Assembly (NCBI GenBank): GCA_945872365.1
Contig: CAMBZJ010000027.1
Location: 1 to 40,228 of the forward strand
Source: Klebsiella pneumoniae
Lineage (GTDB): Bacteria; Desulfobacterota; Binatia; UBA12015
Reading direction: 5' to 3'
DNA: 40,228 bases
Numbering within the stretch: position 1 is the first letter of the stretch; every line of letters begins with the position of its first letter. Both the position numbers and the translations under genes were made by a program. Of this stretch, positions 1 to 40,228 are shown piece after piece. Below the pieces are notes generated by a model. That model saw nothing but the letters and a program-made list of their open reading frames with translations. It did no database searches and was not told where the DNA came from.

Positions 1-771
<771 letters not shown>

Positions 772-781
772 CGCGCGGGCC

Positions 782-826
782 CGGCGGCTGGCCTTCCGCC
801 GCGCCCGACCCCTGCGCGAGCGCAGG
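782..826. terminator. Two small hairpins between convergent genes
   Basis: In the 79-bp convergent gap CGGCGG (782-787) pairs with CCGCCG (796-801), and CCTGCG (811-816) pairs with CGCAGG (821-826) around CGAG. There is no T-tract on either side, so the terminator role is inferred from position. Confidence 0.3.
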
Positions 827-850
827 CCCGTCCCCGGGGCGAGGCTTGGG

Positions 851-3013
851 CTACCGGATCGCGCGCAGGTCGGTGCGGTCGCGGTCGCGCGAGAATACCG
901 GTGGCCGCCCGATCGGCGCATCGACGGTGATCCGCCGCGCCCCTTGGTGCGCCTCGCCCGTCCAGACGTCGTACCAGGTGCCCGGGGGCAGGTAGAGATC
1001 GCGGCTCGTCGCGCCCTGTGCGACGACCGGTGCGACGAGCAGCGAGTCGCCGAGCAGGAACTCGTCGCTCACGCCGCGCGAGCCGGGGTCGTCGGGAAAG
1101 ACGAGCACCGGGTGGCGCACGATCGGCGCCGAGGTCTCGCGTGCCTCCGCGGCGAGCGCACGCAACTCGGGTCCGAGCGCCCGGTGGATGCGCGCGAAGC
1201 GGCGGAAGTGGGCGATCGTCTCCTCGTCCGCGTCCCAGGTCCAGTTGTCGAGCTTCTTGTTGCCGTCGTGGGTGCGCATGATCGGCGAGAAGGCGCCGAG
1301 TTCGGTCCAGCGCAGGAAGACCTCCTTCGTGCTCGGCGGCACGGTCGAGCTGCTGAAGCCGGCGATGTCGTGGGTCGCGACCGGCACGCCGGAGAGGCCG
1401 AGGTTCAGCATCGCGGGCACGACGGTCGGAAGACCGTCCTCGGGCTCGAAGCCGGTCTCCTGGTCGCCGGTCCAGTGCACCTGCGAGGCCGATTGCACGC
1501 CGGTCCAGCCGGAGCGCGAGAAGTAGACGCCGTCGCCCGGTCGCAACTCGTCCATGACCTCGCGCGAAAGCCGCTGCCACGCCTCCGGGAAGAGGTTGTG
1601 GCGCGTGCCGCCGTCGCTGCCGTCGGAGAAGCGCGCGTCGAGCGGCACCCACTCGCCGAAGTCGGCCATCCAGCCGTCGATGCCGTAGTCGCGGATCATC
1701 GCGCGCAGGTAGGAGCGCACATACTCCTGGGCCTCGGGATCGGTCAGGTCGGGGTGCGAGGAACTCCCGTTGGGGGCGAAGGCGACGTAGGACTCGCCGG
1801 TGGGCCGCTTCACGAGCAGGCCGCGGGCGTTCATCTCGGGGAAGTGGTTGGGCAGCTTCTCGTCGACGAACGGGTTCACGTAGGCGAGAAAGCGGAAGCC
1901 GTCGGCGTGGAGAGTGCGGATCATGCCGGCGAGGCCCGGGTAGTGGGTCTCGTCGGCCTGCCAGCGGTACTGCACGCCGTAGCCGCCGTCGAAATTGCGC
2001 CGCAAGCCGGTCCAATCCTGCGACCAGATCGCGCCGGCCGGGACGTCGTTCGCCCGCAGCTTCGCGGCCCGGGCGAGGACCTTCTCGGTGCCGCCCTGCG
2101 CGGAAACCCAGAGGTCGAAGGCCCAGTCGGGCGGCGTCGCGGGTCGCCCGACCTCGCCGCCGAGTTGGCGGACGACGTCGAGCGGACGCGGGCCGGGGAA
2201 CACGACGAGCTCAACCCGGCTCTCGCCGACGAGCTCGAACCAGGCCGTGCCCGGGTCGGTCCTGCCGAGGTCGACGTCCACCCGGCGCGGCGTGCGGAAC
2301 AGCACGCCGAAGCCGCGTGCGTCGAGGTACCAGGGCATCGCGAAGTAGGTCGTGTGGGAATCGCCGGAGAGCGCGCGATTGCCGCCGGGCTTGCGGCCGA
2401 TCCCCTGCTCGCTGACCATGAGCGTGAACGCCTCGCCGCGCTGGTCGACCGAGTTGTACTGCTCGCCGAAACCCATGAAGGTCGCGTCGGGGTCGATGCG
2501 CACCGGGAACACCGGCGAGTGGAGCGCGGTCGTGCCCGAGCCAGCGAGCGGCGGTGTGGCCGGGAGTGCCGGGTCGAGGTCCATTTCGAGGACGGTCGCC
2601 TCGGGCTGTCGCGCGTCGGGGTGGACTCGCAGGACCGCGCCGGTCCCCGCCGCGGGGTCGCCGAGGTCGACAACCACCGCGTCGCCCTCGCGGCGCACGC
2701 CGCGCAGCCCGGAGATCGACTCCTCCGAGGCGCCGGTCCGGGTGAAGGTCCAGATCGCGGTCGCTCCCTGGTAGCTCTCCTCGAAGCTGCGGACGACCGG
2801 GGCGACGCCCTCGGGCATGGCGAGCAGGGGGCGTCCGTCGAGGCTCAGCGACACCGCGCCGCTCGGCGAGACGTCGACCTTCACGCCGTTGGCGAGCAGG
2901 GTCTCGGCCGGCGCGGGGCCATCCGTCGAACTCGTGTCGCTGCAGGCGGCGACGAACAGGGGAACGAGAAAGAAAAAGAGGGCGCTCGGCGCCGCGGCGA
3001 TCCATCGGGACAT
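851..3013 (-). CDS. GH31 family alpha-glycosidase, predicted lipoprotein
   Basis: 720 aa. The start at 3013 was chosen over an upstream in-frame ATG because it follows GGAGG at 7-nt spacing and begins a lipoprotein signal peptide (MSRWIAAAP, hydrophobic core, lipobox VAAC with Cys24). A GH31 N-terminal beta-sandwich is followed by the (beta/alpha)8 barrel. The nucleophile Asp lies in WMADFGEW (about residue 451), the acid/base Asp in WTGDQE (about 517), and MRTHDGNK follows. GH31 enzymes are retaining alpha-glucosidases, alpha-xylosidases or sulfoquinovosidases. The WMADFGE and W-x-GDQ motifs recall the sulfoquinovosidase (YihQ) branch. By my memory of YihQ, its sulfonate-binding Arg and Trp align with Gly and Tyr here, so sulfoquinovose is doubtful. 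The enzyme probably acts in the periplasm or on the membrane surface on alpha-linked sugars. Confidence 0.88.
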   Translation of the reverse strand: MSRWIAAAPSALFFFLVPLFVAACSDTSSTDGPAPAETLLANGVKVDVSPSGAVSLSLDGRPLLAMPEGVAPVVRSFEESYQGATAIWTFTRTGASEESISGLRGVRREGDAVVVDLGDPAAGTGAVLRVHPDARQPEATVLEMDLDPALPATPPLAGSGTTALHSPVFPVRIDPDATFMGFGEQYNSVDQRGEAFTLMVSEQGIGRKPGGNRALSGDSHTTYFAMPWYLDARGFGVLFRTPRRVDVDLGRTDPGTAWFELVGESRVELVVFPGPRPLDVVRQLGGEVGRPATPPDWAFDLWVSAQGGTEKVLARAAKLRANDVPAGAIWSQDWTGLRRNFDGGYGVQYRWQADETHYPGLAGMIRTLHADGFRFLAYVNPFVDEKLPNHFPEMNARGLLVKRPTGESYVAFAPNGSSSHPDLTDPEAQEYVRSYLRAMIRDYGIDGWMADFGEWVPLDARFSDGSDGGTRHNLFPEAWQRLSREVMDELRPGDGVYFSRSGWTGVQSASQVHWTGDQETGFEPEDGLPTVVPAMLNLGLSGVPVATHDIAGFSSSTVPPSTKEVFLRWTELGAFSPIMRTHDGNKKLDNWTWDADEETIAHFRRFARIHRALGPELRALAAEARETSAPIVRHPVLVFPDDPGSRGVSDEFLLGDSLLVAPVVAQGATSRDLYLPPGTWYDVWTGEAHQGARRITVDAPIGRPPVFSRDRDRTDLRAIR

Positions 3014-3181
3014 GTCGAGCCTCCTCGCCGGAACCGACCGCTTGCCGGGCCGACGGCCGAGTCTACCAACGAATCGCGGGTTTGCCGATAGGCTTTCTCG
3101 TCGCCCTCCGCCGGGCGGCCGAGGCCCCGATCGGCGTCCCGGCAAGCGTCGTCCGGGGGCGCGTCCCGAGGCGCTGCGGGC

Positions 3182-4027
3182 TCAGTCCGGCTCGCCGAGC
3201 CGCTTGCCCTCGCGGGAGCGACTGCGCGCGCGCTCGAGCAATTCGTCGGGGACCGGTTCCATCCACGCCATGCCGCGGCGCAGGGCGCCCGGGGCGAGCA
3301 ATCGCATGATCCGGGCCGCGACGAGTTGCGGGCTGCGGCGCGGAATCGTGATCTCGAAGCGCCGCTTCTCGATGACCTCGCGGATCGCGTCGGCGACGAT
3401 CTCGGGGGGGTGCTTCTTCCCGTTGTAGGAAGGCGGTTCGTCCTCCTTGTCCCAGATCTCCGTGTCGATCGGGCCGGGATGCACGATACCGACGTGGAGG
3501 CCGGAGCCGGCGAGATCGTTCCAGAGGCCCTCGGAGAAGGCGTTCATCGCGGCCTTGGAGGCGGCGTAGAGTCCCTCTCGCGGCGGTGGCACCTTGGCGG
3601 CGAACGACGAAACCTGGACGATGACGCCGTCGCCTTGGCGGAGCATGTGCGGGATCGCCGCGTAGGTCGTCCAGAGGCAGGAGAGGAAGTTGATCCGCAT
3701 GACGTCCTCGGCCTCGGAAGCCGTCGTGTGGTAGGTGTGCTTGTGTTTCGAGACGGCGGCGTTGTTGACCAGCACGTCGAGTCGTCCGCAGCGACGCACC
3801 GTCTCGGCGACGACGTGCTCGGCGAACGCGCGATCGCCCAAGTCGCCCGCGAGGTGGAACGACTTGGGCGAGACGGCTGCGCACTGGTCCTCGAGCTTGC
3901 GCAGCAACGCCTCGCGCCGGGCGACCCCGACCACGATCGCGCCGCGTCGGGCGAGGTCGAGGGCTGTGACCCAGCCGATGCCCGACGAGGCTCCGGTGAC
4001 GATCACGACCTGGTTGCGATAATCCAT
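3182..4027 (-). CDS. Short-chain dehydrogenase/reductase (SDR)
   Basis: 281 aa, a classical SDR with a C-terminal extension. The Rossmann cofactor loop is TGASSGIGW near residue 14, followed by NNAA, the catalytic Ser in VSSFAA, and YAASK with catalytic Tyr and Lys. A basic residue after the second strand (VARREA) favours NADP(H). The start at 4027 (MDYRNQVVIVTG) follows AAGGGGGGAA at good spacing; the longer open frame upstream is not protein-like. Its substrate is unknown. It is divergent from the SLC13 transporter with a 142-bp intergenic region that could hold both promoters. Confidence 0.92.
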   Translation of the reverse strand: MDYRNQVVIVTGASSGIGWVTALDLARRGAIVVGVARREALLRKLEDQCAAVSPKSFHLAGDLGDRAFAEHVVAETVRRCGRLDVLVNNAAVSKHKHTYHTTASEAEDVMRINFLSCLWTTYAAIPHMLRQGDGVIVQVSSFAAKVPPPREGLYAASKAAMNAFSEGLWNDLAGSGLHVGIVHPGPIDTEIWDKEDEPPSYNGKKHPPEIVADAIREVIEKRRFEITIPRRSPQLVAARIMRLLAPGALRRGMAWMEPVPDELLERARSRSREGKRLGEPD

Positions 4028-4169
4028 CGGCGTTCCCCCCTTGATCCGCGGCCCCCGGACTATCACCCGCCGGCGGTCGCAGGCGAGCGGTGCGCACCCG
4101 AGGGATTCCGCGGCGCGGCCCGGATGCCGGCTTTGGCTTCGCGGGTGCGAGCGGGCTAGGGATCGGGCG

Positions 4170-5705
4170 ATGGAGCGGGCGACGGAGCGCGAACCCGACG
4201 GGGGTGCTCCCGGCGACGGCCCGGGAAATCTCGACCTCTGGCGCCAGCGCAGCGGTTTTCTCCTCGCTCCGCTCGCGTTCGCCGCGGCCTGGAACGCGTC
4301 TGCCGGACTCCCCGAGGCGGCGCACCGTCTCGCCGCGATTCTCGCGGCGGTCGTCCTGCTCTGGTTGACCGAGGCGATCCCGATGGCGATGACCGCCTTC
4401 CTCGGCGTCGCCGCGGCGGTGATCCTCGGCGTCGCGCCGGCCAAGGAGGCCTTCGCACCGTTCGCCGACCCGCTCGTCTTCGTCTTCGTCGGGACGTTCA
4501 TGCTCGCGCGCGCCATCGAGCACCACCGGCTCGACCGTCGCTTCGCGCTCGCGATCCTCTCGGCCCCCGGCATCGGCGGGCGCCCCGCGCGCGTGCTCGC
4601 CGCCTATGCGGCGGGTGGCGCCTTTCTCTCGATGTGGATCAGCAACACCGCGACGACGGCGATGATGTTTCCGATCGGACTCTCGATCCTCGCCTCGCTC
4701 GAAGCGCTGGGCGAGCGGAGCGCGGTGACACCGGCCTTCGCGACCGCTCTCCTGCTGGCGACTTCCTTCTCGGCTTCGGTCGGGGGCCTCGGCACCCCGG
4801 TCGGAACCCCGCCCAACCTGATCGGGCTCGGTTTCCTGCGACGCGAGGCCGGCTTCGAGCTTCCGTTCTTCTCCTGGATGGCCCTCGGCGTCCCGGTGGT
4901 GCTGGTCCTGCTCGCCTGGATCATCTGGGATCTCGGCCGCGCGGCCGGGGGCGGCGGTGGCCCGAAGCTCGACCTGCAGCCGCTGCTCGCGGCCGAACGC
5001 GAGCGACTGGGGCCGTGGACTCTCGCGCAGCGCAACACGATCTTCGCCTTCGGCTCGACCGTCTTCCTGTGGATTCTTCCGGGGGCCGCGGCACTCCTCC
5101 TGGGACGCGATGCGGCCCTGGCGCAGCGCCTCGGCGAACTCCTCCCGGAGAGCGTCGTCGCGCTGCTCGGTGCGGGACTGCTCTTCGTCCTGCCGACGAA
5201 TCCGGCGCGCCACGAGTTCACGCTCTCCTGGGACGAGGCCGTGCGCATCGACTGGTGGATCGTGTTCCTCTACGGCGGCGGCATCGCGCTCGGTACCCTC
5301 GCGTTCCAGACCGGACTCGCCGAGGCGATGGGGCGCGCGCTCACCGTACGCCTCGGCGTGACCAGCGGACTGGGGCTGCTCGCCTGCTCGACCGCGATCG
5401 CGACGTTTCTTTCGGAGACGACGAGCAACACGGCGTCGGCGAACATGGTCGTGCCGGTGGTGATCGCGCTCGCCCGTTCGGCAGGCGCGGACCCGGTCCT
5501 GCCGGCGCTCGGGGCGACGATGGGCGCTTCGCTCGGGTTCGTCATGCCGGTGTCGACGCCTTGCAACGCGATCGTCTACGCGTCGGGGCGGATCCCGTTG
5601 CGGACGATGATGCGGCACGGGGTCGTGCTCGACCTGGTCGGAGTGGTGGTGATCGTCGCCGTGCTGTGGGTGCTGGCGCCGGTGCTGATCGCCCGGGCGG
5701 GCTGA
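4170..5705 (+). CDS. SLC13/DASS-family sodium:anion symporter
   Basis: 511 aa and strongly hydrophobic with about 10-12 membrane segments. The two DASS signature hairpins with their paired SNT motifs are present: SNTATTAMMFPIG in the first half and SETTSNTASANM in the second. GTPVGTPPNLIG follows the first half. These SNT loops bind Na+ and the carboxylate in VcINDY and relatives, so the protein should import di- or tricarboxylates or sulfate with sodium. The ATG at 4170 was preferred to an earlier in-frame ATG because the intervening residues are Arg-rich and unlike the family. Only a weak AGGG ribosome site precedes it. It stands alone, so its substrate is not shown by context. Confidence 0.9.
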   Translation: MERATEREPDGGAPGDGPGNLDLWRQRSGFLLAPLAFAAAWNASAGLPEAAHRLAAILAAVVLLWLTEAIPMAMTAFLGVAAAVILGVAPAKEAFAPFADPLVFVFVGTFMLARAIEHHRLDRRFALAILSAPGIGGRPARVLAAYAAGGAFLSMWISNTATTAMMFPIGLSILASLEALGERSAVTPAFATALLLATSFSASVGGLGTPVGTPPNLIGLGFLRREAGFELPFFSWMALGVPVVLVLLAWIIWDLGRAAGGGGGPKLDLQPLLAAERERLGPWTLAQRNTIFAFGSTVFLWILPGAAALLLGRDAALAQRLGELLPESVVALLGAGLLFVLPTNPARHEFTLSWDEAVRIDWWIVFLYGGGIALGTLAFQTGLAEAMGRALTVRLGVTSGLGLLACSTAIATFLSETTSNTASANMVVPVVIALARSAGADPVLPALGATMGASLGFVMPVSTPCNAIVYASGRIPLRTMMRHGVVLDLVGVVVIVAVLWVLAPVLIARAG

Positions 5706-5727
5706 CGCGGGCCGGGAGGCCCCGACG

Positions 5728-6089
5728 CCAATCGTGCGGGTTCTCGACCGGTAGCCCGCGCGAAGCGTCGAAGCCGAAGTCCGCGAGTTCGATTGCCATC
5801 CGCTCGGTGCCCACGAAATCCGGCATGAGACCGATCACGGCGACGTTGTGCTCGCGCAACTCCTTGGCCAGTCCGGCGACCATGCGATTGAACGCCGCCT
5901 TGGTGATCGAGTAGCCGAGCCCCCAGCCGCCCTTGCCGATCGGCTCGGGCGTCTCGCGGTCCCCGGCGGAGGAGGTGACGTACGCGCGGTCAGGACCAGG
6001 TCGAAGCCGCGGCGCGCGAATTCGAGGGCGCAGCCGCGCCCGATGCCGCGGCTCGCGCCGGTGAGGAAGGCCACCTTGCGTTGTGACAT
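5728..6089 (-). pseudogene. SDR relic with internal deletion and frameshift
   Basis: The N-terminus from ATG 6089 is a good SDR start (MSQRKVAFLTGASRGIGRG, then FDLVLTAR). At about 5981-5990 the match jumps into another frame and continues with VTSSAGD, then YSITKAAFNRM (catalytic Y-x3-K) and GLMPDFVGTERM, ending near 5728. The stretch between the second strand and the catalytic Ser strand, normally about 90-100 residues, is absent, and the two halves are out of frame. The C-terminus also runs out before the usual end. This is a deletion scar, not a functional gene. It is not a copy of the intact SDR at 3182, because the two sequences differ throughout. Confidence 0.82.
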
Positions 6090-6142
6090 GCGCCCGCTCT
6101 AGCGCGCGCCCCGGGGCGCGCCAACCGAATCGGTGCGCGGGA

Positions 6143-9100
6143 TCAGGGCAGCAGGGGAAGTCCGTTGCGCGCCGAGATCCCGAAGCCGGAGAGGAAGCGC
6201 AGAAGACCCCGCCGCTGCTCCCTGGGGGTCGCTTCGCGCAACCTCTCGATGAGCGCCACGCGCTGCGCGTCCCAGTGCTCCATCGCGAAGAGTCGGTCGA
6301 GCGCGAGCCGCGTCTCGAGAATCGCCTCGGCCTCGTGCCCCTGCCTGCGATGCACCCAGGCGAGCGCGAGCCGCAGGAAGGGCTCCCGGCTCCAGGCCCC
6401 GGTCTCGGCGACGAGTTCGAGGCAGCGACGGACACGCGTCGCGACGGCCTCGGGATCCGTGCGGCCGACGGCGGCATGAACCCAGGCCCAGCGCGTGTTG
6501 ATCTCGATCTCGCGCAGGCGGCCGCCCCGGCCCTCGATCGCGTCGAGGGCGCGGTCCGCGTCCGCGAGCGCCCCGGCAGGGTCTCCCGCGACCAGACGGC
6601 AGCCCGCGAGCCGGGCGCGGAGTCCGAAGTCGTCGCTGACGAGTACGCGGCTCGCATCGACGATGGCGATCGCTCGTTCGAAGAGGTCGGTCGCCGCGGC
6701 GTGCTGCCCGAACATGAGGCGAACCTCGGCGAGCGCGCCCAGCATGCGGCTCAGCAGGAAGTCGTTCCCTGCTCGCTCGGCGATCGCCACGCCCTCGATG
6801 CAGAGGGCGAGGAGATCGGAGGGGGAGGCGCCGGTGAGCCGGGCGCGCAGGGTCGCGGCCGCGATGGCAGTGCAGATCGTGATGGCGCTGCCCGAGCGAC
6901 GCGCCCGGCGGATCGCCTCCTCGAGGCAGGCGCCGCCCTCCCGAAGCGCTCCGGTGTCGACCAGCGCCGTGCCGCGCAACACGAGGTAGTCGACCGGTGT
7001 CGAGCCGGCAGACGGGTCGGCCGCCAGGCTCTCGTCCTGCGGGCGAAGCGGCTCCGAGCACTCCCGCAGGACGCCCGCCAGGTCGCCGATGGAGAAGAGC
7101 GCCGTGGCGCGCATGGTGCGGAGCGCAAGCTCGGGCGCGCGATGGCCCAGGCCGTCGTCGAGGGCACGCGAGACCTCGACGAGGTCGACGACCTCCTGGG
7201 TGCGGCCCGACATCGCGACGACCGCGGCATGCCCGGCGGCGAGCGAGGACGCGGCCGATGCGTCGCCGAGTTCGAGGGCGATGCGACGGCCGTCGGCGTG
7301 GACCTCCGCCGCCTCGTCCGGTGGAAGCCCGTGGCGCCAGCCGAGACGAAGCTGGTCGACGCAGACGTCGAGCAGCAGTCGGTCGTCGCGCCTCGACACG
7401 TCACACTCGGCGCATAGCGCGCGGGCTTCGCGAAGATGCTCCAGCGAACGGGAGGGGGCGCGCGGCATGGCGTAGCGTGCGGCGCGGTGGAGCCAGCGCG
7501 CGGCCTCGTCCGCCGCACCGACCTCCCGCCAATGGCCGGCGATCTCCGCGGCGTCGCGCTCCGGGTGCGGGCGTGCGGCGAGCGCCTTGGCGACGGCGAC
7601 GTGGAGTCTCGACCGCGCCCCGCTCAGCATCGAGCGCAGGGCCGTCTCGCGCAGGAGTCGGTGGCGAAAGCCGAAGACTCCCGGTCCGTCGGCCGGCATG
7701 GCCTCGACGATCTCGCTCGCCTGCAGGCGGCGCAGCGACTCCGCGATCCTGATGGCGGGCCGCGCCGCGGCCCGCGCCAGCACGGCCGCCTCGAAGCGCG
7801 AACCGACGACGGCCGCCGCCTGGAGCACTGTCTTGTCCTCCCGTCCGAGTGCGTCGATGCGCGCGGCCAGCAGGGCATGGAGCGTCGGCGGCAGGTCCTC
7901 GGCGGCGTGTTCCCGGACGAGCCGGAGGGCCCCGGGTTCGCCCGCGAGGGCGCCCCGGGTGCGCAGGGACTGCACGAGTTCGCCGAGGAAGAGGGGATTC
8001 CCGCCGGAACTGTCGCGCAGCCTCTCGCGAAGGGCGCCGAGGGACGGGTCGGTCCCGAGCAGCGCCCGCAGCAACTCCTCGCTCTCCCGCTCGCGGAGTG
8101 GAAGCAGGTGGATCGATCCCGCGAACGAGCCCAGCCGGGAGAAGGGGAGATCGTGGCCGCCGCGCTGGACGGCGATCAGCAGGCTGGGGCGGATCACGCC
8201 GCTCTCGACCCCGGTCGCCATGACCGACAGGCTCGCCGGGTCGATCCACTGGATGTCGTCGAGGATGACCAGACGCTTCCGGGTCCGATCCCTGGTGTCC
8301 ACGACGCGTCTCGAGAGGGCTGCGAGTTCGAGGTGCAGGCCGTCGAGGTGCAAGCGTGGCGTCGCACCGGGTGCGACGAGGCCGAGGAGTTCGAAGATGC
8401 GTGGCAGTTCCGCTTCGATACCGGGCTCGGAGAGCAGGAACTTGGCGGCGACCCGCTCCCGGGCGCGCTCGAGCGGCTCGCCCGGCTCGACCTCGAGCAG
8501 CCGGCGCAGGGCGCGGCGGTAAAAGGTGAAGGGGGCGTCGCGCTCCCCCTCGACCGCCGCGAGCCGCAGGGAGATCGCCGTGTCGCTCGCCTGCGCCCGG
8601 AGGGCGAACTCCTCGAGGAGGCGCGTCTTGCCGATGCCGGCCTCCCCGGTGACCGCGACGATCGAGGGGGTCTCGCGTTGCAGCAGCGCCTCGAGCATGA
8701 CCAGCTCGATCGTCCGGCCGACGAAGGGCAGCGCGCCGTGGACGGCAGGCCGTCGCCGGGTGCGCTCGCGCGCGCCCCGGAGTTCGAGGATTCGCAACGG
8801 CTCGCGAACGCCCCGCAATTCGACCGGGCCGAGTTCGCGCAGTTCGAAGCGCGCGTCGAGCAGCTGGGCCGTCGCCTCGCTCAGGTGGATGCTCCCGGGA
8901 GACGCGGACTGCTCGATGCGCGCGGCGATCCCGGCGGTACGCCCCTGGGCGGAGAGGGTGGATCCGATCGGACCGTAGACGACGTCGCCGGAGTGCAGTC
9001 CCATGCGGACCCTGAAGGCGATCCGGTCGGAGCAGCGGATCTCCTCGGCAAACACGGTGATCTCGCGGGCGAGGTGCAGTGCGGCGAGGCAAGCGAGGAT

Positions 9101-9472
9101 GGCGTGGTTCTCGAGCGCGACCGGAGCGCCGAAATGGGCCTTGATCCCCTCGCCGGTGAACCGGTCGACCACGCCTCCGTGGCTGCGGATGCCGTCGCCT
9201 AGGATGCGCAGGAAGCGGTCGATGATCGCGTGCCACCGCTCGGCGTCGAGCGCGACACCCAGCTCCGGACTACCGTGGGCGCTCACGAACAGGACGGTGA
9301 CGGGCTTGCGCTCGGTGATCGCGACGGGCGTTCCGCAGGACGGGCAGAAACGCGAATCCGGCGGGAACTGCTCCGTGCAGGAGGCGCAGCCGAGCGGCAT
9401 CGTGGCGCCGGTCTCGCACCATGGGCACGCCCCGTCGCCGGATCCGTGCGTGCAGAGGGTCATCGGGTTCAT
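6143..9472 (-). CDS. Zinc-ribbon / degenerate class III cyclase / AAA ATPase / TPR protein
   Basis: 1109 aa. Two Cys clusters (C7, C16/C19; C29/C32, C43/C46) look like zinc ribbons. Residues about 55-230 match the class III adenylate/guanylate cyclase domain. About 246-600 is an AAA_16-type ATPase with Walker A GEAGIGKT (276-283) and Walker B LVILDDIQW (401-409). The rest is helical and TPR-like, as in large MalT/cyclase signalling proteins. The cyclase site looks dead: the first metal Asp (usual LFADxxG) is Ser in LFVSAHG, the second (usual GD) is Glu in FTGEGIKAHFG, and the usual Asn before AAR is Gly (TAGIAAR). It is probably a sensory or scaffolding ATPase, not a cAMP producer. The start at 9472 lies after GAAGAG; an ATG at 9463 is also possible. 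It is divergent from the acyl-CoA ligase. Confidence 0.88.
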   Translation of the reverse strand: MNPMTLCTHGSGDGACPWCETGATMPLGCASCTEQFPPDSRFCPSCGTPVAITERKPVTVLFVSAHGSPELGVALDAERWHAIIDRFLRILGDGIRSHGGVVDRFTGEGIKAHFGAPVALENHAILACLAALHLAREITVFAEEIRCSDRIAFRVRMGLHSGDVVYGPIGSTLSAQGRTAGIAARIEQSASPGSIHLSEATAQLLDARFELRELGPVELRGVREPLRILELRGARERTRRRPAVHGALPFVGRTIELVMLEALLQRETPSIVAVTGEAGIGKTRLLEEFALRAQASDTAISLRLAAVEGERDAPFTFYRRALRRLLEVEPGEPLERARERVAAKFLLSEPGIEAELPRIFELLGLVAPGATPRLHLDGLHLELAALSRRVVDTRDRTRKRLVILDDIQWIDPASLSVMATGVESGVIRPSLLIAVQRGGHDLPFSRLGSFAGSIHLLPLRERESEELLRALLGTDPSLGALRERLRDSSGGNPLFLGELVQSLRTRGALAGEPGALRLVREHAAEDLPPTLHALLAARIDALGREDKTVLQAAAVVGSRFEAAVLARAAARPAIRIAESLRRLQASEIVEAMPADGPGVFGFRHRLLRETALRSMLSGARSRLHVAVAKALAARPHPERDAAEIAGHWREVGAADEAARWLHRAARYAMPRAPSRSLEHLREARALCAECDVSRRDDRLLLDVCVDQLRLGWRHGLPPDEAAEVHADGRRIALELGDASAASSLAAGHAAVVAMSGRTQEVVDLVEVSRALDDGLGHRAPELALRTMRATALFSIGDLAGVLRECSEPLRPQDESLAADPSAGSTPVDYLVLRGTALVDTGALREGGACLEEAIRRARRSGSAITICTAIAAATLRARLTGASPSDLLALCIEGVAIAERAGNDFLLSRMLGALAEVRLMFGQHAAATDLFERAIAIVDASRVLVSDDFGLRARLAGCRLVAGDPAGALADADRALDAIEGRGGRLREIEINTRWAWVHAAVGRTDPEAVATRVRRCLELVAETGAWSREPFLRLALAWVHRRQGHEAEAILETRLALDRLFAMEHWDAQRVALIERLREATPREQRRGLLRFLSGFGISARNGLPLLP

Positions 9473-9671
9473 GGCGCCGCGCTCTTCGTAGGGCACCCGG
9501 GGGGCGGGTGCCGGCGCGCGCGACGCTATCACGAAGGCCTGCCCGAGGCGACGACCGGGCGACGCTCGCGACGACGCTCGCATGGATGCCGGGTCGCCCG
9601 GCGGGCGTCCCGGGCGGGGGCCGCCCACCGCGGTCTTTTGCCCAGTGAGCGGGCGTTATAAGGCCACCGGG

Positions 9672-11300
9672 ATGGTCGCGCTCCGGGATGTCGCCCCCTC
9701 GCCGGGAAGGATTGCGCGCCACGTCGCCGACGGCCACTGGCCGCACGAGGGGCCGGGCGACGCGCTCGACCGGCTGGCCGACGAGGCGCCCGGCCACGTG
9801 GCGTTCGTTGCCGGGGCGGAGCGCGTCACGGCCGGCTCGCTCGTGCGCCGCGTGGCCGCGGTCGCGGCGGGCCTGCGGCGGATCGGGATCGGGACGGGGG
9901 ACGTCGTCTCGTGGCAGCTCCCGAACTGGATCGAAGGCATCGCGCTGCACTTCGCGATCGACCGGGTGGGCGGCGTGTCGAATCCGATCCTGCCGATCTT
10001 CCGCGAGCGCGAGCTCGCGTTCGTCGCGCGGCAGGCCGGCACGCGGGCGCTATTCGTGCCGGGTGTGCTGCGCGGCTTCGACCACCGCGAGATGGCGCTC
10101 GCCGCGCGCGCGCGATGTCCGGACCTGGAACACGTCGTCGTCGTGCGGGCCGCGCCCGCAGGTGGACAGGTCGGTTTCGATGCGCTCTGCGCGGGAGCCG
10201 CCGACGACCGTCCACCGACGCCGCGCGGTCCGCACGACGTCTCCGCGCTCTTCTACACCTCCGGCACGACGGCCGACCCCAAGGGGGTCCTGCACACCCG
10301 ATCGACCCTCGGGCACTTCCTGCGGGTCCAGCAGGCGGCGCTCGGCGCCGACGGCGCGGCGGTGGGCATCCTCTGGTTCCCGCTCACCCACATCGGCGGC
10401 GTGTGCGCCTTCGGAACCGGGCCGGTCGCGGGGCGTACGCGCGCGGTGCTGCTCGAGCCGTTCGATCCGGAGCGCGCGCTCGAACTGATCGAGGCCGAGG
10501 GGGTGACCAGCGCCGGAGGTCCGACACCGGTGCTCCAGGCATTGCTCGGGGCGCGCGGCTTCGCGCCGGGCCGGGTCGCCAGCGTGCGCGTGGCCGGCCT
10601 CGGCGCGACCGACGTGCCTCCCGAACTGGTGCGCGAGGTCGGCCGCAGGCTCGGCGCCTTCGTGTATCGCTCCTATGGGATGACCGAGTGTCCGATGGCG
10701 ACCGCGGGTCGTCGCGGCGACCCTGCCGACGCCCTCTGCGGCACCGACGGTCGGCCGTCCCCCGGGGTCGAATTGCGCATCGTGGACGAGGCCGGCCGAC
10801 CGCTCGGCCCGGGGACGGAGGGGGAGGTCGAACTCTTCGGACCGCAACTTTTCGTCGGCTACGTCGACCCCTCCCTCGACCGGGATGCGTTGGCCGCCGA
10901 CGGCTTCCTGCGCACGGGCGACCTCGCCGTCCGCGACGAGGCCGGGTTCGTGCGGATCACCGGTCGCCGCAAGGACGTGATCCTGCGCAAGGGCGAGAAC
11001 CTGAGCGCGAAGGCGATCGAGGACGAATTGCACGAGCACCCGGCCGTCGCCGAGGCGGCCGTCGTGGGCGTACCCGACCCGATCTGCGGCGAGAGGGTCT
11101 GCGCCTGCATCGTGATGCGGCCGGGATTGGTTGTACCCGACCTGCGGACGCTCGGCGACTTCATGCGGGCCCGCGGCGTGATGGTGCAAAAGATCCCCGA
11201 GCAGCTAGAGATCCTCCCGGAATTGCCGCGCAACGCGACGGGCAAGGTGAAGAAGCAGGAACTGCGCGCTCGTCTCGCGGCCGGCGCGAAGGGCGCATGA
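9672..11300 (+). CDS. AMP-dependent acyl-CoA synthetase/ligase
   Basis: 542 aa, full length for the ANL superfamily. The phosphate-loop motif YTSGTTADPKGV is at about 195-206, then YGMTECP. The hinge is TGDLAVRDEAGFVRITGRRK, followed by GENLSAKAIEDEL, and the adenylation Lys is in NATGKVKK near the C-terminus. It should activate a carboxylic acid to acyl-AMP and then the CoA thioester. The overall look is of medium-chain or cyclohexanecarboxylate-type ligases, but the substrate is not certain. The start at 9672 follows AAGG; an in-frame ATG 90 bp upstream gives Pro/Gly-rich sequence unlike the family. The stop overlaps the next start (ATGA), so it is translationally linked to the histidine phosphatase. 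Confidence 0.9.
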   Translation: MVALRDVAPSPGRIARHVADGHWPHEGPGDALDRLADEAPGHVAFVAGAERVTAGSLVRRVAAVAAGLRRIGIGTGDVVSWQLPNWIEGIALHFAIDRVGGVSNPILPIFRERELAFVARQAGTRALFVPGVLRGFDHREMALAARARCPDLEHVVVVRAAPAGGQVGFDALCAGAADDRPPTPRGPHDVSALFYTSGTTADPKGVLHTRSTLGHFLRVQQAALGADGAAVGILWFPLTHIGGVCAFGTGPVAGRTRAVLLEPFDPERALELIEAEGVTSAGGPTPVLQALLGARGFAPGRVASVRVAGLGATDVPPELVREVGRRLGAFVYRSYGMTECPMATAGRRGDPADALCGTDGRPSPGVELRIVDEAGRPLGPGTEGEVELFGPQLFVGYVDPSLDRDALAADGFLRTGDLAVRDEAGFVRITGRRKDVILRKGENLSAKAIEDELHEHPAVAEAAVVGVPDPICGERVCACIVMRPGLVVPDLRTLGDFMRARGVMVQKIPEQLEILPELPRNATGKVKKQELRARLAAGAKGA

Positions 11301-12004
11301 GCGAGCTCGGGGAGGGCAGGCCGGTGGCATCGGGTTCGATCGACGGGAGCGGGTACGGGCGATTGATCCTCGTCCGCCATGGTGAGAGCGAGGGCAACGA
11401 GGCGCGCCAGTTCTCGGTGAGTCCCGACATCGGGCTGACCGAGCGCGGCGCCGAACAGGCCCGGGTCGCGGGGCGGCGGATCGCGGCTGAATTCCGCCCG
11501 TGCGCGATCGTCGCGAGCAGTTTCCGGCGAGCTCGTCTCACGGCGGAGCTGATCGCAGCCGAAGTCGGCTACGTTGGCCCGGTCGAGGTCGAGCCGGACC
11601 TGCGCGAGCGCTCGATCGGCGAACTCGCCGGCGCGCCCTACGACGCCATGCACCGCCACCCGACCTACCGCCACGACCGTTTCTGGGAGTGGCGCCCCGA
11701 GGGCGGGGAGTCGCTCGAGGACGTCGCGCAGCGCGCCGGACTAGTCCTCGAGCGCATCGCTCTGGCGCATCCCGCGCGCGACGTCGTCGTGGTGAGCCAC
11801 GGCGGAACGATGCTCGCGCTGTGTGCCCACGTCGAGCGCGGCTGGCTGCGCCCGCGAGTCGCCCGCAACTGCGAGGTGGTCGTGGTGCGCCATGCGCCCG
11901 GGCGCGGCTTCGAACTCCTCGACGACGCGACGCGGGCCGCCACGGTGCCCGCGGCCAGCCGCGCTGCCGACGCCGACGCCGACGCCGACGACGCGACCGG
12001 CTGA
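11297..12004 (+). CDS. Histidine phosphatase (phosphoglycerate-mutase-like) family protein
   Basis: 235 aa. The phosphate-accepting His is in LVRHGESEGN, the Glu region is RERSIGELAG, and the second His is in VVSHGGTMLAL. These are the hallmarks of the RHG branch (phosphatases, CobC/GpmB-like). The catalytic set looks complete. The start overlaps the ligase stop by 4 bp, and the kinase-like gene follows after 28 bp. A phosphatase between an acyl-CoA ligase and a small-molecule kinase may act on a phosphorylated intermediate of the same pathway; this is inference. The C-terminal tail is an Ala-Asp repeat encoded by a GACGCC microrepeat. Confidence 0.88.
   Translation: MSELGEGRPVASGSIDGSGYGRLILVRHGESEGNEARQFSVSPDIGLTERGAEQARVAGRRIAAEFRPCAIVASSFRRARLTAELIAAEVGYVGPVEVEPDLRERSIGELAGAPYDAMHRHPTYRHDRFWEWRPEGGESLEDVAQRAGLVLERIALAHPARDVVVVSHGGTMLALCAHVERGWLRPRVARNCEVVVVRHAPGRGFELLDDATRAATVPAASRAADADADADDATG
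11968..11990 (+). repeat. GACGCC hexanucleotide microrepeat
   Basis: Three to four near-perfect GACGCC units encode the Ala-Asp tail of the histidine phosphatase. It is a likely slippage-prone tract, in frame in any copy number. Confidence 0.7.
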
Positions 12005-12032
12005 GGCCGGTGCGTTGCGGGAGAACCCGACG

Positions 12033-13082
12033 ATGATCGACGCCGCCGCAGACGTGCGCGAGGACGAGCGACTCGACGAGACGCGCCTGCGCGACTGGCT
12101 CTCGCCGCGCCTCCCGGGACTCGGGGCGGACCTGGAGATCCGGCAGTTCCGCGGCGGGCATGCGAACCTCACCTACCTGCTGCGCAGCGGCGACGAGGAA
12201 TGGGTCCTGCGGCGCCCGCCGCTCGGCCCGGTCGCACCCAAGTCGCACGACATGGCGCGCGAGTTCCGCGCTCTCGCAGCACTCGCGCCCCTCTATCCGC
12301 CGGCGCCGCGCCCGGTCGTACTCTGCGAGGATCCGTCGGTCGTCGGCGCGGTCTTCTTCGTCATGGAACGACGCCGCGGCCTCGTCGTCCGCCACGATTG
12401 GCCCGGCGAACTCGGCGAAGATCCGGTCCTGCGTCGCCGCATGGGCGAGTCGCTCGTCGACGCGCTCGCCGACCTGCACCTCGTCGACGTCGCCCGTCCG
12501 GAGATCGCAGCACTCGGTCGGCCGCAGGGTTTCGTGCGCCGCCAGGTCGAGGGGTGGTGGGAGCGCTGGCAGCGGGCAAAGACCCGCGAGATTCCGGTCA
12601 TGGACGAATTGTGCCTGTGGCTCGATGCGCGGATGCCGGACTCGTCCGCGGTCGCCGTGTTGCACAACGACTGGAAACTCGACAACGCCATGTTCGCGCT
12701 CGAAGATCCCGGCCGCCTGCATGCCGTCTTCGATTGGGACATGGCGACGCTCGGGGATCCATTGGTCGATCTCGGCACCTTCCTCGGCTACTGGGCCGAG
12801 GCGGGCGACGACGCGCCGCGCGGGACCGGTTCCGCTGTGACCGCTCTCGGGGGCTTTCCGGCGCGTGCGGAACTCGCCGACCGCTACCGGGCGCGCACCG
12901 GCAGCGACCTGTCGGCCCTGCCCTGGTACGAGACCTTCGGCCTGTTCAAGACCGCAGTCGTGCTCGAGCAGATCTACGTCCGCTTCGTACGCGGACAGAC
13001 CAGGGACGATCGCTTCGCGGCCCTCGGGTCGATGGTTCCGCTGCTCGCCGAGGCGGCATGGAGGACGGCCGGGCGGCTCTAG
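12033..13082 (+). CDS. APH-family phosphotransferase (ACAD10/11 kinase-domain type)
   Basis: 349 aa. The protein-kinase-like APH fold shows the catalytic loop HNDWKLDN (H211, D213, N218) and the metal-binding FDWDMATLGDP (D234/D236). The N-terminal RQFRGGHANLTYLL, then WVLRRPP, is the nucleotide-binding loop typical of the ACAD10/11-associated kinases. In eukaryotes this domain is fused to an acyl-CoA dehydrogenase and phosphorylates 4-hydroxyacyl-CoA; here it stands alone. The neighbouring acyl-CoA ligase fits a similar role (inferred). Some relatives are annotated as aminoglycoside phosphotransferases, but resistance is unlikely. GGGAG lies about 10 nt before ATG 12033. Confidence 0.88.
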   Translation: MIDAAADVREDERLDETRLRDWLSPRLPGLGADLEIRQFRGGHANLTYLLRSGDEEWVLRRPPLGPVAPKSHDMAREFRALAALAPLYPPAPRPVVLCEDPSVVGAVFFVMERRRGLVVRHDWPGELGEDPVLRRRMGESLVDALADLHLVDVARPEIAALGRPQGFVRRQVEGWWERWQRAKTREIPVMDELCLWLDARMPDSSAVAVLHNDWKLDNAMFALEDPGRLHAVFDWDMATLGDPLVDLGTFLGYWAEAGDDAPRGTGSAVTALGGFPARAELADRYRARTGSDLSALPWYETFGLFKTAVVLEQIYVRFVRGQTRDDRFAALGSMVPLLAEAAWRTAGRL

Positions 13083-13165
13083 GCTCGGGCGGGAGGGTCG
13101 CGACCCGCCCGCGACCGGCGGTTCGCGCCGGCGGGGTTGGGGCGGCGTAGCGGGGGGCGGAATCG

Positions 13166-14449
13166 ATGCGCGACGCGGGCTCCTGGGACATTGCCATCGT
13201 CGGTGCGGGTGCGGCGGGACTTGCGACCGCGATCTTTGCCGGTCGCGCCGCGGCGGCGGCCGGGCGCACGCCGCGCATCGCGGTCGTCGACGGTGCGCAA
13301 AGCCTCGGCCGCAAGATCCTGGTCTCCGGCGGCGGCCGGTGCAACGTCACGCACGACGTCGTCGACGAGACCGCGTTCGCGGGAAGTTCGCCGGCGGCGA
13401 TCCGCAAGGTGCTCCGACGGTTCGACGTGCCGCAGACGATCGAGTTTTTTCGCGGGATCGGCGTCGACCTGGTGCGGGAGGACGGCGGCAAGCTCTTCCC
13501 GTCGACCGATCGCGCACGCACGGTGCTCGACGCGCTGCTCGGCGCCTCCCGCGAGGCGGGGATCCAACTCCTGCACCCCTTCCGGGTCGAGTCGATTGCC
13601 GCCGATCCGCAAGGCTTCGTCGCAAGCGGTCCCGAGGGGCAGATGCGCGCGCGTCGCCTGGTGCTCGCGACCGGTGGACGCAGCCTGCCGCAGACCGGCA
13701 GCGACGGGCTCGGCCTCGAACTCGCGCGGGGGGCGGGCCACCGCCTCGCCGAGCCGATCGTCCCGGCGCTGGTGCCGCTCGTGCTCGAAGCCGGTCATTT
13801 CCTGCGTATCCTCGCCGGGATCTCGGCCGATGCGCGCGTCGAGGTCCGCAGTGCAACCGGTCGACGCATCGCCGCGTTCGCAGGCCCCGTCCTGTGCACC
13901 CACTTCGGTCTCTCGGGGCCGGCGATCCTCGACGCGAGTCGCCACCTGCTGGTCGCGCGCGGCTGCGGAGAGATGGCGCGACTCGCGATCGACTGGCTTC
14001 CGGCGCGTCCGGTCGAAGCATGGGAGGCGGAACTTCTCGCGCGGCCCCGGCTCGGGCCGGGGCGCTTCCTGCGCGAGGCCGGGCTCGCCCAGCGACTTGC
14101 CGACGCCCTCTGTCGTCACGCCGGTCTCGACCCGGCGCGCCCGATGCACGAGTTGTCGCGCGAGCGTCGGCGCGCGCTGCTCGCGGCGACCACCGACCTC
14201 GACGTGCCGGTGACCGGTGATCGTGGCTTCGTTCACGCCGAGGTGACCGCCGGCGGCGTCCCGCTTTCCGAGATCCGGCTGGACACCATGGAGTCGCGCC
14301 GTTGCCCGGGCCTCCACCTGGTCGGCGAGATCTGCGACGTGGACGGGCGCATCGGCGGATATAACTTTCAGTGGGCCTGGGCGAGTGGCCGGGTCGCCGG
14401 CGCGGCGCTGGGGAAGTCGGTGGAAGCGGGAGCGGAGGGCGGGCGATGA
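13166..14449 (+). CDS. HI0933/BaiN-like NAD(P)/FAD-dependent oxidoreductase
   Basis: 427 aa. The dinucleotide-binding motif is VGAGAAGLA (12-20), followed by the family signature LGRKILVSGGGRCNVT, LATGGRSLPQTGSDG, and the C-terminal GEICDVDGRIGGYNFQWAWA, which closes the FAD site. This matches the HI0933-like (YhiN/BaiN) flavoproteins. The physiological reaction is unknown for most members; BaiN from gut clostridia reduces bile-acid dehydro-intermediates. GGGGGGCGG precedes ATG 13166. It is co-directional with the kinase (83-bp gap) and the GNAT gene (46 bp). Confidence 0.92.
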   Translation: MRDAGSWDIAIVGAGAAGLATAIFAGRAAAAAGRTPRIAVVDGAQSLGRKILVSGGGRCNVTHDVVDETAFAGSSPAAIRKVLRRFDVPQTIEFFRGIGVDLVREDGGKLFPSTDRARTVLDALLGASREAGIQLLHPFRVESIAADPQGFVASGPEGQMRARRLVLATGGRSLPQTGSDGLGLELARGAGHRLAEPIVPALVPLVLEAGHFLRILAGISADARVEVRSATGRRIAAFAGPVLCTHFGLSGPAILDASRHLLVARGCGEMARLAIDWLPARPVEAWEAELLARPRLGPGRFLREAGLAQRLADALCRHAGLDPARPMHELSRERRRALLAATTDLDVPVTGDRGFVHAEVTAGGVPLSEIRLDTMESRRCPGLHLVGEICDVDGRIGGYNFQWAWASGRVAGAALGKSVEAGAEGGR

Positions 14450-14495
14450 CGCGCCTCGTCGGGCGTCTCGTGCCGCGTTGTGCGAGGCTCGCCCC

Positions 14496-15044
14496 ATGGC
14501 GCAAGCAGCAGCGATCCGGACCGCGGTACCCGCGGATACCGGGGATCTGGGCCGACTCGGCGCGGCACTCGTAAGACAGCACCACGAGTTCGACGCGCAG
14601 CGCTTCCTCGCACCGGGCCCGGACGTCGAGAGCGGCTACGGGCGGTTCCTCGTCTCGCAGATCGACGCCGCGGACTCCGTCGTGCTCGTCGCCGAGCGCG
14701 CGGGGCGCATCGTCGGCTACGCCTATGCGGCGATCGAGCCGCGTTCCTGGAAGGATCTGCGCGATGCGGCTGGCTGGATCCACGACGTCGTGGTCGTCGA
14801 GGGCGAGCGTCGCCGTGGCACCGGGCGCGCCCTGGTCGAGGCGGCAGCCCGCTGGATGGAAGACCGCGGGGCCCCGCGGGTGATGCTTTCGACGGCGGCC
14901 CGCAACGAGAACGCCCAGGCCGCTTTTTCAGCGCTGGGCTTCCGGCGCACCATGATCGAGATGACGCGCGAGAGGCAGGTCCCGCTACCCGCGACGAGCA
15001 TGGCCGAAGCACGGGGTCGCGGGCGACGGCCCACGGGCGATTGA
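14496..15044 (+). CDS. GNAT family N-acetyltransferase
   Basis: 182 aa. Motif A is VVVVEGERRRGTGRALVEAA, with the acetyl-CoA pyrophosphate loop R-R-G-T-G, and motif B is NENAQAAFSALGFRRTMIEM. The N-terminal AAIRTAVPADTGDL is a typical GNAT first strand and helix. The acceptor substrate is unknown. The start at 14496 was chosen because the longer frame upstream is Arg-rich and overlaps the flavoprotein gene. The last 20 residues are low complexity. Confidence 0.87.
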   Translation: MAQAAAIRTAVPADTGDLGRLGAALVRQHHEFDAQRFLAPGPDVESGYGRFLVSQIDAADSVVLVAERAGRIVGYAYAAIEPRSWKDLRDAAGWIHDVVVVEGERRRGTGRALVEAAARWMEDRGAPRVMLSTAARNENAQAAFSALGFRRTMIEMTRERQVPLPATSMAEARGRGRRPTGD

Positions 15045-15082
15045 CGACGCTCGGCCGGACCGGCAAGGCTCTGGGGAACCTC

Positions 15083-16024
15083 ATGGCGCAGCCGGATCAG
15101 GTGCGCCCCGCTCGGATCTCGGTGATCATCCCGGTCCTCGACGGGGCCGGGACCCTCGGGCGATGTCTCGAGGCACTCGAGCGCGAGGCCCTGCCTTCCG
15201 AACGCTTCGAGATCCTCGTCGTCGACAACGGATCGCGCGACGGGTCCGTCGCAATCGCCCGTGCCCACTCCAGGGTGAAACTGCTCGAGGAGCCGCGCCC
15301 GGGCGCCTATGCGGCCCGCAACCGCGGCCTTGCGGAGAGCCGGGGCGAGATCGTCGCCTTCCTCGATCCCGATTGCGAAGTGCAGCCGGGCTGGCTTCGA
15401 CGGATCGAGGAGAGTTTCGCCGACCCGGGGACGCAACTGGTCTGCGGCAGTCGGCTGCCCATCGACGACTCGCCGCTGCTCGGGTCGCTGATGGACTACG
15501 AGGTCGCCAAGGATGCGCGGGTGATCGGGGGCGACGACGAGGCCGCGATCTACGGATTCACCTGCAACATGGCGGTGCGCCGGGAGGTCTTCGAGAGACT
15601 GGGGGGCTTCGTCGATCTCAAGCGCGGCGCCGACACGCTCTTCGCGCGCGAGGTGGCGCGGGAGTTCTCCTGCCGCTCGATCCGGTTCGACCCCGGGATG
15701 GCGATCGTGAACCTCGAGATGGACGGCCCCCTCGTCTACTGGAAAAAGGTGTTCCTCTACGGCTATCACCGCCGCCGCAACAACCGGATCCTCCCGTCGC
15801 GGCCGCTGGGAAACGCCGAGCGCCTCGAGATCTACCGGGGCGTCGTCCGCGACAAGCGCTACTCCCCGGCGCGTGCGGCGCTGCTGCTCGCGGGGCTCGC
15901 GATCGGAGCCGTCTGCTGGCGCGCGGGCTACGTCGCCGCGGCGTTGCGCCGTGACGACCTGGCCGTGAGTCGCCCGACGAGCGGGCCCGGCGCATCCCCG
16001 GCCGGCCGGCTGCCGTCGGCCTGA
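15083..16024 (+). CDS. Family 2 glycosyltransferase
   Basis: 313 aa, GT-A fold. ISVIIPVLDGAGTL begins the nucleotide-sugar domain, VVDNGSRDGS follows, and the metal-binding DxD is DPD (residues 95-97 in FLDPDCE). GAYAARNRGL is typical of GT2. A hydrophobic helix near residues 265-290 and a basic stretch suggest membrane association. It probably makes a cell-surface glycan or glycolipid; donor and acceptor are unknown. GGGGAA lies before ATG 15083. The last codons include one copy of a 19-bp direct repeat whose second copy lies 46 bp downstream. Confidence 0.9.
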   Translation: MAQPDQVRPARISVIIPVLDGAGTLGRCLEALEREALPSERFEILVVDNGSRDGSVAIARAHSRVKLLEEPRPGAYAARNRGLAESRGEIVAFLDPDCEVQPGWLRRIEESFADPGTQLVCGSRLPIDDSPLLGSLMDYEVAKDARVIGGDDEAAIYGFTCNMAVRREVFERLGGFVDLKRGADTLFAREVAREFSCRSIRFDPGMAIVNLEMDGPLVYWKKVFLYGYHRRRNNRILPSRPLGNAERLEIYRGVVRDKRYSPARAALLLAGLAIGAVCWRAGYVAAALRRDDLAVSRPTSGPGASPAGRLPSA

Positions 16025-16049
16025 ATTCGCGCCCGGCGCATCCCCGGCC
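15985..16049. repeat. 19-bp direct repeat, two copies
   Basis: Identical 19-mers starting GCCCGGCGCATCCCC occur at 15985-16003 (inside the GT2 3' end) and 16031-16049 (end of the K+-channel relic). The 46-bp period suggests a local duplication at the GT2/channel junction. Confidence 0.75.
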
Positions 16050-16390
16050 TAGGTCGGTTTCTCCTGCGGGAGCGGCTTACCGCAGCGCCCGCAGAAGCGG
16101 GCGGCCGGGTCGGAGGTCGGATGGGTGCAGGCCGCGCAGCTGCGAAGGCGCTCGAGGGCGCGCACCTCGACCATCTCGGCCGTGACGATGCCGGTCGGGA
16201 CGGCGATGATTCCGTAGCCGGCGATCATGAGCATGGAGGCAAGCGCGCGGCCGGCCGTGGTGTGCGGGGCGATGCCCCTGTAGCCCACGGTGGTCAGCGT
16301 GACGACCGCCCAGTAGACGGCGGTCGGGATGCTGGTGAAGCCGTTTTCGGGCCCCTCGATCAGGTACCCGCCAGGGCGTGGAGTGCGGGC
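16049..16390 (-). pseudogene. 3' fragment of a voltage-gated-type K+ channel
   Basis: Translation gives [20 protein letters not shown], then a pore region, the S6 helix [17 protein letters not shown] and a C-terminal zinc ribbon (CAAC, 12 residues, CGRC). This is the P-loop to C-terminus of a bacterial Kv/KvAP-like channel. The selectivity filter reads T-V-G-Y-R-G where the family has T-V-G-Y-G-D, a change reachable by two transitions. The S1-S5 part is missing: upstream in the same frame is only a short unrelated stretch and then the stop codon of the Ca2+/H+ antiporter at 16433. The remaining frame may still be translated from GTG 16288 but could not form a K+ pore. Confidence 0.8.
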
Positions 16391-16432
16391 GATCGGCTCC
16401 CTCGACGGTGCTCGCGTCCGGCAACTTCGGGT

Positions 16433-17560
16433 TCACGGCAGGAAGTAGAAGGCGATCCCGAGGATCAGGTAGACGGCGATCAGCTGGACGCCTTCGAGCC
16501 AGTGCGATTCCCCGTCGGCCGAGATGAGCGCGAGGATCGCCACCGCGATCGCAACCGAGACCACCTCGAAGGTCGAGAAGCGCAGGTCCATGGGCTTGCC
16601 CATGAAGTAACTCGCGAAGACCAGGACCGGCGCGACGAAGAGCGCAATCTGGATGCTCGAACCGACCGCGATGTTCATCGCGAGATCCATCTTGTCCTTC
16701 ATGGCGACGAGGACCGCGGTGCTGTGCTCGGCCGCGTTGCCGATGATCGCGACCAGGATGACGCCGACGAAGACCTCGGTCATGCCGAAGCGATGCGCGG
16801 CCTCCTGGACGGAACCGACGAGGAACTCGCTCATGACGGCCACGAGCGCGGTCGCGACGAGCAGCACGAGCGCGGGTCGCAGGTGGCTTCGTCCGGCGCC
16901 TGGCGCGGCGCCGGAGCCCGGGTGGCCGCCCAGCCCCTCGTCGCCCTCGAGCCACTCCTCGAAGGGGCCCTGGCCGGCGTAGAGGTGTCGGTGGGTGCGG
17001 AGCGAGAACGCAAGGCTCAGCAGGTAGACGATGAACAGGACGATCGCGATTTCCAGGCTCAAGGCCTGCTCCCGCACCTCGGGGTGTCCGCGGGTGATCA
17101 CGTGGAAGATCGCCGGCACCACCAGCCCCACGACCGAGAGGGCGAGCAGCGTCGCGCCGGCGCTCGCCGCGACCCGGTTGAACTTCTGCCGCTCGTGCTT
17201 GGCCCCGCCAGCGAGGGCGGCGACGCCGAGCACGAGCAGGATGTTGCCGATGATCGACCCGGTGAGCGATGCCTTCACCATGTCGTGCAGCCCGGCCCGC
17301 AGGGCGGCCAGCGCGATGATGAGTTCGGCGGCGTTGCCGAAGGTCGCGTTCAGGAGCCCGCCCACGCCCGCACCGAGTCCCTCGGAGATGTCCTCGGTCG
17401 CGCGGCCCATCCAGCCCGCAAGCGGCACGATGGCGATCGCCGACGCCGCGAAGACCCAGACCGGGTCGGCGTGACTCGTCTCGAGCGCGACCGCGATCGG
17501 GACGAAGGCGAGCAGCGCGTCGATGGCGCGAAATTCGAGTCCTGCGATCTCGAGGGGCAT
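16433..17560 (-). CDS. cax: Ca2+/H+ antiporter, CaCA superfamily (CAX type)
   Basis: 375 aa and hydrophobic with about 11 membrane helices. Two inverted alpha repeats are clear: [16 protein letters not shown] (GNAAE at 75-79) and [17 protein letters not shown] (GNAAE at 274-278), whose Glu residues bind the cation. A short acidic loop ([12 protein letters not shown], about 201-212) joins the halves, as in CAX exchangers. The protein should export Ca2+ against proton uptake at the inner membrane. ATG 17560 follows GAGGAAAC. A K+-channel relic follows it directly in the same frame. Confidence 0.93.
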
Positions 17561-18034
17561 CGGGTGTTTCCTCGGCTTCTTCGTATCAGGAAGCGGGAGC
17601 GCCGGCTCTGCCGGCCCCGGCGAGTGCCGTCGCCGCGGGTGTGCTCCATCAGGGGGACCGTATCCTGCCGGCGGCCGCTCTGCCTCCAGACGATCCGCGA
17701 GGGGAAGCGCCGGCGCGGGGCCCCTGTGCCGGCGGTCGCGGCGAAGAATGCGATGGCACCCGCAAGCCCGGCCGTCGGACTGAAGCCAACGGCGGGAAAG
17801 GGCACGACGTCGGCGAGATCGATCGGCAGGCCGGTGAGTCCGAGTTGGCGCAGGGGGGCGAGGGCCGCGTTGGCAAGCCGCTGTGCGAAGGGCAGGTGGT
17901 CGAGCCGCATCACGGCGCCCGCGCCCCGCCGTCGTCAAGCCCGGGCCTTCCAGCCCTCCGACGCCGCCTGCTATGAGGCGTGCTTCGACGGAATCGGGCG
18001 CCGCTCTCGCGGCCGGCGTGCGACGGGGGTGGCG
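17561..18034. other. 474-bp gap with no confident gene
   Basis: This divergent spacer lies between cax and the dehydrogenase. On the minus strand from ATG 17910 a frame starts [19 protein letters not shown], continues with [15 protein letters not shown] and a short Ala/Gly/Phe-rich hydrophobic run, then becomes Arg-rich and enters cax in the wrong frame. The first 75 residues look more protein-like than the rest, but I do not recognise a family. It may be a 5' gene fragment. Confidence 0.4.
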
Positions 18035-18928
18035 ATGGAGCGCGTCGGCTGGATCGGGACCGGGGTGATGGGGGCATCGATGTGCGGGCACCTGCTCGCG
18101 CATGGCCACCCGACGACCGTCTTCACCCGCAGCCCGGAGCGGGCGCGATCCCTGATCGATCGCGGTGCCCGCTGGGCGGCGACGCCGCGCGAGGTGGCCG
18201 CCGCGTCCGACGCGACCTTCGTCATGGTCGGCTACCCGAGCGACGTCCGCGAGGTCGTGCTCGGCCCCGACGGCGCCTTGGCCGGCGCCGCGCCGGGAAG
18301 CCTGCTCGTCGATATGACGACGAGCGACCCGGAACTCGCCCGCGAGATCTTCGGCGCGGCCCGCGCGCGCGGTGTCGGCAGCCTCGATGCACCGGTCTCC
18401 GGTGGAGACGTAGGCGCGCGCGAGGCACGGCTCTCGATCATGGTCGGCGGGGAGGCGGGCGACGTCGCGCGCGCGCGACCGCTCTTCGAGCGACTCGGCC
18501 GGACGATCGTGCACCAGGGGCCCGCCGGTGCGGGCCAGCAGACGAAGCTCGTGAACCAGATCCTCGTCGCCTCCGGGATGATCGGGGTGTGCGAGGCGCT
18601 GCTCTATGCGCAACGCGCGGGACTCGACCCCGAGGCGGTGCTCGCCTCGGTCTCGGGTGGGGCGGCCGGCTCGTGGGCGCTCGCGAACCTCGGCCCGCGC
18701 ATCCTCGCGCGCGACTTCGAGCCGGGCTTCTTCGTCGATCACTTCGTGAAGGACATCGGACTCGCTCTCGCCGAGGCGCGCCGGATGCGGCTCGAGTTGC
18801 CGGGGCTGGCGCTCGCCGAGCAATTGTACGTGGCACTTCAGGCGCAGGGGCACGGACGCTCGGGGACGCAGGCCCTGGTGCTGGCGCTGGCACGTCTCGC
18901 CGAGGCGCCGCCCCGGGATGCGTCCTAA
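18035..18928 (+). CDS. NAD(P)-dependent beta-hydroxyacid dehydrogenase (HIBADH family)
   Basis: 297 aa. The Rossmann motif is [13 protein letters not shown] at the N-terminus, the substrate-binding signature is [20 protein letters not shown], and the catalytic Lys is in [11 protein letters not shown]. This matches 3-hydroxyisobutyrate, tartronate-semialdehyde and 6-phosphogluconate-type dehydrogenases of usual length (about 290-300 aa). It oxidises a beta-hydroxyacid or reduces its semialdehyde; the substrate is not determined. GGGGGT precedes ATG 18035. It converges on the DAHP synthase gene. Confidence 0.92.
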
Positions 18929-18984
18929 GCCCGAGGCCCGCTCGCCGTCGTTCCCCAGCCGCACGCGGGCTCACGCGGGATGGG

Positions 18985-19005
18985 GAGCCGGGTCGGTCCC
19001 GGCTC
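18985..19005. terminator. Hairpin between convergent dehydrogenase and DAHP synthase genes
   Basis: GAGCCGGG (18985-18992) pairs perfectly with CCCGGCTC (18998-19005) across a 5-nt loop. One arm includes part of the aroF stop codon. There is no T-tract, so the terminator role is inferred. Confidence 0.45.
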
Positions 19006-20122
19006 AGGCGGCGGCGTTCGCGGCCGCCGCGGCGCGGCGCTTCAGGTAGGCCTCGCGGACGATCGCGATGTCCTCGAGATAGGGCCCGAGTTCCTCGAGC
19101 GTGAGCGCCTGCGGTCCGTCGCACAGCGCCTTTGTCGGGTTCGGGTGGAAGTCGACGAGCACCAGGTTGGCGCCCGCGATCACGCCCTGCGCCGTCGCGT
19201 GGTGGATGTCGGTCAGGCCATCGGGGGCCGGTTCCTTGCGACCGACGGAGTGGGAGGGGTCGATCGCGACGGGCAGGCGGGTGAGTCGCTTCACCACGGG
19301 CACGTGGGCGAAGTCGACGAAATTGCGGTGCGGATCGCCGAGGTTGGTCTTCATGCCGCGCAGGCAGAGGATGATGCTGCGATTGCCCTCGCTCGCGACG
19401 TACTCGCAGGCGTTCAGCGACTCCTCGAGGGTGATGCCCATGCCGCGCTTGAAGAGCACCGGGAAGCGCTGCTGCTGTCCGACGATCTTGAGCAGCTCGA
19501 AGTTCTGCGCATTGCGCGTCCCGATCTGGAGCATGACGCCGGTCGGCGAGCCGGCCGCGTCGAGCGCCTCGTTGATCTCGCCGATCTGCGACTCGTGCGT
19601 GATCTCCATCGCGATCACGCGGATGCCGTACTTGCCGGCGAGTTCGAAGACCCACGGAAGGCAGGCCTTGCCAAGTCCCTGGAAGTCGTAGGGGCTCGTG
19701 CGCGGCTTGTAGGCTCCCATGCGCGTGGTCGTGATGCCGGCGGCGCGAAGCCCGCGGAACATCGCCTCGGCGTGTTCGGGTACGTCGACGGCGCAGAGTC
19801 CGGGGAGGACGTGGAGCGAGTCCTGGTCGAAGGCGACGCCCTGGTACTCGAAGCCGACCGCCGCGACCTGCCCCTTGTGGTGGCCGATCAGGCGGTACTT
19901 TTCGGAGATGCGCACCACCCGCTCCACGCCGTCGAGTTCCTCGAACGCGGTGGTCGGGACCGTCGCGGTCGAGCCGATCAGGTAGATCTCGATGAGCGAA
20001 CGGGTGGAACCCGCGACCTCGTGCACCTGCGCGGTGACGAGGGGAAAGGTCGCGGCGCGGTCGACGACGGCCTTGACCGTGGCCGAATCGCGCGGCGTGT
20101 CGGGTTTCAGGATGACGATCAC
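19004..20122 (-). CDS. aroF: 3-deoxy-7-phosphoheptulonate (DAHP) synthase, AroAI-beta/KDO8PS type
   Basis: 372 aa. An N-terminal ferredoxin-like regulatory domain (MIVILKPDTPRDSATVK and onward) is followed by the TIM barrel with MGAYKPRTSPYDFQGLG, VLFKRGMGITLEE and VAIDPSHSVGRK. It should condense PEP with erythrose-4-phosphate in the first step of the shikimate pathway. The segment LRGMKTNLGDPHRN differs from the usual CERGIRTFETYTRN wording, so this is a divergent branch. GTG 20122 is preferred because homology begins exactly there (MIVILKP); the ribosome site is poor. Confidence 0.9.
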   Translation of the reverse strand: MIVILKPDTPRDSATVKAVVDRAATFPLVTAQVHEVAGSTRSLIEIYLIGSTATVPTTAFEELDGVERVVRISEKYRLIGHHKGQVAAVGFEYQGVAFDQDSLHVLPGLCAVDVPEHAEAMFRGLRAAGITTTRMGAYKPRTSPYDFQGLGKACLPWVFELAGKYGIRVIAMEITHESQIGEINEALDAAGSPTGVMLQIGTRNAQNFELLKIVGQQQRFPVLFKRGMGITLEESLNACEYVASEGNRSIILCLRGMKTNLGDPHRNFVDFAHVPVVKRLTRLPVAIDPSHSVGRKEPAPDGLTDIHHATAQGVIAGANLVLVDFHPNPTKALCDGPQALTLEELGPYLEDIAIVREAYLKRRAAAAANAAA

Positions 20123-20310
20123 GACGCGCGTCGAGGTAGCAATCCGACTGCAGCGCGCAACCGTTCGACACCGCGTGGCGCACCGGCCCGCACCCTCCGG
20201 GGGCTTGCGGGCCGTGGCCGAGTCGCTCGACGAACGAACGCGGAGCGGGGCGCCGGGACCTGTTTCCGGCCGCCCCCCGCAAGCTCGCCCGGCCGCGGGG
20301 CTCGGCAGGG

Positions 20311-20517
20311 CGAGCACTTGTCGATGTCGCTCTCGCTTGCCCGAAGGACCAGGGGGTAGAGGCCGGAGTCACCGTTGCAGCCGTCGTCGGAGACGAGCAG
20401 CAGGCTTCGTCCGCCGTCGGGCAGGGCGACTAGGTCGCTCACCCCGTTCATGCGCCCGATGTCCGGCGCGAGCGCTTCGGTCCGGTAGCGACCGCCGCCG
20501 GAATGACCACTGCCGCC
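20311..20517 (-). pseudogene. Fragment of a second propeller protein
   Basis: In one frame the minus strand reads RYRTEALAPDIGRM, then NGVSDLVALPDGGRSLLLVS and GLYPLVLRAS. These match two separate pieces of the adjacent protein (SGVSDLVALPGDG and GGGRSLVLVSDDG, then LYALVVHEG) with the part between them missing. It has no start codon or signal peptide and lies directly downstream of the intact gene, so it is the remnant of a tandem paralogue. Confidence 0.72.
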
Positions 20518-20534
20518 GCATCCCGCCTCCGGGT

Positions 20535-22505
20535 TCAGGGCCGTGCGGCGAGCAGTGCAGCGACGCCCGCGGCATGGCCCGAGACGAGACAGCCGGCGTC
20601 GCCGCCGGTCGTCGCGAGCCCGTCGAGCGTGGTCGAGCAGGCCTGCGCGAGGGCCGCCACCTTCGCGTCGTCGCAACCGCCGAGCGCGACCGCCTTCGAT
20701 CGCAGAGCCACGGCTGCGCTGCGGATCTTCGCGGCGGCGTCGGCCTCGGCGTCGCAGGCGAGCGGGTCGAAGAGCGGCTGCGTGCGGGCGGAATCGAAGA
20801 AGAGCGGGCGTCCGGCGAGGAGTTTCTTGCGGCAGTCGAGCACCGACTTCTCGCCGGTCTCGGCGAGCTTTCCCGCGAACTTCGCGATCGTCTCCTGGCA
20901 CTTGCGGAGATCGGTCTCCGCGGCGTCGAGCAGCCGCCCGTACTCGTCGTCGATCATCGAGTCGATCGCCCCGTCGTTCGATGCGACCAGGCAGCCGGAG
21001 CGACCGTCGGGTGCGACGAGTCCGTCGACGGTCGCGGCGCAGGCGCCGATCACCGGGAGGAGCGCGTCGTGGCAGCGAGGCGTGGCACCGCCCGCGACCG
21101 CGCTGCGCAGCTTGCCGGCAGCGCGGGCGATCGCCGTCGCAGCACCGCTCTCGTCCGCGCACTGCGAGGGGTTGGAGAGCGCCATCGGGGGGCTGCCCGC
21201 ATCGACGAGTACTGCCCCGCGGTTCAACTGGTCGCGGCAGCGAGCCAGCGCCTTGCGGCGCTGCTTCGCATGGTCGGCCGCGGCCTTGCGGATCGCGTCC
21301 CGACAGGCCCGCGCGGGTTTCTCGAGACGGCAGTCGGGCCCGCAGCCGTCGCCCGCCACCAGGTTGCCGTCCTCGCATTCCTCGCGTCCGCGGTCGTTCA
21401 GGACACCGTCGCCGCAGGTCTCGAGGACGCAGGCGGCCGTGCAGCCGTCGCCGTCGACATGGTTGCCGTCGTCGCAACTCTCCTCGGGTGGATCGACGAA
21501 CCCGTCGCCGCAGGAGCCCTCGTGCACCACCAGGGCGTAGAGCGATTGCTGCAGCCCGCCGCCGTCGTCGGAGACCAGGACGAGCGAGCGGCCGCCGCCG
21601 GGCAGTTCGGGTCCGAGGGCGGCGCCCTCGAAGTTCTGGAAGAGGAAGTTGCGCGACCAGCGCAGCGACTTGCCGACCGGCTCGAAGGCCGCGCCGGCGA
21701 GTGCTGCGAGGGCGCTCGTGTCCGAGGCGCCGGTGAAGTCCGCCAGGTAGAGCCGGCTGCGCAGCCCGGTACCCCCGGCGCTGCGCTCGAGGACGAGCAG
21801 TCCGTCGCCGGGCAGGGCGACCAGGTCGCTCACGCCGCTCGTCTCGACGTCACGTCCGGGGTTGCCGTAATTGGCCTCGATCGGATCGGTGCGCAGCGCC
21901 CATTGTCCCGATGGCGCGTACGAGTCGTCGAAGCGCTGCAGCCGGACGAGCGTGCCCTCGACGAAGCCGGACACGGGACCATCGACGTCGAGCGCCTCCT
22001 CGTTGGCGGTCCAAGTCGATCGCGACACGGGATCGAGGGAAAGCGACTCGAGCGACAGGTTGGGACGCACGTGGGAGAAGACCGATGGCAGCCCGACGGT
22101 CTGCAGGATGCTGCCGTCGCCGCGCGAGAACTCGCGAAGGCTCGGCCCCGACTCGTCGGCGACGAAGATCGAGCCACGCAGGCTGTCCCAGGCGATCCCC
22201 TCGGCATCCACGGCGCCGGCGAGCGGCAGGCGCGTGCCGAGCGTGGCGCTCCCGATCCGGCCGGCCGCGTCGAGCACGATCGTGACCGGGAAGGCCGCAC
22301 CGTCCTTGTCGCCGATGGCGAGCCACTGGTCGCCGCCCACCCAGGCGATCCCGCTCAGGTCGTTCGCGCCGGTCGTACCGGCGGGCAGGTCGACCGGGCC
22401 CTGTCCGGGATCCGTCACCGACCAGGTCCCGGCGCGGGCGACGGGCGCCACGAAGAGCAGGCACGCGAGCAGCAGGCCGGGCAGAAGGAAGGATGGGCGT
22501 GGCAT
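20535..22505 (-). CDS. Secreted esterase-like/phytase-like beta-propeller with DUF4215 and two six-Cys modules
   Basis: 656 aa. The signal peptide is MPRPSFLLPGLLLACLLFVA with a likely cut after ARA (about residue 25). Residues 26-330 form a propeller of the esterase-like-activity-of-phytase type (DLSGIAWVGGDQWLAIGD, IFVADESGPSLREFSRGDG). Residues 332-392 hold two Cys-rich DUF4215 repeats (SCGDG, SCDDGNHVDGDGC; TCGDG, ECEDGNLVAGDGC). Residues 401-639 hold two tandem helical modules with six Cys each at nearly identical spacing. It is probably exported and disulfide-bonded. A phosphatase or esterase reaction is not shown. ATG 22505 was chosen over an upstream start because it begins the signal peptide. 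A decayed paralogue fragment follows it. Confidence 0.85.
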   Translation of the reverse strand: MPRPSFLLPGLLLACLLFVAPVARAGTWSVTDPGQGPVDLPAGTTGANDLSGIAWVGGDQWLAIGDKDGAAFPVTIVLDAAGRIGSATLGTRLPLAGAVDAEGIAWDSLRGSIFVADESGPSLREFSRGDGSILQTVGLPSVFSHVRPNLSLESLSLDPVSRSTWTANEEALDVDGPVSGFVEGTLVRLQRFDDSYAPSGQWALRTDPIEANYGNPGRDVETSGVSDLVALPGDGLLVLERSAGGTGLRSRLYLADFTGASDTSALAALAGAAFEPVGKSLRWSRNFLFQNFEGAALGPELPGGGRSLVLVSDDGGGLQQSLYALVVHEGSCGDGFVDPPEESCDDGNHVDGDGCTAACVLETCGDGVLNDRGREECEDGNLVAGDGCGPDCRLEKPARACRDAIRKAAADHAKQRRKALARCRDQLNRGAVLVDAGSPPMALSNPSQCADESGAATAIARAAGKLRSAVAGGATPRCHDALLPVIGACAATVDGLVAPDGRSGCLVASNDGAIDSMIDDEYGRLLDAAETDLRKCQETIAKFAGKLAETGEKSVLDCRKKLLAGRPLFFDSARTQPLFDPLACDAEADAAAKIRSAAVALRSKAVALGGCDDAKVAALAQACSTTLDGLATTGGDAGCLVSGHAAGVAALLAARP

Positions 22506-22617
22506 GGTCGTTCGCCGTTCGCGCCCCGGCCGCGGGCGGCACGCACAGAAGATCACGTCGGCCGGGTCCGGGAAAGACGGGATCGGCGCGACGGCTCGGC
22601 GCCGCTGGGGCCCGGGG

Positions 22618-23142
22618 CTAGCGCGAGGGCGTCGCGGCGAGGTCGCCGAGTTCCACCCGGTCGCCCTCGGTCACGCCCTGCTCGTCCATGAAGCCGCCGG
22701 GCACCTCGAGGACGAAGCGTACCGGCTCGCCGCTCGGCAATGACTTCTCGGAGAATGGCTCGGTGCGCCGCGCGACGTGCGCGATGCGGCCATCGTCGGC
22801 GATGTAGACGATGTCGAGCGGGATCTTCGTGTTGCGCATCCAGAAGCCCTGCAGGCCGGCCTTCGGGAACACGAAGAGCATCCCCTTCCCGGGGGCGAGC
22901 GAGTCCCGGTACATGAGACCCAACTGGCGCCCCTCCGGGGTCGTGGCGAGTTCGACCGCGACCGGGACGGCCTTGCCGTTCGCGGGTTGGAGCTGGACCT
23001 GGTGGCCCCGGTCGCGGGCGCAGGCCGAAGCCGCGGCGAGCCCGACGCCGAGCGACACGATGGCGAGGAGCCCGATCTTCCCGCGTCGCGCCCACGGGAA
23101 GATGGCCGTGTCACGCCGTCCGGTCGCGACGACCGGGCTCAG
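22618..23142 (-). CDS. DUF192 family protein, exported; start codon unclear
   Basis: The frame encodes a signal-like segment (RRGKIGLLAIVSLGVGLAAA) followed by the DUF192 fold: VAVELATTPEGRQLGLMYRD, GMLFVFPKAGLQGFWMRNT and IPLDIVYIADDGRIAHV. DUF192 proteins are small periplasmic beta-sandwich proteins of unknown function. The frame has no ATG, GTG or TTG upstream of the signal peptide. The only option seen is a CTG at 23142 that overlaps the stop of the Fe-S oxidoreductase gene. The annotated 5' end is therefore a guess. An indel in the first codons is the other explanation. Confidence 0.75.
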   Translation of the reverse strand: MSPVVATGRRDTAIFPWARRGKIGLLAIVSLGVGLAAASACARDRGHQVQLQPANGKAVPVAVELATTPEGRQLGLMYRDSLAPGKGMLFVFPKAGLQGFWMRNTKIPLDIVYIADDGRIAHVARRTEPFSEKSLPSGEPVRFVLEVPGGFMDEQGVTEGDRVELGDLAATPSR

Positions 23143-25436
23143 GCGAGCGCCTCCGCGACGAGTTCGACCACGTCCTTCACCGCGACCTCCTCTTCGACGC
23201 CCTTGGCCTTGGCGGCGTCGCCGATCATCGTCGTGCAGAACGGGCAGGCGACCGCGACCGTGTCGGGCTTGGTCTCGAGCAGCTGCTCCATGCGCGTGAC
23301 GTTGATACGCGCCGTGTCGTGCTCCTCCTCCTTCCAGAACTGGCCGCCACCCGCGCCGCAGCAGAAGGTTCGCCGCCGCGACTGCTCGACGTCGGCGCGC
23401 TGCATGCCGGGAATTGCGTCGAGGACCGAGCGCGTCTCCTCGTGCACGTTGTTGTGACGCGCGAGGTAGCAGGGGTCGTGGAGGACGAGCTTCTTGCGCA
23501 TGAAGTCGCGGCCGAGCTTGATCCGGCCGGCGTCGAGCAGGCTCTCGATGAACTGTACCGTGTGGACGACCTGGAACTTGCCGCCGAGGTCCGGGTACTC
23601 GTTCTTGATCGTGTTGAAGCAGTGCGGGCACTGCGTGACGATCTTGTCGAACTTGTAGCGGTTGAGCGTCTCGACGTTCATCTGCGCGAGCGTGAAATAT
23701 AGGTACTCGTTGCCGAGGCGGCGTGCCGGCTCGCCGGTGCACTGCTCCTCCATGCCGAGGATCGCGAACTTCACCCCGGCCGCCTTCATGATCTTCACGA
23801 GCGAGCGGCTCGTCTTCTGGTTGCGGTCGTCGAAGGAGCCGGCACAGCCGACCCAGTAGAGCACCTCGACGCGCTCGTCCTCGCCGAGTTCCGCCATCTG
23901 CGGCACGTCGAGACCCTCGGCCCAGTTCGCGCGCGTGTCGGCCGCGATGCCCCAGGGGTTCGACTGGTTCTCGGTCGCCTTGAAGGACTTCGCCAGGTCC
24001 GACGGGAAGGCGCTGCGCATGAGCATGTCGTTGCGGCGCATGTCCACGATGCGCTGGATGTGCTCGATGCCGACCGGGCAGCCCTCCTCGCACCATCCGC
24101 AGGTGGTGCAGCCCCAGATGACCGGCTGGGTGGCGACGTCGTTGATCATGTCGGCCCCGGCGAGCCAGGCCTGGTCGCGGCCCGAGCCGTCGAGGAGTTC
24201 GTGCACGGGCGGCTCGTCGCCGATCGAGGTGCCGCCGCCGGTCGCGGCGTCCTCCGGTCCGTCGCCGTTCGCCGCTGCGCCGTTCGCCGCCGCGGTCGTG
24301 CCGTTGCCGTTGCCGTTGCCGTTTCCGTTCGCGGCGGCCTTGCCGCCGAACTTCGCGAGCTGCGCCACGAGGAAGGAGCCGGCCGGCAGGAGCGAGGGCG
24401 CCTTGGCGAGCAGGTGCTCGCGCTGCTCGATGACGAGGTGCTTGGGATTGAGCGCCTTCTGGGTGTTCACCGTCGGGCAGTTGATCGTGCAGCGGCCGCA
24501 CTCGAGGCAGGCCGCCATGTCGAGCAGCTGCTTCCAGGAGTACTCCTCGATCTTCTCGACCCCGTAGGTCTCGGCGTTCTCGAGGTCCTCGATCGGCTTG
24601 AGCCGTGCGCCGCGCTCGTAGCCGGCGCCCAGGTTCTTGAAGAACAGGTTCGCCGGCGCGATGAACATGTGGCGCAGCTTCGTCGAGGTCATCGAGTAGA
24701 GGAAGCCGAGCACGATGATCATGTGGACCCACCACACCGTGTAGTGGGTCGCGCTCGTCGCCCCGGCCGCGCGGAAGGCGCGCGCGAACCACGGCCCCAC
24801 GAAGGCGAAGCCGTCGGCCGTGTGGGGCGCCGTCGCGATGCGCGCGCCCTCGAGCAGGAACCCGGTGAACCCGATCAGCCAGAGCATGACCAGCGGGAAG
24901 CCGTAGCCCGACTCGTTCTCGAACGTGGCGACCATCTTCGCCGGCTGCCCGAGGGCGCGGGTCGGCTGCACGTAGCGCCGCCACAGGAACCAGCTCGACG
25001 AGACGATCAGGCCGACGCCGGCCAGGTCCATCATCAGCTTGTAGAGGCCGAAGAACGCGCCGTAGTAGAACTGGAGCGGCGTGTCCTCCTCGACCGTGAT
25101 GAGCGAGGTGCCGATGAACAGCACGAGGAACGATACGAACAGGAGCTGGTGCATGATGCCCGATGGCTCGCGCACCACGCGGCCCTGGCCGAAGCCTTCG
25201 AGGAAGGCGGCGCGGAAGCGTCGGCCGAGCTGGTCGAACCGATTCTCCGGCTGGCCGATGCCGACGATCCGCGCCCAGCTCAGCAGGGGCAGGACGATCG
25301 ACACGCCCCAGACGGCAAAGAGGACGAAGGCGAGGCCGAAGCGGAAGAGGCCCCAGGGGTTGGCGAGCGCCCAGTGGAAGGCCTCCGGGGCGTTCCAAAG
25401 GATCTGGCGCGTCTCCTCGGTGTTCGTGTTCAGCAT
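23139..25436 (-). CDS. Membrane Fe-S oxidoreductase with CCG domains (ETF:quinone type, EtfD-like)
   Basis: 765 aa. The N-terminal half has about six membrane helices of the nitrate-reductase-gamma/heme-b kind, with His in SGIMHQ, HYTVWWVHM and LRHM that may ligate heme. Two 4Fe-4S motifs follow (CLECGRCTINC at about 310, CTTCGWCEEGC at about 443). Two CCG (HdrB/GlpC-type) domains close it (QCPHCFN, HDPCYLARHN, TFCCGAGGG, ACPFCTTM). Between the Fe-S motifs is a low-complexity Asn-Gly/Ala linker (about 367-407). Proteins of this build next to etfBA, as in mycobacteria, receive electrons from reduced ETF and pass them to quinone. ATG 25436 follows a run of G. It lies 98 nt after etfA with a hairpin between. 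Confidence 0.9.
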   Translation of the reverse strand: MLNTNTEETRQILWNAPEAFHWALANPWGLFRFGLAFVLFAVWGVSIVLPLLSWARIVGIGQPENRFDQLGRRFRAAFLEGFGQGRVVREPSGIMHQLLFVSFLVLFIGTSLITVEEDTPLQFYYGAFFGLYKLMMDLAGVGLIVSSSWFLWRRYVQPTRALGQPAKMVATFENESGYGFPLVMLWLIGFTGFLLEGARIATAPHTADGFAFVGPWFARAFRAAGATSATHYTVWWVHMIIVLGFLYSMTSTKLRHMFIAPANLFFKNLGAGYERGARLKPIEDLENAETYGVEKIEEYSWKQLLDMAACLECGRCTINCPTVNTQKALNPKHLVIEQREHLLAKAPSLLPAGSFLVAQLAKFGGKAAANGNGNGNGNGTTAAANGAAANGDGPEDAATGGGTSIGDEPPVHELLDGSGRDQAWLAGADMINDVATQPVIWGCTTCGWCEEGCPVGIEHIQRIVDMRRNDMLMRSAFPSDLAKSFKATENQSNPWGIAADTRANWAEGLDVPQMAELGEDERVEVLYWVGCAGSFDDRNQKTSRSLVKIMKAAGVKFAILGMEEQCTGEPARRLGNEYLYFTLAQMNVETLNRYKFDKIVTQCPHCFNTIKNEYPDLGGKFQVVHTVQFIESLLDAGRIKLGRDFMRKKLVLHDPCYLARHNNVHEETRSVLDAIPGMQRADVEQSRRRTFCCGAGGGQFWKEEEHDTARINVTRMEQLLETKPDTVAVACPFCTTMIGDAAKAKGVEEEVAVKDVVELVAEALA
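24288..24333. repeat. Microrepeat encoding an Asn-Gly linker
   Basis: A run of GCCGTT-type hexamers (plus strand) encodes alternating Asn-Gly within the Fe-S oxidoreductase, between its two 4Fe-4S sites. It is an in-frame slippage-prone tract, expected to vary in length between strains. Confidence 0.7.
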
Positions 25437-25473
25437 GGTGCCCCCCGCGTTTACCGCATCCGGGCGCGTCCCC

Positions 25474-25510
25474 AAAACGAAGCAGGCCGCGGGTCGTGTC
25501 CCGCGGCCTG
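25474..25510 (-). terminator. Strong hairpin after etfA
   Basis: CAGGCCGCGGG (25483-25493) and CCCGCGGCCTG (25500-25510) form a perfect 11-bp stem with a 6-nt loop. In the minus direction it is followed by CTTCGTTTT. It sits between etfA and the Fe-S oxidoreductase, so it should stop or attenuate transcription and lower the downstream gene's level relative to etfBA. Confidence 0.65.
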
Positions 25511-25534
25511 TATTCCCGGGCGCCCGGTGGTTCC

Positions 25535-26503
25535 TCAGTGCGCCTTGAGCTTCTTTACTTCGTCGGCCATCTCGGGGACGGCCTTGAAGAGGTCGGCGAC
25601 CAGGCCGTAGTCCGAGACGTTGAAGATCGGGGCATCACCGTCCTTGTTGATGGCGACGATCACCTTGGAGTCCTTCATGCCGGCCAGGTGCTGGATGGCG
25701 CCGGAGATGCCGACCGCCACGTAGAGCTGGGGGGCGACGACCTTGCCGGTCTGTCCGACCTGAAGGTCGTTCGGCACGAATCCGGCGTCCACCGCCGCGC
25801 GCGACGCGCCCATGGCGGCTCCGAGCGCGTCGACCAGCGGCTCTAGGACCGTGGTGAAGTTCTCGCCCGACTTGAGCCCGCGGCCGCCCGAAACGACGAT
25901 CGTTGCGTCGGTGAGCGCCGGGCGGTCGCTCTTGGTCTCGTTGAACGAGACGAAGCGCATGCGTCCCGCGACGTCGGCGGGCAGGGCGGCCTTCTCGACC
26001 GCCGCGGCGGCGGACTTGGGCGCCGGCTCGAAGGCCGTGCCGCGCACCGTCACGACCTTGGTCGGGGTCGTGATCGTGACCGTCGAGAGCACGTTGCCGG
26101 CGTAGGTCGGCCGGACGATCGTGCCGTCGTCGTTGAAGGCGGTGATTTCGCTCGCCATGCCGGCGTCGAGGAGTTGCGCGACGCGCGGGAAGAAGTCCTT
26201 GCCGATGGCCGTCGCTGCACCCACCACCCAGGTGGAGCCCATCTGCTTCACCACGCCGGCGAGCGTCTTCGCGTAGACGTCGGCGACATAGTGCTCGAGC
26301 TTCGCGTCGTCGATCGCGACGACCTTGCCGACGCCGTGGGCGGCCGCTGCGGCCGCGATGCCGTCGATGCCCTTGCCGAACACCACCGCGGCGGTGTCGA
26401 GCCCGTTGCGCTTGGCGACCTCGAGGCCGGCCGAGATGGCGACGAGCGAGGTCTTCGGCAGCTTGCCGTGCGCGTGTTCGATGAAGATCAGGACCTTGGC
26501 CAT
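25535..26503 (-). CDS. etfA: Electron transfer flavoprotein alpha subunit
   Basis: 322 aa, usual length. The C-terminal FAD-binding domain is clear: [34 protein letters not shown], and [20 protein letters not shown]. The N-terminal [20 protein letters not shown] is typical. With EtfB it carries electrons from acyl-CoA dehydrogenases to the membrane. ATG 26503 lies 31 nt after the etfB stop, so the two are one transcription unit. A hairpin follows the stop. Confidence 0.96.
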
Positions 26504-26534
26504 TGTTCGTTCTCCGTTGTCCCGCGTGCGGCGG

Positions 26535-27290
26535 TCAGATGAGCTTCGCCTCGGTGTGGAGCAGCTGCACGAGTTCCTGGACCGTCTCGACCTTGCGGCC
26601 GCCCGAGCGCTTGGGCGGAGACGCCATCTTGTTCGTCGAGACCTTGGCACCGCCGGCTACGCCGTACTCGGCGAGCGGGGTTTCCTTGAGCTCTTTCTTG
26701 CGGGCCTTCATGATGCCGGGCAGCGATGCATAGCGCGGCTCGTTCAGGCGCAGGTCGGTCGTGATGATGCCGGGCAGGGCGAAGGCGACCTGCTCGAGGC
26801 CGCCGTCGACCTCGCGGGTCACCGTCACTTCCTTCTTGTCGGCCGAGAACTCGACCTTCGAGGCGAAGGTCGCCTGCGGCCAGTCGAGCGAGGAGGCGAG
26901 GATCTGGCCCACCTGGTTGGCGTCGTCGTCGATCGACTGCTTGCCGGCGAGGACCAGGTCGGGGGACTCGGCCTCGACCACCTTCTTCAGCACGGCGGCC
27001 GCCGTCGCCGGGTCGAGATCCTCCTCGGCGACGATCAGGATCGCGCGGTCGGCTCCCATGGCGAGCCCGGTGCGGAGTTGCTCCTGGGTGACCTTGGGTC
27101 CGATCGAGACCAGGACCACGTCCGCGCCGCCCTGCTGCTCCTTGATCCTGAGAGCTTCCTCGAGCGCGATCTCGCAGAAGGGATTGATGACGAACTTGAC
27201 GTTGTCGGTCACGATACCAGAGCCGTCGGGCTTGACCGCGATGTTCGTCTGCGGGTCGGGTACCCGCTTGATGGGAACCAGAATCTTCAC
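26535..27290 (-). CDS. etfB: Electron transfer flavoprotein beta subunit
   Basis: 251 aa. KILVPIKRVPDPQTNIAVK at the N-terminus and the signature LVLAGKQSIDDDANQVGQIL identify EtfB, which binds AMP and docks on the dehydrogenase. The start is GTG 27290, preceded by AAGGAGAG. The ATG further upstream at 27431 lies in Arg/Pro-rich sequence and was rejected. It is the first gene of the etfB-etfA pair, downstream of the IclR-type regulator. Confidence 0.96.
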   Translation of the reverse strand: MKILVPIKRVPDPQTNIAVKPDGSGIVTDNVKFVINPFCEIALEEALRIKEQQGGADVVLVSIGPKVTQEQLRTGLAMGADRAILIVAEEDLDPATAAAVLKKVVEAESPDLVLAGKQSIDDDANQVGQILASSLDWPQATFASKVEFSADKKEVTVTREVDGGLEQVAFALPGIITTDLRLNEPRYASLPGIMKARKKELKETPLAEYGVAGGAKVSTNKMASPPKRSGGRKVETVQELVQLLHTEAKLI

Positions 27291-27372
27291 GCCGGACTCT
27301 CCTTCGTGCGTTAGCGGCGGTCGGCGCGCGGCCGGGAGCGGCCACGGTCGACCCGCGGGTGAAAACAAGCGT

Positions 27373-27400
27373 GGGATAACACGGCGACGCAGGTCGTCAA
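27373..27400 (-). promoter_or_regulatory. Candidate sigma70-type promoter for etfBA
   Basis: On the minus strand TTGACG (27400-27395) and TATCCC (27378-27373) are separated by 16 nt, about 80 nt before the etfB start. The -35 is good and the -10 is poor. Confidence 0.3.
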
Positions 27401-27428
27401 AACCCCTCGGTTGCGCGGAAGTCCGCGC
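27401..27428 (-). terminator. Hairpin after the iclR-type gene
   Basis: GCGCGGA and TCCGCGC (27413-27428) form an inverted repeat. Downstream on the minus strand comes AACCGAGGGGTTTT. It lies between the regulator stop (27465) and etfB and abuts the candidate etfB promoter. Confidence 0.35.
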
Positions 27429-27464
27429 CATGAGCGGGTTTTCTTCGCAGGATGAGGCGCGGTG

Positions 27465-28244
27465 TCAGGCGTTGTAGCCGAGCCGGCTCGACAACTCGCG
27501 GCCGGCCGCGAGGGCCGCGGGCGCCACTTCCCCGTCGACCCTTTGGAGCGTTAGCCGGTACTCCGGGGCGGCGATCGACAGGCTGCCGACGACGGCCCGG
27601 GTGTAGTCGCGAATCGGCACCGCCACCGACCGCAGGTCGGGAAGGTACTCGCCGGAATCGATCGCCCAGCCGCGTTCGGCGGTCGCCTTGAGGTCGGCGA
27701 TCAACTCGGACCGCTTCACGATCGTGCGATCGGTGTGCTTGGCGAGCGACTCGGGCAGGTGACTCTTCATCACCTCCTCGGACTCGAAGGCGAGGTGCAC
27801 CTTGCCCGCGGCGGTGGCGTGGAGCGGCAGGGCCTGGCCGAGCAGGGAGATCACACGGACCGGCTGGTCGGCCTCCACGGATTGCAGCGGGACCACGGCG
27901 CCGCGGCGGAAGAGGCTCAGGTAGACGGTTTCGCGGCACTGGCGCACGAACGATTCCATGATCGGGCGAGCCTGGCGCAGCAGCCCCATCTGGTTCACGA
28001 AGGTCTGGCCGATCTGCAGGCAGCGGATGCCGAGCCGGTAGTTCTCGGTCGCCTTGTTCTGCTCGATGTAGCCCCGCGACTCCAGGGTCGCGAGCAAGCG
28101 AAAGACGTTGTTCTTGTGGAGCTTCAGCCGCTTGGAGAGGTCCGTCACGCCGAGTTCCTCGGTCTCGCCGGAGAACTGCTCGATCACGTCGAGCGCATGC
28201 GCGACGGACTGGATGACGTAATTGGTCTTCTCGCGGCGTACCAT
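27465..28244 (-). CDS. IclR-family transcriptional regulator
   Basis: 259 aa. An N-terminal winged HTH (LGVTDLSKRLKLHKNNVFRL, about 31-50, then LESRGYIEQN) precedes the IclR effector domain (TVYLSLFRRGAVVPLQS, LHATAAGKVHLA, LRSVAVPIRDYTRAVVGSLS). IclR proteins respond to small carboxylic or aromatic acids and usually control neighbouring catabolic genes. It is upstream of etfBA and divergent from the dienelactone hydrolase/amidohydrolase pair, so either side may be its target. ATG 28244 was chosen because the preceding codons are unlike the family. A 12-bp palindrome covers the start codon. Confidence 0.92.
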   Translation of the reverse strand: MVRREKTNYVIQSVAHALDVIEQFSGETEELGVTDLSKRLKLHKNNVFRLLATLESRGYIEQNKATENYRLGIRCLQIGQTFVNQMGLLRQARPIMESFVRQCRETVYLSLFRRGAVVPLQSVEADQPVRVISLLGQALPLHATAAGKVHLAFESEEVMKSHLPESLAKHTDRTIVKRSELIADLKATAERGWAIDSGEYLPDLRSVAVPIRDYTRAVVGSLSIAAPEYRLTLQRVDGEVAPAALAAGRELSSRLGYNA

Positions 28245-28262
28245 GGTACCGAGGACCCTCGG
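28238..28262. promoter_or_regulatory. Palindromes at the iclR start, possible operator
   Basis: GTACCATGGTAC (28238-28249) is a perfect 12-bp palindrome over the regulator start codon. It abuts CCGAGG-AC-CCTCGG (28249-28262), an inverted repeat with 2-nt spacing. Autoregulation by IclR is plausible but not shown. Confidence 0.35.
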
Positions 28263-28378
28263 GCCGGTCCCGGCTGGTCGGCCCGGGCTCGTTTGCAAAA
28301 AGCGTTTTAGCGATAAGCGGTTGGTCGAGGGGCTGTCAAACGACCCCGGGGACCGACCCTCGAAAGCCAGGGGGGGCG

Positions 28379-29116
28379 ATGAACGCAAAGGGTGAAATGG
28401 TCGAAATCCTGACGGGAGACGGGACGATGCCCGCCTGGGCGGTACGTCCGGAAGGGGCGGGGCCCTTTCCGGCGGTGATCGTCGTACAGGAGGCCTTCGG
28501 CCTGAACGGACACATCAAGGGCGTGGCCGACCGTCTGGCCCGCGAGGGCTATCGCGCGGTCGCGCCGGACCTCTACTACCGCTCGGCCGACCGGGTGGCG
28601 GGCTACGACGAGTTGCCCAAGGCGATCGGTCTCATGTCCGCGCTCGACGACCGCAAGATCGTGGCCGATGTCCGGGCCGTCATGGACTGGATCGAGGCGC
28701 AGCCCGGGACGCGCCAGGGGAGGATCGGCATCACCGGTTTCTGCATGGGCGGGCGGGTGTCGTTCCTGGCCGCCTGCCACCTGCCGGTCGCGGCCGCGGC
28801 GCCGTTCTACGGCGGCGGCATCGGCCGGGTCATGATGCCGAGCGAGCGCACGCCGCATGCGCCGATCGAGGATGCGGCCGGGATCCGCGCGCCGCTCCTC
28901 CTCTTCTACGGGGACAAGGACGCCTTCATCCCGCCCGAGGAGGTCGCGCTCGTGAAGGAGCGGCTCGCCTCGCTCGGCAAGCAGGCGCAGGTCGTCGTCT
29001 ACCCCGGGGCCGACCACGGCTTCTTCTGCGAAGAGCGCCCTTCCTTCCACGAGGCCGCGGCGCAGGATTCCTGGCGCAAGCTGCTCAATTTCCTCGACAA
29101 GAACCTCGCCGCATGA
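28379..29116 (+). CDS. Dienelactone hydrolase family protein
   Basis: 245 aa, alpha/beta-hydrolase. The nucleophile Cys122 is in GFCMGG, the Asp in YGDKDAFIP (Asp179 or 181) and His213 in GADHGFF, giving the Cys-Asp-His triad of dienelactone hydrolases. VIVVQEAFGLNGHIK and DLYYRS are family-typical. Members open dienelactones or related esters in aromatic degradation, though many have other substrates. GGGGGGGCG precedes ATG 28379. The stop overlaps the next start (ATGA). Confidence 0.93.
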   Translation: MNAKGEMVEILTGDGTMPAWAVRPEGAGPFPAVIVVQEAFGLNGHIKGVADRLAREGYRAVAPDLYYRSADRVAGYDELPKAIGLMSALDDRKIVADVRAVMDWIEAQPGTRQGRIGITGFCMGGRVSFLAACHLPVAAAAPFYGGGIGRVMMPSERTPHAPIEDAAGIRAPLLLFYGDKDAFIPPEEVALVKERLASLGKQAQVVVYPGADHGFFCEERPSFHEAAAQDSWRKLLNFLDKNLAA

Positions 29117-29832
29117 GCCATGCGGCCCCGTCCGTGCCCGGCGGCCGGGCCTGGATTCTCACCTGCGAGCACGCGAGTTGCGCCGTGCCGCGGGAGTACC
29201 GATCGCTCGGGCTCCGGCGGGCGGCGCTGCGCGACCACATCGGCTGGGACCTCGGCGCGCACGCGTTGCAACAGGCGGTCGGCCGCGAACTCGGTGCGGC
29301 TTGCGTCGCCTCGCGCTGGTCCCGGCTGCTCGTCGACTGCAACCGCGACCCGGCCGACCCGGGCCTGATCCTCGCGACGAGCGACGGGGTCGCGATTCCC
29401 GGCAACGCTCGGGTGTCGCGCGCGGAGCGCCGCCGTCGCGTCGACGACTTCCATGCGCCCTATCACCGCGCGGTCGAGCGGGCGATCGCGCGCCTCGAGC
29501 GCCGCGGGCTGCGGCCGCGGCTGCTCTCCCTGCACAGCTTCACGCCGATCATGGGCGGGGTCGTGCGGAAGCTCGACATCGGCGTGCTCTACGACCGCCA
29601 CCGCGGACTCGCCCACCGCCTCGGGGCCGCGCTCCGCGCGGGCGGCTGGCGGGTGAAGTACAACGAGCCCTACTCGGGACTCGCCGGGCTCATCTACAGC
29701 GCGCGCCGCCACGGCGACGCCGCGGGGATCGAGTACGTCGAACTCGAGATCAACAACGTTCTGCTGCGCCAGCCGGGGACCATCGCGCGCGTCGGACACG
29801 ACGTCGTCCGGGCGCTGCGCGCGATCGGTTGA
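29113..29832 (+). CDS. N-formylglutamate amidohydrolase family protein
   Basis: 239 aa. LTCEHASCAVPREY at the N-terminus, HIGWDLGAHAL, LLVDCNRDPAD, LSLHSFTPIMGG, and C-terminal VELEINN match the FGase family (PF05013), a Zn-dependent amidase fold. Classic members release formate and glutamate in histidine breakdown (HutG type), but no hut gene is near, so the substrate is open. It overlaps the dienelactone hydrolase gene by 4 bp and must be co-translated with it. Confidence 0.9.
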   Translation: MSHAAPSVPGGRAWILTCEHASCAVPREYRSLGLRRAALRDHIGWDLGAHALQQAVGRELGAACVASRWSRLLVDCNRDPADPGLILATSDGVAIPGNARVSRAERRRRVDDFHAPYHRAVERAIARLERRGLRPRLLSLHSFTPIMGGVVRKLDIGVLYDRHRGLAHRLGAALRAGGWRVKYNEPYSGLAGLIYSARRHGDAAGIEYVELEINNVLLRQPGTIARVGHDVVRALRAIG

Positions 29833-29834
29833 GG

Positions 29835-29865
29835 CGGGGGCGCGTCGCCACGCGGCGCGCCCCCG
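29835..29865. terminator. Bidirectional hairpin terminator
   Basis: CGGGGGCGCG (29835-29844) pairs perfectly with CGCGCCCCCG (29856-29865) around an 11-nt loop, in the 39-bp gap between convergent genes. Confidence 0.6.
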
Positions 29866-29871
29866 TGGCGC

Positions 29872-30366
29872 TCATTCGTCGACGTAAGCGGTGACGTCGA
29901 TCTCGGTCTCGCCCTCGATGCCCTTGGAGTCCTTGCACCGCAGGGTCGCGACGTAGTCCCCGACCTTCTCGTAGGTGTGGGTCGGGTTCATCTCGGTCGA
30001 CTTCGCCGAGCCGTCGCCGAAGTCCCACTCGCAGTTTATTGCGCCGGTCGCGTCCTCGATCGTGGACGTGAACTTGACCTTGAGCGGCGGCTGGCCCTCG
30101 TCCGGATCGGCCTCGGCATCGACGTAGAGTTCGTCGACGTCGTTGGCCGCCTGGCCGGGGGCGGCCGCCGCCGGCGGCTGGCCGGCCATGGGGGGTTGCC
30201 CCGCGGGCTTGGCCGCCTCAGCGGGCTTGGCCGCCGCGGGAGCAGCGGGCTTCGCCGCGGGAGCGGACGTCTTCTCGGGCTCGCAGGAACTGCAGGCGCT
30301 CAGGAGCATCGAGCTCACGCCGACGAAAGTTGCCGCGATCCACAACCAGGTCCGATTCGACACCAT
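29872..30366 (-). CDS. PKD-domain lipoprotein
   Basis: 164 aa. The signal peptide MVSNRTWLWIAATFVG leads to a lipobox LSAC (Cys near residue 25). A Pro/Ala/Lys-rich linker covers about 32-75. The C-terminal half is one PKD beta-sandwich with NCEWDFGDGSAKSTEMNPTH, then TYEKVGDYVATLRCKD. PKD domains mediate protein or polysaccharide contacts outside the cell. ATG 30366 follows GGAGGTGG at 8-nt spacing, which decides the start over an upstream ATG. Its partner is unknown. Confidence 0.88.
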   Translation of the reverse strand: MVSNRTWLWIAATFVGVSSMLLSACSSCEPEKTSAPAAKPAAPAAAKPAEAAKPAGQPPMAGQPPAAAAPGQAANDVDELYVDAEADPDEGQPPLKVKFTSTIEDATGAINCEWDFGDGSAKSTEMNPTHTYEKVGDYVATLRCKDSKGIEGETEIDVTAYVDE

Positions 30367-30603
30367 ACGCAAGTCCACCTCCGGAGAGCGGGAAGGATCC
30401 CGAACGACGAGTGACACTAGCATCCGGGCGGGCACGATGGGAAGCAAACGAGGATGCCGCCCCGGGCCGGGTGCACGCCTGCGGGTGGCGGCGGATTCCC
30501 GGCCGCTCGGCGCCGGGCCGGGCCGTGCACATCGAGACCGGGGGGCCTCGCCTCGACGCGGGCGTTCGGAAAGGGCGGATGGGCCGTGTTATCGACCCTC
30601 GCC

Positions 30604-31536
30604 ATGCGGCTCGCATTGTTTGGACAGGCGGCTTTCGGGCAGGAAGTGCTGGCGGGGCTCGCGGGGCGCGGTCACGAGATCGCGCTCGTCTATGCGCCCC
30701 CGGAGAAGGGCGGGCGGGTCGATCCGCTCGCCGCCGAGGCGTCGAAACGCGGCCTGCCGCTGCGCACGCCGCCGGGCTACAAGTCGCCCGAGGTCGCCGC
30801 GGAAGTCGCGGCGGTCGGGGCCGACCTCGGCGTGCTCGCCTTCGTGACGAAGATCGTCCCGCCGGCCGTGATCGATGCGCCCCGCCTGGGGACGCTCTGC
30901 TTCCACCCTTCGCTCCTGCCGCGTTACCGGGGCGGCAGCGCGCTCGCCTGGCAGTTGATCCGCGGCGAGAAACGCGGCGGCTTCACCGTGTTCTGGACCG
31001 ACCCTGGCATCGACACCGGTCCGATCCTGCTTGCACGCGAGGTCGAGATCGGCCCCGACGACACCGCCGGCTCGCTCTACTTCGACAAGATCTTCAAGCC
31101 GGGTGCTGCGGCGATGGTCGAGGCGGTGGACCTGGTCGCCGCCGGCCGCGCGCCGCGCATCGCCCAGGACGAGGCGCTCGCGACCTACGATCCGCTGTGC
31201 TCCGAATCCCACGCGGCGGTCCGCTGGGGGCGCCCGGCGTCCGAGGTCTACGACCTGGTGCGCGGCTGCGATCCGCAGCCCGGCGCGCACGCCCAGTGGC
31301 AGGGCGGGCGAGTCCACCTGTTCGACGCGCGCCCGGTGCCGGGTGTCGCCGGCTCGCGGCCGGGGACGGTCCTCGCGGCCGACGGCGAGGGCGTGGTCGT
31401 CGCGGTCGGTCCCGGGGGAGCGGGTGCCTTGCGCTTCGCTCGCCTGCGCGGCCCGGGACCCAAGGCCAGGGCGATCGAGGTCGCCAACGCCCTCTCCCTC
31501 CAGCCCGGCGCGGTCCTCGGCGACGGCCTCGGCTGA
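30604..31536 (+). CDS. Formyl-THF hydrolase/formyltransferase-like protein (FDH N-terminal-domain type)
   Basis: 310 aa. The first 200 residues are a formyltransferase fold with FHPSLLPRYRGGSALAWQL (His101) and FWTDPGIDTGPILL (Asp137). The 36-residue spacing equals His106-Asp142 of the hydrolase domain of 10-formyl-THF dehydrogenase (ALDH1L1). GEKRGGFTVFW also resembles that enzyme more than methionyl-tRNA formyltransferase, which has Asn-x-His. The C-terminal 100 residues form the Fmt C-terminal-like barrel. No ALDH domain follows. It may hydrolyse 10-formyl-THF or transfer formyl to an unknown acceptor. ATG 30604 was chosen by homology; there is no clear ribosome site. Confidence 0.82.
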   Translation: MRLALFGQAAFGQEVLAGLAGRGHEIALVYAPPEKGGRVDPLAAEASKRGLPLRTPPGYKSPEVAAEVAAVGADLGVLAFVTKIVPPAVIDAPRLGTLCFHPSLLPRYRGGSALAWQLIRGEKRGGFTVFWTDPGIDTGPILLAREVEIGPDDTAGSLYFDKIFKPGAAAMVEAVDLVAAGRAPRIAQDEALATYDPLCSESHAAVRWGRPASEVYDLVRGCDPQPGAHAQWQGGRVHLFDARPVPGVAGSRPGTVLAADGEGVVVAVGPGGAGALRFARLRGPGPKARAIEVANALSLQPGAVLGDGLG

Positions 31537-31637
31537 TCGCCGGACTCGGCTCGACCCGGGTCAACCCCTGCGATTTCATGCTTTTGCGCCTCCCGACGAT
31601 ATGCTAACGGCGAAGCGGGTAGCGGAAGGCGGGGGCA

Positions 31638-32291
31638 GTGGGCACGGGCAAGTACATCGTCGTCGAAGGACCCATCGGCGTTGGAAAGACTTCACTGGCC
31701 AGGATTCTGGCCGAAGAATTCTCGGCCGACCTCGAGTTCGATCCGGCGGATCGGAACGAATTCCTGCGCGCGTTCTACTCGAATCCCGAGCGCTATTCGC
31801 TTGCGACCCAACTCCGTTTCCTCCTGCTGCGCTACGAGCAGCAGGCGCGCATCGCGAGCCGTCCCGAGGACGGCCGCGCCGTGGTCTGCGACTACCTATG
31901 GGTCAAGGACCTCATCTTCGCCGGTCTCACGCTCGGCAAGGACGAGCTCGCCCTCTACGGCGAGCTGGCCCGGGCGGTGGCCGATCCTATCCACATGGGG
32001 ATCCGAAAGCCTGACCTCGTCGTCTACCTCGAGGCCAGGCCGGAGGTCCTCCTGCAGCGGCTGGACAAGCGCAACCGGGACTTCGAGCGCCACATCGCGC
32101 CGGAGTACCTGGCATCGCTGACCGAGGCCTATCGAAGGTTTTTCTACTCCTATGAGGAGGCACCGCTGCTCGTGGTGAACAGTTCCGGGATCGACTTTCT
32201 CGGCAACGGCGACGAACTCGTCGACCTGATCCGGGAGATCCGGGGCGTCCGGCACGGAGTGCAGCACTACATACCGCTGGGATCCAGATAG
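31638..32291 (+). CDS. Deoxynucleoside kinase (dAdo/dGuo kinase type)
   Basis: 217 aa. The P-loop is GPIGVGKTS (11-19). The substrate and Mg motif is VVCDYLWVKDLIFAGLTL, and the LID Arg residues are in KRNRDFER. This is the bacterial dNK/dGK family that phosphorylates purine or pyrimidine deoxynucleosides for salvage. GTG 31638 is preceded by GGAAGG; homology begins at the next residues (KYIVVEGPIG). In several deltaproteobacterial genomes such a kinase sits beside pan genes, as here. Confidence 0.9.
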   Translation: MGTGKYIVVEGPIGVGKTSLARILAEEFSADLEFDPADRNEFLRAFYSNPERYSLATQLRFLLLRYEQQARIASRPEDGRAVVCDYLWVKDLIFAGLTLGKDELALYGELARAVADPIHMGIRKPDLVVYLEARPEVLLQRLDKRNRDFERHIAPEYLASLTEAYRRFFYSYEEAPLLVVNSSGIDFLGNGDELVDLIREIRGVRHGVQHYIPLGSR

Positions 32292-32500
32292 CTGCCGACC
32301 CGCACCGTGAAGGGCGGGCGGCCGAGCTGGACCGGGACGGGCAAGGGGGCGAGGCGAGCCCCGACGCATGCCGCCGACACGGCGACCCGCGAGGGCGTCG
32401 ACATCGGGGTGCGGGGATCGCCGGGCCGGGGATCGCGCCGACGCACGCCGTGCGTCGGACGTGCTCACCACCTTCCGACTCGGTCCGGGAGGAATGATCG

Positions 32501-34306
32501 ATGAGCACGAAGATCACCGTCCCGGACATCGTGGCCGCCAAGCGCGGCGCACCGGGGCACCAAGAAGGAAGCGAGACGGGTCGTCGCCGCCTGGCGATGG
32601 TCACGGCCTACGACTGCACGTTCGCGCGCCTGATCGACAGCGCGGGCGTCGATTTCCTGCTGGTCGGCGACAGTCTCGGCATGGTCGTGCAGGGGGAGTC
32701 GTCCACCCTGCCGGTCACGCTCGACGAGATGGTCTACCACACCCGGCTGGTCGCCAAGGCCCGGCCGCGTGCGCTCGTGCTGGGCGACCTGCCGTTCCTG
32801 TCGTATCAGACCAGCCGGCGCGACGCGCTGGAGAGCGCGGGGCGCCTGATCAAAGCGGGCGCCGAGGCCGTGAAACTCGAGGGCGGCCGCGCGGTGGCCG
32901 GGACGATTCGCGCGCTCGTGCGCGCGGAGATGCCGGTCGTCGGTCACGTCGGGCTCACGCCGCAGAGCGTGCACCGCATGGGCGGCCACAAGGTCCAGGG
33001 CCGCGACGCGGCGGGGCGCCAGCGGGTGCTCGACGACGCGCGTGCGGTCGCCGAGGCCGGTGCCTTCGCGATCGTGCTCGAGGGGATTCCGCTCGACCTC
33101 GCGGGCGAGATCACCGCCATGCTCGACATCCCGACGATCGGGATCGGAGCCGGGCCGCATTGCGACGGGCAGGTGCTGGTCATGCACGACCTGCTCGGAC
33201 TCGCCGGCGACGAGCGCTCCGCGCCGCGCTTCGTGCGTCGCTATGCCTCGCTCGGGGAGGCCGTCACCGGTGCGGTCGCGAGCTACGCGGCCGACGTGCG
33301 CTCGGGTGCGTTCCCGTCGGACGCCGAGAGCTACCATGCCCCGGGCGTTGCCGAGCGCGTGCCCGCACGCGTCGCCGAGATCGCGCGGGTCGCCGACATG
33401 CAGGCCTGGTCGGATCGGCAGCGTGCGATGGGCCTCCGCGTGTCGTTCGTGCCGACGATGGGCTACCTGCACGAGGGGCACGTCTCGCTGGTGCGCGAGG
33501 CGCGTCGGCGCGGCGACCGGGTCGTCGTGTCGATCTTCGTGAACCCGATCCAGTTCGACCGCGAGGAGGATCTCGTCTCCTACCCGCGCGACTACGAGCG
33601 CGACCGCCGCCTCCTCGAGGAGGCGGGCGTGGACGCGATCTTCGTGCCCGACCCGCGCGAGATGTACCCTGAGGAGTTCGTCACCGGGGTCGCCGTCGAC
33701 CGGCTCACCTCGAGCCTGTGCGGTGCGCATCGCCCGGGCCACTTCGGCGGGGTCGCGACCGTGGTCACCAAGCTCTTCCACGCGGTGCGGCCTGCCGTCG
33801 CCGTGTTCGGCGAGAAGGACTTCCAGCAACTCGCCGTGATCCGCCGCATGGTGCGCGACCTCGACTTCGGTATCGAGGTCGTCGGTGCGCCGACCGTGCG
33901 CGAGGCCGACGGGCTGGCCATGTCGAGTCGCAACGCCCGGCTGGCGGGTGCGGCGCGCGAGGCCGCGCGCTGCGTGCCCGAGGCGCTCGACGCGGTTGGT
34001 GCGGCACTGGTCGCCGGCCAGCGCGACGTCGCCGCCCTCGGGGCGGTGTTCGCCGCCCGCATCGCCGCCGAGCCGCAGGCCCGGCTCGAGTACGCGACGC
34101 TCTGCGACCCGGACTCCCTCGAGTCGGTCGCCCGCGTCGATTCCCCGGTGCAGCTCGCCGTCGCCGTATGGGTCGGCGGCGTGCGTCTGATCGACAACGT
34201 CCGGCTCGACCCCGCCTCCGGCGCGCCCGAGCCGATCGCCCGCAACACGTCCAACGCCTCGCCTTCGAGGACCGCGACTCTCCCCGAGAGCGCGGAAGCC
34301 TGCTGA
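32501..34306 (+). CDS. panBC: Fused ketopantoate hydroxymethyltransferase-pantothenate synthetase (PanB-PanC)
   Basis: 601 aa in one uninterrupted frame. Residues 1-285 are Pan[48 protein letters not shown] and the catalytic Glu in IVLEGIP (about 194). Residues about 290-585 are Pan[16 protein letters not shown] (HEGH nucleotide motif), [30 protein letters not shown] and SSRN. PanB makes ketopantoate from ketoisovalerate; PanC joins pantoate to beta-alanine with ATP. The step between them (PanE/IlvC) is not in the window. GGGAGGAATGATCG precedes ATG 32501. The linker (about 275-298) is short, and a GTG at 33359 could allow internal PanC initiation. panD follows 8 nt later. Confidence 0.93.
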
Positions 34307-34314
34307 GGTCCGCC

Positions 34315-34737
34315 ATGCCCGAAACGATTCCGATGCGCTCTTCGAATGGTTCCCCGGTCGCTGTCCGCAAGGTCCTGCGCGGCAAGATCCACCGCGCGAC
34401 CGTGACCGAGGCCAATCTCCACTACGAGGGTTCGATCACGATCGACAAGTCGCTCATGGAGGCGATGGACCTGATCGAGTTCGAGGCCGTCCACGTCTGG
34501 GACGTGAACAACGGCGAACGCTTCGAGACCTATGCGCTCGAGGGGCCCGCCGGCTCCGGCGTGATCTGCGTGAACGGCGCGGCCGCCCGCAAGGTCGCGC
34601 CGGGGGACCTGATCATCATCGGCGCCTTCGCCTGGCTCGAGGAGGAGGCGGCGCGCCGCCACCAGCCGAAGATCGTCATGGTGGACGCGCAGAACCGCGA
34701 GAAGCAGGAGCCACACCACCACCTGCGCATGGTCTAG
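34315..34737 (+). CDS. panD: Aspartate 1-decarboxylase
   Basis: 140 aa. [20 protein letters not shown] contains the Gly-Ser self-cleavage site (Ser40), which yields the pyruvoyl cofactor, and the catalytic Lys in [24 protein letters not shown] is typical. It makes beta-alanine for PanC. The start at 34315 follows GAGG; the second ATG at 34333 would shorten the protein by six residues and is closer to the usual length (about 126). It lies 8 nt after panBC, so the two form one operon. Confidence 0.95.
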
Positions 34738-34748
34738 GCTCGGGTCGT

Positions 34749-34785
34749 CGGCGCCGGGGCGCGGTCCTGCCGTGCCCCGGCGCCG
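34749..34785. terminator. Bidirectional hairpin terminator after panD
   Basis: CGGCGCCGGGGC (34749-34760) pairs perfectly over 12 bp with GCCCCGGCGCCG (34774-34785) around a 13-nt loop. It lies midway between convergent panD and the PhoX-type gene. Confidence 0.62.
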
Positions 34786-34813
34786 CCCGGCCCCGGGTTC
34801 CGCCGAACCTGTC

Positions 34814-35959
34814 TCAGGCGCGCCGGAACGGCCCGGACATCTCGTAGGTGATGCCGGAGCCGTCGCCGCGCTGCGAACTGAAGTAGAGGCGCGTACCCGA
34901 CGGATCGAAGGCGGAGCCGGCGAGTTCGGATTCGTCCTGGCCGACGATGCGGAGCAGCGCGGAGGTGGCCCCGTCGGGCGTGATCAGGACGAGTTCCATG
35001 TTCCCGCCGTCCTCGGCGACGATCAGGTCGCCGACCACGGCCGCGGTGACGTTGTCGACGCCGGAGAGTTGCTTCGCCGGATCCTGGGCGTTCTCGTAGA
35101 GGATCGTGCAGCGCTGCGCCTTGGGTTCGTAGCGCCACACGCGGTCGTCCTTCTTGGTCGTGAAGAACAAGTCGCCGCGGCTGTAGACGATGCCCTCGCC
35201 GCCGCGGAACTCCGTGCTCTGCGGAACCTGGTGGCGCGTGGCATCGTGCTGCATGCCCGGGTTCGGGTACTTGATCGGGTGCCAGGTGACCGAGGAGTCC
35301 GCGCGGACCTGCGCCACCTCGAGCGTGCCGGCCTCGAGGCTCGGCCACTTCCGGGGCGTGAAGCGGTAGAAGCGGCCGTCGGGGACGTCTTCGGTCAGGT
35401 AGAGTGCACGGCCGACCGGGTCGACGGCGACCGCCTCGTGCTGGAACGTGCCGAGCGCGGGACGCTTGACGGCCGGGCGGACGCCGCTCGGGTCGCACTC
35501 CCAGACGTGCCCGTAGGCGTATTCCTCGCAGGTGAGCCAGGTGTCCCAGGGCGTCGCGCCGCCCGCGCAGTTGAGCAGCGTCCCGGTGCAGATCGGGTAG
35601 GCGGCGGCGATGTTCCCGGAGCGGTCGAAGCGGATCGCGCCCACGCCGCCGCCCGACGGCGGAACCCACTCGGAGTTCGCGACGTAGATCCAGCCATCGG
35701 GCACCCGGAAGGTCGCGCCGCCGTCGGGGTAGACCGGCCAGACATACTTCGTGTTGCCGACCCGGGCGCCGGAGCGCGCGACGACGCGGCAGCGGAAACC
35801 CTTGGGAAGCTGGAGGCCGTCGGCGTCGGGGGGAAGGAGTTCGCCGTAGGGACTCCGGCCGCCGCGCGCGGTGTCGGCGAGGGCCCGGCGCCACGGCGAG
35901 GTGCCGACGGCGAGTCCGGTGGCGGCGGCGGTGAAGCGGAAAAAGTCGCGACGGCGCAT
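34814..35959 (-). CDS. Tat-exported PhoX/DUF839 family protein
   Basis: 381 aa. A twin-arginine signal (MRRRDFFRFTAAATGLAVG) selects ATG 35959 over an upstream ATG. The mature part is a beta-propeller of the PhoX/DUF839 family: GTLLNCAGGATPWDTWLTCE, TFQHEAVAVDP, LYLTEDVPDGRFYRFTP and VAEDGGNMELVLI. PhoX enzymes are Ca/Fe-dependent periplasmic alkaline phosphatases. This one is shorter than classic PhoX (500-700 aa), so phosphatase activity is not assured. It stands alone in the minus direction. Confidence 0.88.
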   Translation of the reverse strand: MRRRDFFRFTAAATGLAVGTSPWRRALADTARGGRSPYGELLPPDADGLQLPKGFRCRVVARSGARVGNTKYVWPVYPDGGATFRVPDGWIYVANSEWVPPSGGGVGAIRFDRSGNIAAAYPICTGTLLNCAGGATPWDTWLTCEEYAYGHVWECDPSGVRPAVKRPALGTFQHEAVAVDPVGRALYLTEDVPDGRFYRFTPRKWPSLEAGTLEVAQVRADSSVTWHPIKYPNPGMQHDATRHQVPQSTEFRGGEGIVYSRGDLFFTTKKDDRVWRYEPKAQRCTILYENAQDPAKQLSGVDNVTAAVVGDLIVAEDGGNMELVLITPDGATSALLRIVGQDESELAGSAFDPSGTRLYFSSQRGDGSGITYEMSGPFRRA

Positions 35960-35995
35960 GGGCGCGAGGGTATCAGGCACCGTGAAGCACCGGAA

Positions 35996-36031
35996 GAGAG
36001 GGGCCACGATCGGTCGATCATGGCCCCTCTC
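35996..36031. terminator. Long hairpin between the truncated gene and the PhoX gene
   Basis: GAGAGGGGCCA (35996-36006) pairs with TGGCCCCTCTC (36021-36031). The intervening GATC-GGTC-GATC can extend the stem after one mismatch. No T-tract follows on either side. It lies just after the stop at 36046 on the minus strand and before the PhoX start. Confidence 0.5.
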
Positions 36032-36045
36032 GCGTTGGTCCGGTC

Positions 36046-36818
36046 TTACTTCGATCCGTCCATCCTCTGCAGCGCCGATCCCGCGATTTCGCGGGCGTCC
36101 GTCGCACGCCCGAGGAATGCTTGAACTGCGGAGCGAACTCCCGCGGCTTGCTCGGAATCGGGGCTGAGGCTCATGTCTGCCTCTCCGGTGGTGAGGAGGG
36201 GGTCGGTCCTGAAGTAATTGAACCCGAAAAAGTCATAAGTATTGGACAGGACCAGGCGGACGTCGAGAGTCCGCCCGGAACTCAGGAGTCTGAAAAAGGA
36301 ACCAGCGCCGAGAGGAAGAAGTGGCCCATCGTTGGCACTCGTCGTGATCAACGTAGCCTCGGTGGCCGACCTGACGGGTCCGCCCGCGCAAATCGTGTCG
36401 GTTCCGTCGACGAGGCAAACGGCTCCGACCTCGCCGTCGGAGCTCAAGCCGGCACCCACGAGTCGATTGCCGCTGAGATAGAGGTAGATGTAATTCGAGC
36501 AGTCATTGCGCAGGTCGGTGAGCGGGCCGTTTGCCGAACAGCGATTCGGGATCGGGGTCGGGGCCGGCGTGGGCGTCGGCGGAGGCGTACTTCCGCAAGT
36601 CGCAAAGGCCTCGAAGTCGGCGATTCCCGAAGCCTGCCCGTTCAGCGGATGGGCAAAGGTCTTCGTGGTCCCGTTCGCCTCGTCCTTGACGACGAGTTCC
36701 CAGCCGAAACCTGTCGATGCGGCGGTCAGCAACCAGAAGTGATTGTTGCTGCCGCAGCCGTCGATCATCTTCGTCAGGATCTCCCAGTTGCTCGAGTCCG
36801 ACGCGTAGAAATAGAAAA
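36046..36818 (-). pseudogene. Secreted domain protein, 5' end cut off by the ISL3 element
   Basis: The frame enters from the IS terminal repeat with no start or signal peptide. The first native residues are LFYFYASDSSNWEILTKMID, then GCGSNNHFWLLTAAS, DEANGTTKTFAHPLNG and FATC. This resembles the C-terminal half of a Cys-bounded secreted beta domain common in multiheme and PPC-type secreted proteins (family memory: WFF..NVE..VKVLDGC..N..FWVF). A Pro-Thr linker and a second unrecognised domain with two Cys pairs follow (NRCSANGPLTDLRNDC; CLVDGTDTIC). ATG 36768 could still start a 240-aa product, but it would lack export. The stop is TAA 36046. Confidence 0.7.
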
Positions 36819-36845
36819 GGCTCTTCGGGCTTTTGTGTGGGTGAA
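36819..36845 (+). repeat. IS left terminal inverted repeat
   Basis: Begins GGCTCTTCGGGCTTTTGTG and matches the reverse complement of 38181-38207 at 21 of 27 positions. It interrupts the minus-strand secreted-protein frame. Confidence 0.85.
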
Positions 36846-36931
36846 TTCGTAGGGTCAGGACTGCGGAAGCCTGCTCTGGGAGCGGCTCGGAGCACGCTTG
36901 AGCCGGTGCGGAAAGTCGTCATGATTGCGCG

Positions 36932-38160
36932 ATGCGATCATCGCGACCTCGCCATCGGCTCTCCGACTCGTACCGCTTCTCGGGCTTCCGCCCTCTACAG
37001 GCCGTGGCCGGCATCTTCGGCGACCCCGGGGCACGTGTCGTCACGCTCGTCCGGCGCTCAAAAAAACGGTGTGCGGGGCCTGTGGCCGTGTTCAGCACGG
37101 CTTCTACGATCGGACGGTACGCCGAGTCCGCGATCTCTCCTGCGGCGGTCTGCGGATCTTCCTGGAGATCGAGATTCGCCGGGTTGGCTGCCTCAGTTGT
37201 CTGGCAGTGAAGCGCGAGCGGCTGGACTTCCTGGCCGAGAATCCCCGCTACACCAAGCGGTTCGCCTTCTACGTCGGCAAGCGCTGCCGCTCCGCGACGA
37301 TCAAGGATATCGCCGATGAGCTCGGGCTCGAATGGCATACGGTCAAGGAGCTCGAGAAGCAGTACATGCGCGAGCAGCGGCGGCGTGCCGGAACGCCCGG
37401 GCCGAAGGTCATCGGCATCGACGAGATATCGATCCGCAAGGGTCACACCTACCGCATTGTGGTGAGCGATCTGGAACGTCGGCGTCCGATCTGGTTCGGC
37501 GGCCAGGACCGCTCCGAGGCCAGCATGGACGAGTTCTTCAAGTGGCTGGGAGCCAAGAAGAGCGCGGGGATTCGCCTGGCCGTGATGGACATGTGGAAGC
37601 CGTTTCGGAACTCGACCCAGCGCAACGCACCGCAGGCGAGCATCTTGTTCGACAAGTTCCACGTCGTGCGCCACCTCGGCGATGCGCTCGACAGGGTCCG
37701 CAAGGCCGAGTACGCGCGGCTCTCGGGCAAGGACCGCCGCTTCATCAAAGGTCAGAAGTACACGCTCCTTGCCCGCCGCGAGAATCTCACGCTCGAGGGC
37801 AAGAAGAGCCTCAAGCTGCTGCGCGCCGCGAACAAGCGCCTGAACACCGCCTACCTGCTCAAGGAGTCCTTCGGACAGCTCTGGAGCTACAACCGCGAAG
37901 GCTGGGCTCGACGCTTCTTCGAGAACTGGCGGGCGTCGCTGAAGTGGCAACGCCTCAAGCCATTCGAGAAATTCGCTGCGATGATCGAGCGCCACTGGGA
38001 GGGGATCGCCGCCTACTGCCAGCCCCAGAACAAGGTCGCGCTCGGCTTCGTCGAGGGACTGAACAACAAGATCCGGGTCATCCAGCGCCGTGCGTACGGC
38101 CTACGCGACGAGGAGTACCTGCGGCTCAAGATCCTCACGACCATGCTGCCGCCACTCTAG
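36932..38160 (+). CDS. ISL3 transposase, with probable -1 frameshift at an A7 run
   Basis: About 410 aa. The long frame holds the zf-ISL3 Cys motif (VCGACGRVQHG, VGCLSC), the HTH (IKDIADELGLEWHTVKELEK) and the DDE domain (GIDEISIRKGHTYRIVVSD; AVMDMWKPFRN; ILFDKFHVVRHLGDALDRVR; VEGLNNKIRVIQRRAYGL). The family-like N-terminus (FSGFRPLQAVAGIFGD, then GARVVTLVRRSKK) is in the +1-offset frame from ATG 36932. The two join at A_AAA_AAA (37060-37066) by a -1 slip. The alternative is an unshifted start near TTG 36925, but its first 47 residues are Arg/Pro-rich and unlike the family. The catalytic residues look intact. Confidence 0.85.
37060..37066 (+). promoter_or_regulatory. A7 slippery heptamer (A_AAA_AAA)
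   Basis: The run is in the right codon phase for tandem -1 slippage (TCA AAA AAA CGG in the upstream frame) and joins the two halves of the transposase. GC-rich sequence just downstream could form a stimulatory hairpin. Transcript slippage on A7 is equally possible. Confidence 0.55.
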
Positions 38161-38180
38161 CTCGACGGAGCTTGACGCAA

Positions 38181-38207
38181 TCGACCCACACGAATCCCCG
38201 AAGACCC
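38181..38207 (-). repeat. IS right terminal inverted repeat
   Basis: Reads GGGTCTTCGGGGATTCGTG on the minus strand and pairs with 36819-36845. It begins 21 bp after the transposase stop. Confidence 0.85.
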
Positions 38208-38224
38208 CTTTGTCATTTCCAGAC

Positions 38225-38617
38225 TTAAGAAAGAGTCTGAAGGGGATTTTTCCCCCACTGATCAGGCCACTTGACCTGAAGATAGCGGATGCTTTCCTGC
38301 CAGCCGCGCCGCCGTTGCGACTTCTGTATGTCGCGGCGCGACGCGAAGAGTTCGTGATTGAGTTCGGCAAACGGGGTCACTACGACCCAGAAGCCGGCCC
38401 TGCGGACGCTGAAACAGAAATCGACGTCCTTGTAGGCCACCGGCAGGGCCTCGTCGAACCCTCCCACCGCCGTAAACACGTCACGCCGCGTTACCAGGCA
38501 ACCGCCGTTGACCGCCGACAGATCGTGCACCGCATGCAGCCGCGCCGCATCCTGCCGCGGGATCGGCTCCCGCCAGCCGTCGCCGATCAGCCGCGGCCAG
38601 GGCGGATCGACCCGGAT
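38225..38617 (-). pseudogene. Family 2 glycosyltransferase fragment
   Basis: The frame reads LIGDGWREPIPRQDAARLHA, DLSAVNGGCLVTRRDVFTAV, GGFDEALPVAYKDVDFCFSV and TPFAELNHELFASRRD. These are the acceptor-side motifs of large GT2 enzymes (GGFDE...DVDFC...PxAEL.H). Two stop codons close the frame upstream at 38618-38623, and the nucleotide-sugar domain is absent. It ends at TAA 38225, 18 bp from the IS. It is unrelated in detail to the intact GT2 at 15083. Confidence 0.75.
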
Positions 38618-38621
38618 CTAT

Positions 38622-38759
38622 CACCCCCGGCGTCTCCCGCACCGCCTGCCGCAGATGGCCACGCACCTATTCGGCCAGGGTCTGCCCGCAGGCACGGTCA
38701 GCGGCCTGCATCCTGCGAAACTCCGCCTCCTCAAAAAGCACCTGCATCCTTCGGCTCAT
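38622..38759 (-). pseudogene. RHH/CopG-type antitoxin with an in-frame stop
   Basis: From ATG 38759 the protein reads MSRRMQVLFEEAEFRRMQAA, then GQTLAE, a TAG (38667-38669), and VRGHLRQAVRETPGV. This is the beta-strand plus two helices of a ribbon-helix-helix antitoxin, with the usual Trp codon (E-W-V-R) changed to a stop. No toxin gene follows; the glycosyltransferase fragment does. The frame also extends upstream to ATG 38858, but those residues are not family-like. A 37-nt palindrome covers the start. Confidence 0.68.
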
Positions 38760-38791
38760 GGGGATGAGGCTAGTTGCCTCAGCCCCATGAG
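38755..38791. promoter_or_regulatory. 37-nt palindrome over the antitoxin start
   Basis: CTCATGGGGATGAGGC (38755-38770) and GCCTCAGCCCCATGAG (38776-38791) are complementary at 15 of 16 positions around TAGTT. RHH antitoxins bind palindromes at their own promoters, so this is a likely operator; a terminator-like hairpin is the alternative. Confidence 0.55.
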
Positions 38792-38981
38792 CCAATCCAG
38801 GCTTGGGCTCTTGAGCCGTGAATGCGGCCGGAAGCTTGAACAAGACCCCTTTCGCCATCAGTGGCTCTGCCAGACCGTCCGGGCTGTGGCCGCCCTTGCC
38901 TCTTTCACCGTCCCGCCACGCCGAAGAATCTGGAAACCGAAGCCCTGCTACCGACCGCGCGGGCGTTGTTGCGGTTCGCGC

Positions 38982-39314
38982 TCACTTCAGAACGAGGATG
39001 GCCGCGTCAGGGTCCCGACCGAAGGCGGCGATCGCGTCCGACCGCTGCCGGAGAAGTTCGATGATCTCATCGGTTGAGCAATTGCCCCGCTGAACCCAGA
39101 TAACCCAAGGGGGAGCACCGTGAAGGAAACTACGTTGATGAAAGTCGGCGTCCTTGGTCACGATCGTGAGTCCGTGGGTCCGAGCGTAGGACCACACGGA
39201 GGCGTCATCGGAAGCGGCAAGGCCGACGTCGCGCACATGAAGCGACTGCGAGTATAGATCGGCGAGAGCCTCGGCGAGTCGCCAGGACAGGTTCTGGTCG
39301 AAGAGGAGCTTCAC
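38982..39314 (-). CDS. DUF5615 PIN-like toxin
   Basis: 110 aa. MKLLFDQNLSWRLAEAL, then DVGLAASDDASVWSYART and IVTKDADFHQRS match the DUF5615/Mut7-C-like PIN family. The acidic residues of the nuclease site are present (Asp6, Asp in SDDAS, Asp in TKDADF). Such proteins are toxins paired with DUF433 antitoxins, probably cutting RNA. ATG 39314 overlaps the antitoxin stop by 4 bp, so the two are co-translated. The pair looks intact. Confidence 0.85.
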   Translation of the reverse strand: MKLLFDQNLSWRLAEALADLYSQSLHVRDVGLAASDDASVWSYARTHGLTIVTKDADFHQRSFLHGAPPWVIWVQRGNCSTDEIIELLRQRSDAIAAFGRDPDAAILVLK

Positions 39315-39535
39315 TCACCGGCGGCGAAGAGTCGGCGCTCACGAGAGGCCGCGAATGCAAGACAGGCGCGCAGATCCTCTTCGGCGAGATCCGGGAAATC
39401 CTGAAGGATCTCCTGACGGGTCATTCCGGACGCAAGGTAGTCCAGTATGTCGTAGACGGTGATACGCATCCCGCGAATGCAGGGTTTCCCGCCGCATTTG
39501 CCGGGGTCAATCGTGATGCGTTCGCTGTAGTCCAC
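39311..39535 (-). CDS. DUF433 family antitoxin
   Basis: 74 aa. DYSERITIDPGKCGGKPCIR, then GMRITVYDILDYLASGMT and ILQDFPDLAEEDLRACLAFA match the DUF433 family (winged-helix-like). The start is GTG 39535, or GTG 39541 two codons upstream. The same frame runs on upstream into unrelated relic sequence, so the start is set by homology. It is expected to neutralise the overlapping DUF5615 toxin and to repress the pair. Confidence 0.85.
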   Translation of the reverse strand: MDYSERITIDPGKCGGKPCIRGMRITVYDILDYLASGMTRQEILQDFPDLAEEDLRACLAFAASRERRLFAAGE

Positions 39536-39784
39536 GGGCACAGAATAGGACTTGGGCGGAAAGGCGTCAATCCCGAAGGATGACTGAGAAGACTGGGGCA
39601 GCCTTCCTTCGTTGCGCAGGCGCCGCTGCACGCTCACCACCTCCCGCGAACGACACGACCGGCGGCCGCGCCAGCCGCCCTCGCGGACATTCGCCACCGA
39701 CCAGCCCTGCGCCAGCGCGAGTTTCCGGTAACGGGCAGCCGCGCGCACCGCGAAGCCTGCACCGAAGGCCCACTGCCCACGGTG

Positions 39785-39919
39785 CAGACGGGCACGCTGC
39801 CCCGTTTTTAGATGGTCCTCGATGCCGGCACAGTCGAGGCCGACCACGTCACGCCAGAAACGCACCACGGCCTCGATGTCCGCGACGTACAACCCAAGAT
39901 GGTCAATCCTTGAGACCAT
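39785..39919 (-). pseudogene. N-terminal fragment of a VOC (glyoxalase/bleomycin-resistance) protein
   Basis: From ATG 39919: MVSRIDHLGLYVADIEAVVR, then FWRDVVGLDCAGIEDHLKTG. This is the first beta-alpha-beta unit of a VOC protein, with the metal His in DHLG. The match stops after about 45 residues and the frame runs on into unrecognised Arg-rich sequence (VRAAARYRKLALAQGWSVAN) up to the DUF433 gene. The rest of the fold is missing. Confidence 0.65.
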
Positions 39920-39921
39920 AC

Positions 39922-39978
39922 CTACTCCGCGCGCAAGGCTTCGACCGGATCGAGCCGTGCCGCCCGTCGTGCCGGCAG
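39922..39978 (-). pseudogene. C-terminal scrap of an FtsX/MacB-type ABC permease
   Basis: The minus strand reads LPARRAARLDPVEALRAE followed by TAG (39922-39924), the conserved ending of MacB/FtsX permeases. Nothing of the permease precedes it. It lies 2 bp from the VOC start, suggesting a former operon. Confidence 0.6.
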
Positions 39979-39981
39979 AAT

Positions 39982-40080
39982 TCAGCACCCAGCCGTGGTG
40001 CGGCGCATCCTCTCGCACCTCGGTATTCCGACCAAGGTGCCGCAGCCGAGGGCCCGGGGCCGGACTCACCCGGAAATCTA
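39982..40080 (+). pseudogene. Possible C-terminus of an IS91-type transposase
   Basis: The plus strand reads AVVRRILSHLGIPTKVPQPR, which resembles the I-x-x-I-L-x-H-L-G-L-P-T-E-x-P tail of IS91/IS801-family transposases. No catalytic part is present. The frame stays open to the window end without recognisable content. Confidence 0.4.
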
Positions 40081-40228
40081 CGCCTCGGCCATCTCGAACT
40101 CGCCCCAGAGCGCGTCGCGTCCCGAAAACCCCCCTTGCACCGGGCTTCGTGCTTGCCCTACAAGGTCTCCGAAGGCTCCTCAGCAGGTCCGCTATCGTGG
40201 CGCAGATCTCGCAATCGGGCCTTTATGG

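Follow-up and report, generated by a model that had tools for sequence, protein, structure and literature searches.

A stand-alone APH-fold kinase, likely a hydroxyacyl-CoA kinase, beside a ligase-histidine phosphatase gene pair

Described pathways and the locus

A known unfused pathway of hydroxyacyl-CoA breakdown is encoded by the lva operon (Rand 2017, as cited in PMC12440821, PMC11342911, and PMC6692424), which in Pseudomonas putida comprises the ligase LvaE, the SDR LvaD, the kinase LvaA+LvaB, and the dehydrogenase LvaC. In the mammalian ACAD10 and ACAD11, the kinase is fused to the dehydrogenase, and the phosphatase-fold part of ACAD10 is a HAD domain (PMC12440821, PMC11342911). The levulinic-acid cluster of Pseudomonas citronellolis LA18T has an acyl-CoA ligase, an LvaA-like kinase, and a histidine phosphatase in one region, and the 2019 account of it suggests that 4-phosphovaleryl-CoA may lose its phosphate through the histidine phosphatase encoded next to the LvaA homologue (PMC6692424); going by that proposal, the idea of a phosphatase that resets the intermediate is not new.

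We analyzed a 40,228-nucleotide stretch of DNA (hereinafter the window) with three consecutive genes coding for an acid-activating ligase (P0001), a histidine phosphatase (P0002), and an APH-fold kinase (P0003; Table 1). Like the lva pathway, this locus has an unfused ligase and APH-fold kinase, and LvaC-type dehydrogenases with the phosphate-site residues are encoded in the same genome; unlike the lva operon, the block has neither dehydrogenase nor SDR, the kinase lacks a DUF6285 partner, and the gene between ligase and kinase codes for a histidine phosphatase. The LA18T cluster, unlike the window, contains LvaC and LvaD homologues (its phosphatase is compared here by its description in PMC6692424). 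P0003 shares with ACAD10 and ACAD11, as portrayed in the papers cited above, the kinase fold, catalytic residues, CoA-contacting arginine, and expected chemistry; unlike theirs, it is free and of a different clade (with ACAD11 alone of the two in the tree), and the accompanying phosphatase is of the histidine rather than the HAD type. The 25-hydroxysteroid kinase (PDB: 9fsg, 9ft5) is likewise an APH-fold enzyme that phosphorylates an alcohol, going by the PDB titles, but it acts on a steroid and is only about 20% identical to P0003.

The three-gene block and its conservation

Table 1. Features of the window discussed in the text.
Feature	Coordinates	Strand	Details
Acyl/aryl-acid ligase (AMP-forming), P0001	9672..11300	+	ATG 9672, stop 11300; 542 aa; PF00501 E 2e-65, PF13193 3e-15
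Histidine phosphatase, branch 1, RHGESEGN/SHGG type, P0002	11297..12004	+	235 aa, ATG start; PF00300 E 1e-42
APH-fold kinase, likely hydroxyacyl-CoA kinase, P0003	12033..13082	+	349 aa, ATG start; PF01636 E 3e-45
Divergent regulator-like gene (cyclase + AAA_16 domains)	6143..9496	-	PF00211, PF13191 over cut-off
DAHP synthase	19004..20122	-	PF00793; 6 kb from kinase
Fe-S/cysteine-rich oxidoreductase + ETF alpha, ETF beta genes	23139..27290	-	PF02754, PF01012, PF00766; clusters c4, c7, c8

The gene positions of the original prediction, along with the 4-bp overlap of the ligase and phosphatase genes and the 28-bp gap from phosphatase to kinase (12004 to 12033), proved exact on re-checking. Our own gene calls, from which one or more genes near 18-19 kb are missing, give 20 same-strand neighbor pairs in the window; 5 of these, both pairs of the block among them, are separated by no more than 30 bp, and tight packing is ordinary for the window. 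A promoter and terminator scan of positions 9400-13300 found no promoter-like site and two terminator-like matches, both within the kinase gene (0.8 expected, SD 1.0). Rfam and tRNA searches across the window gave no match, a repeat search returned nothing of use, and no NCBIfam model names any of the three genes at its cut-off. All three proteins retain the catalytic motifs of their families, namely YTSGTTADPKG (at 195) and RNATGK (at 520) in the ligase, RHGESEGN (at 27) and SHGG (at 167) in the phosphatase, and HNDWKLDN (at 211) and FDWDM (at 233) in the kinase. For the ligase, the top NCBIfam model is cyclohexanecarboxylate-CoA ligase, whose score of 364 bits falls well short of the 792-bit cut-off; among solved structures, the protein is most similar to aryl-acid adenylating enzymes (5wm2, E 7e-84). 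Aryl/alicyclic acid ligases are closer to it than is the medium-chain fatty acid ligase model. A plasmid search with P0001 yielded only generic relatives among the best 10 of 2780 records.

Within the 14 genomes of the order, a kinase ortholog is universal (14/14, 64-100% identical), the phosphatase occurs in 13 along with one contig-edge remnant, a dehydrogenase with the full signature in 12, and the ligase and phosphatase genes are adjacent in 8. The tight three-gene block was seen in the window's genus only, i.e., in the window and in G003 (spacing of about 30 and 27 bp, with the kinase running off the contig); in G002, of the same genus, the phosphatase ends about 25 bp before the kinase and a contig end cuts the locus. 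Among the 11 other genomes of the order, phosphatase and kinase are separated by an SDR gene of the opposite strand in two (G001, G012) and are split between contigs in eight, one further genome not being judgeable. The expected co-occurrence in other genomes was thus borne out within the order for kinase, phosphatase, and dehydrogenase as genes, and failed for the three-gene block outside the genus. The 'cassette' is not conserved and looks local, which corrects the idea of the block as a conserved unit, and the ligase-phosphatase pair is a partly conserved unit of its own. These observations bear on the possibility that the block is one operon for one pathway, in which the phosphatase hydrolyzes the phosphorylated intermediate (or acts on the free acid), resetting or limiting the route: the shared strand, the spacing of -4 and 28 bp, and the similar spacing in G003 and G002 favor it, whereas the restriction to one genus, the intervening SDR genes, and the separate contigs in eight genomes count against it.

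As to the surroundings of these genes, a member of gene cluster c12, to which the divergent regulator-like gene of the window belongs, adjoins the ligase-phosphatase pair in G001 and G012, and an AAA_16 gene of similar length adjoins it in G004. Of 13 relatives, 9 have DAHP synthase in the sequence fetched around their kinase ortholog, and oxidoreductase/ETF genes likewise occur there in some (ETF genes in 4/13).

The kinase and its coupling to LvaC/ACAD11-type dehydrogenases

P0003 is a kinase alone, with a single Pfam domain in its 349 residues and no fusion to an acyl-CoA dehydrogenase. Its sequence matches in the PDB are 9o56 (E 2e-93, 46% identity), ACAD11 (8v3v, 2e-50, 32.6% identity to the kinase domain), and 3dxp (1e-49); the last is also the top structural match of its predicted structure (pLDDT 91.5; Z 32.4, 320 aligned, rmsd 2.7), and 9o56 is not among the VIA-align and Foldseek matches listed. 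A quick tree (MAFFT alignment, SH-aLRT only, ACAD11 as a long branch, ACAD10 not included, and L054, L066, and L067 left out as short or as duplicates of order genomes) places P0003 among 109 rows that form a clade (SH-aLRT 99) with the dehydrogenase-linked kinases included, and puts 3dxp, the kinase of ACAD11, and a second kinase of the window's genome in a separate 15-row clade that lacks P0003. The original 'ACAD10-type' label is loose: P0003 is 32.6% identical to the ACAD11 kinase domain and lies outside the ACAD10/11 clade, in its sister. D213 and N218 align with ACAD11 D220 and N225, and R170 with the CoA-contacting R176, all three being invariant across 28 alignment rows; R76 sits at the described place of ACAD11 R86, with the caveat that the residue count does not give 86. 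DUF6285, the LvaB domain, is not found beside P0003, whose neighbors are the phosphatase and an HI0933-like oxidoreductase; that domain (PF19802) adjoins a different kinase gene of this genome (G000:C7; L052:3217-4694). A literature search for DUF6285 found no paper.

One solved protein of the 109-row clade, 9o56, is labelled simply 'aminoglycoside phosphotransferase', and a literature search on it found no paper; we found no substrate for any of the clade's members. Several such automatic database names and the shared PF01636 family would make P0003 an antibiotic-modifying phosphotransferase, which we consider extremely improbable: no NCBIfam aminoglycoside or macrolide model matches it at E 0.001, the thiamine kinase and LxmK models alone match, far below cut-off, and the presence of an ortholog throughout the order at the above identities is not a resistance-gene pattern. 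We accordingly rejected a resistance role, given the lack of a matching resistance model and the order-wide ortholog.

No dehydrogenase is encoded in the window, in the stretches around 13 orthologous kinases of the order, or in five further Myxococcota-labelled kinase loci (64-65% identity); what these kinases have nearby is SDR genes, DAHP synthase, or a second ligase. On other contigs, the window's genome has two LvaC/ACAD11-type dehydrogenases (G000:C8:93010-94203 and G000:C1:154624-155823), both 57-67% identical to three kinase-linked plasmid dehydrogenases and both retaining 4/4 of the ACAD11 phosphate-site residues (R626, H634, R637, and D753). In a 198-genome sample of the phylum, the kinase was found in 32 genomes, the dehydrogenase in 30, and both in 30 (Fisher p=1.7e-33, a value that takes no account of genome relatedness), so that the ACAD11-like dehydrogenase accompanies the kinase in 30/32 cases, G096 and G154 having the kinase and no dehydrogenase at threshold; none was seen in the 166 kinase-less genomes. 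These searches scored the best 9 (dehydrogenase) or best 10 (kinase) candidates per genome, and the kinase cut-off of 1e-40 also takes in the ACAD10/11 clade, so the co-occurrence holds for both clades jointly. Where both are present, they lie within 3 kb of each other in 22 of 30 genomes. The LvaC signature is present in 34 of 39 dehydrogenase loci, the exceptions being L213, cut by a contig end, L216, which has the aspartate and differs at the adjacent residue, and L240, L245, and L247, which lack the first motif. Among 65 kinase loci from named genomes (47-55% identity), 56 have more than 1.5 kb upstream; of these, 20 have a signature-bearing dehydrogenase within 300 bp upstream, 28 have one anywhere in the locus, and 28 have none.

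Given the clade placement, the co-occurrence, and the genome's two dehydrogenases, the unfused hydroxyacyl-CoA kinase route envisaged by the original prediction is likely; it is of an already known kind, that of the bacterial lva pathway. An alternative is that P0003 has a different alcohol as its substrate, for instance the side chain of a steroid or terpenoid, and that another lyase eliminates the phosphate, much as the product of the 25-hydroxysteroid kinase is subsequently eliminated. The second structural match of P0003 is indeed 25-hydroxysteroid kinase 9ft5 (Z 26.8, 323 aligned, rmsd 3.5), and the affinity of the ligase to aryl/alicyclic acid ligases would suit such a substrate; against this, the roughly 20% identity compares with 46% to 9o56 and 33% to ACAD11, and the LvaC-type dehydrogenases with which the kinase clade is coupled have a known phosphate site, making this alternative quite unlikely. 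The explanation that we favor as a whole, with a probability of roughly 0.5, is that P0003 is a hydroxyacyl-CoA kinase working with a dehydrogenase encoded elsewhere, the ligase-phosphatase pair being a separate unit. P0003 would most likely phosphorylate the hydroxyl of a (probably 4-)hydroxyacyl-CoA, and a stand-alone LvaC/ACAD11-type dehydrogenase from elsewhere in the genome would eliminate the phosphate to yield a 2-enoyl-CoA for beta-oxidation. In this genus, the two-gene ligase-phosphatase unit would have ended up immediately upstream of the kinase; its ligase may feed a CoA ester into the same route, and P0002 is probably an ordinary small-molecule phosphatase. The substrates of all three enzymes, and cooperation among them, we infer. 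Such a function would link hydroxy-fatty-acid breakdown in uncultured bacteria to a large clade of kinases that frequently carry the name 'aminoglycoside phosphotransferase'.

The histidine phosphatase and the kinase-linked TSGG subfamily

P0002 belongs to branch 1 of the histidine phosphatase superfamily (His_Phos_1 domain, RHG...HGG motifs), and a plasmid search with it recovered only generic relatives among the best 40 of 158 records. A different subfamily, distinguished by RHGQASF and TSGG motifs that P0002 lacks and with serine in place of the second catalytic histidine in 28/29 members, neighbors the dehydrogenase and kinase genes at 15 of the 20 phylum-sample loci that could be judged, as counted by a position upstream of the dehydrogenase (from 22 genomes, with G024 and G062 set aside for having less than 200 bp upstream of the dehydrogenase and G155 counted by one of its two loci), and on some plasmids too. 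It is found in 0/13 dehydrogenase-sampled plasmid loci and 0/65 kinase-sampled named-genome loci. Strains with such an operon include Ideonella dechloratans and Azoarcus sp. KH32C, the latter with arginine in its copy of the phosphatase. In the tree, a 100/100 branch splits the P0002 clade from these dehydrogenase/kinase-linked phosphatases; beyond the order, members of the P0002 clade were found in four genomes of the class, where they adjoin other genes.

The adjacency of the TSGG subfamily to such kinases in some bacteria, together with the retained catalytic motifs of P0002, might again speak for one operon with a resetting phosphatase. The distance of the P0002 clade from the kinase-linked one and its other neighbors elsewhere in the class argue against it, as does the negligible phosphatase activity of the ACAD10 phosphatase-fold domain on the intermediate (PMC11342911), and we regard this reading as unlikely. 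The proposal that the phosphatase resets or proofreads the intermediate found no support here: P0002 is not of the kinase-linked subfamily, and its clade lies elsewhere among other genes. A broader speculation, to which we assign long odds, is that a phosphatase-fold partner, probably regulatory, recurs in 4-hydroxyacyl-CoA catabolism, being a His-to-Ser histidine phosphatase in some bacteria, a degenerate HAD domain that restrains the ACAD10 kinase in mammals, and an unrelated intact histidine phosphatase in the same place in the window's genus, whose order is without the TSGG partner. The absence of the TSGG subfamily from the above sets of 13 and 65 loci lowers these odds.

Among the literature matches listed, we found no description of a TSGG histidine phosphatase beside such kinases apart from the cluster of PMC6692424. 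The subfamily makes the unexplained P. citronellolis gene a testable question and raises that of whether a phosphatase-like partner restrains the ATP-spending phosphorylation step. In an Azoarcus operon, DUF6285 lies between the kinase and the histidine phosphatase.

Gene order and conservation around the kinase

The tight packing claimed for the ligase, phosphatase and kinase genes is borne out by their coordinates, and each gene carries the domain expected for it. This spacing is common in the window: 5 of its 20 same-strand neighbor pairs, these two included, have gaps ≤30 bp (own gene calls).

Genes of the window and loci of the RHGQASF histidine-phosphatase subfamily
Feature	Position or locus	Remarks
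Ligase P0001	9672-11300	own family domain present
Histidine phosphatase P0002	11297-12004	own family domain present; 4-bp overlap with ligase
Kinase P0003	12033-13082	own family domain present; 28-bp gap after phosphatase
RHGQASF loci	16 of L287-L307; L165, L167, L286, L315, L316, L317, L319, L320, L321, L322, L324	

The source genome comprises 3.1 Mb in 57 contigs (the window being C27); same-order relatives are labeled, for example, 'Deltaproteobacteria' or 'Candidatus Binatia' in named collections. The three genes were further predicted to co-occur elsewhere, which holds, at the level of gene presence in the order, for kinase and phosphatase (kinase orthologs, 64-100% identical, in 14/14 genomes; phosphatase orthologs in 13/14, the G004 copy with an in-frame stop, and a phosphatase end at the contig edge in the remaining genome, G002), but the phosphatase adjoins the kinase in one genus, that of the window (three genomes, with the contig ending inside the block in G002 and G003). 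An opposite-strand SDR gene separates the two in G001 and G012, and they lie on different contigs in eight genomes, G013 not being judgeable. The assemblies are fragmented, and contig-end genes were set aside as stated. The ligase is directly upstream of the phosphatase in eight order genomes and missing from its vicinity in five (G002 not judgeable), and in G004, G005, G012 and G013 the kinase is followed by a different ligase that has ~31% identity to P0001. Given these mixed neighborhoods, the ligase-phosphatase pair appears to be one unit and the kinase another, brought together in a single genus. The stretches fetched around the kinase ortholog in the 13 relatives carry DAHP synthase in nine and a dehydrogenase in none. 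A large divergent AAA_16 regulator-like gene adjoins the ligase-phosphatase pair in four genomes (window 6143-9496, with a cyclase domain; L042; L043; L265:710-3934) and is a candidate regulator of the pair.

The kinase and its probable dehydrogenase partners

The best solved relatives of P0003 by sequence are 9o56 (E=2e-93), ACAD11 (8v3v, 2e-50) and 3dxp (1e-49). Its predicted model (pLDDT 91.5) is structurally closest to 3dxp (Z 32.4, rmsd 2.7, 320 aligned), followed by the 25-hydroxysteroid kinase (Z 26.8, rmsd 3.5, 323 aligned), and matches ACAD11 with Z 20.5 and rmsd 2.5 over 227 residues. The original label 'ACAD10-type' is loose. D213, N218 and R170 align to D220, N225 and the CoA-contacting R176 of ACAD11, but P0003 falls outside the ACAD11-kinase clade: a quickly built tree of 134 rows, with SH-aLRT as its sole branch test and ACAD11 standing for ACAD10/11, puts it in a 109-row clade, with the ACAD11 kinase, 3dxp and the same genome's second kinase (G000:C7:32112-33116) in a separate clade of 15 rows. 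By this separation P0003 and the ACAD11 kinase appear to be cousins rather than orthologs. The genes called beside the second kinase (L052:8095-9150) include no dehydrogenase or ligase. Two further APH kinases (L052:3217-4694 on C7; L053:6243-7753 on C36) are each followed by an overlapping small gene, one coding for DUF6285 (PF19802), the domain of LvaB, and the other matching no Pfam family; thus, one genome houses several superfamily kinases with different partners.

For the lva pathway and ACAD10/11, the phosphorylated acyl-CoA is reported to be handled by a special dehydrogenase (PMC12440821, PMC11342911). None of the 33 dehydrogenase-family matches in the source genome lies on the window's contig. 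Among the 30 with compared loci, two share 57-67% identity with three near-kinase plasmid dehydrogenases (Azospirillum, Deinococcus, Cytobacillus; three other plasmid references are of other types), with the next best at ≤33%. Both retain 4/4 ACAD11 residues for the phosphorylated substrate (R626, H634, R637, D753), and both sit on contigs other than the window's, neither of them next to a kinase. The full signature occurs in a dehydrogenase in 12/14 genomes of the order; the best match in G004 fails it and G006 (63% complete) yields no match.

The proposed survey for kinases together with ACAD11-like dehydrogenases gave an association: across 198 phylum genomes, each scored for its 9-10 top candidates and with a kinase threshold that takes in both clades, we found the kinase in 32 and the dehydrogenase in 30, all 30 being kinase-bearing (Fisher p=1.7e-33, shared ancestry ignored; 24 and 23 of 145 genera, respectively). 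The two lie ≤3 kb apart in 22/30, and a TetR-family regulator gene is seen between them in loci of the phylum (assigned to PF00440 from one such gene, L296:7846-8544). Of 65 more distant kinase loci from named genomes (47-55% identity), 56 had >1.5 kb of upstream sequence; a signature-bearing dehydrogenase lay ≤300 bp upstream of the kinase in 20 of these, somewhere in the locus in 28, and nowhere in the other 28. Among 13 plasmid loci (one per genus), an annotated phosphotransferase gene was ≤4 kb from the dehydrogenase in nine and absent in four. In five Myxococcota-labeled loci (L061, L063, L064, L065, L068) a 64-65% identical kinase directly follows SDR genes, a possible clue to a keto- or hydroxy-acyl substrate; the fetched stretches hold no dehydrogenase.

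Our leading prediction (probability about 0.5) is that P0003 is a hydroxyacyl-CoA kinase working with dehydrogenases encoded elsewhere: it would phosphorylate a hydroxyacyl-CoA, perhaps fed by ligase P0001, on which the dehydrogenases from other contigs would then act. The unfused hydroxy-acid route proposed earlier is likely as regards the kinase, given the coupling of such kinases to these dehydrogenases and the two signature-bearing ones in the genome; its phosphatase proofreading is not supported.

Histidine phosphatases

That P0002 resets or proofreads the intermediate is supported by neither its clade nor its conservation. Beyond the order, relatives (E 1e-25) occur in four of the other 197 phylum-sample genomes, all of the same class and 44-49% identical, and profile searches of the 14-15 kb around them recovered no kinase, ligase or LvaC-type dehydrogenase. 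P0002 keeps the second catalytic histidine and is separated by a 100/100 branch from a kinase-linked subfamily, which was reached by following dehydrogenase loci and has the N-terminal motif RHGQASF or near. At the second catalytic histidine (SHGG; correspondence from the alignment, residues scored by motif), 28/29 members of that subfamily have serine and one (Azoarcus) arginine, never histidine.

In several phyla, members neighbor genes for an LvaC-type dehydrogenase, for an LvaA/ACAD10-11-like kinase, or for both. By profile matches, in 15/20 judgeable phylum genomes the phosphatase gene stops 34-172 bp short of the dehydrogenase and the kinase lies downstream; the phosphatase also lies by kinase and dehydrogenase on plasmids of Deinococcus and Azospirillum. 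Ten more plasmid loci, one per genus, were picked by the phosphatase itself, which biases them towards linkage: the kinase adjoins in eight (the exceptions being Haematobacter and Cupriavidus metallidurans), six of these with a full-signature dehydrogenase; the stretch from Sulfitobacter ends within the dehydrogenase, and the Azoarcus enzyme fails the strict pattern. Loci picked without the phosphatase argue against generality, with the subfamily in 0/13 picked by dehydrogenase (plasmids) and 0/65 picked by kinase (named genomes, kinase's strand). One search found it in 5/5 other phylum genomes (G066 and G144 are not in its alignment) and in 0/14 genomes of the window's order and 0/6 others of the class.

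A histidine phosphatase beside an LvaA homolog has already been described, with the suggestion that it may remove the phosphate (PMC6692424). The phosphatase-fold domain of ACAD10 is reported to have negligible phosphatase activity when assayed, yet to restrain the kinase (PMC11342911). This result and the catalytic-histidine loss in the kinase-linked bacterial subfamily suggest that, where a phosphatase-like protein stands beside the kinase, it may serve regulation rather than proofreading.
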